NCBI RefSeq assembly: GCF_032854445.1
Contig: NC_088296.1
Location: forward strand, 18,093,485-18,157,484
Direction: 5' to 3'
Source: Liolophura sinensis
Lineage: Eukaryota; Mollusca; Polyplacophora; Chitonida; Chitonidae
Length of the DNA: 64,000 nucleotides
The position numbers and the translations under genes were made by a program. Each line of letters opens with the position of its first letter. Position 1 is the stretch's first letter. Positions 1-64,000 of the stretch are shown here, piece after piece. The notes beneath the pieces were generated by a model, which was not told the origin of the DNA, did not search any database, and was given only the letters and a program-made list of their open reading frames with translations.

Positions 1-224
1 CGTGCCGAATGCCCACCGGACGGTAAGGGCACTCATTCACTCAAAATGTCTGGTTAATTCGATCGATTGATTAATTTACCGATCGAATGATTGTTAAAGG
101 ATAGGGAACTCTTTTATGTGTAGCTTGTAACCTAACGTGTCAGGTTAGTAGGCTTGGGTCGTAAATCAGTTGACTCAATTAGGCGTTGAATAAAGGGAAA
201 TGCAGTATGCAAGTAATAATATCT

Positions 225-283
225 TATTCTGTTTTGGGTATGGCGTAAAACACCAATCAAAGCAAATAAATAAATAAATATTC
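225..283 (+). repeat. SINE family A, 3' tail fragment
   Basis: Contains the diagnostic tail ggcgtaaaacaccaatcaa followed by (AAAT)n. It lies immediately upstream of the collagen coiled-coil exon, so its A-rich end sits just before the exon's pyrimidine tract. Confidence 0.8.
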
Positions 284-291
284 TGTTTCAG

Positions 292-3200
292 ACGTCTCCA
301 AAGTCTTGCGAAAAATTCAAAAACTTGAGAAGAGGCTGTTTGAGCAGTTGGCCACAGTGAAACAACAACTGAGAACTCCAAGCGGTAATGTGTTTTCTTT
401 TTAACATTACATTAGTCAGCTTCAAAGCCTACATTTATCTCTTTCAACCCTTCCTTCTAGAAGTTTTGATTTTGTATCTGCTCCAAGAACCGCTATAATT
501 CTCTGTCTGTCTGTTATTAGACAGACTATTGGCCTAGCGGTCTGCCGGTCTGTCTATACATCTATGTCTGTCTGTCTGTCTGTCTCTTTGTCGGTCAGCC
601 TGTTGGTCGGTCTGTCTGTCGGCATGTGTATATGTGTGTCTGTTTGTTTGTTTCTCGACGGCTCCGTAAATTACTGACAACCTGTCTTTTATGCGAGAAA
701 TTTGCTTAACGAGGGGCTTGAGAGTTAGATTACATTTGTTGCAGCTATTCTGAATTTATCCTTTGTGTGCGCAAGGAAATATGTGCAAACTAATTTCGAC
801 CATAACTAAACGAAAAGATCTTTTGTACTTAAATAAGTTATTTACGTTGTATTTCTTATTCTTATCATAACAGAAAGAGGTTAGTACATGTGTTTTTAAC
901 AGTGTGACATGTCCTCAGTTTCCGATGTACATCTTCCAAGTATCCTCTTATAGGCCTCTTTGGATCAAACCAGTGCTCTCCTGGGCCTAAGGGACCGCCT
1001 GGAAAACCCGGCGACCCAGGATCCGTTGGGCCCGATGGTAAGTAGATGCATGATTCCTGGAACATGCAAACTAAACAGAGATTAAACGACGGCCCCTTCA
1101 ATTCTACGCCTAACAAATGGTCGGAGAGTACACATGAAGATCAGTTTACAATTAGATAATATATATAGTGTTACATTTATCTCCGCTAACGGAGTTTATG
1201 TGTGTATGTATGTTTGCTTGGGGTTTCACGTCGTACTTAACAGTTTGTCAGTCATATGACGACGAGGAGTCATTAGATGTGTGCACATGTAATCTGTCTT
1301 CTTGTGGCAGCGCGAGTCCATGCCACCAAAGTACTAACGTCACTGAAGTGTCATGCCGAAGACACCAGACATGGTACCCCCACCCTGTCACATTATACTG
1401 ACACCGTGCTAACCGGTCCCGATTCCCTGTTCTAACATCTCAGTGGTGAGGTTCTAGCGAGATAACAACAAGTATAATTTTTAAAATCTCTGACACGACC
1501 CAGGTTTGATCCCTGCTTTCCCGACTTCGAGGATATTATATACATTTTAACTCGGTGGCCTAATAGTTAGAGCGTCCTCCTCGAGGTCTATATATATTTG
1601 AAGAAATAGAGAAAGATCCCCTGGTGAGGAGAATTTACATAGGAAAAAAATAATAAAACGCCTTCTTAACTTTCGACATTCTGTTATATTCCAACAAACT
1701 TCATGTTGATATGTATAGACATAATCTGACAAAGATTTTCTACATTTTCACTAAACCGTAAAGCTATAAGCATACATTCCACTTCTAAAGTGGATCGCAA
1801 TCGAATGCGTACATGTAAAGTATTTTTGAGAATGTTGCAAAACTCCAGCTAAAATGAACATATAAGTGTGAGCGGGTACTTTTTCAACTGGCCTGTGCAA
1901 TTACGGTTTTCCTGTATCGTCGAGGTTGATATGTTTATACGTTTGTTTTTTCCTTTTCAGGTTTGCCCGGGCCTTTGGGAATGAAGGGCCGACGGGGTGA
2001 CCCCTGTATCCCGGGACCCCCAGCGTGTAAGTGACTTAAACAATCATGTACAAGGTTTGGTCAATAAATTTGTCAGTGCTTTGATTGACTGACTTATTGG
2101 TTGATTGCACGATTAATTGACTGACTGACTGATGGAAGAAGTGATTAGCTGATTACGCCATTGACTGCGTGACTGACTGACCGACGGACGGAGTAATTGA
2201 CTGATTACCTGACTGACTGACTCAATGATTAATTGATAGACCTTTCCAAACTGTCAATCAAGAACACTCAAATGGCCAGTCATAAGCAGCATTGTTGCAA
2301 GTAGATCAAACGGACGTTTCACACATTAGTTACAAATGTTAAATCGTTCTTTGACGTCATGACGTCACAATTGATTTCGACGGGGAATGAAAAGTAACGT
2401 AGTCAGGAGAAAGGGTGGTGAGACATCGAACGTGTTGAATCCATCCATCGTTGTTCACCCTACTGAAAATTTTTTATCTTTGCGGTGGGGGCGGTTTTAT
2501 GGGTGAGGCAAACCGGAGGGCTCGGGGTATACTATCCATCTTACGCATGTGTCAGGTATAGATTAGCACGTTTAACTGTCTTCAACGAATGAGAGATTGT
2601 GCGAAGTTACAAAAAGCGAGTGAATCTACAAATCTCTTTTCCAATGGACCCAAGATTGAATCCGTCCCTCGTGAAGCTCATGCTTTGGGGTCTTGAACCT
2701 TCATACGTACTGCTTTCTTTCCACTGAGAGAAAGTGTCCGTGAGCTGTACGCGTTGTTCAGGTATAATTGCGTTCTTTTAAATGAACACACAAAATATTC
2801 AGTTATCAAACCGTTTTCAAACTGTTTCTAGATGATGAAGGATTTACCGTTAACCAACTATTGACTTTTCTTTCCTTTTCGCGACTATGCATGTTTATTT
2901 CAAAATTAAAGTCAAAACAAAACATTACAATATAATAAATATTACGAATAACACAAATGTCCATCGCTGAACTACGTCTACCCTTGTTATACAATGGTCA
3001 GAAACAGAAGTCAACAATTTTGCTACGTTTGATCTAACTGTTCTTATTTTATTTTCCGGGTTTAGCGATGTTGTTTTTGCATTCTGACGGAACACAATCT
3101 CGTGATTTAATTCAGAAATTGCATTGCTTAAGCAATAGCAACATAGGACGATTATCTTATATTTTTTTTAAAAGAAAGGTTACGCTGAGATGACATTTTG

Positions 3201-3729
3201 TCAAATTGAGCCATTACATTTAGCTGAAAAATTATGTCAGTATTTTGCGTTTATGATTCCAAAATATTTTTTGAAAACTTGCAGATTTGTATCCGATAAA
3301 GGGGTATCGAGGAGACCCAGGTGCAAAGGGAAGAAAGGGCTACAAGGGAGATCAGGTAAGATTATAGTGAAAATTATATATGGAAGCCACTAAACTGTGT
3401 GCGAAGGTCTTCCAGCAACCTGTGGACGGTCGTTGGTTTACTTTGGGCTCCGTCCAGTTTCATCGCACCATAACGCTGGCCGCCGTCGTATAAGTGAAAT
3501 ATTCTTGGGTATGGCGTAAAACATCAGTCAAATAAATAAATAACTACCTAGTCATGAATTTAAGGTCATCCACGTGTAACAAGTACACTTACATGCCTAT
3601 AAAATAAGCAGACGGCATGGATCATACCCGCTGAAAGGCCTGCCGGCAACCCGAGGATGGTGGTGGGTTTCCTCGGGGCTCAGCCCATTTTCCCACTGTA
3701 AAACACCTTATAAGTAAGTAAGTAAATAA

Positions 3730-3807
<78 letters not shown>

Positions 3808-6800
3808 CCAGCACATAGACATTAAAACCAGAAGAAGAACGTCAGTCCTCTTTAGTGCTTAAACATGAGCAACTTGCTTTTAGCACGATGAGTTAAGAAA
3901 GATAAGACATAAAAATGCAGGTTGTGCTGTTAAATCTGTTGTCTAAGTGATGCTGCAGTGTATTCTGTTATTAGAACTCAGTAATCTGTTATATTAAACA
4001 TAAGAGTTTGTGTATTATATTTAACACAACAATCCACTTCAATAGCAGAATATTCTTGTATCACTCAGGCAACGTCGGCTTTCCTCACAATCAAATTATT
4101 CAGTTTATGTATTGCCGTGTCTCAGTGCTACAAGACACTAAGCTCTGTAATATTCATTATTTATTTGTTTGGTATTTTACGCCGTATTCAAAAATATTTC
4201 ACTCATACAACAGCGAACCACTATGTTGGGAGGAAACCGGACAGATCCCTGGGGAAACCCATACCCATGTGCAGATCTACCCACGCCATAATCATATACC
4301 AGACTCTTACATCGACAGAGTATTGCGAAGACAATTCAATTATATAGATGTTTCCTAATTCAGAATGTTACACTCCCATTAGCAGCTCAAGCTGGCTTCC
4401 TCTCCGGCCGTACGTGGGAAATTCTGTCAGCAATCTGCGGATGATCGTGGGTTTCCTCCGGGCTGTGCCCGGTCTCCACCCACCATAATGCTGGCCGCCG
4501 TCGTATAAGTCAAATATTCTTGAGTACGGCGTAAAACACCAATCAAATAAATAAATAAATAGATAGATAAATTACACTCCCATTAGCCTGTCTTCAAGAC
4601 TGAGGCTTCATTGACATCCTGATTATTCCAAGAGAAATGCCCTGATTGATAATAGGATCTGTTTAATTTGACGGAGAGTAAAAACTTTTACCTAATATGT
4701 GATCGACGATGGAACGAGTGTAAGATAAAAATGTATGCTCTGGGACTCATCTCGGAGATTTCTTGAATGACGAGAAGAAAGAACTTCCGTTTCCGAAGCT
4801 GTTGCCTGCGTTTCGGAAAGAGTTTTAAGAAATCTGGGACATTCCGCCTTTGAGCACAAACCTTCATTTAGGATTATATTTTGTGTAGTCTTTGGTGTTT
4901 GAGAGAACCTCTTTTTGCTCCCGTGCTTCATTGGTCGAACTCACCAAAGATGCCATGGCCCACCTGAGGAGAAGAATGCAGAATGTTCCCTGGTCGTTCG
5001 CTGTAGGGGGAATGTGGGAAAGGAGATTCATGTAGAGTTTAAAATGCCCTCAAAGATCAAGAACAGAAAGTACCGCACGCCAAGTAACAAGCACAAAAAC
5101 AACAACGCTGACCTCTCGCCGAGCCCTTCTTTTATGGCCTTTCAGCTCAGTTAGGGCCTATATGTACCGTAACCGGACAATACCGTGTGTAGGACAATGT
5201 GTATGTATGTCATTTTGAAAGCCACGGGACTGAGATAATGTCCCACAGACACGAGCATGGACTAAAGTACATGCAAAGTAGCATTTTCTGCTTTTTATTA
5301 CCCCGAGAGCTGGGACACTGTACATTGTAACCTTGCCATAATAAACTGGAAACAATGCACTGGTATTAGGTCCATTTATGCTTCCCGTAGGAAGTGACAA
5401 AGAAGACATTAAAAATTCTCTCTAAGCTACAAACTTAAACCATTTATGTGAATTATGCAGTCATAGTTCCGATACAAGTTAATTACAGGTACTAGATATC
5501 CATACGCCATATTCCTACCAAGGCTCTACTGGCTTTATTCTGGAAATGCTCGAGGAATTCATATTCAGCTGGAACTGTCGTGAAGAGAATGCAATTTGTT
5601 TTACGATCCAGGGCATATGCCTCTGCCAGGAGACGAAAACCCCGTGCAGGAAGTGCCCTTTTGAAGGAACTGGAGGCCGTGGTGACATTGGGGAACCCGG
5701 GCGTAAGGGTTACTACGGCCACAGCGGAGAGCCGGGACCACACGGGGAATACCGAGCGATACCGAGCCTCCCCGGACGGGTTGGGTTACCTTAGAGAGGA
5801 CAACACTCGTCTGCTCAGGGGCCGTGGACTTGAGGGGAGAGAGAAAACAAGAGAGGGAGAGAGTGGGGGTGGGGTGGGGCAAAGAGACAGGAGTGATTAT
5901 CTTCACTCTCCACTCCCATAATTAAGTTCATAAAATTACGATTTTCTTAAGTTGTTGTTTTTACTTGTATTTTGCCATGGGTCTCATCTGATAGGGTTTA
6001 AGAACCCCCGGAACCTTCGTGTCTCCTGGATCCGCGCCTTTTGCTCTGGGATACTTCCCATTAAATCCCTATCGTAAACATTTACACCAAGTGAAGCATA
6101 CCTCCATCCCCACCCCCATCCCCACCCAAAACCTGCTTGTAATTTTGACAAGCTGACAAAATGTACCACGGTTTGGTTTACTTAATACTTTACTATCCAC
6201 GTTGAATTTTATGTCGTTGTATAAACAGGGGTTTCGAGACCGAATTTTTTATTCGTTGAAAATAAAAACAGTCCTTCTGTGTCATGTGACTTGTGAAAAG
6301 GGTTAGACAACCTGTGTAGACATCACCTTACCTATCAATTTACCTAACATTTGTCTCACTGTCTTTCACAGCCACATCTTTCCTTTCCTTCTGAAGTTCA
6401 CAAATGTCCAGCTCCTCAATTTTCTCCATTGTTTGTCTTTTCTAAATACTATTTGCGAACCTTTCTGCAGAAATCCATGTTATAGTAAATGTGACCCTGC
6501 CATAGTTGCCTAAGGTGTTTGACAGGTCGGATGATACGTAAGGACTTTTTTACCTTTAGCTATAAAAGAGTTCGCCATCGATTCTCGCCCATTGTAACAT
6601 CTCTGGGCCAAATTTTAGTGCGGTTCAGTGTTATTAATTGTGTGTAGCATCTAATACTGTTTAGTCTAGACCTCATATAATGTTGCTTGGTACCATTTAG
6701 TTATTTCTCTTGACAATTAGATTAAGCATAGCATGGTTTCATTTAATTGTTTAAGTAACATCAAATCTTGTACTCCGCACGACATGAGAATATGGCTCTA

Positions 6801-9368
6801 ATCTTCTATTATTTATGAAACTGTTGGAGTCGTCAGGCCCTCTGCACAAGCAGCATTGTTTGCTTTATCTTGTCCTGTACCTTTTAAACCAATATGAGGC
6901 ATTTTCACTTTAATCCTTGTTCGCGTGTATAATCATTGGTCAACATCAAACACTGTATCATTTAGACCATATGCAGCCTAGCAATTTTTTTTTTTGGGGT
7001 TGGGGGTGGGGGATCATGTAGCTTCAAATATTACAGAATTAAACTCGTTCAGATGTATTTTAATAAGTTCTTTTTTTGTGTCTAGATTTTGTCACTGCTT
7101 TATACAGGTGAGATATAACGTTGTTCTAATACAAAAAAGATTACAGATTCTGACCAGACCAGAAAATCCACGGCTGCGGGTACCATGGACGGAAGCTATA
7201 ATTGTCATTTTTTTAAACAAATGTCTATCTGTGTGCTGGCACAAATGGTTCGTCACAATGACCGCCAAATGGTTGATGTAAATATACAGGATCTTGGGCC
7301 CATTTCCACTTGGCATTCTATTATGTGTCAGTAAACTGTGACTGCGACGTTGTCTGGTGTACGGTCGACACCGGAGCTATTTCTCAAAGAGATCGTGACG
7401 TTACGCCGATCTTAAGTACCCAAGCTTTCACCAAAGATTATGCTGTCAATATGCGTCGTCGTGGTGATTAGGTCTGCGTATTGGTTCGACTGCTCTCAGA
7501 AACATTCCCACCATTAAACACTGTGACTGTGTTGTTAGGTAGACTCAAACCCTTATAAACCTCTAAACAGATTTCTTTTTAATTGTATAACGCAGATTCA
7601 TGAAAGCTTTTTTGAGCATGCTGTAGAACGAGGAAAATGTATCATAACAGAAAAGCTAGTGTCCATTTTGTTTGATAAACGGTTCAGGTGATTCGCCTCC
7701 GGCCAACCAAATGGCGGACCGTTCGATTTAAAAGAAAAATCATTGAGAATACTTGGTGAATCGGGGGCCGGTATCCGTGGCTGAGTGGTTAGCTGGCTGG
7801 TGCAGAAAAATTACTCGCGAGTCTTTCACCAATATGTTTGCCGTTAGTGCAATGTTGACATTCTCCCAGTGGGTACATGGGAAAGTTCCACTAACCCTAA
7901 CAACATGAACCCGTTCTTATATTTGATATGGATTGATCAGTAAGTCATCCCAGCCTGTCATCTTTTGACAGTAATCCAGTCATTCAAACTTTTGATTCGA
8001 ACAAGTCGCGCAAGCGCCAATTACGCTTTGAATTCGAACTTCCGGCAAGGCAAAAATGGATTGCGAGCATTTTATTCCAACCAACATCGATCTCTTAGTT
8101 TTTCGTTTATTTATTTTATTGGCATTTTACGTCATACTGAAGAATATTTCACTTATTCGCCGGAGGCCAGGATTATGGTGGTAGGAAATCGTTCAGAAAC
8201 AGGGGAAAATCCACGACCATCTGCAGTTTGATGACAGACCTTCCCGCGATCTTTTAGTTTTTATATGTACAATCAATAATTAAATAAATATATAAATAAA
8301 AGAAATAAAAGACCAATCAAATAAATAAATACCATCAGCTGTCTTGGGGGCGGGGGATTCTTCAAACTGAACAAGATGCGTTTAATAGACGTTTAATTTT
8401 ATCGAGTATACTGCACCTCGTTCTAAAATTCAGCTTTTGCACATTTACCACTCTAAAATGAACGACTCAATAAAGAGTCATTTTTTTTTATTCCATTATA
8501 CTTACTTTAAACTTTTACATATTTATTTGACACAAAATGACGCAAACGCAGGGCAAATTGCACAACGTTCATCCCCCATTTCCCTGCAATCTCTCGTCCG
8601 CTGTCAACACCTGTTGGAGAACGTCATAGAAAGAACCATACACATACAAAGCATGGGGGTAAAGCAATTAGCATGAGTTTGTTGTTGTCTGCGTTAATGA
8701 ATTTGTGGCCTGAACACCTGTGATAACCTCCTATTTTGAAATGGTGTCGTCCAAGGTGGAGCTTTGTGACACGAATCGTAACGCGGATATGTTCCGCAGC
8801 ATGCGTCTCTAATTTTAGACCCGTTCACTTTCAACGTTTCACGTAGTAGGAAAATCCAAAGTATAACTTATGTATTGATTTGATTGGTGTTTTGCTGTCA
8901 AACGTTCCCAGTTGCGGCAAGAGAGGAAGCCAGCATGAGCGAACTTTTCTCCAGAAACTTCAACTCACATCGACGTTATTGGTGAGAGGCACCTGGGACA
9001 TTGCGCTGTGCTGGCGTGATAACACTTTCGGCCACGGAGCAGCCATCTCCCCTCTCCCCTCGGCCCCTCCCCACAAAAGTATATTAAAATTTGTGTTTTA
9101 CCCTGTATGGTTCCCAAAATTTACAAGACAAAAATGAGAAAGATTTATTGTATAGAGAACCCAATATGTTTGTTCTATCCAGGGATTATGCCTCTGTCAG
9201 GAGACGAAAATGCCGTGTCGGAAGTGCCCTTTTGAGGGTCGTGGTGAAAAAGGAGACAAAGGAGATGTTGGCCGTCCAGCACGTGGAGGTGTAGGAGGCA
9301 ACCGCAGAGAGTTCGGAGGATTTGTGACTGGCAGACCCAGTATTCCGGGCAGGCCACCTATTCCGTGA
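292..9368 (+). CDS. Collagen-like protein, 3' part of gene (5' exons lie outside the window)
   Basis: Coding exons by open frame and GT-AG borders: 292-384, 954-1037, 1961-2026, 3285-3355, then one of two last exons (5612-5794 or 9183-9368). Phases join cleanly: a Gly codon is split at the first two junctions, a Tyr codon at the third, and the fourth junction is phase 0. The first exon encodes a heptad-like segment (VSKVLRKIQKLEKRLFEQ and on), a likely coiled-coil trimerisation helix. The next exons encode Gly-X-Y triplets (GPK GPP GKP GDP; GPL GMK GRR GDP; GYR GDP GAK GRK) with one CIP interruption and isolated Cys that could cross-link chains. A coiled coil before a short triple helix is known in membrane-tethered collagens and collagen-like lectins; which type this is cannot be told without the N-terminus. 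Introns carry SINEs and (TA)n. Coding status is well supported; the family name is only generic. Confidence 0.82.
520..650 (+). repeat. Degenerate (GTCT)n simple repeat
   Basis: Repeated gtctgtctgtctg runs with imperfections inside the first visible collagen intron. Confidence 0.8.
1205..1595 (-). repeat. SINE family B, minus orientation, with an abutting tRNA-like head
   Basis: The left end carries the family-B tail (gcttggggttt, then cagtcatatgacgacga). The right part carries a reverse-complement B-box-like segment near 1500-1530. A second, plus-oriented tRNA-like head (ggtggcctaatagttagagc) lies at 1555-1580. Two heads face each other, suggesting nested or inverted insertions. Confidence 0.65.
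2095..2235 (+). repeat. Degenerate (GACT)n simple repeat
   Basis: Multiple runs of gactgactgac and gattgattg in the third collagen intron. Confidence 0.75.
2352..2367. promoter_or_regulatory. Palindromic double CRE-like site
   Basis: TGACGTCATGACGTCA, a perfect 16-bp palindrome made of two overlapping TGACGTCA elements, the classical CREB/ATF binding sequence. It lies in a collagen intron. The motif is seen; function is inferred. Confidence 0.4.
3400..3543 (+). repeat. SINE family A, 5'-truncated
   Basis: Begins near the body motif ggtcttccagcaacctg and ends in tggcgtaaaacatcagtcaa plus (AAAT)n. Confidence 0.85.
3625..3808 (+). repeat. Decayed SINE family A fragment followed by (TA)n
   Basis: Body motifs (gcctgccggcaacc, gtgggtttcctcggggctc) are followed by (TAAG)n and then a (TA)n tract at about 3731-3806. 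Confidence 0.75.
4155..4290 (-). repeat. SINE family A fragment, minus orientation
   Basis: atttatttgtttggtatttt and the tattcaaaaatatttcactc body motif, diverged from consensus. Confidence 0.75.
4382..4560 (+). repeat. SINE family A, nearly full body
   Basis: Runs from caagctggcttcctctccgg to the tail cggcgtaaaacaccaatcaa and (AAAT)n. It lacks only the tRNA-like head. Confidence 0.88.
5612..5794 (+). CDS. Collagen-like gene, terminal exon variant a
   Basis: The acceptor is ...cgatccag at 5604-5611 and the frame is phase 0, matching the end of exon 3285-3355. It encodes 60 residues and stops at TAG 5792-5794. It begins with a Cys-rich box (GICLCQETKTPCRKCPFEG), continues with Gly-X-Y triplets (GRK GYY GHS GEP GPH) and ends SLPGRVGLP. 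A possible poly(A) signal AATAAA lies at 6261-6266. The Cys-rich box and about 30 bp of upstream intron recur at 9183, so this is one half of an exon duplication. Confidence 0.8.
   Translation, partial: GICLCQETKTPCRKCPFEGTGGRGDIGEPGRKGYYGHSGEPGPHGEYRAIPSLPGRVGLP
7771..7905 (+). repeat. tRNA-derived SINE-like head
   Basis: tccgtggctgagtggttagc resembles an RNA polymerase III A-box. The downstream body differs from the standard family-A body. Confidence 0.4.
8105..8255 (-). repeat. SINE family A fragment, minus orientation
   Basis: ttggcattttacgtcatact followed by the atttcacttat and ggccaggattatggtggta body motifs. Confidence 0.8.
8878..9044 (-). repeat. SINE family A, internally deleted, minus orientation
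   Basis: The tail gattggtgttttgctg is joined directly to the head-proximal body (aggaagccagcatgagc, ggtgagaggcacctggg). It ends 138 bp before terminal exon b. Confidence 0.75.
9183..9368 (+). CDS. Collagen-like gene, terminal exon variant b (duplicate of the 5612 exon)
   Basis: The acceptor is ...gttctatccag ending at 9182. The frame is phase 0, 61 residues, stop TGA 9366-9368. It opens with GLCLCQETKMPCRKCPFEG, differing from variant a at only two of 19 residues, and then diverges: GEK GDK GDV, a Gly/Arg-rich stretch, and an end in GRPSIPGRPPIP. Because variant a already has a stop codon, the two must be alternative last exons, or one is an unused duplicate. The preserved frame and splice site argue that both are functional. 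Confidence 0.72.
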   Translation, partial: GLCLCQETKMPCRKCPFEGRGEKGDKGDVGRPARGGVGGNRREFGGFVTGRPSIPGRPPIP

Positions 9369-9755
9369 TTACTCAGGCATTCCACCAACGCTGATGTCGT
9401 CACGGATGGAATCGATACTCTCAAAAAAATATTCTGTTAAATTTAACCGAAAATCTGTTGTCGGTTGTGCTAGAATGCATTGTGTAATTGCAATAGATTA
9501 TTCTGTCAAATGTAACACACCTATAACCCATTAGTTCACAGGAACTGTTAGACTTACCGGATGTCATGTTGAATATGGCACAATATTGTGTTATAATCAC
9601 AGAATGCATTCTAGCCTCACACATACATGTACTTTCTGTTAAAACTAACACATTATCGTTTTTGAGTACAACGAGTTGCTTTTGGGACGTTAATTTCTAC
9701 ACTGATACACTTACAACACATAACATTGCCGACCTCATGCAATCATTCAGGTATG

Positions 9756-9885
<130 letters not shown>

Positions 9886-9888
9886 TTA

Positions 9889-10026
9889 AACATATATATG
9901 TTAAAAGTGACAAGACCGAACAAACTGCACGACAGAGAGAAAACTGTCAATCCACATGCAGATACAGGCAGATATATATTTCCAAACCATGACAGACATA
10001 CTGAGTATAATAAAGTCAGCAGTAGC

Positions 10027-10067
<41 letters not shown>

Positions 10068-10428
10068 TGTATGTCGTATATGTATAAAACGTCGATAGTT
10101 TTCATTAGTGATTTTCCAACAATATACCCCAGCCATAACGTACGTTTGTAGACTTGTAAATGTATGGCATGTACAGAACTTAAGACATTCACAATGACAA
10201 TGGTACGAAAATAACAAAAGGGAAAATCACCAAAATTAAAAATAAGAAAAGACACCACAAAAGAATCGTTGTTACAAAAACTAGCATGGTGATCATGTTT
10301 AGGCCTCGTACACATGTCATAAAGAACATTTTTGTCTACATATACAACACAAAGAATAATGTAAATACAGTTAAAATTTGTTCGGATCAATCTGCTGAAT
10401 TAAAATAGAGCATGCTTATATATGGGAG
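9889..10428 (+). repeat. Dispersed repeat D, copy 1
   Basis: Aligns over its length with 32391-32763: shared blocks include caatataccccagcca, ttgtaaatgtatggcat, acatatacaacacaaagaat and ctgctgaattaaaa. Copy 1 has an extra (TA)n at 10029-10066 and about 105 extra bases at 10207-10310. Both copies begin right after a long (TA)n tract. No coding potential is seen. Confidence 0.8.
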
Positions 10429-10429
10429 C

Positions 10430-13044
10430 AGTCTCTCCAAACCAGACCGTCCTGACCTACTGGTTTTCGGTCTGTCGAAATTCCTGGCCACAGACTCCCA
10501 TTAGTTATTCATAAGTGACAGTGATAACGTTTAGCGCTGTAGCTCAGCCCCAAACATACCTGGGCCAGCCTGTGGGAAAGAAGCCATTAAAATCTTGACA
10601 TAGGTTGACCGTCAAAATCTGGACCTTTCTATGCCGGCAGCTGGGAGGGGTGCCTGGCAACGCCAAGGGACGTCACTCGCAGCCTCATTACCACCTATCT
10701 TCTTGTGTTCTCTCGCTCAGAATTTCAAACTTTCATCAGTAAAACTCATACCTGCCCAAAGCTTAGACAATTTCCATCATTTTGATACCAAGCATGCACA
10801 TGTATACCAAAAATGGCAGGCCGGCAGCAAAAAACAGATTTTACACCCTAAAATACACAGAATGACATTCGTCCCTCCCGAAAAACAGAAGTTGTAAGGG
10901 GGTCTGTATCCACCTATCACACCAGCTAACTTTTTTCAAAATCAATAATTTTTGCACCACATACTCCACCTCTCAACCTCGCACACAAAGTTAGAGCTTG
11001 ATATATGCAAAAAGTTTGGATAGGAGGAATTCAACTTGGCGTACCCCTGTCTTGGAAACGTGTCTGTCTGTCCGCTCTCAAGCACCAACTTCAAAGCTTT
11101 GTAGTGCACATACATGTACCGTTCAAAATATCTCAACCCAGTCAAATGTTTTGGAAAGCTGGCATGTACATCTGCAAGAAAAATGAAAAAATTCCAATGA
11201 TCAAGTATTTTACATTTTCCAATAACAAACATTTTGAAAATTATGGATTTTCAAGTAGATTTTCTTGTTTACAGCAGTGCTAAGAAAATAGTTAAAGGTC
11301 AAAAGTGTCAAAATATCAAAAAGTATCAAAAGATAGATAATTTATTTGACAATTCACTTACAAAATATAAGACTTGTCTTTTAGCAACTTTGAGCAAAAT
11401 TTGACTTTCACTGATACAGGGGGGGTACCAAAGCAGATTTTCCAAAGTGCAGAAAGTCCACTCTGATAAACATTAAAGTAAACATACGTATCCCAACTGA
11501 ATGATGCTCATAGGCACTGTTTCCATGGATACGGCTTAAGAAAAGACTAGTATCCCTTTTACACACTGATTCACATGATAAAACCCTTTAAAAGACCCAA
11601 CCACACCCACACACCCCACCCGCCTCCCCCTAGGCTGCCATTGGTTGGTTGGCTCACTTCAACTCATGGTGCAAAAGAATCCCACCAGACTAAATTAGTA
11701 CTTTCCACATAACAAACACCAAAGTGTAACAATGGCATCTACAAGAGATAAATACAGGGGAGAAATATGAATTTGCCACTTACTTGGTCATTCAGGACAC
11801 TCAGCAAGGCAACCTTCCCAAGACATGTTGAAGGGACAGAAAAAAGAGGGAAACAGTTATATTTTTAACCTGTAATAACACAGAAACCCTCAAATAATCA
11901 GTGAGAAAATACATCCTTAATCAGGTTCCACACTTGGTGTTCCTGGCTGAGCATGAGGAATGGACATTTAAACCGCCCATTTACCCCGGCGTGGAGGGAG
12001 TGGGGGGGGGGGGGGGGGGTCTGGAGGGATATGTGTCATGGCATAGTATCGGACCAATGATGGGGATTCTACATCGGCCAAGGGATGGGAGGACTGTATC
12101 CGATTGGTCCGGCCTTTTAGGGAGCTGAATGGCTAGCAGGCCCCACTCACCTAGGTAGATTCGAGTTCAATATATGCATAAACCAGGCTGAAGCCATGTT
12201 TGAGAGACAAGGTCGAAAGAGGGAAACCAAGAAGAAAGCTCAAAAGGTACTGAACTAAGATGTGAAAGCCATGTGTAGCTGTCTATTTTCTCAACTTGTG
12301 TGTGAGGACATTAGAAATATAAAAATTAAAAAAAAATCGCAGCTACCGAGGGAGGTGAATGCCACCCCGGGCCAGATACTACAACAAAAACTGCTTGAGG
12401 TGTCGCAGGACCAGGGCACTATGTTCTGGTGGAGAAACAGGCACCTGGTGGGGCAGAGACTTATTTTCACAAGGGTAAAACTCCAACAGATCACGCTTAC
12501 ATGTATACCAGATACTTGAAATTGATAATTTTTCTTTCATCGCCGTACATAATGTGTGAGTGCACATGTAACTTGTCAGAGAAATGAATACACACATGCA
12601 ATGACAACTACATGCCTACAGTGGTTTATTTTTATGTTTAAAGAGGAAAATTAACCTTGTCAACGTCAAGCCTATGCCTAAGACAGCAGCCAGTTGTTAA
12701 CACTGCTCTGTCAATAGACACCCCTCCTCCCTATACTACTCAGAAAACATACTAGGACTCTACCACAGGTCAACGGATCCTGCAGGGGACGAATTAAACA
12801 AAACAAAAATGTGCCGGAGTGGGAATCGAACTCCCACCCAGCAAAGCCTGGCCGCCTATCTCTGCAAAGAACCTGTAGAGGACGAATAAAAATATGCCCG
12901 GGGTGGGGATCCTCCACTTAGCAAACCTAACTGCCTCATTTCCACCCCCCCTCCCCTCCCCCCGCAAGTAATCCCCTAGCAGTTGTAATCCGGATTTACG
13001 CTAGCGAATCACCCCCATGCGGGGTTCCGTGGTATCAGTTTACG
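10430..13044. other. Non-coding interval with low-support exon candidates
   Basis: No gene is recognised. It contains a poly-G run (12004-12019), weak plus-strand exon-like pieces at 12192-12248 and 12345-12473, and two tandem tRNA-like segments at about 12770-12945 (one with gaatcgaactccca, a reversed B-box). Confidence 0.5.
12770..12945 (-). repeat. Tandem pair of tRNA-like segments
   Basis: Two units each start gacgaat(t)aaa and run through tgcc-gg-gtgggaatc to a cctatctc/cctcattt end. The reverse complement contains gttcgattcc, a B-box-like motif. It looks SINE-like rather than a functional tRNA; no cloverleaf was worked out. Confidence 0.35.
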
Positions 13045-13509
13045 CCCAAAAACTTGTGTAGACAGACGCTTTCCCACGTACATAACCAAGGCCCAAAATC
13101 TTGTGTAGACACACGCTTTCCGACGTACATAACCCAGGCCCAAAAACTTGTGTAGACAGACACTTTCCTACGTACATAACCCAGGCCCAAAAACTTGTGT
13201 AGACACACGCTTTCCCACGTACATAACCCAGGCCCAAAAACTTGTGTAGACACACGCTTTCCGACGTACATAACCAAGGCCCAAAAACTTGTGTAGATAG
13301 ACACTTTCCTACGTACATAACCCAGGCCCAAAAACTTGTGTAGACAGACACTTTCCTACGTACATAACCCAGGCCCAAAAACTTGTGTAGACACACGCTT
13401 TCCCACGTACATAACCAAGGCCCAAAATCTTGTGTAGACACACGCTTTCCCACGTACATAACCAAGGCCCAAAAACTTGTGTAGACAGACACTTTCCTAC
13501 ATACATAAA
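13045..13509. repeat. 47-bp minisatellite, about 10 copies
   Basis: The unit begins gcccaaaaacttgtgtagac and ends cgtacataaccaag. Units vary between cacacgctttcc and agacactttcc types. Because 47 is not a multiple of 3, the long minus-strand open frames across it cycle through all three frames and are not genes. Confidence 0.95.
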
Positions 13510-16500
13510 GTCACAGAGCTCACAGAGCGATGACATGTACCCTCCTGGTAAAAAATAACTTTAATGTGAACGATAAAATCAGGTCAGTACCAGTTTTCAT
13601 GTCTTCCACGGATTATTTTTTAGGGCTGGGGGCAGTAATATGCTGCCAGACGTAACAGTTTTCAGTCACACAAAAAAAAAAAAAAAGAAAGAAAGAAAAA
13701 CGGCAGCGGGTTGCTACAAAGAAACAAAGAAAGAGGGGAGTTACTTCCCCTTGAAAATGGATGCGCATGATTTCAAGTCAATGGTACATGTATACAGCAG
13801 TCAAGGGAGACTGGAACTGGAAACAAGCATTGGTCCATTACTAAGTACAAATGTACATGTAGCCTGCAGTCTAGGGAGATTACTACATCATGGCTTATTT
13901 CCCTGAACACAACATTTTACATGAAATAGAACTGTAAAGCATAGTGCTAAACTGGCTAAACAGGTGTTAATCAGAAAGGAACGCACCCAGTATTTAGTTA
14001 CAAAAATACACGGTATATGTACTGTACAATAACCGTGCTATGGTAAATACCACTGTATCAAAGATACCTGATATTCCGCACAGTGTACATAACTACATAA
14101 TTGTGACTCGTTCAAAGTACATTTACGCATGTGAAGTCACACACAGGTATGACTGGATCGACGCTCTCTTGCTAGAGCTTCCCCATTAATATCATGACCA
14201 CCTAGGCCATCCGTGAAAAAAAAAATGTGTTTCCCGTAACGAGGCCCTGAAAAAATGGGTAAGTAGGTAGGTAGGTAATTTTTTTTTTCTTTCTCTTTAA
14301 GTACTAGCAAGCCCAGTGATCACCCCATCAATTTCTTTCCACCATGAATACAGCGTTAAACGCAGGGCCTGATCTAGCTCAAAAGTCTGGTTAAACCTTT
14401 TTAACTTGAAATCATCATTTTTTTCTCATCATAGGCAAGTACAAAATAAATGCAAAAATCCGTATAGGGGATCCCAAACTTGAACTACGTATGAGCTGTC
14501 CGTGGAAGACACCGACCCGGGAACGACAGATCACTGCTCTTCATTTCCTCCAGCACTGTTAAACAACTTGTTTTGTTGTAAAACCAGCCTCCCTCATGTG
14601 CTGTTTTTGCAGGGGTGGGGGTGGGGGGGGGGGGGGGGGGGGAGGCAGATACGGACGTCACTGCTTACTTGACACTGCATCATACCTTGAAATGCATTTA
14701 AAAATGAGTTAACATGGGTTGTCATCCGTGCAGCCAAACAGGAAAACAAAAGTTTATTACCATTAGCTGATCACAATCAAAACTCGGTACATCATATTTT
14801 TATATTCTGTATTGTAATTCACCACTTACACTCAACCGTGTACTCCCTGTCCAGATGTGAGATCCCACCAAAATTTGAAACAACTTTTCCCTTTGTGTAA
14901 TGTTTCTTTTTTTTTTTTATTCTGTTACCATACATGACTTGATTTTTTACTTCAAATTTTACTGACAAGACATAAAACTCTTATAAAAAATATACTGTTT
15001 TTCATTTTCTTATGAGTTTGACAAGTAGGCCTATTCTTTGTCCAAAACAAAGTAAAAGTGATCATTTGTTCATAATGATATGTATTTACTATTTAACATA
15101 GATATTATTTCTAAGGAAATGTTTGTGTCGGTGTCGTTGTATAGGCCTAATTATAGTCTCTTAATTTACTAACCTCACTTATGAAACTAATTAACTTGTT
15201 GCGCGGTCACAGTGACTGCTAGATCTACGATAGCATCGAGTCCTTCGCCGTCTCCAGCTTTTTTGAACTGTCCCGTGACCTACTTCTCTGTTTGAAATGC
15301 AAATAAGCTTTGACATTGAAATCCTGGAGAGAAGTATTATATTTTGCTTATCTTTAGCAAGCACAACTTCAACCTTCTTAATTCAATCCAAAACGGCATT
15401 TAAAAAAGTTGTATTTTTACTGCAGGAAACTTTCGTGCCTGAAGCGGTCTTTGTCACGCTGATTTTCGTCATCTTGACAAGTAAAACGTGAATGTTGCCT
15501 TGGGAGTTCTTCTGTCTTTGGAGGTAGTTTCAATCATTCGCCAGTGATACAAGAATGCGCGAAATTCGTAGATGCCGTCTTTTAACATATTTATTTTTAT
15601 GGGGAACGTGGAATCATTTTCGACATTTAGCGGCCAATGCGTAACCTGTATGAGCGTTCGCCGCTAATTTTAAGGCATGTGGACAGTTTGTAAAGTTCAA
15701 TTTCTGCCCACGCAAGGCGTAAAAAAAAAAAAAAAAAAAAAAAAAAGCCGACCCGGGAAACATGAATGGTATTACGGACCGCCCTACAATGAATGAATAC
15801 AAACCTTACCATAAGGCAAATACCATACAGCACAATGCTTATAACCTTATGCATTTACAAGACTACTAAGTTACACAGGCATCACTCGCACGAAGTGGAA
15901 ACCGGCTCATCGTCTACATGTGAAAGTAACTACACATACAGTGATCACTAAACGCTCATGTAACTCTTGTTGAAATTCCCTCTTTACAACCTAGACAAAC
16001 TTCCCTCGCAGAGATACAAATTAAAGTGCGTCACAGTTCCATGTACTTGACCATGCGAGCGTATTATTAAAGACTAGCGTATTCGTTTATTTCCAACGAA
16101 AAGCGACCAAGACTGAAAACCTGGATTTCGCTGTACAGTCACATGGCTTACACGGACAACACTGTCCGAAGAAAACAGAGCCCTGTTCTTACAGTACGTT
16201 TCATAACCTTTCACAGAACATGTTATCAGTCATGTTCTCGCCAATATATCATTAATTAAACAGAAAAATTTACCCTAATCTGCGAAATAATCTGTAGTGC
16301 CTACACCCATCGCATGCTGTTGATCAGTGGGCGGGTAGTCTCCAAGTACACTTTACCCTTGAGAAAGGGAGATAACTCTCACGACACAATAACGTTACTC
16401 TAAGATGCATTTAGAAGCCGTTGGTGATGCGGTGGGGTAAAGGTGGAGTTAACCTGCTGCAGACGGGGTTTCACTTAACCATAATTAATTACTACATGTA

Positions 16501-17571
16501 TTTATAATTGTTCTGGTCAGTTGCTTTACCAGAACCAAGTGTTGGAAATGAGCTACTGCATGAAAACATGAAAGAGAAAACAGTGTGAACAAGGGGTATT
16601 AAACACCTATACAGTTGTACCACGTTTTACCAGGTTTATGTATTTGATTGCTCTCGAACGACACGCTGAGAATGTCTTAACAGTGGAGAAAACCAAAGTG
16701 CCATGATGTAAATCACCAACCTTTGGCAAGTTGCTGACAAACTTGACCTCATTTGGTGCACTGAATTGCATACCAAATGCACACCATATGAACTGTACAA
16801 GACAATTTGGTCTTCAACTGCTTTAACAGGATGGGTAGATTTCCCATGGGCTTTGCTCGGTTTCCTCCCACCATAATGCTGATATCAGTGAAATACAGCA
16901 TAAAACACCAATCAAATAAATAAATAAATTAACAGGATGGGAATGTTAGATAAACAGAAGAGGACTGACACAACATATCTGATCTTGAGATGAAATCGCT
17001 TTACTTTGATGACATTTGGATTACCACATATAAAAAAGAAACCTAGCTCATCTCTACACATTATCAGTGCAATAATTTCACATTACAGATGCATTCTCAC
17101 TCTTCTCATGTCTTTTGTTCTAAACCAATGCATATATGTATATGTAAACACACTATATTCCAGGTCTCCCTACAAGTAAAAGGAAGATCATCTTATTGAT
17201 ATAAATGCATACAAGGCATATTTTATCTTTTCCTATGTCATTGTCATCTACTGTGTGTATGTTTTCAGAAAGCTTACGAATTGCATCTACCTCAGCATGC
17301 GTATGTATGAGGGGGCATCATTTTTTTCTTTAAAAAAAATACTTAAAAATACTTTTGAGTTAACAGTATTTTATTGCCCACTGCACTTAATCCTTTAAAA
17401 CTCTGTTCATTGTCCTCGCCTAATTATCAAGCATTGCGAGAATATTTTTCTTTCTAGTCTTAGAGAAACTCTTTCTGTTCAGGGTTGACGTTGAACCAAT
17501 TTTATAACGGTGTTTTTTCTCAAGCCAGAGGACGCATAGGCAGGCTTGTAGTCTCCTCTAAACCAGACCAG
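13510..17571. other. No gene recognised
   Basis: AT-rich DNA with homopolymers: poly-A near 13670, poly-G near 14625-14642, poly-A 15721-15746. A truncated family-A SINE is at 16826-16930. I see no splice-bounded exon that I would defend. Confidence 0.5.
16826..16930 (+). repeat. SINE family A, 5'-truncated
   Basis: Body motif ggtttcctcccaccataatg and tail cataaaacaccaatcaaa with (AAAT)n. Confidence 0.85.
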
Positions 17572-17752
17572 TTCTGGCTGTTATCATGTATGTAGCCATT
17601 ACAACCGATTTCTCCGAGCGAGGGTGAGATGGTGAAGCCCTAGATGCTGGGCCTGGTTCAAACCCGAAAGATGTCGCCCCATCAAGATCAAATGGTTTAC
17701 GTATATATATATATATTATAGATATTATTATGAAAAGCGTATGATCGGCGAT
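17572..17752. repeat. Local duplication near TRIM 3' end, copy 1
   Basis: Nearly identical to 18819-19084, from ttctggctgttatcatgtat to gtatgatcggcgat, including a (TA)n and a tRNA-like motif ggttcaaacccgaaag. Copy 2 has about 76 extra bases and a longer (TA)n. Confidence 0.9.
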
Positions 17753-18147
17753 TACATACCGCTCCTTCCGTGTAGCCTATTCTAATTTATTTAATCTCAT
17801 GGAACATGTCATGCAGACATAGCCCTCTCCTTTTACCACAACTCCGCCAGGGAAGACGAAGTGGGAAGTGTCCAGGAGCTCCTTAGAAGTCTTACTTTCC
17901 GTCATCAAATCACGCCTTTGAGCTGTCACAACTCAATTATTCACTATCGATACTAGCTGTGTTAAACAAATTCTACAGTAAACCTAGAAATCCACATAAT
18001 CTTTCCATTTCTTTGGTGTGGCATTCGAATCTGCATGATTGTAGTATATAAAGAGTTATAGGTGTTTGCACATGTCATCTGTCATTTACTGTTTACGACT
18101 TCCCCTCAGGAGATAGTCCATTGGTCGGCCAGGATTATGTTAAATAG

Positions 18148-20628
18148 CTATGCTGACGTCACCGTATACGAGATGTGCAGGCTTTTCAGCAGAGGTTGAG
18201 TAGACTTAAGGTCCTCTGCTAAAGGGGGGTACATTACTCTTTGAATAGCGGGTTTTTTAGGCCACGTAAGGAGTGTTGCCTCCAGGTTTTGTAAAGCTTC
18301 CACGGCTGCAGAATAAGCCTCTTCTACCTCCCGATTGCGAAGTTCCTGGTTTTCCTGCGAACAGAAAAAATCCTTTATACCTCATCTAAAACTGTGTGTT
18401 CAAGAAGTTATATATGTATGTGTGACAGGGTGAAATAACAGCTGTGTCTACAATGTACATCCGGGATGGAGGGGACTCCCCTTTAGTCTAGCGATGTACA
18501 TGTAAGTAAATAAACTTAATTTATTATTTATTTTATTTGATTGGTGTTTAACGCTGTACTCAAGAACACTTCACTTATACGACGTCGGCCAGCATTATGG
18601 TGGGTGGAAACCGGGCAGAGCCCGGTGGAAACTCACGACCATCCGCAGGTTGCTGCAAGACCTTCCCACTTACGGCCGGAGAAGAAGCCAGCATGAGCTG
18701 GACTTGAACTCACAGCGACCGCATTGGTGAGAGGCTCCTGGGTCATTACGCTGCCATAGCGCGCTAACCGACTGAGCCACGGCGAAGTAAATAAACAGCG
18801 ATTCTTACATGCCGATTGTTCTGGCTGTTATCATGTATGTAGCCCCAACCAAGACAACCTTACACATGTAAGTGTTGACTCAAAACCCAAGGTAGGTGGT
18901 TCAACCTCCAAAGGCATTGTGCCATTACAACCGATTTCTCCGAGCAGGGTGAGATGGTGAAGCCTTAGATGCTGGGGCTGGTTCAAACCCGAAAGCTGTC
19001 GCCCCATCAAGATCAAATGGTTTACGTATATATATATATATATATATATTATAGATATTATTATGAAAGCGTATGATCGGCGATAGTATATCAAATGGAG
19101 TTGTTGCGACGTGGGCATGTCGCGTATGTGTCAGTGAGAAGAAAGTCATATTAATGACACAATAGTCTGATTAGATAAACCAGAAATCTGTAAAATAGAC
19201 CCATCCTTCATGCAAATAAATCCCTCTTACATCAGTCTGTGCATTCCCCTGTTTAAGTTCTTATAAAAAGTGGGTCACTGTTCGGGTTTAACTCTTTAAT
19301 TGTAATCTACATATATAATATGTGACAGAAAACAGCTTTATCAAGACTGGATGATTGACAGCTGTAAGTTACCTGGATTTATGAAAGATAGCAATCCTCT
19401 ACATAGTCAAAATGGAGTCAACAGGGTATGTAGACAACAAAGGCTGAACAGGTGTCATGGACAATACCAACCTGTATCTTATTCTGCAGCCTCATAACTC
19501 CTGACATTGACTCTTTAGTTTCTTGTAAGACTTTCTCCAGTTCACTTGTCTTGTTCAAAATAGCTGGCTGTAAAGGAAAAAAATGCTACATTAAAAAATC
19601 TGCCTTTCACAAGACTCACTACAGTACAGGACAAAAAGCCCCATTCTTCGCTCTTGATCATAAGATTTGGGTCAATATATAGTTCCAAATCATGGCATAT
19701 TTATTTTGATTTTCGACTTATATACTAGCACGATACTTGACTTAGACAATGATTTAAGTTACTCGCTTAGAACATTCCTTGCTTCTTTCTAACATCATAG
19801 AAAACTGTTTACTACTTCCCTTTACATGATTCCAAAGTGATTTTGAACTTACACAATTAGTTTTAGTTTTTTTCCTGGTTCATGTTAATCGTTGTTTTGG
19901 GAATTGACCTCATGATTAATGGCTCAGAACATCCATTTTGGTTGTCTTTTTCGCCTTACCTTGACTTTCGCAGCTGCAGATTTTATATCCTGCATAGTGT
20001 GTCCTGGATGCTCAACCACACACCCCATACAGATCACCATCCCACACGGTACACAGTACAAGCCGAATGGCTGACCGTGCCTGGCACAGGACGGCTGCTG
20101 AGTTGATTGGCGGTCCCTGCTGACTTGACCCTGTGAGGTTTCCTGGGAGAGGTACTCCAGGGAGGAAATCAGTTGATGCCGTTTTAGAGCCCCCCTCATT
20201 GGATGGCAATTTGCAAGACATTCCTGACAGTAGAACACAGCACAGGTGGTACAAAACTTGACAGCTTTAGCCTGATTATCCTCCTCACACAGAGAACAAT
20301 ATGGGGTGTCATCCTCTACCTTTACAGCAGACGAAAACTTCTCCACAATTTCCGCCAGATGAAAGTTGAGAGGCAGACCAGCCACACCTTCTCTCTTCAG
20401 ACTGGTCGGTGCCCGACACACGGGGCACGCTATCAGCTGATGAATGCCCTCATTCCCCGTGTTTCCGGAGGTCTTATCTGTCTGCACAGGTTTGGACTTG
20501 TCAGCATGCAAACCAATGCATTCCATACAAAAACTGTGCTGACAGGGTAGCATTACTGGTTTCCGGAATGTTTCCATACATATAGAGCATGTGGGAACAT
20601 CGTCCAGATTCTGCTTGCTTTCAGCCAT
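18148..20628 (-). CDS. TRIM-type protein: RING, two B-boxes, coiled coil (323 aa)
   Basis: Three coding exons on the minus strand: 20628-19960, 19567-19472, 18354-18148 (stop TAG 18148-18150). All junctions are phase 0 with GT-AG borders. The start Met (MAESKQN) is chosen because an acceptor (ttttttatttcag) lies 26 bases upstream, so longer upstream frames are intronic. Residues 14-71 form a C3HC4 RING (C14 C17 C29 H31 C34 C37 C68 C71) with a long loop before the last Cys pair. B-box 1 spans about 111-151; B-box 2 has C181 H184 C192 C195 C200 C203 H207 H210. The second and third exons encode a short coiled coil. RING proteins of this class are usually E3 ubiquitin ligases, many in immunity. 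There is no NHL or B30.2 domain; the protein ends 68 residues into exon 3 at SYTVTSA. I cannot assign an orthologue. Confidence 0.9.
18527..18786 (-). repeat. SINE family A, full length, minus orientation
   Basis: Complete copy inside the last TRIM intron: tail ttgattggtgtttaacgctg, body tatggtgggtggaaaccggg, reversed B-box gacttgaactc and reversed A-box region gctaaccgactgagccacgg. A useful reference for the family, about 255 bp. Confidence 0.95.
18819..19084. repeat. Local duplication near TRIM 3' end, copy 2
   Basis: Partner of 17572-17752; it lies in the last TRIM intron with the full-length SINE between the two copies. Its left part (gtaaataaacagcgattctt at about 18786) also matches the repeat segment at 22257. 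Confidence 0.9.
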
Positions 20629-20654
20629 TATTTGCTTGTTTTTTTTTTTTTTTC
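20629..20654 (-). other. TRIM 5' UTR part of first coding exon
   Basis: 26 bases, mostly A in the sense strand, between the acceptor cag and the start ATG. An upstream non-coding exon is implied but was not located. Confidence 0.6.
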
Positions 20655-21329
20655 CTGAAATAAAAAACGGCAAATCTCTCAGATTGGCACCTGTGAGGGT
20701 GTTCCCATTTACAAAAATATTGATGTCCATGGCAGCACATAGCTTCCATTTGTTCCCAGGTTCCAACAACATATTGGGTACAGTACTTTTTGTCACTATT
20801 CTCTAATTCTCATTTAAGAAGCATTAAAGCACCTATACATGTACGAGGAGAGTACGCCTAAATCGCTTTCCTGAAAATGAAACCTTTCTGGTCAGTTACA
20901 AATTCAGCAATTCTACCTTTTATTACGCTTGAGAGACTTTTTTGACAAAGGTCTGGTCGAGCCAGTTTGGGCAGATGTGTTCGACAGGTATACAGTTCCC
21001 ACCCATAATTAGCAGATTTGTGTGGTTATGAAGGTAACTTGATCCTATATACTGTATGATAATAGGACCAAACCTTTAGAACATCTCTATCTGCAGAATT
21101 TTAGAGATATAATAAATACCACATTACTAATAGTGACGAGTAACACGAACATTTCTTACTTAGATTAAAACGGATATGATTTAAGGTCAAAGTCATCGGC
21201 TCTCAGTATTTGATTATGTTTTTGTCAGGAACCACAGAAGTACAGACTACAACTGAGCTGCTACACCCTCCGATCAACACTGATCAAACAAAATGTTTAA
21301 ACCGTAAATGCTGACTTCGCTCCACTGTA

Positions 21330-21695
21330 GAAGTGTGAGTGCGTGAGTGCTTGGGGTTTAACGTCGTGTTCCACAATTTTTCAGTCATATGACAACGAAG
21401 GAATCCTTAGGGTGTATGTGATGTGCCTCCTTGTAGCAGGACGGATTTCCATTGCTCTTTTATCTAGTGCTGCTTCACTGAAACGACTTACCGAAGGCAA
21501 GTAAGCCACCCCATCCGAGCCATTATATTGATATGGGTCAACCAGTTATTGCACTAACCCCTTTATGCTAAACGCCAAGCGAGGAAGTTACAACTTACTC
21601 TTTTTAAAGTCTTAAGTGTGACTCGACCAAGGATTGACCCTGGATCTACCACTCCCGAAGCAGACGCTCTACCAACTGTGCTATCCGGCCGGTAG
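21330..21695 (-). repeat. SINE family B, full length, minus orientation
   Basis: Tail gagtgcttggggtttaacgt, body cagtcatatgacaacgaagg, and a reversed tRNA-like head at 21640-21690 (gattgaccctgg, ctctaccaactgtgctat). Confidence 0.9.
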
Positions 21696-21754
21696 AAATG
21701 TGAAGTACATGTCCAATTAGATACAGTTTTATGTCAGGGTCAGTTTAAAGAGAA

Positions 21755-22810
21755 CCAAAAAGCCTGGATTGGAGATATGTAACCTCAGGTAGACTGTAGA
21801 AGTAGGTCAGCGTTAGTTCTGTCTTCACACAGACAGCTCGAGCTAATGTATAAGTAGACCTACATACAGTATACGACAGCCCTGACTGGCTCAACTGTGT
21901 CAAGTTACACCCACCATTATCGGTGATCAATGGGCGAGGTTGTAATGCTTGCTGAGTGGGCTGTTAATAATGTATGTGGCCTTTCAGTTCTGTAACACTG
22001 AAAATCCTGTGTGCAATTCGGTAGCCTACATAATTTTAAGATTCGACTGACTTATACAGTGTAATACATGCCTTATGGTTGAGTCCGCCTCGAAGTCGGG
22101 AGACCAGAGGTCGAACTCGAGTCTGGGTCAAACCAAATACTTCAAAAATGGTGTTTGTTTCTGCCTCGCTTGGAATATGAGAGCATGTATATCCTAACTA
22201 GAAATTTTGAACTATTACAGTTTTTATATTTAGAGCAGAGAGGCAAACGTTGTAAGTAAATAAACAGCGATCCTTACATGCCGGGTGTTCTGGCTATTTG
22301 CATGTATGTGGGCCCCAGCCCAAGACAACACGTCACCGACAACCGACGACCTTCAGCAAAATCATTCACAATGCCTTTCAAGGTCAAAGCTTCAGAAAAA
22401 TACATTAATGATGTACCATCGCACTGGATATAGTGAGAAGATCGACATAATTAGACAGTATGAAATTCACCCCAATTAAATCAGTCGTTTTCCTTGAGAA
22501 GAAAAATTTCCGATTGTTTATAGACAATGTCAGACGTTCACACACAGGCTGAGAGTGGACACACCCGGAGTCGTACGGTCTACTTCCTCTCCACTTGGGG
22601 GACGAGCAGACCAATTAAATACTGTCTGAGAGTCGGTCACATTATTATGTAAAGACAATTCTCTCACTTGAAAGAAAAATCCAGACATAAACATAGACGT
22701 ACTCCATCTTACAGGACTTACCTGCTGACACAAGTCCCACCGTCCTCCTCCACTTGATTAAAACTGCGCAGACTGAAATAGAAAGGATTTAGTTGTGAGA
22801 TATACGCGTC
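21755..22810. repeat. Segmental repeat, copy A
   Basis: Shares ordered blocks with copy C (30180-31480): gagatatgtaacctca, gtaggtcagcg, ccctgactgg, gtcaaagcttcagaaa, ttcacacacaggctgag, gacttacctg. A SINE-B head fragment (22060-22175) sits within it. Confidence 0.8.
22060..22175 (+). repeat. SINE family B head fragment
   Basis: gagtccgcctcgaagtcggg and gtctgggtcaaacc resemble the tRNA-derived head. It interrupts segmental copy A. Confidence 0.55.
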
Positions 22811-22924
22811 ATCTGAGCAGGGGAGGTAATCTGCTTTTACACATTTACACTCTGTGACATCCCCACAATTTTTAGCACAGTTCCCATCTAACTTTACATG
22901 CGAATGCGATATTTTAACAAACAT
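22722..22924 (-). other. Cys-rich open frame with splice-like borders in segmental copy A
   Basis: On the minus strand an open frame from 22924 encodes MFVKISHSHVKLDGNCAKNC and continues with ECKCVKADYLPC, ending EEDGGTCVS just before a strong donor (gtaagtcc). A 51-nt sub-exon, 22722-22772, has its own acceptor (tatttcag) and this donor. Copy C has a counterpart at about 31410-31459 with both splice sites and a GGICVD end. It could be a remnant exon of a small Cys-rich secreted protein. Function unknown. Confidence 0.25.
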
Positions 22925-22989
22925 ACCAGTTTCCCTAAAATTAATTCAGCAGTTGGGTCCAAGTCATTTATATTTGTATGTAGATTTGC

Positions 22990-23147
22990 TTCTTGACAGT
23001 GTAAAATAGACAGCCTTATGGAGACATCACTATAGCAAGGCTGAAGATAATGTGTGCAAATCCGTACATAATTGAAACATTCCATTTGCTTTCAGCAACA
23101 TTTACGTGTACACACATTCCTTAGTTTTGACATTATAAACAGTAGGA
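22990..23147. repeat. Segmental repeat, copy B, left part
   Basis: Matches 30455-30610 of copy C (gacagcctta, tgtgcaaatccgtacata, acattccttag). Its continuation resumes at 26905, beyond a SINE fragment, a DNA transposon and another SINE. Confidence 0.75.
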
Positions 23148-23200
23148 TTTATTATTTATTTTATTTTACTGGTGTTTTACGCCGAACTCAGGAATGTGCA
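23148..23200 (-). repeat. SINE family A fragment
   Basis: actggtgttttacgccgaac with an AT-rich left end. It is cut off where the transposon begins, and the transposon may have inserted into it. Confidence 0.8.
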
Positions 23201-23210
23201 CATAATCTTA

Positions 23211-23228
23211 GGGTAGGGCGGGGCAAGA
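23211..23228 (+). repeat. Transposon left TIR
   Basis: 18-bp terminal inverted repeat, pairing with 26509-26526. Confidence 0.9.
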
Positions 23229-23576
23229 AGCCCAGGCGAGGCAAAAAGCCCACCCCACATTTGGAAGTAATGACGTCATCCTCCAGCCCGCGAACTGCTC
23301 AGTTCAAGTGAGGTCGTCAAGGCTGAAAGTCTCATGGAGCGGCAGGTTTGAAGGCGGCGTAGTTTTCCTTCGTCACGGTGAGTGTGAAAATTGACACATT
23401 TTTTGTAAAAACATAGCATGATTATATTACGAAATACAGACTGAAGGAAAAGTCCAATTAACAAGACACTTGGTGTGCAATAAACCCTTGTAATTATGCT
23501 TCGTACGCAGCTGCTCCACAGCAAGAAATATCTGACTGGCCTTGCGCAGTTGAAAAAAATGTTGAACCACGTGGGC

Positions 23577-23659
23577 TGGGGCAAAACGCCCATGCGTGTC
23601 TGGGGCTAAAACGCCCACTGTGTGCGTTTTACCCCAGTGCATGTGCGTTTTGCCCCATC
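23577..23659. repeat. Left subterminal motif cluster of the transposon
   Basis: Four copies of the GGGCAAAACGCCCA motif: two forward (from 23577 and 23601) then two reversed (from 23622 and 23645). Two diverged copies lie beside the TIR at 23220-23255. Confidence 0.85.
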
Positions 23660-24004
23660 AACAGTATTCCCAGTTTAATAAGTTTTTAACGTTAGCGCAA
23701 ATAATATGTGTAGTAAATACCAGTAGTTTGTAATGTATAACCACTACCTAGGGATATACATCTATGTACATATTTACAAATTTCTAAGGTTGGATGACAT
23801 TTGTGATAAAACGGGGCAGCTAGTTTGCGAGGATTGGTAAAAAAGCCTAAACTGTTTTGAATTTGATGAAATGGTATCAAAGGCATCTTTCCGTCTAATA
23901 AAATCTATCTATGGTATACGTGTATATATATAACATATATTTTGGGATGTGTGATACGGCTTATAATGGGAAAATATTTTCTCACGCTTGTTTCAGATTT
24001 CACT

Positions 24005-26043
24005 ATGGTGAGGAAATACAAACGTAAATCCACTAGGGACAATACGGGAACCAACAACTTACTTTGGCTTTGGAAGCAGTGAAAGGGGGTATGCCACTCC
24101 TGCGAGCGTCGAAGGAATTTGATATTCCCCGTAGGACCATAAGACGCCACAGGGATCGACTGGTGGCCAATCCGGGTGTTTTCACGTCTTGGTAGACATC
24201 GTGTTATCCTCACAGAAAATCTCGAGAAAGAACTAAATGACCAAATTCAGTATATGGAAAAGTCTCTCTACGGACTGACCACACAAGACGTTAGAAGACT
24301 CGCCTACGAGCTGGCTGAGGCAGTTGGATTGCAACACCCATTCAGTCATGATCGCAAAATGGCTGGGAAGGACTGGCTTTCAGGATTTCTCACTCGCCAT
24401 CAAAATTTGAGCATTAGAGAACCTCAAGGAACTAATCTCTCCAGGGCGGTTGGGTTCAACAAACCTAAAGTTCAACAGTTTTTCGGTGTGTACAAGGAGT
24501 TGCTTCAATCTGAGGAATTTACACCTGCCCGTGTTTGGAATATGGATGAGACTGGGATAACAAGCGTACATAAGCCAGGGAAAATTCTTGCCACCAAGGG
24601 CGTGAAACAGGTGAGCCGGATGACAAGTGGAGAGCGTGGCAAGACGGTGACTGTGATTTGTGGAATGAATGCTGCAGGCATGTATGTACCCCCTATGCTT
24701 ATTTTCCCCCGAAAGAGGATGGTCGATGCGTTGATGGCCGCGCACCTCCGCAAGCAGTCGGTTATGCAAGCCCAAATGGGTGGACTGACGCAGAACTTTT
24801 TCTCAGGTGGTTGGAGCATTTTGTGAACTTTACAAATGCTTCAAAAGATGTTAAGCAAATAATTATTCTTGATGGTCACCACAGTCACAAAACACTGGCG
24901 GCAGTTACCTACGCACGGGAGCATGGCTTGCATCTTCTAACTCTGCCACCCCACAGTACACACAAGATGCAGCGTTAGACAGGACGTACTTCAAATCCCT
25001 CAAGAGTGGGTATAATGCAGCATGTGACTCGTGGATGGTTGCCAACCCTGGGAAGCGAATTTCATTCTTCGAAATGGCTGCTATATTTGGCAAGGCTTAC
25101 CTGAAGTCGGCAACACCTGAAAAGGCTGTTGGGGGGTTAGCATGTTGCGGAATATGGCCTTTTGATGAGAACATATTTCCAGATAGTGAGTTCGCCGCAG
25201 CTGCAGTGACAGATGAACCTGAACCCCAGAGAGAGACAGCTAATGGACAGGATACACCCATTACAGAATTGACAGGGACTGTCCGTTCTACCGAAAAACA
25301 GCCGAGCGCGGCCATCGGCGAGGAAGAAACTTCTGGTTCTTCGAGTGAAGAAGCTACACAGTTACCACCACCATCTGTACCAGGCCCCAGCACTCAAGAT
25401 GTACCTGGTAATTAACCTCTATGACAGCGTATTTTCTACTAAGTGTGTAGGCCTGCCTAAATGACTGTGTTTTGCAACATACAGGGAGTCTTCTGTCTAA
25501 ACTATACTTAATTTGTCTGGTTCATATATTGTTGAAAGTTATATTGTTGTCTTGAGAGTGAATGGGCGCCTTTGTTTATTTCAGGCTCAACAGCACTGCA
25601 GAACTTAATTCGAAGCTTGTCACCGACTCCAAAGCTAGCAACCTCGCGAGCAAGGAAGAGGAAAGCTGAAGGGGTGCGGCACTGTTAACCTCATCTCCGT
25701 ACAAGGCAATGCTGGAAGAGAAACAATCTTCAAAAGATGGCAAGGGTAAGAGGGGTAGGAGAGCTGCCGTCAATAGCTCAGGAAAGAAGAATGGCAAGGG
25801 AAATGTGAAGGGAAAAGGGACTGTGGAAAAGACAAAGGACGCCTGTGAAGACAGCAGCGACGAAGACGAAGTATGGCCTTGTTTGATTTGTGGGGAGCCT
25901 TTCTCCAATTCCAAATCAAGGGAAATTTGGGTGAGTGTGTAACATGTCTGCAATGGGCACATGAAGAATGTACAAACGGGGAAAAGGTGTTTTTATGTCC
26001 GAACTGTGAATCTGACCAGGATTCAGAAGATTCAAGTGATTAA
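24005..26043 (+). pseudogene. Pogo/Tigger-like transposase pseudogene with C-terminal PHD-like finger
   Basis: Starts MVRKYKRKSTRDN at 24005 with a psq-type helix-turn-helix (LRASKEFDIPRRTIRRHRDR), then a CENP-B-type HTH (about 24190-24500, including GKDWLSGFLTRH). The DDE core follows: NMDETG near 24539, ILDGHHSH near 24865, and PHSTHKMQ near 24950 leading to a third-Asp region (LDRTYFKSLK). A probable intron (gtaatt at 25409 to tttatttcag ending at 25584) precedes a basic Lys-rich tail and a zinc finger (CLICGEPFS, then CVTCLQWAHEEC and FLCPNC), stop TAA 26041-26043. Reading breaks occur near 24050, 24190, 24735, 24974, 25672 and 25935, so no intact protein is made. These elements transpose by cut and paste at TA sites. 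Confidence 0.88.
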
Positions 26044-26269
26044 ACGAGATTCAGCCAATTTAACCAGAATGTTTTCAGTCGATTCAACAAGTTTTTGGGG
26101 TTTTTTTGGATGAACTGAATGTACTTTTTGTTTGTCATTACAAGACCGCCATTAGATACAATTTCCTGTAATGCCTGAGGATTTCTGAATAGAGCAAAAA
26201 TACTGGTATTGTATCCGACAAGAGTGGTATGCTTATGATGAATGATTATTCCAGTCTGGGGTGTTGAAA

Positions 26270-26344
26270 GGTAAAACGCCCACCGTGGGCATTTTGCCCC
26301 AGCTTGTGGGCGTTTTGCCTCAACACCTGAGGCAAAACGCCCAC
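26270..26344. repeat. Right subterminal motif cluster of the transposon
   Basis: Four copies of the same motif: forward (26270), reversed (26286), reversed (26307), forward (26328). Likely transposase-binding sites by analogy with other elements; this is inferred. Confidence 0.85.
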
Positions 26345-26508
26345 TTTGTGTTGATAATGTTCAGGTCTCTATACCGCCTAAAGAAAGGCTATTACCTATA
26401 TGCCATTGGGCACGTACAGGATTACGCTATAGGCTATCTCTGTGTGGAATGGTTTTTCATTTAGCAGAGATGTTGTGGATACAGAGCCATTTGCGCTTAG
26501 GGTGTGCG

Positions 26509-26526
26509 TCTTGCCCCACCCTACCC
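26509..26526 (-). repeat. Transposon right TIR
   Basis: Reverse complement of the left TIR with a single C/T difference; a TA follows. Confidence 0.9.
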
Positions 26527-26651
26527 TAAAAATGTTGGCCTTCGCAATGGCCGTTATTTACAGAGTAGGCCTACGGTTTTTAACCGCCGCTAATCGGATG
26601 GCTCACAGATCAACGGTCGTAACAATTTACCCCTAAGAATATTTAATCATT

Positions 26652-26893
26652 TATTTGATTCGTCTTTTATGCCGTATTCAAGAATACTTCACTTATACGA
26701 TGGCGGCCAGCAATATGGTAGGAATAAATCGGCGCACGGGGGAAGCCCACGACCACCGGATAATGCATACCCACATACGGCCTGAGAGGAAGGCAGCATG
26801 AGCTGGACTTGAACCCACAGCAATCGCATTGGCGGGAGGCTTCATGGTCACTGAGCCGTTCTGTTGTGCTAATACCCACGGGCACGGAGGCCC
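26652..26893 (-). repeat. SINE family A, full length, minus orientation
   Basis: Tail gattcgtcttttatgccgta, body acgatggcggccagcaatat, reversed head ending near gcacggaggcccc. Confidence 0.9.
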
Positions 26894-26904
26894 CTATGAG
26901 CAAC

Positions 26905-27445
26905 TGATATAGGATAGGCCTATCATATAACAGACGGACTGACGTACATGGATTACGAGAACGCTTGTACCCTTAACAGGATTTTTTTACTATCACAGTT
27001 GTTACATTTTGACCAGACAGTCGAACGTTGTAAGTAAAAAACAGCGATCCATATAGGTATTCGGATATATATAAGATATTCGGACTTTGTGTGGCATAGG
27101 CTGCACGTCACCGCCAGTAATCGACCTTCAGCATAACTGCTCACTATCGCCTGTATGTATAGTGGCAAGATCGACACAAATAAACAGTATATGAACCTGA
27201 ATAAAAATCAGTCGTTTTCGCTGATACGCAAATATCGACTATTAGGGGTCCACACATAGGCCGACATGGTTGATGTTAAAGTCTATAAAAGGAAGCTCCC
27301 CTTCGTATATCTACGTTGTGTCGATTTGAGGACGGCAAGACCCATTAAACTGTCTCTGTCAGTCGGTGATACGATCAAGTAAAGACTACTCCTTAACCTG
27401 AGTGATCGTTTCCATCCAAACTACAGATAATCGTCTTACAGAACC
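26905..27445. repeat. Segmental repeat, copy B, right part
   Basis: Matches 30615-31390 of copy C: cctatcatataacagacgg, ctgacgtacatg, gccagtaatcgaccttca, acgatcaagtaaagac. Relative to C it lacks the splice-donor-bearing end. It contains a TATA-like tctataaaagg at about 27281. Confidence 0.8.
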
Positions 27446-27639
27446 AGCATAATGAGGTTAGGCTATAGCTACAATAGTTGCCCATTGAATTTAAGCTGCA
27501 ATACCCTCGTGGGATCTCCGGGCAGAAAAGAATAGGACCGCAGTTTTCTTGGCAAGCTTGTCGTAACCGTGTGGCCTCGGTGAAATATAATGGACTCACA
27601 TCTCCGATATTTGTATGAGGGGCCCATAGAGGAGTATGT

Positions 27640-28070
27640 CTACCTGTTTGTCCTGGGTTGCGACCCTTAATTCAAGACAACGATCTTGCGAGATATTCAA
27701 GCTCAACAGTCACTTCTGCTCTTACTGATTTACAGACTCAAAATCGGATTTGCCCAGTTTGACCAATCGGTTGGAGCGGATATGCTCCGAACTAAAATCA
27801 CAAGGGGGTTGTAAATGTCAAACGACTGACAACATAAAAGTGACAGTAATAGCAAACTCATTAGGTACTCATCGACATTTAATAACCTCTCTTTTCCTCA
27901 GTCGATCTCACTTTGCCGGTACAGTGCCCAAGTACAACCTATACATACCTAATCCGTCCAAGTGCTTTACATGCCAAACGTTGGGCATGGTAATGGCCAA
28001 TGTAGAAATAAATTGTTTTGCTTCCGATGTGCAGGAGAAGGCCATAGGGGTTTGCCTCTACTAAGACAAT
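27640..28070 (+). pseudogene. Non-LTR retrotransposon ORF1 (gag-like) fragment, copy B
   Basis: Encodes NRLERICSELKSQGG, then a spacer, then VPKYNLYIPNPSKCFTCQTL leading into a CCHC zinc knuckle (CX2CX4HX4C) and a second partial knuckle (CFRCAGEGH). A one-base frameshift falls between the first Cys pair and the His. The IPNP-x-x-CF-x-CQ signature before tandem CCHC knuckles is typical of ORF1 proteins of several animal LINE clades. No reverse transcriptase is seen nearby, so this is a truncated relic. Confidence 0.75.
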
Positions 28071-28423
28071 AAATGTTAAAATTGCGACGAAGCCTATATG
28101 GCCTCCTCTATCGACTGTTTTTCTTTATTTATAAAAGAGAAACAGGTCACTACCTTGAAAGTTCTAAAGCCATACAACTTTTCAAGAAGCACATCGCCTC
28201 ATCTCTTCCTCGAGCACTGTCCTGAAAACTTCATTCGCCAATGTGGTCAAGAGAGTATCAACATTTATTGACACCCAAATATCACTGACTTGCCAATTAT
28301 TGTGACGGTAAACCTAAAACAATATTTGTGAAAGAATTAACTAACCTGTCAATAAAACTACGTCTACATCGGGCTCTGCACTCAATCAAGACATCACTGG
28401 GCCTAAGTTTCTTAATATCTCGA

Positions 28424-28560
28424 GGCCTCCGTGGCCGAGGTGGTTAGTGTGCCAGCGCGACTCAATGACCCAGGGGGATCTCACCAATGCGCTTTCTGTG
28501 AATTCAAGTGAATTTCTATGGTGAGAGGAAACCGGGAGAAACACACGACCATCCGCAGCC
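28424..28560 (+). repeat. Rearranged SINE family A
   Basis: Head ggcctccgtggccgaggtgg is followed by a minus-like body piece ending cgaccatccgcag; the internal order differs from the family consensus. Confidence 0.65.
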
Positions 28561-28967
28561 GTAATAGGCTTGAATCCCTAGGCTCGAGCCCCTGTTTTTT
28601 CTGTTCGAATTATTATTATTCTAGGCGGTTTGGTGATACATTTTATGAGAAAACGCCAAGTGATACATCCCTGAAACTTCCGTATGTTTTAGGAATGTAT
28701 CTGAAGTTGTGCTTTTTGGCTTTTGGTGACATTTAAACAAATCTTCTTCTCCAGAACGGCTGATGCGTTTGAGCTAAAAAGTAAACTGCATTTGCACAAA
28801 TCCTAGGTACATTCAGGGTGATAACGAAAACTTTCTCCTTTGAAAATTGTACAAGCTCGCTATTGAGTGAAAATGTCATGTGACTCAAACACAGTGAGAA
28901 CGTGAGAAAATGAATCAGACGTACACGAAACCCACAAAGTGCCCCAAAATGTGTTAGATGTATGTTC

Positions 28968-29282
28968 CAGAAACCACTAATGAACACAAAACACATCCGA
29001 CATACATGTACAAGAAACCACTAATGAACACAAAACACATCCGACAACATGTACAAGAAACCACTAGTGAACACAAAACACATCCGACACACATGTACAA
29101 GAAACCACTAGTGAAAACACAAAAACACATCCGACACACATGTACAAGAAACCACTAGTGAACACAAAACACATCCGACAACATGTACAAGAAACCACTA
29201 GTGAACACAAAACACATCCGACAACATGGACAAGAAACCACTAGTGAACACAAAACACATCCGACACACATGTACAAGAAAC
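28968..29282. repeat. 44-bp minisatellite, about 7 copies
   Basis: The unit contains caagaaaccactagtgaaca and aaaacacatccgac; units vary by a few bases. Confidence 0.93.
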
Positions 29283-30179
29283 CCAAAGGCAATACAAGAT
29301 GAATGCCATTGTTTTGTTGTTTTACTGCTTATTAATATTGTAACAAACAAACAAACAAACAAAAAGAGCACATAGTCATATGTGTTGAAGTGATCATGTT
29401 ATATCTGTAACAACCTAAGGGCTTTACGTGTTTCAGTTACTTAGTTTCCTCCAGATTACGTTTCCACCCGTCAACATGATTTTGTACTCAGTGTTATGAG
29501 GTAATCACCAAAAGTCTTCAAAGTACCACTCACTGGCTAACCAGAAAAGATTTATTCCTTTCTAAAGCTAATTTGTTTTTGTTCACCCATATAATTGCTT
29601 TCTTATTTTCCGCCATAAAACCAACCAGTTAAATGATGATAGAGTGTTGCGGTGTTTGCTTACACAGTATCCCTTTCTTCAAGAAACAGTTGATTCATGT
29701 GATGAAAGTTTGTAGGCCGAGGAGGTTAAATATAAAATCGTTAACTCTCAGTTACTTTAAACAATTTTCTAAGTTATGTATCTTCTACAAACAACATACA
29801 TTCTTTAGCAATCCATTCAAGTAAGTGCCAATTTTCCGGAGTGAGTTATCTCCCAAAACATTTCCAGCCATATATGGGGGTAACATATAACACTTTCTGT
29901 CACTATTGCAATTTTCTTTCAAAAGCATTGTAAGACATACAACAGTATGTGCGCCTCGCTTGCCTCGGAGATCCCCTTCTGCTCAGTTAGATATATGGCG
30001 AGTTTCGCTATTGTCATGCTATAAATAGCAATGTGTGAAAACGACTCTCGACATATAAAAAGTAGGGGGAAAAAACAAGACAAGTCGTCAGACGCAATGT
30101 TGGGAATTGAACATTTTGATAATAGGGTTAAACATATGGTCTACAGTGCTATTACGTTTACATTTTAAAGACACCCCCC

Positions 30180-31480
30180 AAATCCTGATTTGAGATATGT
30201 AACCTCACTCAAGTAAAATGTAAAAGTAGGTCAGCGTCCCTTCACAAAGACAACTCTAGGTAATCTATTAGCATGCCTACATAAAGATATTCGGCTGCCC
30301 TGACTGGATTAGCTACATCAGCAGACATAGCCTCGCCCAGTGCTCACGGACAATGGAGGTTGCAACTTAGCTGGAGCTGTCTGTGTGAAGAGTGTGGAGT
30401 TAATAATACATGTAGCCTCTTAATTATGGATACATATACATCTGACTCTTAAAATTGTAAAACAGACAGCCTTACCGGGACTTTATCTGTCTACATTATA
30501 GTTAGGCTGAAAATAATCTGTGCAAATCCGTACACAGTCTTAAGATTCGCTTTACTTTAGCACCATTTACGTATACAGACATTCCTTAGCTTTGACGTCA
30601 TAATCAATTGATATAGGCTATCATATAACAGACGGGCTGACGTACATGAAATAGAAGAACTGTATACCCTAATCATCCATTTTTGATTACCACAGTTTTA
30701 TATTTGGAGCGGAAAGCCGAACATTGTTAAGTAAAGAATAACGACAGCGATACATGACTAAGGCAATACGTTCGGGCTTTGTGTACAACAGGCGACACGT
30801 CCCCGCCAGTAATCGACCTTCAACATAACTATGCATAAGGCCTTTTATGTCAAAGCTTCAGAAACTCAATAAAGTAGAGGCCTCCCATCACCGTGTATAT
30901 ATACATGTACATGTCGTGACAAGATCAACATACTTAAACAGCATGACCCTGAACCCAATCCAGTTGTTATTCAGAATGTTTATCGACAGTGTTACAGGTT
31001 CACACACAGGCTGAGGGTAGATCCTATACAAAGACACGCCCCTGTCGTCAGTCTGGAATTAACATCACTGCCTTTTTTTACCTAATTCTGCTGAAACCAT
31101 GGTGCTAGGGGGCTTGTGATTTGCTACTATACACGCATTTACTTGAACAGTTCGAATAAAGGCCTGACTGAGGTAAATTGACAGGGGCCGTATTTCATCG
31201 GTTAGGTTTGACCATTTGTCAGCTATCACACTGTCGTCGCTGTTCTGGTTTGTCTCTCTGTTCTGTACGTCTTATTAATGTGGAGATGTGAGGATGACTC
31301 CACCAACTAAGCAGTGTCTGACAGTCGGTAAAACGATCAAGTAAAGACAACTCCCTAGCTTGACAAGTATTTCCACCCCAAATATACCTACCCCGTCTTA
31401 AATGACTTACCTGTCCACACAAATACCACCGTGCTTTACAAATTGACAACGCTGAGCAGACTGGAATATAAAATACTTAG
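30180..31480. repeat. Segmental repeat, copy C
   Basis: Most continuous of the three copies; it contains all blocks of A and B in order. Toward its right end a 50-nt exon-like piece (about 31410-31459, minus strand) keeps acceptor and donor. Confidence 0.8.
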
Positions 31481-31532
31481 TTCTGAAAATTGGACGTGAT
31501 CTATGCAAGTGAGATAAATCGCTCATGATGTT

Positions 31533-31594
31533 TGTCATATAAGTGAAATATTCTTGAGTACATAGTAAAACAGCAATCAAAAAAATAAATAAAC
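31533..31594 (+). repeat. SINE family A tail
   Basis: cataagtgaaatattcttga-type motif and a diverged tail, then (AAAT)n. Confidence 0.8.
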
Positions 31595-31601
31595 AATGAT
31601 T

Positions 31602-31712
31602 CTACAGTCAACTCTATATATGCGTTGTTTGAGAGCCTCACTGGCGATGCCATCATGAAATACCTGAGGGCCATTGGCCTATATCATAAAATATAAATTC
31701 TAATTATCAGTA
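31602..31712 (+). repeat. Direct repeat flanking ORF1 fragment, left
   Basis: About 110 bp closely matching 32192-32305 (cagtcaactctatatatgc, ccattggcctatatcataaa). Confidence 0.85.
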
Positions 31713-31739
31713 ACCATGTGTGTGTGTCATTATATTATA

Positions 31740-31918
31740 TACCTGTTTGCTGTGGGTTGCGATCCTTAATGGAAGAGATTAGTCTCGCGAGATTTTTAAG
31801 AACAACACTGCACATGACCCTTGCTTAGATAGAGACGGGAGGTTGGATTGGTCCAACTCGACCAATCGCCTGGAGCAGATGCACTCCGCACTAAAATCTC
31901 ACGAGGTTGTAAATGTCA

Positions 31919-31992
<74 letters not shown>

Positions 31993-32180
31993 ACAGTAAC
32001 AGCAAACTCAACAAGTACTTATCGACATTTAATAAACCTTATGGTCTTCAGTCGATCTCAATTTGGCCACAGGACGTCCATGTAGACATGCACATACCTA
32101 ATCCGACTAGGTGTTTTACATGTCAATGACGGCAATGATCAATGTAGAAAACAAAATGGTTTTCTTCCCAAATGCTGGTG
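31740..32180 (+). pseudogene. Non-LTR retrotransposon ORF1 fragment, copy C
   Basis: Parallel to 27640-28070: NRLEQMHSALKSHE, then IPNPTRCFTCQ followed at once by a stop. A 65-bp (TA)n tract (31921-31986) has expanded inside the coding relic. Confidence 0.7.
31921..31986. repeat. (TA)n microsatellite
   Basis: Uninterrupted TA dinucleotides, inside the ORF1 relic. Confidence 0.97.
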
Positions 32181-32191
32181 ATATTCGACAT

Positions 32192-32305
32192 TCTACACAG
32201 TCAACTCTATATATGCTTTGTTTGACAGCATCCCTGGCGATGCCATCATAAAATAATTGAGCGCCATTGGCCTATATCATAAAATATAAATTCCAATTAT
32301 CGGTA
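32192..32305 (+). repeat. Direct repeat flanking ORF1 fragment, right
   Basis: Partner of 31602-31712 in the same orientation; the pair brackets the ORF1 relic. Confidence 0.85.
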
Positions 32306-32329
32306 TATAGATGTGAGTGTGTGTCTATA

Positions 32330-32330
<1 letters not shown>

Positions 32331-32390
<60 letters not shown>
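32331..32390. repeat. (TA)n microsatellite
   Basis: Uninterrupted TA run immediately left of repeat D copy 2. Confidence 0.97.
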
Positions 32391-32393
<3 letters not shown>

Positions 32394-32763
32394 GGGATGA
32401 GACTGAACAAAATACAAAAACGCTGTCAATTCACATACAGGCTGATTGATATATATTTCCAAATTATGACATTCAGTATAATAACGTCAGCAGTACTGTA
32501 TACTGTATGTCGCATATGTGTAAAACGTCAACAGTTTCAGTAGTGATATTCCTACAATATACCCCAGCCACAACGTATGTTTGCCGACTTGTAAATGTAT
32601 GGCATATGAAGAACATAGACATTCACGTTGACGATGGTACACATGCACATGTCATAAAGAACATTATTGTCTACATATACAACACAAAGAATAATGTAAA
32701 TACAGTTTAAATTTGTCCGAATCAATCTGCTGAATTAAAACAGAGCATGCCTATATATGGGAG
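32391..32763 (+). repeat. Dispersed repeat D, copy 2
   Basis: Aligns with 9889-10428 and lacks that copy's internal (TA)n and extra 105 bases, so it is closer to the ancestral form. Confidence 0.8.
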
Positions 32764-33919
32764 ATACACAAGTATAGATGATATGTGAACAAAAGATATT
32801 TGATTACATGTAAAAAGATACTTGGCATACATGTTGATATTTACCGCAGCTTTACCGAAAGCCTTGTCTTCATGCTTGGCACAAAAGTATATCCGAAAAT
32901 AAACGGGTTTTCCTCGGTGAAATAATATAGACGGGTATGGCATAAAAGCGAACGTTACCCAGCGACTTATGTGAAACTGTGTGTGCAAAACGGGTGTTGT
33001 GGAAGAGACACCTGTGTGCAACACTAGAAAATGGGCACGTGTCCAACGTGTGTGGGGTGGGGGGTGAGTTAAGTATGAAATTAGTTGAAATCTAAAATAA
33101 CGAGCACAACATAATTTTCTGTGATCTATATCGATGGAACCCAAAAAACAAATTGTGTGGTTTACATTGTAAGGTTTTAGCGGTAACACCGAGATCATTT
33201 GTAGCTTACTATATTGATCAAATAATAGATATGGTAGACCTATACCCACGAGTAAACTGTGGTCATCTTCAATTCACAACATCCTGAGACATCTTACCGA
33301 GCTTTCAACATATATTTGCATAGTTTATCGTTGAAATACACATACATCTTGCAGTTCCTAAATTACCATCATCACAGTTTATCCGAGCAGTACAATACAC
33401 AACAGGAATAAATGAAGAAAAACGAACTACACATGCCTATTAAACGATGGAGAGGTGGACACAACTCCCTAGGTCATACAATTAATCCTATTTTTCGTTG
33501 ACTTGCGATTTCAAATAAAGACGTGTGAGCATCTCTTCTTTTTTCTAAAAAAAGCAAATTTGTGCTGAGAGGAATTCCCAAGAAAAACGCCAAAAAAAAA
33601 AAAGAAAAAAAAAATCCACCCCTGATACTCCAACCAGAGCCAGAGCCGACAATTTATACAGTTACTGTACGTCAACATATTCAAGTGATGTTCAAGAGGC
33701 GCGTTTCAAAAAGAATATAAAATACCTGTATCTATATTTGTGCGTCCACAACGGGAACTCCAAAGCTATAAATTCCCTAAAATTAGAATAGTACTAACAG
33801 AGACATGAGTTTACGTGAACACTCTTGCTTAATACAGAACACAGGTTAATTATCAATATCTAAACACTGTAAGTGTTCGCAGTGGAAGTCCAGGTAAAAT
33901 AACTGCCTACGAATTGAAG

Positions 33920-34175
33920 GGCCTCCGTGGCTCAGTTAGCGCTAGCGCTAGCGCAGCGTAATGAACCAGGAGCCTCTCACCAATGTGGTCGCTCTGAGTT
34001 CAAGTCTAGCTCATGCTGGCTTCCTCTCCGGCTGTACGTGGGAAGGTCCCTCAGCAACCTGCAGATGGTCGTGGGTTTCTCCCAGGCTCTGTCCAGATTC
34101 CTCCCACCATAATGCTCACCGCCTTCGGATATGTTAAATATTCTCCGGTAGGGCGTAAAACACCAATCAAGAATA
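33920..34175 (+). repeat. SINE family A, full length
   Basis: Head ggcctccgtggctcagttag with an expanded gctagc run, B-box-like gagttcaagtc, body, and tail gggcgtaaaacaccaatcaa. Confidence 0.95.
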
Positions 34176-35129
34176 AGAATCTGAACAACGATCATATCTG
34201 ATGCCTTGAGAAAATCGACATGATTGATACACATCGAAACAAGTAATTATAAATATTATAACTAACATCCAAATTTAACAGAATATTACACCAGATTTTT
34301 TTGTACTCTGATAGATCTTGAGAAAAAAAAAGACAAAATATACATGCTGTTTTCAGTGAGTATCGAAATAAACGAAGCCTAAAGTTACCAGAAATAGCAT
34401 TAATTTCACAACAAATAAACCTTACTTTACTTGTAGATAAAACATGTCAGGCAAATTTACTAAATAAAGAGAGACCATCTATTTTCTTGCTCTCCTAAAA
34501 ATTCAGACAGATACTTTAGATTAAAAGTTTAAGATAAAGAAATGCTCTCTTCAAAAAGAAGACATACTGTAATTCATGTGACAACAGATTTCCAAATTCT
34601 CTTTTTTCCTTTCTTTTCGAATACGACACCCAGATTAACAAAAAGTAAGGAAATATTAAATAATGGAGGTGAGGCAATGTTGTGACTAGAATTCAGATGG
34701 AGTAAACATTCTGTATTGTAATTGTAATTGTAAAAAATACTCAACATACTAAACAAAAATTGAAATTTCCTGTGACAAGTATTTCATTTTGTATTTTGAT
34801 TACCTTATCTGAGGGTAATATATTTCTTATTATTGTTTTAAGAGGTTAAGAAATATTCAATTAGCTATTCACCACAATCATTGGTGGGAGGAGTGTGACT
34901 AGACAATTGTTTGTAATCTAGTTTTCAGAAATGAATAAATGTAAACTTTCTGGGAAGATCAGTTTTCTTTTTTTTTTTTTAGAATTCTCTTCGATTTTCT
35001 TTTTAAATTTTGGGTCCTATTTACACATATGAATCCCAAACCATTAAATTTACTTTTGTGCTTACGGGAATCTCAGAACACTAGAGTTAGGCTTTTATTA
35101 TGCCTTCAAGTCTGGAGCTAGTTTTGAGT

Positions 35130-35600
35130 TTCAGGGATTCCCTGTGCTAAGTCAGATTTGGACTTTCGGAATGCGGCCCTGTACTAAGTCAGATTTGGGC
35201 TTCAGGAATCCTGCTCTGCACTAAGTCAGATTTGGGGTTTAGGAATCCGCCCCTGTACTAAGTCAGATTTAGGCTTTAGGAATCTGCCCCTGCACTAAGT
35301 CAGATTTGGGCTTTAGGAATCTGGCCCTGTACTAAGTCAGATTAGGGCTTTAGGAATCCTGCTCTGCACTAAGTCAGATTTGGGCTTTAGGAATCCGGCC
35401 CTGTACAAAGCTAAATTTGGGCTTAAGGGAGCCCCCGAACAAAGTCAGCCTTGGGTTTTGGGGAATCCATGAACAAAATTAGATTCAGGCTGTAGAGAAT
35501 CCCTGTACAGAATTAGATCTGGGCTTTAGGGAATCCCTGAAAACAAGAGTTACCTTCAGGATTTAGTGAAGCTTGGAATATTAGAATTACCTTTGGGGTT
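35130..35600. repeat. Degenerate 37-bp tandem repeat
   Basis: Core units carry actaagtcagatttgggctt and aggaatccggccctgt. Units are most alike at 35200-35400 and decay toward both ends. Located just downstream of the ACP6 stop. Confidence 0.85.
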
Positions 35601-35979
35601 GTTTTTTGTTTTTTAGTGAATTCTAGTACATAAGAATTAGTATACACTTTATGGTAATTCCAGAACATTAGACTTCATACAAAATTTGGTTTTCTGTAAA
35701 TGTGAGAATTGAAATTATAAAATTTAGATTTGGGCACTATAGTGAACAGCACTATGTATTTTTGTGAAACAATTACCCAGCATTCAGTTATGGGTCATCA
35801 CAGTGCAAGTTAAATGTCTTGGATAGGCCACAGGTCATTTCTTTCTATTCAAATATGTGATGAATGTCGTTCGCCAACAACAAAATTACTATGCTGCCCA
35901 TTTCTGTACGTGATCCAAAATGTGACCTTGAACCTTGGCTTAACCCCAGGGGTTTGTTTTTAGTTTCTGTGGGGTGTTT

Positions 35980-38900
35980 TTACATTCCTGCGGGTCGCTC
36001 AGCTTTTTCATCTGCTTCAGCAGACTCCTCTTTTGTTTCTTGGTGGTCGGGTAAGAGAGATCCTTCTGGTAAGTTCAGGTCACTGGGGGCTGAAAAAGCA
36101 AACAAACAACACAGAAGGTTTTAGTAAGCCAAGCTTAATACAAATTTATGCCCCCAAGCCAAACAACTTGCGTATGAATAAAACTGCTTTTCAAACTTGA
36201 TCTGACTTGCCACAAAATGAAGTCGCGACACTCATACCACTGTGGCTATCATTATGGTGGGAAAAATCACAGCCAGAGTCATTTTAAATCCCAGGACCAT
36301 CCGTAGGTTGCTGACAGACCTTACCACGTATGCCCTTCTATGAGAGTACAGGTAATCGTTATTTAAGGCCAAATTTAAGCATAAATTTGAATATTTAATT
36401 GGATCTATTTTAAATCTCGTTTTAATTTCTGACTGAAGTCAAATTTATCTTGTGTAAACAGTCCTGAAACTTTTTTTCATTTTTTTTTTTCAAACTTTTT
36501 TGAAACTGTTTTTTTTTTTTTCAGTTAATTCTTGGACTGAATTTCCGACACTGAATTTTAGCCCAGTCAGGCTTTCGAAAGCAACCACTAATACCATCAG
36601 AGAATTTCACACGTCACATAGGCATGCAAAACCATCAATACGCATAGGTATATTGAATTTCTGACACCCTAATAACAAGAGCAGTGAAAATACAAGCCCC
36701 ACTGAGACTGGAACTCACGACTTATCGGTACCAGGATTGATTGGTTCAAGCATTTCTGTAAATAAGCTTAATTCAATGTAATCTTACCTTGGAGTTGTGC
36801 AGGAAAAGTCGCTCCACACAGTTCTTTATGCCTTTTGTTGTCTACCATGTACTTTGATAATGCACTTTTCATCTGACTGACGCTAACAACTGGAGAACCA
36901 AAACCTCGCTCTGTCATGTCCTGTTAGAACATTGATCAAGTTTTGGCATCTGGTTTTGAAATGTAGTAAACTGTTAGATATTTCAATATAATTTAATCTG
37001 GAAGAAATGTTATTGAAAAAAATCCAGCGATCTCATTTCGAGGTTGTGAGCATTTTACTAACTACATGCACCTTCACACCTTCACAGGTTAGTGGCATCT
37101 GTTACCTGCTTGTCTCGGAAACTCTGTGCGTTCACAGTGTATCAGCAATGGGCTACACACAAGACAAAGCAAAATTTAAAATTTCTGTATTGACGACCTA
37201 CAGGGTGCACTCCAATAATTAAGGCAAATTTCGGTCTCGATTCAAAACTCGGTACAAGGGTCAATTTCTCTTGTTAGATGCTTATATATGCAGTAGGCAT
37301 GCACACTCCAAACGCACTTACCTCCCCTAGATACTGGACTTTAACCCAGTGTTCACCCTTTTTGTCCTCGTATAACTCTATTGCTATATCTGCTGCAAAT
37401 GGCGGCCATTTTCCATCATATATCCCCATAGCAACCAGAAGTGGAATGAGGCTGGTGTCATGGCAACTGTACAACATCATCTTAGGGCCCCTGAGCAGAG
37501 AAAAAAAATACTATGAATGTAAAATTTATTAAGGAGATTAATGCATCTTTATCTATCTGATTGGTGTTTCTGGAGTGGCCTAGTGGTAAGAGGTGCTTGC
37601 TTTCCAATCATTCCAATCACCAGGATATTCAGGACACATGGGGTGCGGTTCTTATCAAGGGCTTAAACATGCTGGACAGACCATTAATTCAAAGGGCTAA
37701 TCGACAAGTAATGGGTTATATCAGTGAGTTATCTTCCCTTGGACAACATCCAGATGGCGCTATGCCTGTCTTGGTACTGGGCCATCACTGAGTAATCAGT
37801 ACAGTTTCCCACTGCTCACTTACTGTAAATTATCAGTTTTTTAAACAACTAAGCACTTATTTCGGTGCAATTTACGCATACACTTATTGTGAAAATGAAG
37901 CCAAAAATAATTTCTTTTGAGTCACTAAAGATGCAATCTCCATGAAAGACTTCAAATTATTTCTCTACACTCCATGATCCCTAGTTCTTCCAGAATGCTT
38001 CAATATTGATTGCAGAGATAGTTGAAAAGGTTGATTTATTTGGGTTTTTCGCCATACTCAAGACTATTTCACATTATGGTGGGAGGAAACCAGGCTCGGG
38101 GAAAGCTGACGACCAGCCACAGGTTGCTGGCAGACATTCCCACTAGGGCCGGAGAGGAAGCCAGCATGAGCTGGACTTGAACTCACAGCCATCACAATGG
38201 TGGGAGGCTCTTGAGTCATTGTGTGCTAACTCCCTTGTTGGTTAATGAATGAACAATCATGGTTTAACGCTACATCGGCAATATTTCAGCCAAATCATGG
38301 CTAGAACATGTTTAATACAGAAGGCAGAGAAGGGTTTTCGATATGATGATGACAGCATTAAAGAAAAAAGAAACAGAAAGAACTATAATTTATATAAATA
38401 TAAACTCTCTGGCTGTAAGTGGGAAGGTCTGCAAGCAGCCTCCGGATGGTCGTGGGTTTCCCCCGGGCTCTGCCCGGTTTCCTCCCACCACAATGTTGGC
38501 CGCAATCGTGTAAGTGAAATATTCTTGAGTACGGCATAAAACACCAATCAAATAAATAAATAAATACAAATATAAATTAAAATTAAATTAATAAATATAA
38601 ATATCACAGCATCACCAACAATGCTGTCAAATTAGTGGCATATGAAAGCAAAAGTTAAGTGGAAATAAAGTACCGTCTGAGCCCTTTTTGTACTTACACA
38701 TTCACATCAACAGACACTTTGGTTACATACTAATGTGGGTTTGAATACAGTCTTAGTGTTGAGGTTGGAAGGCCTCCACATTTGTACTCACTTTTCACCT
38801 TTGACAGCGCCCTCTATTTTCTGAATCACCATGAAGAGTGATCTCCCCATGGCCAGTTTGACCACCTCCTCCCGTAGTCTGGAACAGCAAAATTAACATA

Positions 38901-41900
38901 TCTTATTAAAAGTGAAAACTGAAAAAAACTAGTAGGTATTTACCATATTTACAGACTTAAAAGCTGAAAGACTACTGTTTTTACTTGGATGGGTTAAAAA
39001 AAATTCGTTTCGGACAGTGCTGTTAGGTAATATTGTTATAAAGCTGAAGTTGTAACTATCGGAAATTTTGGCAGCAAAATTCTTGTGAATGCTATTTTTT
39101 ATCATTTGGACCTTAGTTTGGCAGCCATACTGGATTTCAAGCAAAAACCTTCTTCTTAAGAACCAATGGACAGATCCTTCTAAAATTTTATATGCACGTA
39201 GAACGCTACTAATTACATGAAGTTTGAACAAAAAAAAACTCCATAAAAATTGGTTGAAAACATTAAAAGTTCAGCATTGTTTAGTGACTCCAGGACAGAC
39301 TTTTTCAAATAATCCACTGTATCTCATATATTTACCCCAAATTTCATCAATATCTAATCAAGATTCACCTATCCATTTTGCCCGATTCTGGCTACTCTCT
39401 TGATCAAAGAAAGGTGTTTCAAGGTTTGTTTGGAAGCCAGGATGTTTTCCTTTTTCAGCACTAAAAGAAAGATGTTGTGACCTAAATGGTCCCTGACTTA
39501 CTTTCCGTCTGTCCCAGTGTTAGCATAAACAACCATCCCTACAGCGTAACGCTCCACAATCTCCTCAAACTCTCGCAATTTCTCTGGGACTTGGAATCCA
39601 TGGCTCTACCAAAAGAAATTATTACAAGTATTTTTAAAGCTAATTGGTGTTCAATCCCATATTCTGGAATATTTCATGAATACAATACATGTCAGGTACA
39701 TATATTTCATTCATTTGATTAGCATTTAAGGTCATATTTTTACACAGTAGTAATGTTTCCTTTACAGAGCGCCAGAGTGGATGGAAATAACCAGATGCTG
39801 TATCCCACCCAAGGTTTAGCATCTTTCAAGTGACACCTTTAGCTTGATTCTCATTGCTTTATCCACCTCTTCGGGCCTCCTGAAAGTTTTTTGTTAAGTT
39901 CGATTAATTTCTTATAAGAAAAACTTAATTGCTGGCAATAAAATCATCGTCTTCACACGTTCATGGGCTTCTGAGAGTTGGTTTTAACCTACAAACTTTA
40001 TATGAAATATAGCACCTTTGTTCCATGTGTGACACAAGGATTTTATTGTGATGGCCAAGATCAAAATGAATGTCATAATACTGAAATGCAAGCCCTCTGC
40101 AGCAAGCACTCTCCATCAAGCCCTCTAGAGCAAGCTCTCTCCAGCAAGCTCTCTTCAGCAAGCACTCTACAGCAAGCCCTCTGCAGCAAGCCCTCTCCAT
40201 CAAGCTCTCTCCAGCAAGCACTCTACAGCAAGCCCTCTCCAGCAAGCCCTCTGTAGCAAGCCCTCTCCAGCAAGCCCTCTCCAGCAAGCCCTCCACCAAG
40301 CTCTCTCCAGCAAGCCCTTTCCAGCAAGCCCTCTCCAGTAAGCTCTCTCCAGCAAGCACCCTCCAGCAAGCACTCTCCAGCAAGCTCTCTCCAGCAAGCA
40401 CTCTACATCAAGCTCTCTCCAGCAAGCCCTCTACAGCAAGCTCTCTCCAGCAAGCCATCTACAGCAAGCCCCTTTACAGCAAGCACTCTACAGCAAGCAC
40501 TCTCCAGCAGCCTTCATGTAAGACAACATCAGCTGCCTCCCAAGCACCAATATTTTTGGGGTGCAGAGGAACCAGGGTCCTCACAGAAAATTACTGCCAG
40601 CCCCTCTTCATAGTTTGGATGTGCCTTGTACTTTCAAAAATGGTGTTCCACTCCCCCCTCCCCCTTATTTGCCCTGGAGTATATGGACATACCATCCAAT
40701 TAAAACGTGATATTAGAATCAGCCTGCATTTCTGTGGTTGCATAATCTTACCTTACGGCACACAATATCATCCCGGACATCAACCATACAGACTTGCTCC
40801 TTGGGGTCTAAACTCGAGTCAATCCCTGATGCCAAAAAAAAAAAAAAAGAGGCAAAATGAAACCATTTATTCCGGTTAATTATTCCATTCATTTATTTAT
40901 TTGATTGGTCCTTAGTACCTCAAGTACCTCAGTGGAGGTGTATCCTGTAAATATTAAGTAAAAAAAATGATGCCTGAGGTGTATCTGAGGTATAGCTGAG
41001 GTGCATGCTTATAGGCAAGTTGGATGTACACTATTTTCACTTTTATTTTGATACAAAGCAAGCTCAAAACACTTAAATATTGGCTATGTAAATTATAGAT
41101 AAATTTACAAAGTTTAAAGTTTGAAAATGAATGCTGTTCCTTGTTTGAAGTATCTGTAAAATCTCAGCTGATTTACAACAATAACAGTGATACACATTTA
41201 CATGAGGCTTTCTAGCTGCTTGATCAAAATTTAGTGCTACTCCTTTTCTATGCCTGTTACAACTGTTCGTCTGTCCAAACCTGTTACAAATTCAGTACAT
41301 AATTGGGTTGTTTTCCCAAAGCCTGGAATATATATGCACATTCTTCAGGGCAGCCATCTTGGAATAATCTGGGGCAAATATATCCATGCTCTGTGATTGG
41401 TCAATATTTGCACACTGGATGGCAAGTCAGTGTAGGGTGAGACAAAGGCTTATATTTATTTAGTAAACATTTTTTTCTTTTGCACAAGAACACTTGTAAT
41501 TTTGTACTCACCATTTTGTCTCAACTAAAATGTCTAAATCTGGTCCCTTCATTTAAACCTTGTTTCAACAAAGTAACTGAAGTGTACCTGGGGTACATGA
41601 CCACTAAATTATAATCAAAATCTCTAACGTGTACCTGACGTACCTGTGCGTCATTTACTTTTTTTAACTTTTAAAGTCTTTAAGGTGTACCTGAGCTATA
41701 TCGTCAAAGTGTTGATTTCTTTCAACGTTGCTGAGGTGTATTTGATTTATTTATTTATTTGACTGGTGTTTTACACAATACTCAAGAATATTTCACTTAT
41801 ATGATGGCGGCCCGCATTATGGTGGGTAAAAACCGGGCTAACCCAAGACCATCCGCAGGTTGAGAGGTGTATTTGAGGTACATTATCTCATATTCAAAAC

Positions 41901-44900
41901 TGCTCAAAAAATCTTAAAGTTTTTCCGGTGTACCTGAGATACATCATTTACTTCTTTTAGCTTTCATTAGCTTTCAAGTGTTGATTTTTTTTTCAAAGGA
42001 TGTTCCTGAGGTACATCCGAGTTATAGGCATATGGCTGGGGTGTATCTGAAGTACTACAGTACACCTCAGATAATATAGGTGGGGTGTACACCTGATCTA
42101 TACCTCACACTAAGGTGTACATGAGGCATACACCCCATACACACCTCATCTATACCTCATTTATACCTCACACTGAGGTGGACACCTCGTGTTTGGAAGA
42201 GTAAATTACACTGAAAGTTGCTCTTTTAAATGTGAAAAGGTTGAGGAGTTTGAATGGGTAACCGAGAGAACAGAAGCAGATCAGTATAGAATCTTGAAAA
42301 TTTCTTGCATGAAACAGTCTGCGCCTCTTAAATGACTTTGCCATTGGAATTTCATTTATTTGTTTATTTGATCAGAGTTTTACGCCATACTCAAAAATAT
42401 GTCACTGATACAACAGCGGCCAGAAACCCACATCCATCTGCAGGTTCTTAGCCGCAGAAAGGAAAACAGGAATGACCCACTGACAATTCCGTTTGATGTT
42501 CAGAATCAATAAGATAAAATAATTAGTCTAGACAGATCCCAGATTGTAAATCACATTTGTAAGCCGGAGTACCAGACCTTTTAATTTTCCCCTTGCCCCC
42601 GTGGCAAACCAACCAACACTTAACACCCCGCACTAGTATGGAGCTTTAGGAACAATGAGTTAGGCGTAAATTAAGACATGCAAATCTGATTTCCAAAACT
42701 CAATTTTGTTGTGCATGATTTTTATTATTTTGAACTGTGATATATCTTAGTTATACAACATTTTATCACAAAAGGGAAAAGGTAAAGCTTCTTGAACTTT
42801 GGTTAGAATACTCTTTCAACACATACATATATTTGGTCTAGTGTTGTCTTGTTTTTAAAATGGCAGGGCTTTAATATACATTTATTTGAGCAAGTCCTTA
42901 CCCAGAACTTGCTCAAGTTTAAGCCTCTCCTCCTTCACTCCGGGTATGTTCCCGTAGTTCGTCAGCGTTTTGTGCGTAAGTTTCTTGAGAAAGTCACAGT
43001 GATGTCCATTGGGAAAGAGGTACTCCTTTCCTATATCCTGAGTGTAGAGAACCACATTGCCTGAACAACAGAAAGACAACATTATGAGTGAAGAGAGCCA
43101 CATTGCCTGAACAACATAAAGACAACATTATGAGTGGAGAGAGCCACATTGCCTGAACAACAGAAAAACAACATTCTGAGTGAAGAGAACCACATTGCCT
43201 GAACAACAGAAAAACAACATTATGAGTGAAGAGAACCATATTGCCTGAACAACAGAAAGACAACATTGTGAGTGAAGAGAACCACATTGTCTGAAGAAGA
43301 AAAGACAACATCCTGAGTGAAGAGAGCCACATTGCCTGAAGAACTGAAAGACAACATTATGAGTGAAGAGAGCCACATTGCCTAAACAACAGAAAGACAA
43401 CATCCTGAGTGAAGAGACCCACATTGCCTGAAGAACAGAAAGACAACATTATGAGTGAAGAGAACCACATTGCCTGAAGGACAGAAAGACAACATTCTGA
43501 GTGAAGAGAACCACATTACCCGAGGAACAGAAAGACAACATTCTGAGTGAAGAGAACCACATTGCCTGAACAACAGAAAGACACCATTCTGAGTGAAGAG
43601 AGCCACATTGCCTGAACAACAGAAAGACACCATTCTGAGTGAAGAGACCCACATTGCCTGAACAACAGAAAGACAACATTATGAGTGAAGAGAGCCACAT
43701 TGCCTGAAGAACAGAAAGACAACATTCTGAGTGAAGAGAACCACATTGCCTGAAGAACAGAAAGACAACATTATGAGTGAAGAGAACCACATTGCCTGAA
43801 GAACAGAAAGACAACATTCTGAGTGAAGAGAACCACATTGCCTGAAGAACAGAAAGACAACATTATGAGTGAAGAGAACCACATTGCCTGAAGAACAGAA
43901 AGACAACATTATGAGTGAAGAGAACCACATTGCCTGAACAACACAAGACAATGTCCTAAGAGTAGACAGCCACATTGCCTGAAGAACAGAAAGGCAACAT
44001 CCTGAGTGAAGAGAACCAAACTGTCTGAAGAAGGAGAGAGACGACAGCATCCTGAGTGAACAAAATTTTTAATTTACAAGAAAACTTATGAGAAACTGAT
44101 TTTCTAACTCTTGTGAAAGTGCTTGCTGATGACCACAGGTGAAACAGTGAAAGCTGGATTTGAGTCTGGGACGTCTTTGGTCACAGGCTGCTAACATGAG
44201 GTTAATGGGCCTGTAAGGTTAATGGGCCTGTATGGTTAATGGGCCTGTATGGTTAATGGGCCTGCAAGGACACAATGTACATGTACTATGGGTTATACCA
44301 AAGATTTTAAAACAGTATTTTTTGCTTCCTCAGTTAGCGCTCTGCACCGAGAGGATAGAGCAGGAAAACAGGACTGGTCGGCCCTGTGTCAGAACAATGT
44401 GACTGGATGGAGTGTCATGTCTGGTGTCTCTGCCATGATACTTCAGTGGTGGCAGCACTTTGGCAGCGTGAACACGCCTTGCCACAAGAAGACACAGTAT
44501 ATGTACACACACCTAATGACTCCTTGTCGTTATGTCTGAAAAATTGCGCAGTACGACGTAAAACCCCAGGTATGCACACATTCATATTCAAATCTTATGA
44601 ATGAAGGTCTAAATGCTAAAAAAAAAACATTGGCAATACATAAAATACTAAATTTAGCAACTACGTCAAAAGATGTAGATGAACTAACATAATATACATG
44701 TCTACATGTATCTGAGTTTTCCGGTGATAATTGTTGGAAATTTCGAAGAATTGAACCAAAAAAGTTATTTTCACGTCTTACTTACCTGCTTTCTTTAAAT
44801 GGACAGCTCCGTATATTCCTGCCACTACACACCTTAATGAATCTATTGTCCTCTGTGTGTTTGTCGAATGTGGGCTAGAAAGGTAAAGAATTTTAAGGTA

Positions 44901-47724
44901 GTGAGTGAACTGATAATAACAATCAAAGTGCTAAAATGTAGACTGGTAGGAACTGAAGCCCTGAAGAAATTCACCAGAGCTTCATTTTTGAGGTATGCTA
45001 TTCCGCTTCCTTTAGTTCACATTTATTTATTTGACTGGTGTTTTACGCCGCACTCAAGAATATTTCACTTATGGTGGGAGGAAAATAGTGTGGGGTTCAC
45101 ATTTCAGAAATACTCAACTATTAATCATGGTAAATAATTTGCAGAATTTAGCTTAATTTTCCGCAAAGGGGGTGAAAAGCAAACTTTATGAGTGAATGTT
45201 TGCTAATGACTTAAACACAGCATATTTACCTGTCAAAAATATTAATTTATTTATATGATTGGTGCCGTACTCAAGAATATTTCACTCCTGTATTAAGCTG
45301 TGAGAAACCCCGGCTCGGGGGGAAAACCCTTGACCACCCCTGCAATTTGCTAACAGACCTTCCCAGGTATGACTGGAGAGGAAGAGAAATTGATTACCAT
45401 CCATGGATGACTGAAACTAAGACTGAAATAAAAAATCTATGATAGGAAATGTATGTGCATGGATATCAGAGTCAGATAAAGCCTCTGGCCAATAACAGCC
45501 AGAGATCAAAACAAATTATTGCAATTCTTCAACCTTTTCACATGTTTGCAAGGTGTTTATTTAAGCAAATTCTGAGGTAGACTAATAAAATTAATCTTTT
45601 TGTGAAGCAATGAAATCGGACAATACAACCAATGTAAATTTGTCTGCAAAATCAAATTAAAAACCTGTATAACTTGCACTGAAAGTGGCTTTTTCATATG
45701 CAAAAAAATTGAGGATTTCGGCTACTCACAGAATACTGTCAGGGTCATACTGATCACTGATTAGTCCAAACTTGTCTAGGTACCGCCTCCGTATCCGCCT
45801 CCCAAGCATGTAAGTCTGGTCTTGTCCTAGACAGGTCAGTTGACCAATGTAAGCTCCGCCCTAACAAGACACAAAATGATTGGCATGCTGATTGACAATG
45901 TCACAAGTGATATGTAAAAAATATTAGAATTTTTTCATCTGGTTTTTGCGTTTAAAGAGGGCCTGTGTTAAAACCATTCATACATGTGTTCGTCTCTTTC
46001 TGAATATTTCTTAGATTTCTGATTTCTGTGGTTTTAAAAGGAAAAAAAATTAATAAAATCGGAAAAAAGAAAATAGAGAAATTTTTACTTTAAGTGTGTG
46101 TTTCCTGTAATGCTTCTCCAGAGAAGATTCTGGTCTTGCTCCTCCTCCAGTCAAATCACGTAGAGTGTAATTGTACAGAGTATGTGGTACCCCTGCTAGG
46201 AAGAGCCGAACTTCATAATTGGCCTGGAAAACAAGGAAAACTGGCAGCTTCATAAAGTTGAATCATAACAACAATCAGGATGACTCTCTATAAAATCCAT
46301 GAGGAAGTTTTGCCATTTTTAAGCCGACATACACGGATATTTCACTTATATGATGGTAGACATCACTATGGTGGTAGGTAATCCATGACCATCCGCAGGT
46401 TGCTGGCAGACCTACACACGTACGACCGGGGAGAAAGCTAGCGTGAGATGGACTTGAACCCACAGAGACCGGACTGGTGAGAGGCTCCTAAGTTATTACA
46501 CCTGCTGGCACGCTAACCACCTCTGCCACAGATTCCCCCAGGTATCATCTGTCATAGCAAAACCATTTCCAAAGTGGGAGGTCTACGTATCACATTAGAA
46601 ATATTATATGATTTTATGACATTAATTTATTTATTTATTTATTTGATTGGTGTTTTACGCCGTACTCAAGAATATTTCACTTATACGACAGCAGTCAGCA
46701 TTATGGTGGGAGGAAACCGGGCAGAGCCTGGGGGAAACCCACAACCATTCGCAGGTTGCTGATAGACCTTCCCACCTACAGTTGGAGTGGAAGCCAGCAT
46801 AAGCTGGACTTGAACTCACACCAACCGCATTGGTGAGAAACTCCTTGGTCATTACACAGTATAAAAAGCTGGTAAATTCTGATCAAAAATAGCAGGGTGA
46901 TATGCCCATGAAAGTCTATGATGATGACGAGTCCACTATGACGTCAGGGTTGATCTGGGTCCACATATGATGGCCAGACCTGGGCATCTGAGCCGGCTAC
47001 AGGTACCATGGATGGAAGATATTCACCATGGCTGGAGGATATTCACCATGGCTGGAGGATATTCACCATGGATGGAAGATATTCACCATGGCTGGAGGAT
47101 ATTTACCATGGCTGGAGGATATTCACCATGGCTGGAGGATATTTACCATGGCTGGAGGATATTCACCATGGCTGGAGGATATTCACCATGGCTGGGAGAT
47201 ATTCACCATGGCTGGAGGATATTCACCATGGCTGGAGGATATTCACCATGGCTGGAGGATATTCACCATGGCTGGGAGATATTCACCATGGCTGGAGGAT
47301 ATTCACCATGGCTGGAGGATATTTACCATGGCTGGAGGATATTTACCATGGCTGGAGGATATTCAGCTACGATCCGGCTGTGCTGTAAATCCTGTTTCAA
47401 TCAATCATCAACGTTACCGGTAGGCCTACTGCAGAGATTAAAAGACAACCAGCACCTTACACATTTTGATTTTACCTGTTCAACATTTGGTATGGTTTTC
47501 AAAGGGGTCCGTGCTCCGTGACGAAAGAAAATCTGCACCTGTTTTAACGTCAGCTCACTTTCGATTTCGTTATCAACTTCGCGCTCAACATCAACCGCTT
47601 TGTTGTCTGCGAAAACAGTTCCGGTATTTGACTGAAACCTCCAACGAACGCCTTTATAGGCCATCAGACCAAGAACAGCAGATCCAGTCGCACTACTTAA
47701 CTGCAGTATCAATCTTCGATTCAT
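35980..47724 (-). CDS. ACP6: Lysophosphatidic acid phosphatase type 6-like (histidine acid phosphatase), 479 aa
   Basis: Eleven minus-strand exons, all GT-AG and phase-consistent: 47724-47476, 46223-46089, 45860-45730, 44874-44786, 43060-42902, 40825-40752, 39605-39502, 38878-38792, 37490-37322, 36920-36788, 36089-35980 (stop 35980-35982). The family removes phosphate from lysophosphatidic acid, in mitochondria for ACP6. The N-terminus MNRRLILQLSSATGSAVLG fits a mitochondrial presequence. The catalytic signature RHGARTP is at residues 68-74, and the proton-donor HD pair is at H353-D354 (SCHDTSLIP), followed by MGIYDGKWPPFA, close to the vertebrate ACP6 pattern. The usual RSTN motif reads HSTN (H174). 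The C-terminal 36 residues are acidic and poorly conserved. An upstream in-frame Met (47787) would add 21 residues. Introns hold SINEs and several minisatellites. Confidence 0.95.
36235..36352 (-). repeat. SINE family A fragment
   Basis: catccgtaggttgctgacag and the tatcattatggtggg motif, in ACP6 intron 10. Confidence 0.75.
37571..37795 (+). repeat. tRNA-like SINE candidate, different body
   Basis: Head gagtggcctagtggtaagag resembles an A-box, followed by a body unlike families A and B (gggttatatcagtgagttat). In ACP6 intron 8. Confidence 0.4.
38033..38242 (-). repeat. SINE family A, nearly full length
   Basis: Tail atttatttgggtttttcgcc, body ggagaggaagccagcatgag, reversed B-box gacttgaactc. 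Confidence 0.88.
38406..38567 (+). repeat. SINE family A, 5'-truncated
   Basis: Body from ctctggctgtaagtgggaag to tail cggcataaaacaccaatcaa with (AAAT)n. Confidence 0.9.
40088..40512. repeat. 14-bp minisatellite, about 30 copies
   Basis: Unit caagcyctctccag with single-base variants and one shortened unit, in ACP6 intron 6. The open frames across it are products of the repeat. Confidence 0.95.
40910..42195. repeat. Dispersed GGTGTACCTGAGGTA-type motif cluster
   Basis: Many irregularly spaced variants of aggtgtacctgaggtacat, in both orientations, densest at 42000-42190. It lies in ACP6 intron 5 and is interrupted by a SINE at 41746. It is not a regular tandem array. Confidence 0.75.
41746..41863 (-). 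repeat. SINE family A, 5'-truncated, with target-site duplication
   Basis: Flanked by perfect 13-bp direct repeats gaggtgtatttga at 41733-41745 and 41864-41876. The insertion ends at the ccgcaggt body position. Confidence 0.92.
42350..42455 (-). repeat. SINE family A fragment
   Basis: gatcagagttttacgccata, then ccatctgcaggtt. Confidence 0.8.
43061..44060 (-). repeat. 46-bp minisatellite made of duplicated splice acceptors, about 21 copies
   Basis: In the gene's sense strand each unit contains a pyrimidine tract ttctgttgttcag followed by gcaatgtggttctct. That is the same order as the genuine acceptor and the first bases of ACP6 exon 5, which start at 43060 immediately beside the array. One unit has lost its AG (near 43510-43520); nearly all others keep it. 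Confidence 0.95.
44201..44272. repeat. 17-bp tandem repeat, about 4 copies
   Basis: Unit ggttaatgggcctgtat. Confidence 0.93.
44328..44585 (+). repeat. SINE family B, plus orientation
   Basis: Ends in tcgttatgtctgaaaaattg and acgacgtaaaaccccaggta, the family-B tail. In ACP6 intron 4. Confidence 0.75.
45018..45090 (-). repeat. SINE family A fragment
   Basis: gactggtgttttacgccgca and the tatggtgggaggaaa motif with the middle deleted. Confidence 0.85.
45241..45389 (-). repeat. SINE family A fragment
   Basis: tatgattggtgccgtactca, then ctaacagaccttcccagg. Confidence 0.8.
45526..45645 (-). repeat. Dispersed repeat E, copy 1
   Basis: The reverse complement matches 58062-58203 (shared block caaccttttcacatgtttgc and continuing through tgtttatttaagca). 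Confidence 0.8.
46320..46537 (-). repeat. SINE family A, nearly full length
   Basis: atttcacttatatgatggta, ccatccgcaggttgctgg, reversed B-box gacttgaaccc. Confidence 0.88.
46624..46860 (-). repeat. SINE family A, nearly full length
   Basis: Close to consensus: tgattggtgttttacgccgt, tatggtgggaggaaaccggg, then a reversed B-box. Head truncated. Confidence 0.93.
47001..47365. repeat. 20-bp minisatellite, about 18 copies
   Basis: Unit attcaccatggctggaggat, in ACP6 intron 1. Each unit carries CACCATGG, and since 20 is not a multiple of 3, all three plus-strand frames stay open. Confidence 0.97.
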
Positions 47725-47974
47725 CTTCAAACAAAAAGAAAACGCTTTTTTTAAGTGTTTGTCGCTCACACAACTGTCATCTGTCAAACTCTAGAAAACA
47801 CGTGGTGAGCACTTCCGGAAGAGCTCTTCTAGGGGAAACTATCCTGTTTTTATTCTAGTCACTCGGACTTTTAGCAATAGTTGCCTCCCTTTATCCGCCA
47901 ACAGGTATGTGAAAAGTGAGTGAGTGCTTGGGGTATGAGAAAAGCACCAACAAACCAAATCACACAGTAAACTA

Positions 47975-48113
47975 TGAGGGGCCAAATTAACATTTAATCG
48001 CAAATTAACGATATCAATAAATCATTCATCGATATCAATAATTCTTTTATCTGTATCAACAAATGAATTAGCGATATCGATAAATCTTGATTAAATGTTA
48101 ATCTGGCTCCCCA
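47975..48113. mobile_element. 139-bp hairpin MITE
   Basis: Inverted ends tgaggggccaaattaacat (left) and its diverged complement (right, 48094-48113), with much of the interior also palindromic (cgatatcaataaatc). Flanks cagtaaacta (47965-47974) and cagtaaacac (48114-48123) form an 8-bp target duplication with decay. The superfamily is not assigned. Confidence 0.8.
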
Positions 48114-48419
48114 CAGTAAACACAATCCAGAAATAGTAAATAGTGAGAAAAGTGAAAGCTAAACATTTATTTTTGAGATATTGTTACCATCGAGGTCCAT
48201 TAAGAAATTTGGCCATTGAACTTGAAGCCAAGAAAACAATCTGATACTGCAACGTTTAATAACATGATTTCTTTGATTTTACACCTATCAACATTTAAAC
48301 AAATTTAAATTGCAATTACATGTAGCTTAGAACCTTGAAGATTAAGAGCATTCAAAACTTTTCGGTTAGAAACTCGATCGCCTTTGTGTACTTTAAATCT
48401 ATTTTGCACCTGTTCCTAT

Positions 48420-48505
48420 GATCAAAGTTTCGCGCGCGCACTCGACGTCACGACGGTTTAGCCAATCAAATAGCCCATATACCTTTGCCGTACAGTGTGA
48501 CGTCA
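48420..48505 (+). promoter_or_regulatory. Promoter-like patch with CCAAT and CRE elements
   Basis: CpG-rich gcgcgcgc, a half-CRE gacgtcac near 48444, CCAAT at 48462-48466 and a full TGACGTCA at 48498-48505. It lies between the divergent ACP6 gene and a plus-strand exon candidate. The elements are seen; promoter activity is inferred. Confidence 0.5.
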
Positions 48506-48576
48506 TGTCGAGGTCAATGGCAGTAAAAATTAGTGAAAGCAATGGCTACGACAACAATGAGAGAGCACGATTCAAG
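48505..48576 (+). CDS. Candidate first exon of an unidentified plus-strand gene
   Basis: ATG at 48505 opens 24 codons (MSRSMAVKISESNGYDNNER and on to FK) ending at a good donor, aag|gtaact. A candidate next exon is at 50647-50721 (acceptor tttgttttgcag, donor cag|gtacat). Joined in phase, that exon meets a TGA after 7 codons, so either the product is a 31-residue peptide, or these are 5' UTR exons, or the pairing is wrong. Not recognised. Confidence 0.35.
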
Positions 48577-49367
48577 GTAACTCTAAAGATTAGGCTGTGA
48601 TTTATTTTTTCCTGTGTGACTAAGCAGGCGTTGCTGGTGTGGCGACATTAAGTAGCTGTGTGTATGCCCTTCTAATTTCAGCAAAAAAATGTCTAAAACT
48701 CGTACGTGCTTTTCTGTCACCATGTCTATTACAACAACAACATAACATACAGTTACCTACGCACGCACATGAAAGACTGATTATTGAATACTTGTGTTAT
48801 TTGCATTTAAATGGATAGTTTCATGCCGAAAGTTTGAAAGTTTCGGAATAGCCATGGTCGTGCATTCAAAGTGATGAAACGTATTACTGTATAGTTTAGG
48901 TTTTGAGGTTAATCCTTGATATAAATTGTGCAGTTATTTGAAAACCCCTCTTACAAGTTCTAACTTCTAGCTGCACGCATTGTACACATGGCTCTAAGGC
49001 ATAGCACCCAATGGTGTGAAAGCCCCATGGGCTATATGCACCTCTGCACAGAAAATCGTAAAACGAATTGCGATATAATTCTAATTTTTCCTGGAAAATG
49101 ACTCAAAATTAACTAACAATATTAACCCTCAGTCTTGGTCACATTTCGATCAGCCTTGGTCGCATTTCGATCAGCCTAGCCGAAAGCTAAGCGGGAATAA
49201 TTGTTCCAATTTGTAAAGCCCAGCTACGGTCATGTAGACTTCCATGCGAACAGTTTCATGAAAAAAACTACAGCTTAAATCCTCTTCATTGTGGAGTATT
49301 AAATCAGGCTAAGCAGGGAATAAAATGAATGAATTAAGGTCTTTTTGCATTGCCTTGAGGGTGCATA

Positions 49368-49480
49368 GGCCTGCCAGCAACCTGCAGATGGTAGTCAATT
49401 TCCCTCCTACCATAATGTTGGCTGCCGTCGTATAAGTGAAATATTCTTACGTACGGCGTAAAACACCAATCAAATAAAGA
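49368..49480 (+). repeat. SINE family A, 5'-truncated
   Basis: gcctgccagcaacctgcaga to tail cggcgtaaaacaccaatcaa. Confidence 0.9.
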
Positions 49481-49952
49481 AATTCATTGAGGGTGCATAT
49501 ATGAGCCATAGAAAAATTATTTCTATGTGTAGTGTGAAAAATTTTAATTTTTGGCCAGGAAAAACCTCATGGCAGCCTGGAAATTTGAAATCTTTGATAT
49601 TTTTAACTCTGTGACTCTTTCAACTCCATGGTCTTTCCGGTATATGAAACAAACGCTCCAGAATTCCTCTGAAAAATTCTTCATGAATTCTTTACTCTAA
49701 TAAAACAAAGTTTTTATGAATTTGTAACATTTAATTTTCAAAATGAAATGAAATGAAATTTACTTGTACAGGTTTAAGGGTTTATCATTTAATCCAGATG
49801 GTCTCCACAAGCCTAGCATTACCTGTACATGTACCCTGCCCTGACATTGTATTAAGCTACAGGGCACATTTACCTGTAGATGTGGGCAAATTGGGCTTCT
49901 CTAACTATCGTAAAATGACCTGAAGATTTGCATTTTCACATGGTTTCATGCA

Positions 49953-49966
49953 GTTGCCATGGTAAC
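49953..49966. promoter_or_regulatory. X-box-like RFX motif, site 1
   Basis: GTTGCCATGGTAAC, a match to the palindromic X-box bound by RFX factors. The surrounding bases (catggtttcatgca) recur at site 2. Confidence 0.45.
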
Positions 49967-50646
49967 CTGAAGTTTTGCATGTGAGTTATTGTTGTTTACT
50001 TTCACACAATCTGAGATGACAAAAGAGACTGATTAGCCTCCCGCCTGTTTCATTACCCTGCATGGCTATTAGAAACTCTGGTTGCTAATCCTCGCCACAT
50101 GGGGTCAAGTCACTGAAGGTGAGAAGTGCAGGTCTCCCAACTAGTAGGCCTACATGTACATTTCTAGTTATACCCATGAAACACTGTCTCCAAACACTGT
50201 CTCAAAGCATGACCACAGCAAACAAGAAATGTACATGCACAATGTACAGTGCAGACGAACCGTGATATGCTTAGTGTACTATAGCATACTCATTTCTTGG
50301 GTTTACTCATTAAAGTTACTGGTTTAATCTTTATTAATGGAAAGTGAAATCTGTAGTACTGTGTTTCACTTAAAGTTTGGTATGTAAATATACACTGTCA
50401 GAAACGCATAAAAGACTTTAAGCCTTAAAGCTATACTTCTGATGCCAACATTTTAGTTTTTCTCTGTAAGAAATCGATCATAGCTTAGGAAAGTTTCTAA
50501 ATATGCATTAGGTGGATGAATCCAACTTAAGGTGAAATATAGTAATTAGAAAAAAAACAAAAAACGACAATCAGTGTACTTTTTAAAATGTATAAATACA
50601 TGTACTCTTTTTCTGATTAATTTCCATGTAAATTTTTGTTTTGCAG

Positions 50647-50721
50647 ACCACGCTGGTTATCTCTGCATGACCTGTGAATTACTGAAGCTGGACCCATAAA
50701 AACACACTGGAGACACACCAG
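50647..50721 (+). other. Candidate second exon (possibly 5' UTR)
   Basis: 75 bases bounded by a strong acceptor and a GT donor, with stops in the frame continuing from 48505-48576. Supported only by splice-site appearance. Confidence 0.3.
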
Positions 50722-51329
50722 GTACATGTATGTATATAAGTATAGACAATTAATATATTAATTAATTAATTAATAATTTATAAATATAACAATTGACGTT
50801 TTGAATATTTCTGCAGAACTTTAATACTTTGGTAAGCTCCGTCAGAAAAAGTCAAATGAGCATTTGAGTCACGTTGTTAGTGCAGGTTTGGGAGAAGAAA
50901 AAAGGTGGGATTGACGCTGTCACAAACTATGTGTACGTGAAATGAAAATATTGAATGTAAGAAATGTGGTTGTATGTGGTTTCTAGTCGGACCTGTCTGG
51001 TCAGTGGTCTCATAGGCCACACCAGTTAAATTGTGTCATGGGCAGATTGAATGTTTTTTGGGGTTTTTTTTCGGGTGCAGTATTGGAGGAGGGTGTAGAA
51101 ATAAGAAACAAATCTGGAAATTCTTTGAATTTGCATGAAATTCGGAGTGTCCAAGCCATTTGTCCTGCCTTAGCACAAAATGCACTTATACTCACCTTCT
51201 TGTGTATGCGTTTATATGTTGTAATCTATTAAGGCTTTCAGGATGTAATAAAGTTGCCCCAGAAAATTGCTATGGGAATACAGGGCATTTCCACATTAAA
51301 CACTCATCATTTTCGCATGGTTTCATGCA

Positions 51330-51343
51330 GTTGCTATGGTAAC
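51330..51343. promoter_or_regulatory. X-box-like RFX motif, site 2
   Basis: GTTGCTATGGTAAC within the same flanking sequence as site 1, so the pair arose by duplication or belongs to a repeat. Confidence 0.45.
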
Positions 51344-51872
51344 AGATGTTTTTAATTTTCCCACATTTCTGCTGTTGTGCATTGTACAGTTTTTTAAGCT
51401 GTTACAGTGTCTTTGTCCCCCGAAGACTTGACTCTTCCATCAGGCCGTTTAGGGGTGTGACTCTGTTGATTTCAAACGAACATGCTATACGGGTGTAAAG
51501 AGTTTATCTGCCCTGGGGGTGCAAGCTGATCACTGGCTCTTCTTTCTGACTCTTCTTTCTGACTCCAGGTCAGGGTATTGATATAGTTGGAACAGCGTGT
51601 TAACACTTGCCTTTATGAGAAAAATGTATCAAAACAACTATTTGACCTAAAATTTTGTACCAAAATGTGCATTTTAAGAGGCGAATAACAGTGAAGAAAT
51701 AATGGTACTGAAACAGTTGTCTAGTAAGACATCACATTACCTTCCAACAAACGTTAAAACATCTTTTCAACCTCAGTGGAACTCTAAGTATCAGGCAAAA
51801 TGTGTCATGGACAAAATTTTAGGTCATATTCCATAGTTGAAATAGCGTGTTACATACCAAAAAAAAAAACAT

Positions 51873-52008
51873 GTTATTTATTTATTTATTCGATTGGTGT
51901 TTTACGCCATACTCAAGAATATTTCACTTATACGATGGTGGCCAGCATTATGGTGGGAGGAAACTGGGCAGAGCCTGAGGGAAACCCATGACCATCTGTA
52001 GGCTGGGG
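51873..52008 (-). repeat. SINE family A fragment
   Basis: cgattggtgttttacgccat, tatggtgggaggaaactggg. Confidence 0.92.
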
Positions 52009-52848
52009 AGAAAAAAATACATAAAAAAATACTTAATTTTTTGAAGGTCTTCATTTCCTCAGGCTTTGCATGCCTAGGTTGGTTCTGGAATCAGCCGTCT
52101 GAACATTGTCACATATGATTGGATGGCCAAAGAGATTGAAGCAGTAATTATGATACAACCTTTTTGATTGGTTGTTTGATGTTTTAGTGTTAAAAAGAGT
52201 ATGATAATCTTTGTTGTATTGCTAAGACTGGAAGTCTTTGGGAACTGTCAAGGCTGATGTCTCAGACTTTCCCCGGATTAATTAAGAAAAGTTCGTTCCA
52301 TGTTGAGGTTGATAGCTTGCCGGAAATTCGTTTTGGCGTGACTCGGATGTCAGGCAAATTTTCAGTGTGCTTTGACACTGGAGGCAATGGAGATTTTTAA
52401 GTGCCCGTGCTCACCATGTGGACTGAGGCGTTGGGGATTTTGACTTCGTGGTCACAGTGGAAAAAAAAAACGCCCGTTGAATCACTAATTAATAAAACGT
52501 TAAAAGAGACAGATCGACGAGACATCGCCGCGTTGTTGGAGACAAAAAGACCGTAAAGAACATTGTTGAAGCCTTTTGAGAGTTAATGTCGAATCAGCAC
52601 CTCATTAATGCAGTTAATTAGAACTGTTAAATTAAATTGATTTTCAATTAACATGATTAGGCAACAAACCACATTGCCTGCCTGTGGCCTGATTTTCGGG
52701 TGTGTGGTCCTTGAGTTTTATTGCAAGTCCAATTATCAGTTAAAATGTAAACCATGTATTGTAACCCTGTATAATTCCTCAATCTTTCCGCATTGGAAAG
52801 ACCAATTTTCAGTGCAATTCTTGCAGATTTTTAATTTGTTTTTGGAGA

Positions 52849-52981
52849 CAAAACTACATTAGTTGGATTAACCAGTTTCAGGGTTTCACAAGGAGTATAC
52901 TTTTGTCAGTCTACACAGAATAACGCCTTCAGAATATGTTTGAAGGATATACACAATGGAAAAGGTTGAAAAATTACAGTA
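52849..52981 (+). repeat. Dispersed repeat E, copy 2
   Basis: Matches 58062-58203: aaaactacattagttggatt, gggtttcacaa, cagaataacgccttcaga. Confidence 0.8.
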
Positions 52982-53548
52982 AGAGATTTGTGGCAGTTTT
53001 TGGCATTTCAGTATGCAGGTAAATGCACTATATCTCATAATTTGTTTAAAAAATTTTATAAAAATATTTGATTGTGTTTTCTTAATTTTGTGATTTTCTG
53101 AATCTGAAACCATCGTTATTGAAACATTCAGCCCAGCTAGTAATTAGTGACAACTTTTTTGAAAAGTAATTGTTGACACATTATGTTTCTTGGTTGGCTT
53201 TTTTTTTGTTTTGTTTTCTCCAGTTGAATGAAACTGTAGTACGCTTATGTGTTGACATGAAATGCATTGGCTATGATATAGTATGTGGAATGTAATAAAA
53301 CCATATGTTATGAGTAATGCTTTATGAGGAAAGAACTTAATAAACTTTGATTGCGAGTTTGTTTGGACACAGTGCACACGTACCTGTCTGCTTACTGGTA
53401 GCAGGACATCAGTGCAATGACCTAAAAATTTGACAACAAAATTTGTGATGATTTTGATTTTTTGTGAGGCAAATATATGTCATGAAATAATACTAAAATT
53501 TACATTTTCCCAGTTGGATATCATCCAACACCTCTCAAATCACCTTTC

Positions 53549-53893
53549 ACCAGCCCCAATAGCACAGTTGGTGGAGCGTCCGCTTTGGGAGTGGTAGATC
53601 CAGGGTCAATCCTGGGTAGAGTCACACCTAAGACTTTTAAACTTCCTCGCTTGGTGATCAGCATTAAGGTGATAGTGCAACGACTGGTTGACCCGTATCA
53701 GTATAAAGGCTCAGGTTACTTACCTTTGGTAAGTTGTCTCAGTGAAGCAGCACTAGATAAAAGAGCGGTGGAAATCTGTCCTGCAACAAGGAGGCACGTT
53801 ACATGCACTGTAAGGATTCCTTCGTTGTCATATGACTGAAAAATTTTTTAAGTACGACGTTAAACCCCAAGCACTCACTCACTCACTCACTCA
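53549..53893 (+). repeat. SINE family B, full length
   Basis: tRNA-like head (gcacagttggtggagcgtcc, gggtcaatcctgg), body, tail cgttgtcatatgactgaaaa and acgttaaaccccaagcactc with (ACTC)n. The best reference copy of the family in the window, about 340 bp. Confidence 0.95.
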
Positions 53894-54145
53894 CACGACC
53901 TCTCTAAAATTAGTAGAGCTCCAAGAATCTAGAAAAATGAGCAACTTACATGTAGTCATGGACGGAGTTTTAGGTTGTTTAGGGTAGTTAACTTTTGTTA
54001 GACAGATAGAAAACATTGGAAATTGTCAGATGGCGACCAGGCTGACTAAAGTGTTATGTTAATAGGACGTGTAAGTACATAATTTTGCTTGATGTACATT
54101 TTCTTATGTTTTTTTTTCTTTGTTTGTCCTACTGTTTGAAACACT

Positions 54146-54282
54146 GTTTGTCAACCTGCGGATGGTCATGGGTTTCTTCCAGGCTCTGCCTGGTTTCCTT
54201 CCACCTTAATGCTGGCCGCCCTCGTAAAAGTGAAACATTCTTGAGTGCAGCGTAAAACACCAATCAAATCAAATAAATGAAA
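54146..54282 (+). repeat. SINE family A, 5'-truncated
   Basis: gtcaacctgcggatggtcat to tail cagcgtaaaacaccaatcaa. Confidence 0.9.
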
Positions 54283-55808
54283 CACATTGTCAAAACTTCA
54301 GACTTATAAGAGAATAAAAAAAAAAGTAGATTATGTGGTTAAGAAAGTTTGCTGTTTAGATTTTGATTATTGGTATTGGTTGGATTTTGATTACAGCACA
54401 TCATATATATCATTGTTTTCATTTCATTTACATCATGTGGAAACAGTGCTGTATAAATCTTATTTCAGCGCAAAGCTTGCGTTGAAGCTTAAATACTACC
54501 CAAATCTTTATTCGATTTTACTAATTTTTTTTCTTTTCACTTCACCCCTTTTCTAATGCGACAAGTGGTATTAGTGGTGCGATCTCGACTTGTCAAAAAC
54601 CCCACCCCTCAGGGATATCAGTATAATGGATGTGGAAGCCGTCCCTGTGTCAACTGTTTCAAAATGCATTAGCCGTGACAATGTGTGTGCCTTGGGAAAT
54701 CTTGTTATGCATACAGCTTTTCTTCCTCCTTTCCCAAAGATTTGGCATCCATTGTGACTGGTGGAAAACTCTGTGTAATGGAATGATGTGACAAGTCACC
54801 AAAACGTAATCGATAAAAGATTTTTTTTTTTTTTTTTTCGGACCAGCTAGTATTCTCAGCGCAAACTAGGCTTTTAAATGGTTGTAAAAATCCAAGACGA
54901 TGTCTGAAAGCATCTATTAAATTCTGTTATTTTAAAAGCTCCAAACGTCTCTGATAATTGTCTTTTTTCGTCTTCTGATGCCTGGAGGTGTTATTCTTGA
55001 AATTTTTAATAGTCGAATCGACAGCAAATCTAAAAAAAAGATTCCTTTCTTGTCTGTTGAATTATGTGCAGAAAAAAATCCCCGTAAAGTTAAATAATGC
55101 AAATACTGGTTTAGGAATTATCTGTCAAAAATAGGCATTAGACAGACAAAAAGATTAAAAATCTCCCTGTTGCATTCTTCATCGTTCTCCCACTAGTTAC
55201 CATTTTATACATGTGCACACAGGTACGTAAAATTAGGCCCTGGTATGGTATCATCTGTGTCCCGAATAGGTACCTTGTACATCTAGTTGAAGTCATCCAC
55301 CCAGAAATCTGACACACCAGGGATGGATACAGGGTCGCGTTGTGTCTGTCGACTGTTCCAAAATATCAAATTTGCATAAAAATCAAATGATATTAAAGGA
55401 AAAAAAAGAAATGTGTGTATATTAAATTCACTGTAGGACTAACTCCCTGATTGGTGTTGGCAGTACACATTTTATAGCACAGAAATAGCTTTGAGAATAA
55501 AAGGGCTGAGAATGTTTTTCCAAGAATACACAAAATCTTGGGCATCCAGCCATTGGGCTATCATGGTGCGTTTCACTTCACTGTACTGGGCGAAAATTTG
55601 TCCAAAAATTTAAACAGGGACTACACAAAAATTGCTGGTTCCGACATTGCAAGTTGATAAGCATTATAGCATAAGTGCAATATTGATTCTTGAGTGTGAC
55701 ACTCTTCGCCGCTTTGACAGGTTCGAGTGAACATACATACGTATGAATTGGAGAAATAGAAATTGTGCAAATAGATCCATACAGTAGACATATACACATG
55801 CAAATTGG

Positions 55809-55890
55809 GGACCTCCATGGCGCAGTTAGTATAAGTGAAATATCCTTGAGTTTGGCGTAAAACACCAATCAGATAAATAAATAAATAAAC
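55809..55890 (+). repeat. SINE family A, head fused to tail
   Basis: Head ggacctccatggcgcagtta is joined directly to ataagtgaaatatccttgag and the tail; about 170 bp of body is missing. Confidence 0.88.
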
Positions 55891-55914
55891 ATGCAAAATG
55901 TCTTTATTAGGCAG

Positions 55915-56372
55915 TTCACTTCTCCTACCCATACCTTCTCATACTTCTCCTACCCATACCTTCTCATACTTCTCCTACTCATACCTTCTCATACTTCTCC
56001 TACCCATACCTTCTCATACTCCTCCTACCCATACCTTCTCATACTTCTCCTACCCATACCTTCTCATACTTCTCCTACCCATACCTTCTCATACTTCTCC
56101 TACCCATACCTTCTCATACTTCTCCTACTCATACCTTCTCATACTTCTCCTACCCATACCTTCTCATACTTCTCCTACCCATACCTTCTCATACTCCTCC
56201 TACCCATACCTTCTCATACTTCTCCTACCCATACCTTCTCATACTTCTCCTACCCATACCTTCTCATACTTCTCCTACCCATACCTTCTCATACTTCTCC
56301 TACCCATACCTTCTCATACTTCTCCTACCCATACCTTCTCATACTTCTCCTACTCATACCTTCTCATATTTC
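55915..56372. repeat. 25-bp pyrimidine-rich minisatellite, about 18 copies
   Basis: Unit acttctcctacccatacctt plus ctcat. The plus strand is almost free of G. Open frames across it are products of the repeat. Confidence 0.96.
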
Positions 56373-57520
56373 TCAGAGCCCAAAAGAATGAGGGAATTAT
56401 GTAAATATATAGACAATTATGCACCTTCTCTCTTGAGTCTGAGAAATCAAAATAAATAATGAGATCAGAGAAGTGCTTGCATACGATGGACTCCAGTATA
56501 ATATGTAAAGTGCAGGTACTGGAAAACTGGGCCCAGCTGGATACAGCGTCCCCTGTATCCAACAATTAGCAGGTGACAGCAGAGGTATGACTCATGCAAT
56601 GCAGCTGCATTGAGGTGCAACGCGCTGCAGTGTGGCTGCTGCATGGCTGCATTTACATGATGCAAGCATGTCTGCATGTGAAGGAGCTGTCAGGGTGAGT
56701 GATACGACTTGTTGTTTGTGTAGAAGCTACGACACAAGGCCTTACTAACTAAGTCTCGCATGAGCGGCATGTCTATTTCTACCAGGATTTTCCACCGCAA
56801 AAAAAAAAAAAAAAAAATTGGTGGGTTGTCCAGAAAATGTAATTTTGGAAATGGAAACGTGTTGCGGGAATGCTGTAACTAGAGGTAGCAGGGATCGTGG
56901 CACTGGAATTACATGTAATTACCCGACTAGAGATAGTAAAGCACTCAGAACTCGGCAAAATCTCCAATAAGATTATTTGTTAATGATTATGCAACAGGGC
57001 TACAATTTTTACTTGCGGTTTGATACAAATTATATTGACAGGTTGACATTAACGAAGTGAGCAAAACTGCATTTGTGTCGTGTTGTATGAATGTAAATTG
57101 CATTTGACATGGCAGGGGAAAAAATCGACACGTTCACAATCGATAAACATCGAGCAGAACCAAAAAAGGGTATGTGACAGACTAACGAGCAGGAAAAAAA
57201 AATGACTACATGTAGTGTCCGATATTGTATAACAGGATATAAAAATTACTGCGTGTACGTGTAATTTTAGACAAAGTTGCACTTTTTCTATTATTTCATG
57301 TAATGGAGTGCATGTGTAAATAACTGGAAAAGTTCTGCATAAGGTGTCATTGAGAGGCGTTGATATTGTAAAACATTTCCTTCTAGAAGAATATTCCGAT
57401 ATTTTCAGACTAATCGGTTGTTTCCATGGTAATTTGGGCAGGTTTATTGCATCGGTGTCAATCTTCAGCCATCATCTATTTCTTCATGTCTTAAAAAAAG
57501 GGCTTCACTTCAGTTTGTAA

Positions 57521-57597
57521 TAATTGATCGAAATTTTTACACCTAAAATTGATCGAAATTTTTACACCTAAAATTGATCGTAATTTTTACACCTAAA
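57521..57597. repeat. 25-bp tandem repeat, 3 copies
   Basis: Unit attgatcgaaatttttacac plus ctaaa. Confidence 0.95.
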
Positions 57598-58061
57598 GGT
57601 ACATCACGTCATTATTTTCTTTGCAAAAACTCTAATCTCTGATGAGTGATCAGAGGTTTGATCGGTGATTGAGAGGTATATTTACTTTAAAGGTAATGTT
57701 TGATTAGGCAGGAAAGAATTTCTTTATATATTGAACAATACTTGCTCAAGGAGAAAAGAAAAATGGGTGCCCTTCTCACATTATTATATGTATGCGCGTA
57801 TGAAAGAATACTGTATTGCAAGGTCCCATTTTTCTGATTTGTTTTGATCTGGTGTGTGTGTCTGTGCTCATAATATGTGCATGTAGCTGTAGTGTTTCTT
57901 TGAATATATGTATGTAAAAAGTTTAATCTTACAGGTAAAGAATGTGATGCTTTGGTATAGACATATGTATATATATATATAGTCCCTAATTCCCCAACCT
58001 TTTATCCACAATGCAATTTTATCCACATTTATAATTTGATTTTTTTTTTTAATAATTTGAC

Positions 58062-58203
58062 AAAACTACATTGGTTGGATTCGCCAGTTTTAGGGCTTCA
58101 CAAAAAAGTATAATTTTATCAGGCTGCACAGAACAATGCCTTCAGATTATGCTTAAATAAACACCTTGCAAACATGTGAAAAGGTTGAGGAATAACAGTA
58201 TAG
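58062..58203 (+). repeat. Dispersed repeat E, copy 3
   Basis: Same family as 52849-52981, and the reverse complement of 45526-45645. Confidence 0.8.
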
Positions 58204-59014
58204 GCAGAACTCCAAACGAGAAATGGTTTACATGGACATATTCATACACACGTGTATATCTAAATTTGAACACTGATAAAGAAGTGGTTTAAAAAACATG
58301 TCAAATACATGTACACATGTATCTTCATGCACAGCATAGATTTAGCCCAAATTTGAAATCAGACTATGTCATTTTTATTTTTCTCCGGTTTTCCCTGTCT
58401 CTCTCGTGTTAATTTTCTCAGAATAGGGGGTCTCCAAGACCGGAAACATTCCCTCTGCCTAAAGCTATAATGTGAAATACATATTAAGTTTGAAGAAACT
58501 AGAAGATGTACCCAAGTTTGAAACATACTAATATGAGATACTTTTGAACAATCTGAAATATTATGTTCAACTACAGTGCCTAAGTTTTGGACAAGCCAGA
58601 AATCCAAAAATCTAAACTTAGAATTAACAGTTTAGACTGAGATATAACAATGTACATGTAATTTTTGTGACGAACCAGGAAAGAAACATTGAATGAACTT
58701 GATTCTTGGGGAAACAAATTTTCCGCAATTAACATTTCCCAAAATCTCCAGGATCCCATTAATCAAAATTTAATTGGTGGCTAGTGTTAAGGAAATAGCT
58801 GATCAACAGTTCCTTAATGATAGGGGTCAGTGGTCAGTTTATCTGATGGTCACACTCCCATGACAGGACAGTTGAGCCCTTGAGGGATGACTCCAGTTAC
58901 ATTCTCACATTTCTCTCTTTAATGACCTTTAACTACCTTGAGGTACAAAGTTGCTTTAAAAAGGGTTCACTTCAGTCATTCTATGGAATTCGAGACTGCA
59001 AAAACATCCTGGTA

Positions 59015-59235
59015 CTTCCCATTTTACTTGTGCCCACAGACATTACTTCCCATTTTACTTGTGCCCACAGACGTTACTTCCCATTTTACCTGTGCCCACA
59101 GACGTTACTTCCATTTTACTTGTGCCCACAGACGTTACTTCCCGTTTTACCTTTGCCCACAGACGTTACTTCCCATTTTACTTGTGCCCACAGATGTTAC
59201 TTCCCATTTTACTTGTGCCCACAGACGTTACTCGC
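59015..59235 (+). repeat. 31-bp minisatellite, 7 copies
   Basis: Unit acttcccattttacttgtgc plus ccacagacgtt. Each unit ends in a pyrimidine-rich run plus CAG and so resembles a 3' splice site on the plus strand. Confidence 0.95.
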
Positions 59236-59519
59236 AGACTCTCACATAGAGGTGAACCTATGGTGTAAATAACATACATTTATCAGGTAATACGAAATTC
59301 TTCATCAAAGGAACATAAAATCACTCTTTTCAGTTTACCTCAGTTTTTATTCTACTTGTTCATGTAAATGTGCAGACAGTAGCAAATGGTATGCCCCCTA
59401 GCGCCATTGCTTAAGCAGAATTAAGTGAAAAAAAAGGGGATTTATTAGACGCTGGTCTAAAAGTACTTTTAAAAAGGCTTTTCTATGGAAAGTATAAAAT
59501 TATCATTAAATATTGAAAA

Positions 59520-59545
59520 CAAAAAAAAAAAAAAAAAAAAAAAAA
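59520..59545. repeat. Poly-A tract
   Basis: About 25 consecutive A; no retrotransposed sequence is recognised next to it. Confidence 0.9.
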
Positions 59546-61352
59546 GATGGAAGAGATGGAAATCATTTAACACTTGAAGAAACCAGTAGTAATCTTGTTG
59601 ATAGCCAAACTGTGAACAGTCGACCTAGGATGTATGTGAATCATCTGTCTTCTATCTGTCTAATCTCGTTAGCTGTACATTCCTTCTGCAATTCTCTGTG
59701 TGAACAAGCAGAGAATTGTGACAATTGGCCGAAATTAAGTTATAAGACTGATCCGAATACAAATATTGGTGTTAGAAATCTAATAATTGGTAAAGATTGT
59801 CCAGCTGAGTGACCACAAGGTTGACCATTGGGGGAACGGCAGCAGGGCAGTGGTGGTTCCTTAGTGACTTGACCATCTGGCCCAGATCCTGGGGTGCCCA
59901 CCGAGTGGGAATAGATGACTGGGTATTGTACAGTGAGACAGGACTCATTCAGAATCTGGAATTAGTACCCACGATGGTGTCCCAAAGGCGACTAGAGGGT
60001 TAGGATTAAAGAATTGACAGGGCCCGGAGTTCATTCAGAGGCCGGACTGATACCATAATGGAGGGTTGGAAGTTGTAGAATTGACAGGGGTTTCGGTTTG
60101 GACCTCTGGACCAGCGCCTTTATGGTGGCCTAAAGAGAAATACAGATGGAACTGGCATTGGTCTCATACCACATGAATCAGATCCAAACCACAGATTAAT
60201 TTTTGACATTGTACACACATGTATATATAAAAACTCAATACCTTGAAGTACATACAGTGTGTGGAGAAATAATTGGAACAGCTTTAGCAAGCTTGCATCT
60301 TTAAAGGCAGGAGAGATCATTGTAGCAAACTCCACTGAAAGAAAAAAAAAGAGGTTTGCGTTCAGTTTAAGAATCATCTTAACACAAAGCACTGAATATA
60401 AAACTAGTCAGTGTTGTGTCATGGCATTGATCAGTTCTTTTGCTGTTGGTCAAAGAATTGATTTACATATTCTGAAGTGGGCTACATGAATTCGACTGCA
60501 TGGATCAATTTCTGGATGGTTTAACTTTTTGTGTCTGAATTATTTCCTGGGAATGGTCACATAGTGACAGAAAGAATGTCCCTTGGGAGATGAGCAGGGA
60601 TAGTGTTGTTTGATTAACCAGTGTCCTGTTTGACTTTACTGAGATCACCCAAAGCCCTTATTATAAGGCTCCAAGGACTTATCCTCTGGAGGAAGCAGAC
60701 CTTATTAATATGATATTTGGCTTAGTTTACTGAGCCACACACGATATCTGATTTGACAGCGCTTCAATTCTGGCATGAATAATGTATGATGAAGCTGAGG
60801 CTGAAGTTGGAATCCCACTTGTATGTCCGTTTTCATATTCTTTTTATTATGTTACTTAAATGTAACAGGGTTATAACTTGACTGTTAACCGTTTCATTTT
60901 TATGATGATACGGTGGTTTCATTTTTTTTTTTTTTTTTTTTTTTCGTAAGGGAAACAGGATTTTACGTTGGTTTCGGTTATAAAATGTGAGCAAATTAAA
61001 TTCTGTTTATTTCCCACACAGGTATTTTAGTGCCCAGATTCAACTGACTCATCCCAGTAAAGAAATCCGTTGTCGTCAGTTTTGGGTGAATAGAAGGCTA
61101 TAATTTTTTCTATGGCCTGGAGAAACATTGTGCCACTTTCATTTTTAACGATTTTAGTAATTATGGTATGTTATAAATCTTGAATGTGGACATGCATACA
61201 AATAAAATGTTATATTCAAAGCATGCATATGAACAAACAGTGAGATAAGTTACAGTTTGAAAACAGCAATTCTTGTCTGAATTAACAAATAGAACAGTCA
61301 AGTTAAAAATGCGAACATGAACAGTTATAGTTTGTCTCAGAAAAACAATGCG
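59546..61352. other. No gene recognised
   Basis: Scattered short open frames without splice support, and a poly-T tract near 60925-60945. Confidence 0.5.
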
Positions 61353-61508
61353 GTCATTGTAAGTTCAAGTCCAGCACATGCTGGCTTCGTCTCCAGCTGC
61401 GTGTGGGAAGGTCTGACAGCAACCTGTGGATGCTGTCATAACGCTGGTGATCATTGTATAAGTGATATATTCTTGACTAGAGCTTAAAACACCAATCAAA
61501 TAAATAAA
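61353..61508 (+). repeat. SINE family A, decayed
   Basis: gtaagttcaagtccagcaca (B-box region) to tail gcttaaaacaccaatcaaat. Confidence 0.85.
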
Positions 61509-62666
61509 GACAGAGAAAGTTCCATTTAATTTGTACCATTCAATTACATGTACAATGCACATGTAAATCTGTATGACACTCAAGTTGCATATTTGACAGA
61601 CTTCATTAATTTCACAGGCATTACAAAAAAAAATTGTAAGTATAAATAGCAAATACTTACTTGTAGCTTTTGCCCCCATTTGACCACATTTAAAATAAAT
61701 GTCCTAAAATTTGCTGACTCAGCTGTTTGTCATTTCTTGACATGAAAAATATGTTACTGGATGTGACTAAGCTGTGCAGACTCAGATGGTATGTGTACTG
61801 TATGACTAAGAAAATCTTTTATGTGTCTGGTGTACAGTTACATGTACAAAGACAGATATGGTATGTAACAGGCTATTTTTAGATGTGGGGAATACCCATA
61901 ATGAGTCCATGCACAGTGCTCTTTCTTGATCAGTACATCAGCACATGTGTATATGTGAAATTTCTTGTTATACTCGAATATCACATAATCCGAGGACTTC
62001 AGGGATTACAGGGATTAACGTAGGCGGGAATGATTCCAGATTGATAAGGAAATAATTGTTGTAGATACATGTATAAATATGTTTAATCCGTTTTGCCAAC
62101 AGGCCCTGAGATGCCAGCGAAAATAGATTTATTATAGGCTGGGTTCTTAATAATATGTCATATTTCGTTCTGCTTATGCTGTTATAAGTATATAATGAAC
62201 ACACATGTACATGTGACTGACTCACCAATGTATTGATCGGATCTTAGAACAGGAAGCATTGTTCTATTTATAACTGTAGAGGAATTCCCATATACAGGAT
62301 GTACACTGGACACATTATGTACATTGTCATTGGGGTCTTAAACCAAGTAGAATGTCACGGCAATAATGCACATGTAAAATTCTTTAAATTACGTTTTAGA
62401 GGACTCTTGAGATTTTCCTCAACAACTTAACTTGGTTATCTGTAATATCATAGTTTCTCGTCAGTTGTCCAAGTACATGTACATGTGTGTTCTCCCTGGT
62501 CTTACGAGAGATATGACTTTTTGTAAAGCCAAAAAAAAAAAAAAAAAAAAAGCGCACCAGCCATGTTGCATGAAGTTATTTACTTCTGTTCTGTGTCCCA
62601 TGATCATTAGACATTGGCATCTTTTTCTCTTCTTGTGTGAAGAAAACTATCTGCATGCAGTGATCT

Positions 62667-62798
62667 GGGGCCTGTTTAATGAAGGGTACTTAAGTAAGTA
62701 TCCATGCTTACTTTAACTGCACTTTATATCTCTGCAACATACATTGTCATGGTAGTTAAAGACTTACTTAACTAAGGGCGCTTCGTGAAACCGGCCCC
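62667..62798. mobile_element. 132-bp MITE with about 33-bp inverted ends
   Basis: The left end ggggcctgtttaatgaaggg pairs with the complement of the right end (ggggccggtttcacgaagcg). The inner parts gtacttaagtaagta and cttacttaactaag also pair. The target duplication is not clear. Confidence 0.8.
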
Positions 62799-64000
62799 TG
62801 GCTGATTAATGTGTTAATTAGTAATTTACACATTTCAGCACCCCCAGTTCTCCTCCTAACTGCCACTTGTTGGATTTTGGGCCCCCAGTGGAATAGAACC
62901 GTTATCTGAACTAAAGAAATATTTGGGCAGAATCTGCAGTTCTTGATCACCCAACAGGATTGCTTGAGGGGAGGAGCTTAAACACTAGGGAGAATGACAG
63001 GGGGATATAATTAGGCCTACCAGGGCAAGAGCAAGACCCCTAATGACTCAGGGGGAAAATTATCACCCCTTTCCACCCTTAATGATCGCCTTAACTCCAT
63101 TCTGGTTCGGACATAGAGGTAAAATAAATGATCCTATATAAAGTATTATGAAGTAAAAATAAATTAATAAAATATTAAATATGCATGCATGTTTTTTTTC
63201 TCGGTGTTGATCACAGCTTTTACTGGAAGTAGAACTCAGTTTGAAGGACTGTTAGGAAAGCTAGAGTATTCTTCATTGCGATACTCGTAATGAAGTTTGC
63301 ACCAAATGGAGGATGTTTACGAGGCTAGTTCCACTGAAGTGTGATATTCTATATGTGCTTCATCGTGGGATTCGTAAGAAAAAATTTACATGTGAGAGGC
63401 AAAAATGAAATAGAATCAAACGAATTTTTACTTTTTGCCTTTAAGTTTTTGATCGACTTTCATCCTGAAATTGGCAGTCCCGTTTAAGAAGCAGTTCATA
63501 CAAAGATTGTACGCTTTACAGATTGATATTGTTGTTCTGCTGTCAAAACCAGTATTTGTGTGAAAAAATTCAAAATGTACATGTAACCCTGATCATGTAC
63601 CAGTAGAAAATGCAGGTACATGTTGTGTTTGGCTTGTTCTGTAATCATATTGTTGATTTCCAATTCGCAGTTGCCTTTTGAAACAAATATTCAGTTTTCA
63701 CCCATTTTTTTTCTCAGTGTCAAAGAGTGAAAACAGCGTGCCACTCTCTTTAAAAACTTAGTTTTCGAGACTTGAGTATGAATGTTTCTGTTGTTGAAAA
63801 TTGAAATTTGCTGAAAGTATTCAGTGTTTAACTCATTTCTATGCACTGAACATATCTTTATAAATACAACATGTACAATCATGTACAATGTACCTTGTAG
63901 AAAGCATTTGCACTTTTTTAAGATCACACAGCATCTAGCTCCGTTGTCGTTGTTTGATGACTCATGGCTATCATCGATCTTAACTCTGTGACAGGAGAGT
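62799..64000. other. No feature recognised
   Basis: AT-rich non-coding DNA to the window end. Confidence 0.5.

Follow-up and report, generated by a model that had tools for sequence, protein, structure and literature searches.

We describe a tandem array of splice acceptor copies at exon 5 of an ACP6-like histidine phosphatase gene in the chiton Liolophura sinensis (a name since corrected from L. japonica; PMC12441733). This array is very probably a mirage, i.e. a minisatellite spanning a splice junction, which arose as a by-product of slippage, is mostly neutral, and leaves the genuine junction at 43060 as the main acceptor. The locus presents a natural splice-site competition, with 22 near-identical acceptors available to one exon and one donor.

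Host gene and anatomy of the array

The gene occupies the minus strand of the window, by which we mean the whole stretch of 64,000 nucleotides that was analysed, and all positions without a contig name refer to it. The joined exons matched lysophosphatidic acid phosphatase type 6 (PDB 4job) with E 3.1e-31, and Pfam His_Phos_2 matched the joined exons 1-5 with E 8.2e-16. Exon 5 alone matches weakly (E 1.1 against PDB; E 0.001 by tblastn inside the window), and lies in gene order between exons with stronger matches. The tblastn query was the human ACP6 protein, and many rows at chance level were put aside; the matches are summarized together with the features of the array in Table 1. A splice-aware scan gave a further exon candidate at 39605-39502 (score 32, runner-up 22), and a candidate at 38878-38792 (score 19) could not be distinguished from the background of that scan. 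When part of the ACP6-like protein was compared with the whole genome, these exons were matched at one locus, with two weaker matches, one on contig C9 (48% identity) and one on contig C11 (42% identity, interrupted by a stop).

Table 1. Positions of the array, of the exons and intron around it, and of tblastn matches to human ACP6 in the window.
Feature	Position	Strand	Remarks
46-bp minisatellite, 21 upstream acceptor copies and real junction	43035..44058	minus	outer limits are the flanking 10-nt words
Distal copy of 10-nt word CACTCAGGAT	44049..44058	minus	outer array edge; possible left partner of founding slippage
Proximal copy of 10-nt word CACTCAGGAT	43035..43044	minus	within exon 5, codons ACT CAG GAT; possible right partner
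ACP6 exon 4, 89 nt	44786..44874	minus	start placed by eye; ends in phase 1; strong donor GCAG/gtaagtaag
ACP6 intron 4, 1725 nt	43061..44785	minus	array makes up over half
ACP6 exon 5, 159 nt	42902..43060	minus	phase 1 entry; donor CTGG/gtaagg
tblastn match, human ACP6	47610-47470	minus	E 3e-6
tblastn match, human ACP6	46187-46089	minus	E 0.03
tblastn match, human ACP6	45878-45732	minus	E 4e-6
tblastn match, human ACP6 (exon 4)	44867-44811	minus	E 0.19
tblastn match, human ACP6 (exon 5)	43061-42894	minus	E 0.001
tblastn match, human ACP6	37483-37322	minus	E 3e-13
tblastn match, human ACP6	36923-36807	minus	E 11, chance level

Tandem Repeats Finder reports a period of 46 at 43038-44032, with 21.7 copies and 90% matches. 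Counted from the real junction (k=0), 21 acceptor copies lie upstream, their anchors running from 43106 (k=1) to 44024 (k=21) at a spacing of 46 in 19 of the 21 steps and of 45 in the other two. The unit consists of a pyrimidine tract, CAG, and exon-derived sequence like GCAATGTGGTTCTCTTCACTCAG; CAG is replaced by CGG in k=10 and by TAG in k=7. Exon 5 contributes its first 26 bases to the unit, 24 of which match the unit consensus, and across the unit core the real junction agrees at 27 of 28 positions. The original prediction of about 21 tandem decoys built from the exon 5 acceptor, with a unit made of acceptor plus exon start and an array adjoining the real exon, is thereby borne out, the exon 5 junction itself being the 22nd and last unit. 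When the genome (609,464,459 bases in 632 contigs) was searched with the array, at least 10 matches were obtained, and 10 of 10 among the matches listed lie at the ACP6 locus. The HiFi reads behind the assembly average 8,347 bp (PMC11068029), so that an array of 1 kb should be correctly assembled; the tandem array of exon 5 acceptor copies is real.

Origin, homogenisation and genomic setting

The exon 5 junction is likely the seed of the array, because the unit is composed of its acceptor and exon start and no other locus was found; since exon 5 belongs to the coding part of a gene that has recognisable relatives, the coding junction is also the likely source. The genuine junction had been proposed as the seed from the outset, with occurrence of the unit elsewhere as an ordinary satellite named as the contrary finding, and the proposal is supported: the array was seen only at the ACP6 locus, among the matches listed. 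The word CACTCAGGAT occurs five times on the minus strand of the window, always within the array or the exon, and nowhere on the plus strand. We infer a single-copy ancestor with CACTCAGGAT on both sides of the acceptor, an arrangement that would fit slippage between short direct repeats.

The inner units look like a homogenised array, as expected of concerted evolution: units k=15 to k=18 match the consensus at 45-46 of 46 positions and include two identical pairs (k=15 and k=17; k=16 and k=18). In the exon-derived part, which is free of indels, the two units farthest from the exon score lowest of the 22 (k=20, 19/26; k=21, 22/26; others 23-26), and the real junction, which forms the edge of the array on the exon side, is without such divergence (24/26 in this part, 43/46 overall). 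Low scores over the full unit in k=5 (36/46) and k=19 (37/46) arise because a 1-nt deletion meets an ungapped alignment. Identity to the real unit has no trend with distance along the array (Spearman -0.12, P 0.60).

Minisatellites are abundant around this locus and beyond it. A 200-kb sample, made up of twenty stretches of 10 kb from fixed places on contigs C1, C2 and C3, holds 69 arrays with a period of at least 9 and at least 2.5 copies, amounting to 13.1% of bases, and the window holds 13 arrays (6.0% of bases). In a genome this dense in minisatellites, occasional arrays at junctions would be expected. A strict blind scan for an exon-like border at an array end returned the ACP6 locus alone among these 82 arrays. 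A relaxed junction scan gave 4 hits including the ACP6 locus, compared with 3.3 +/- 1.5 in 30 shifted placements, and the remaining three hits (30, 40, and 53 aa) were without a Pfam match at E 0.001; there is no sign, at the low power of this comparison, that arrays prefer exon-like junctions. The published repeat table lists simple repeats and microsatellites, with RNA, at 0.08% and unclassified repeats at 14.04% (PMC11068029). Given that 13.1% of our sample consists of tandem arrays against 0.08% in that table, minisatellites may be hidden among its unclassified repeats.

Several further repeats and one gene cluster were recorded in passing. Within ACP6 intron 1, an array of 18 copies of 20 bp (47005-47365) begins, by eye, about 110 nt past exon 1, and its units carry on the minus strand the acceptor- and donor-like words ctccag and ccatgGTGAAT/GTAAAT. 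Intron 4 contains a second, short array at 44199-44269 (17 bp, 4.2 copies), the sense units of which contain CAG, and downstream of exon 5 an array of 30 copies of 14 bp (40088-40509) has open frames of 264 aa on the plus strand and 148 aa on the minus strand. Seven arrays lie within the 10-kb stretch C1:1000001-1010000 (L012). Eight haemocyanin beta-sandwich domains, each in an open frame of 429-529 aa, are clustered at C8:37880506-37891931; this cluster had no matches among 14 control genomes and agrees with a mollusc.

Splice signals, reading frames and competing explanations

Splice signals were scored with approximate matrices and an approximate branch-point consensus. On this scale the real acceptor has a score of 12.1, which is equalled or exceeded by 14 of the 21 copies, in keeping with the expectation that the copies resemble splice acceptors; in the 200-kb sample, on its plus strand, sites that reach this score occur at only 0.09 per kb. 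AG is kept in 20 of the 21 upstream copies, the exception being k=10 (43519) with GG, and a loose branch-point-like word, YTNAY, lies upstream in all copies except k=19 (20/21), with TTCAC in 19 of 21. Given a mean column identity of 0.916 in the array, the retention of AG does not clearly speak for or against selection (P 0.13). The strongest donor-like score within the array is 6.2, whereas the donors of exons 4 and 5 reach 12.6 and 8.0, respectively, and array units as cassette exons were rejected on the weakness of these sites. A structured RNA was likewise rejected, as folding of one 276-nt array stretch was no better than that of 200 shuffles (z 0.62). As a separate observation, k=10, having lost its AG, reads CGG/GTAATG, a weak donor-like site (score 5.6) 46 nt downstream of the intact acceptor k=11 (43565). 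The pair is possibly a nascent 46-nt cassette exon, which may be compared with the mirage model of intron gain.

For every one of the 21 copies, a transcript with exon 4 joined to it was built in silico, and translation was followed into exon 5. The frame is open into exon 5 from none of the copies, and a premature stop is reached from all 21, within the array for 19 and within exon 5 for k=1 and k=4. The seven copies with an insert divisible by three (k=3, 7, 10, 13, 16, 19, and 20) all stop within the array, and retention of intron 4 leads to a stop at the third codon. TCATAAT, which holds TAA in one frame, is present in 9 of 21 units. Three parts of the original prediction are touched by these results: (i) long open sense runs do exist, reaching 137 aa from stop to stop, but the three frames together contain 12 stops in the stretch from 44024 to exon 5; (ii) the statement that three units add 138 nt in frame is only approximately true, because two of the steps are 45 bp; and (iii) the proposal that hydrophobic inserts, about 46 residues long, are added in frame fails for this allele, no copy being open into exon 5. 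For k=1 and k=4, the stops fall slightly more than 90 nt before the end of exon 5, and a stop that far before an exon end suffices for decay by the usual rule. Judged from the translations, splicing to any upstream copy would probably ruin the transcript instead of giving a longer protein.

That upstream copies nevertheless insert hydrophobic repeats in frame and tune isoform length is scarcely credible. While the copies resemble functional acceptors by the approximate matrix, the array holds long stop-free runs, and human tandem repeats at exon-intron boundaries can yield alternative splicing (PMC2812944), the absence of an open frame from any of the 21 copies contradicts the model, which is rejected for the examined allele. 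The TAA in 9 of 21 units also speaks against it. It is also extremely improbable that an unrelated satellite or mobile repeat came to lie beside exon 5 by chance and merely resembles the junction. A genome sample so rich in tandem repeats would offer such a neighbour, but the array occurs at no other genome locus among the matches listed, on which ground an ordinary dispersed satellite is disfavoured, and 26 bases of the unit match the coding exon at 24 positions in register.

A further possibility is that the decoys are used measurably and lead to premature stops, with copy number setting how much ACP6 mRNA survives decay. The acceptor scores (14/21), AG retention (20/21), and branch-point-like words (20/21) together make leaky use of the decoys plausible, and such leakage may matter; moreover, all 21 outcomes end in a premature stop, and those of k=1 and k=4 in exon 5 lie far enough upstream for decay by the usual rule. 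Precedent comes from the ABCA7 VNTR, where retention of a 25-bp unit causes a frameshift (PMC5954066). Against this, non-coding repeats are expected to hold stops by chance, AG retention is no higher than array identity predicts, proximity to the exon body would favour 43060, and amphioxus mirages are suggested to splice normally (PMC3087553). We consider measurable use with an effect on mRNA level unlikely. Rather improbable, too, is the proposal that the array acts as a copy-number brake on ACP6 through stop-leading acceptors of equal strength, and that such arrays recur in minisatellite-rich molluscs. If this were true, the share of ACP6 mRNA removed by decay would depend on allele length, and new splice sites and introns could be drawn from the boundary-spanning minisatellites of molluscs.

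The mostly neutral mirage is the reading that we prefer. Two CACTCAGGAT direct repeats flanking the acceptor would have been the partners in the founding event, whether slippage or unequal exchange, after which the array would have grown and then been partly homogenised. Exon 5 would still be spliced mainly from 43060, since this is the sole copy joined to the exon 5 body and its donor (exon definition and proximity), and the upstream copies would be removed with the intron. RNA-seq of five L. sinensis tissues (digestive gland, foot, gill, gonad and heart) exists (PMC11068029) and could show the choice of the spliceosome among the acceptors. Leakage to an upstream copy would lead to a frameshift or a stop within the array, and the message, carrying a premature stop, would be degraded, provided that nonsense-mediated decay works here as elsewhere. 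The array would most likely be tolerated, arising as a side product in a genome rich in minisatellites and having for the most part a neutral effect.

Comparison with known boundary-spanning repeats

In intron 7 of human factor VII, 37-bp repeats may extend across the donor border, i.e. on the donor side, unlike the acceptor-side array of the chiton; our literature search found no paper supporting this 37-bp repeat. A search of the open-licence literature likewise found no mollusc mirage in print, and no relevant paper on chiton intron minisatellites.

Human genes offer three partial parallels. In IFI6 (6-16), minisatellite units serve as alternative splice donors in mRNA (PMC4526556). The likeness is that an exon border is supplied with a series of splice sites by minisatellite units; the difference is that these are donors, with downstream units used, whereas the chiton units carry the acceptor, and with a best donor-like score of 6.2 the chiton array gives no donor supply of the IFI6 type. 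The original IFI6 paper is reportedly Turri 1995. In ABCA7, the VNTR in question lies in intron 18, and one unit is retained (PMC5954066). The ABCA7 repeat resembles the chiton array in being an intronic tandem repeat beside an exon, with a splice site in the unit and a shift of frame on unit retention, and differs in that its 25-bp unit carries a donor and its effect on splicing was demonstrated in human tissue. Human paralogs in segmental duplications contain internal tandem repeats at exon-intron boundaries, which are reported to alter gene structure and form introns (PMC2812944); minisatellite expansion at the boundary is common to both systems, while change of gene structure and intron formation are reported for the human repeats.

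The closest comparison is with amphioxus, where mirages, as PMC3087553 describes them, are minisatellites across intron-exon boundaries, the founding work on Adh3 being cited there as Canestro 2002. In the amphioxus gene BflGb6, the repeat takes in the 3' intron end together with the 5' portion of the exon that follows, with splice signals retained in many units, not all; mirages undergo concerted evolution within the cluster, with the boundary units left out, and RT-PCR suggested that regular splicing is undisturbed (PMC3087553). In the chiton, each of the 22 units, the real border among them, holds intron end and exon start in the register of that border, and the splice dinucleotide is again kept in many, not all, units (20/21 AG). 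The chiton unit measures 46 bp with 21 upstream copies, in contrast to units of 150-160 bp in BflGb6, the haplotypes of which differ in length with 6 or 3 units. The comparison sets RT-PCR and haplotype lengths for amphioxus beside the sequence of one haplotype for the chiton. By its unit anatomy, partial AG retention, and apparent concerted evolution of inner units, the chiton array classes as a mirage. It extends the structure described from amphioxus in PMC3087553 to a mollusc, in which the acceptor-side array is long and clean, and what is new relative to known mirages is the phylum, the length of the acceptor-side array, and the frame test.
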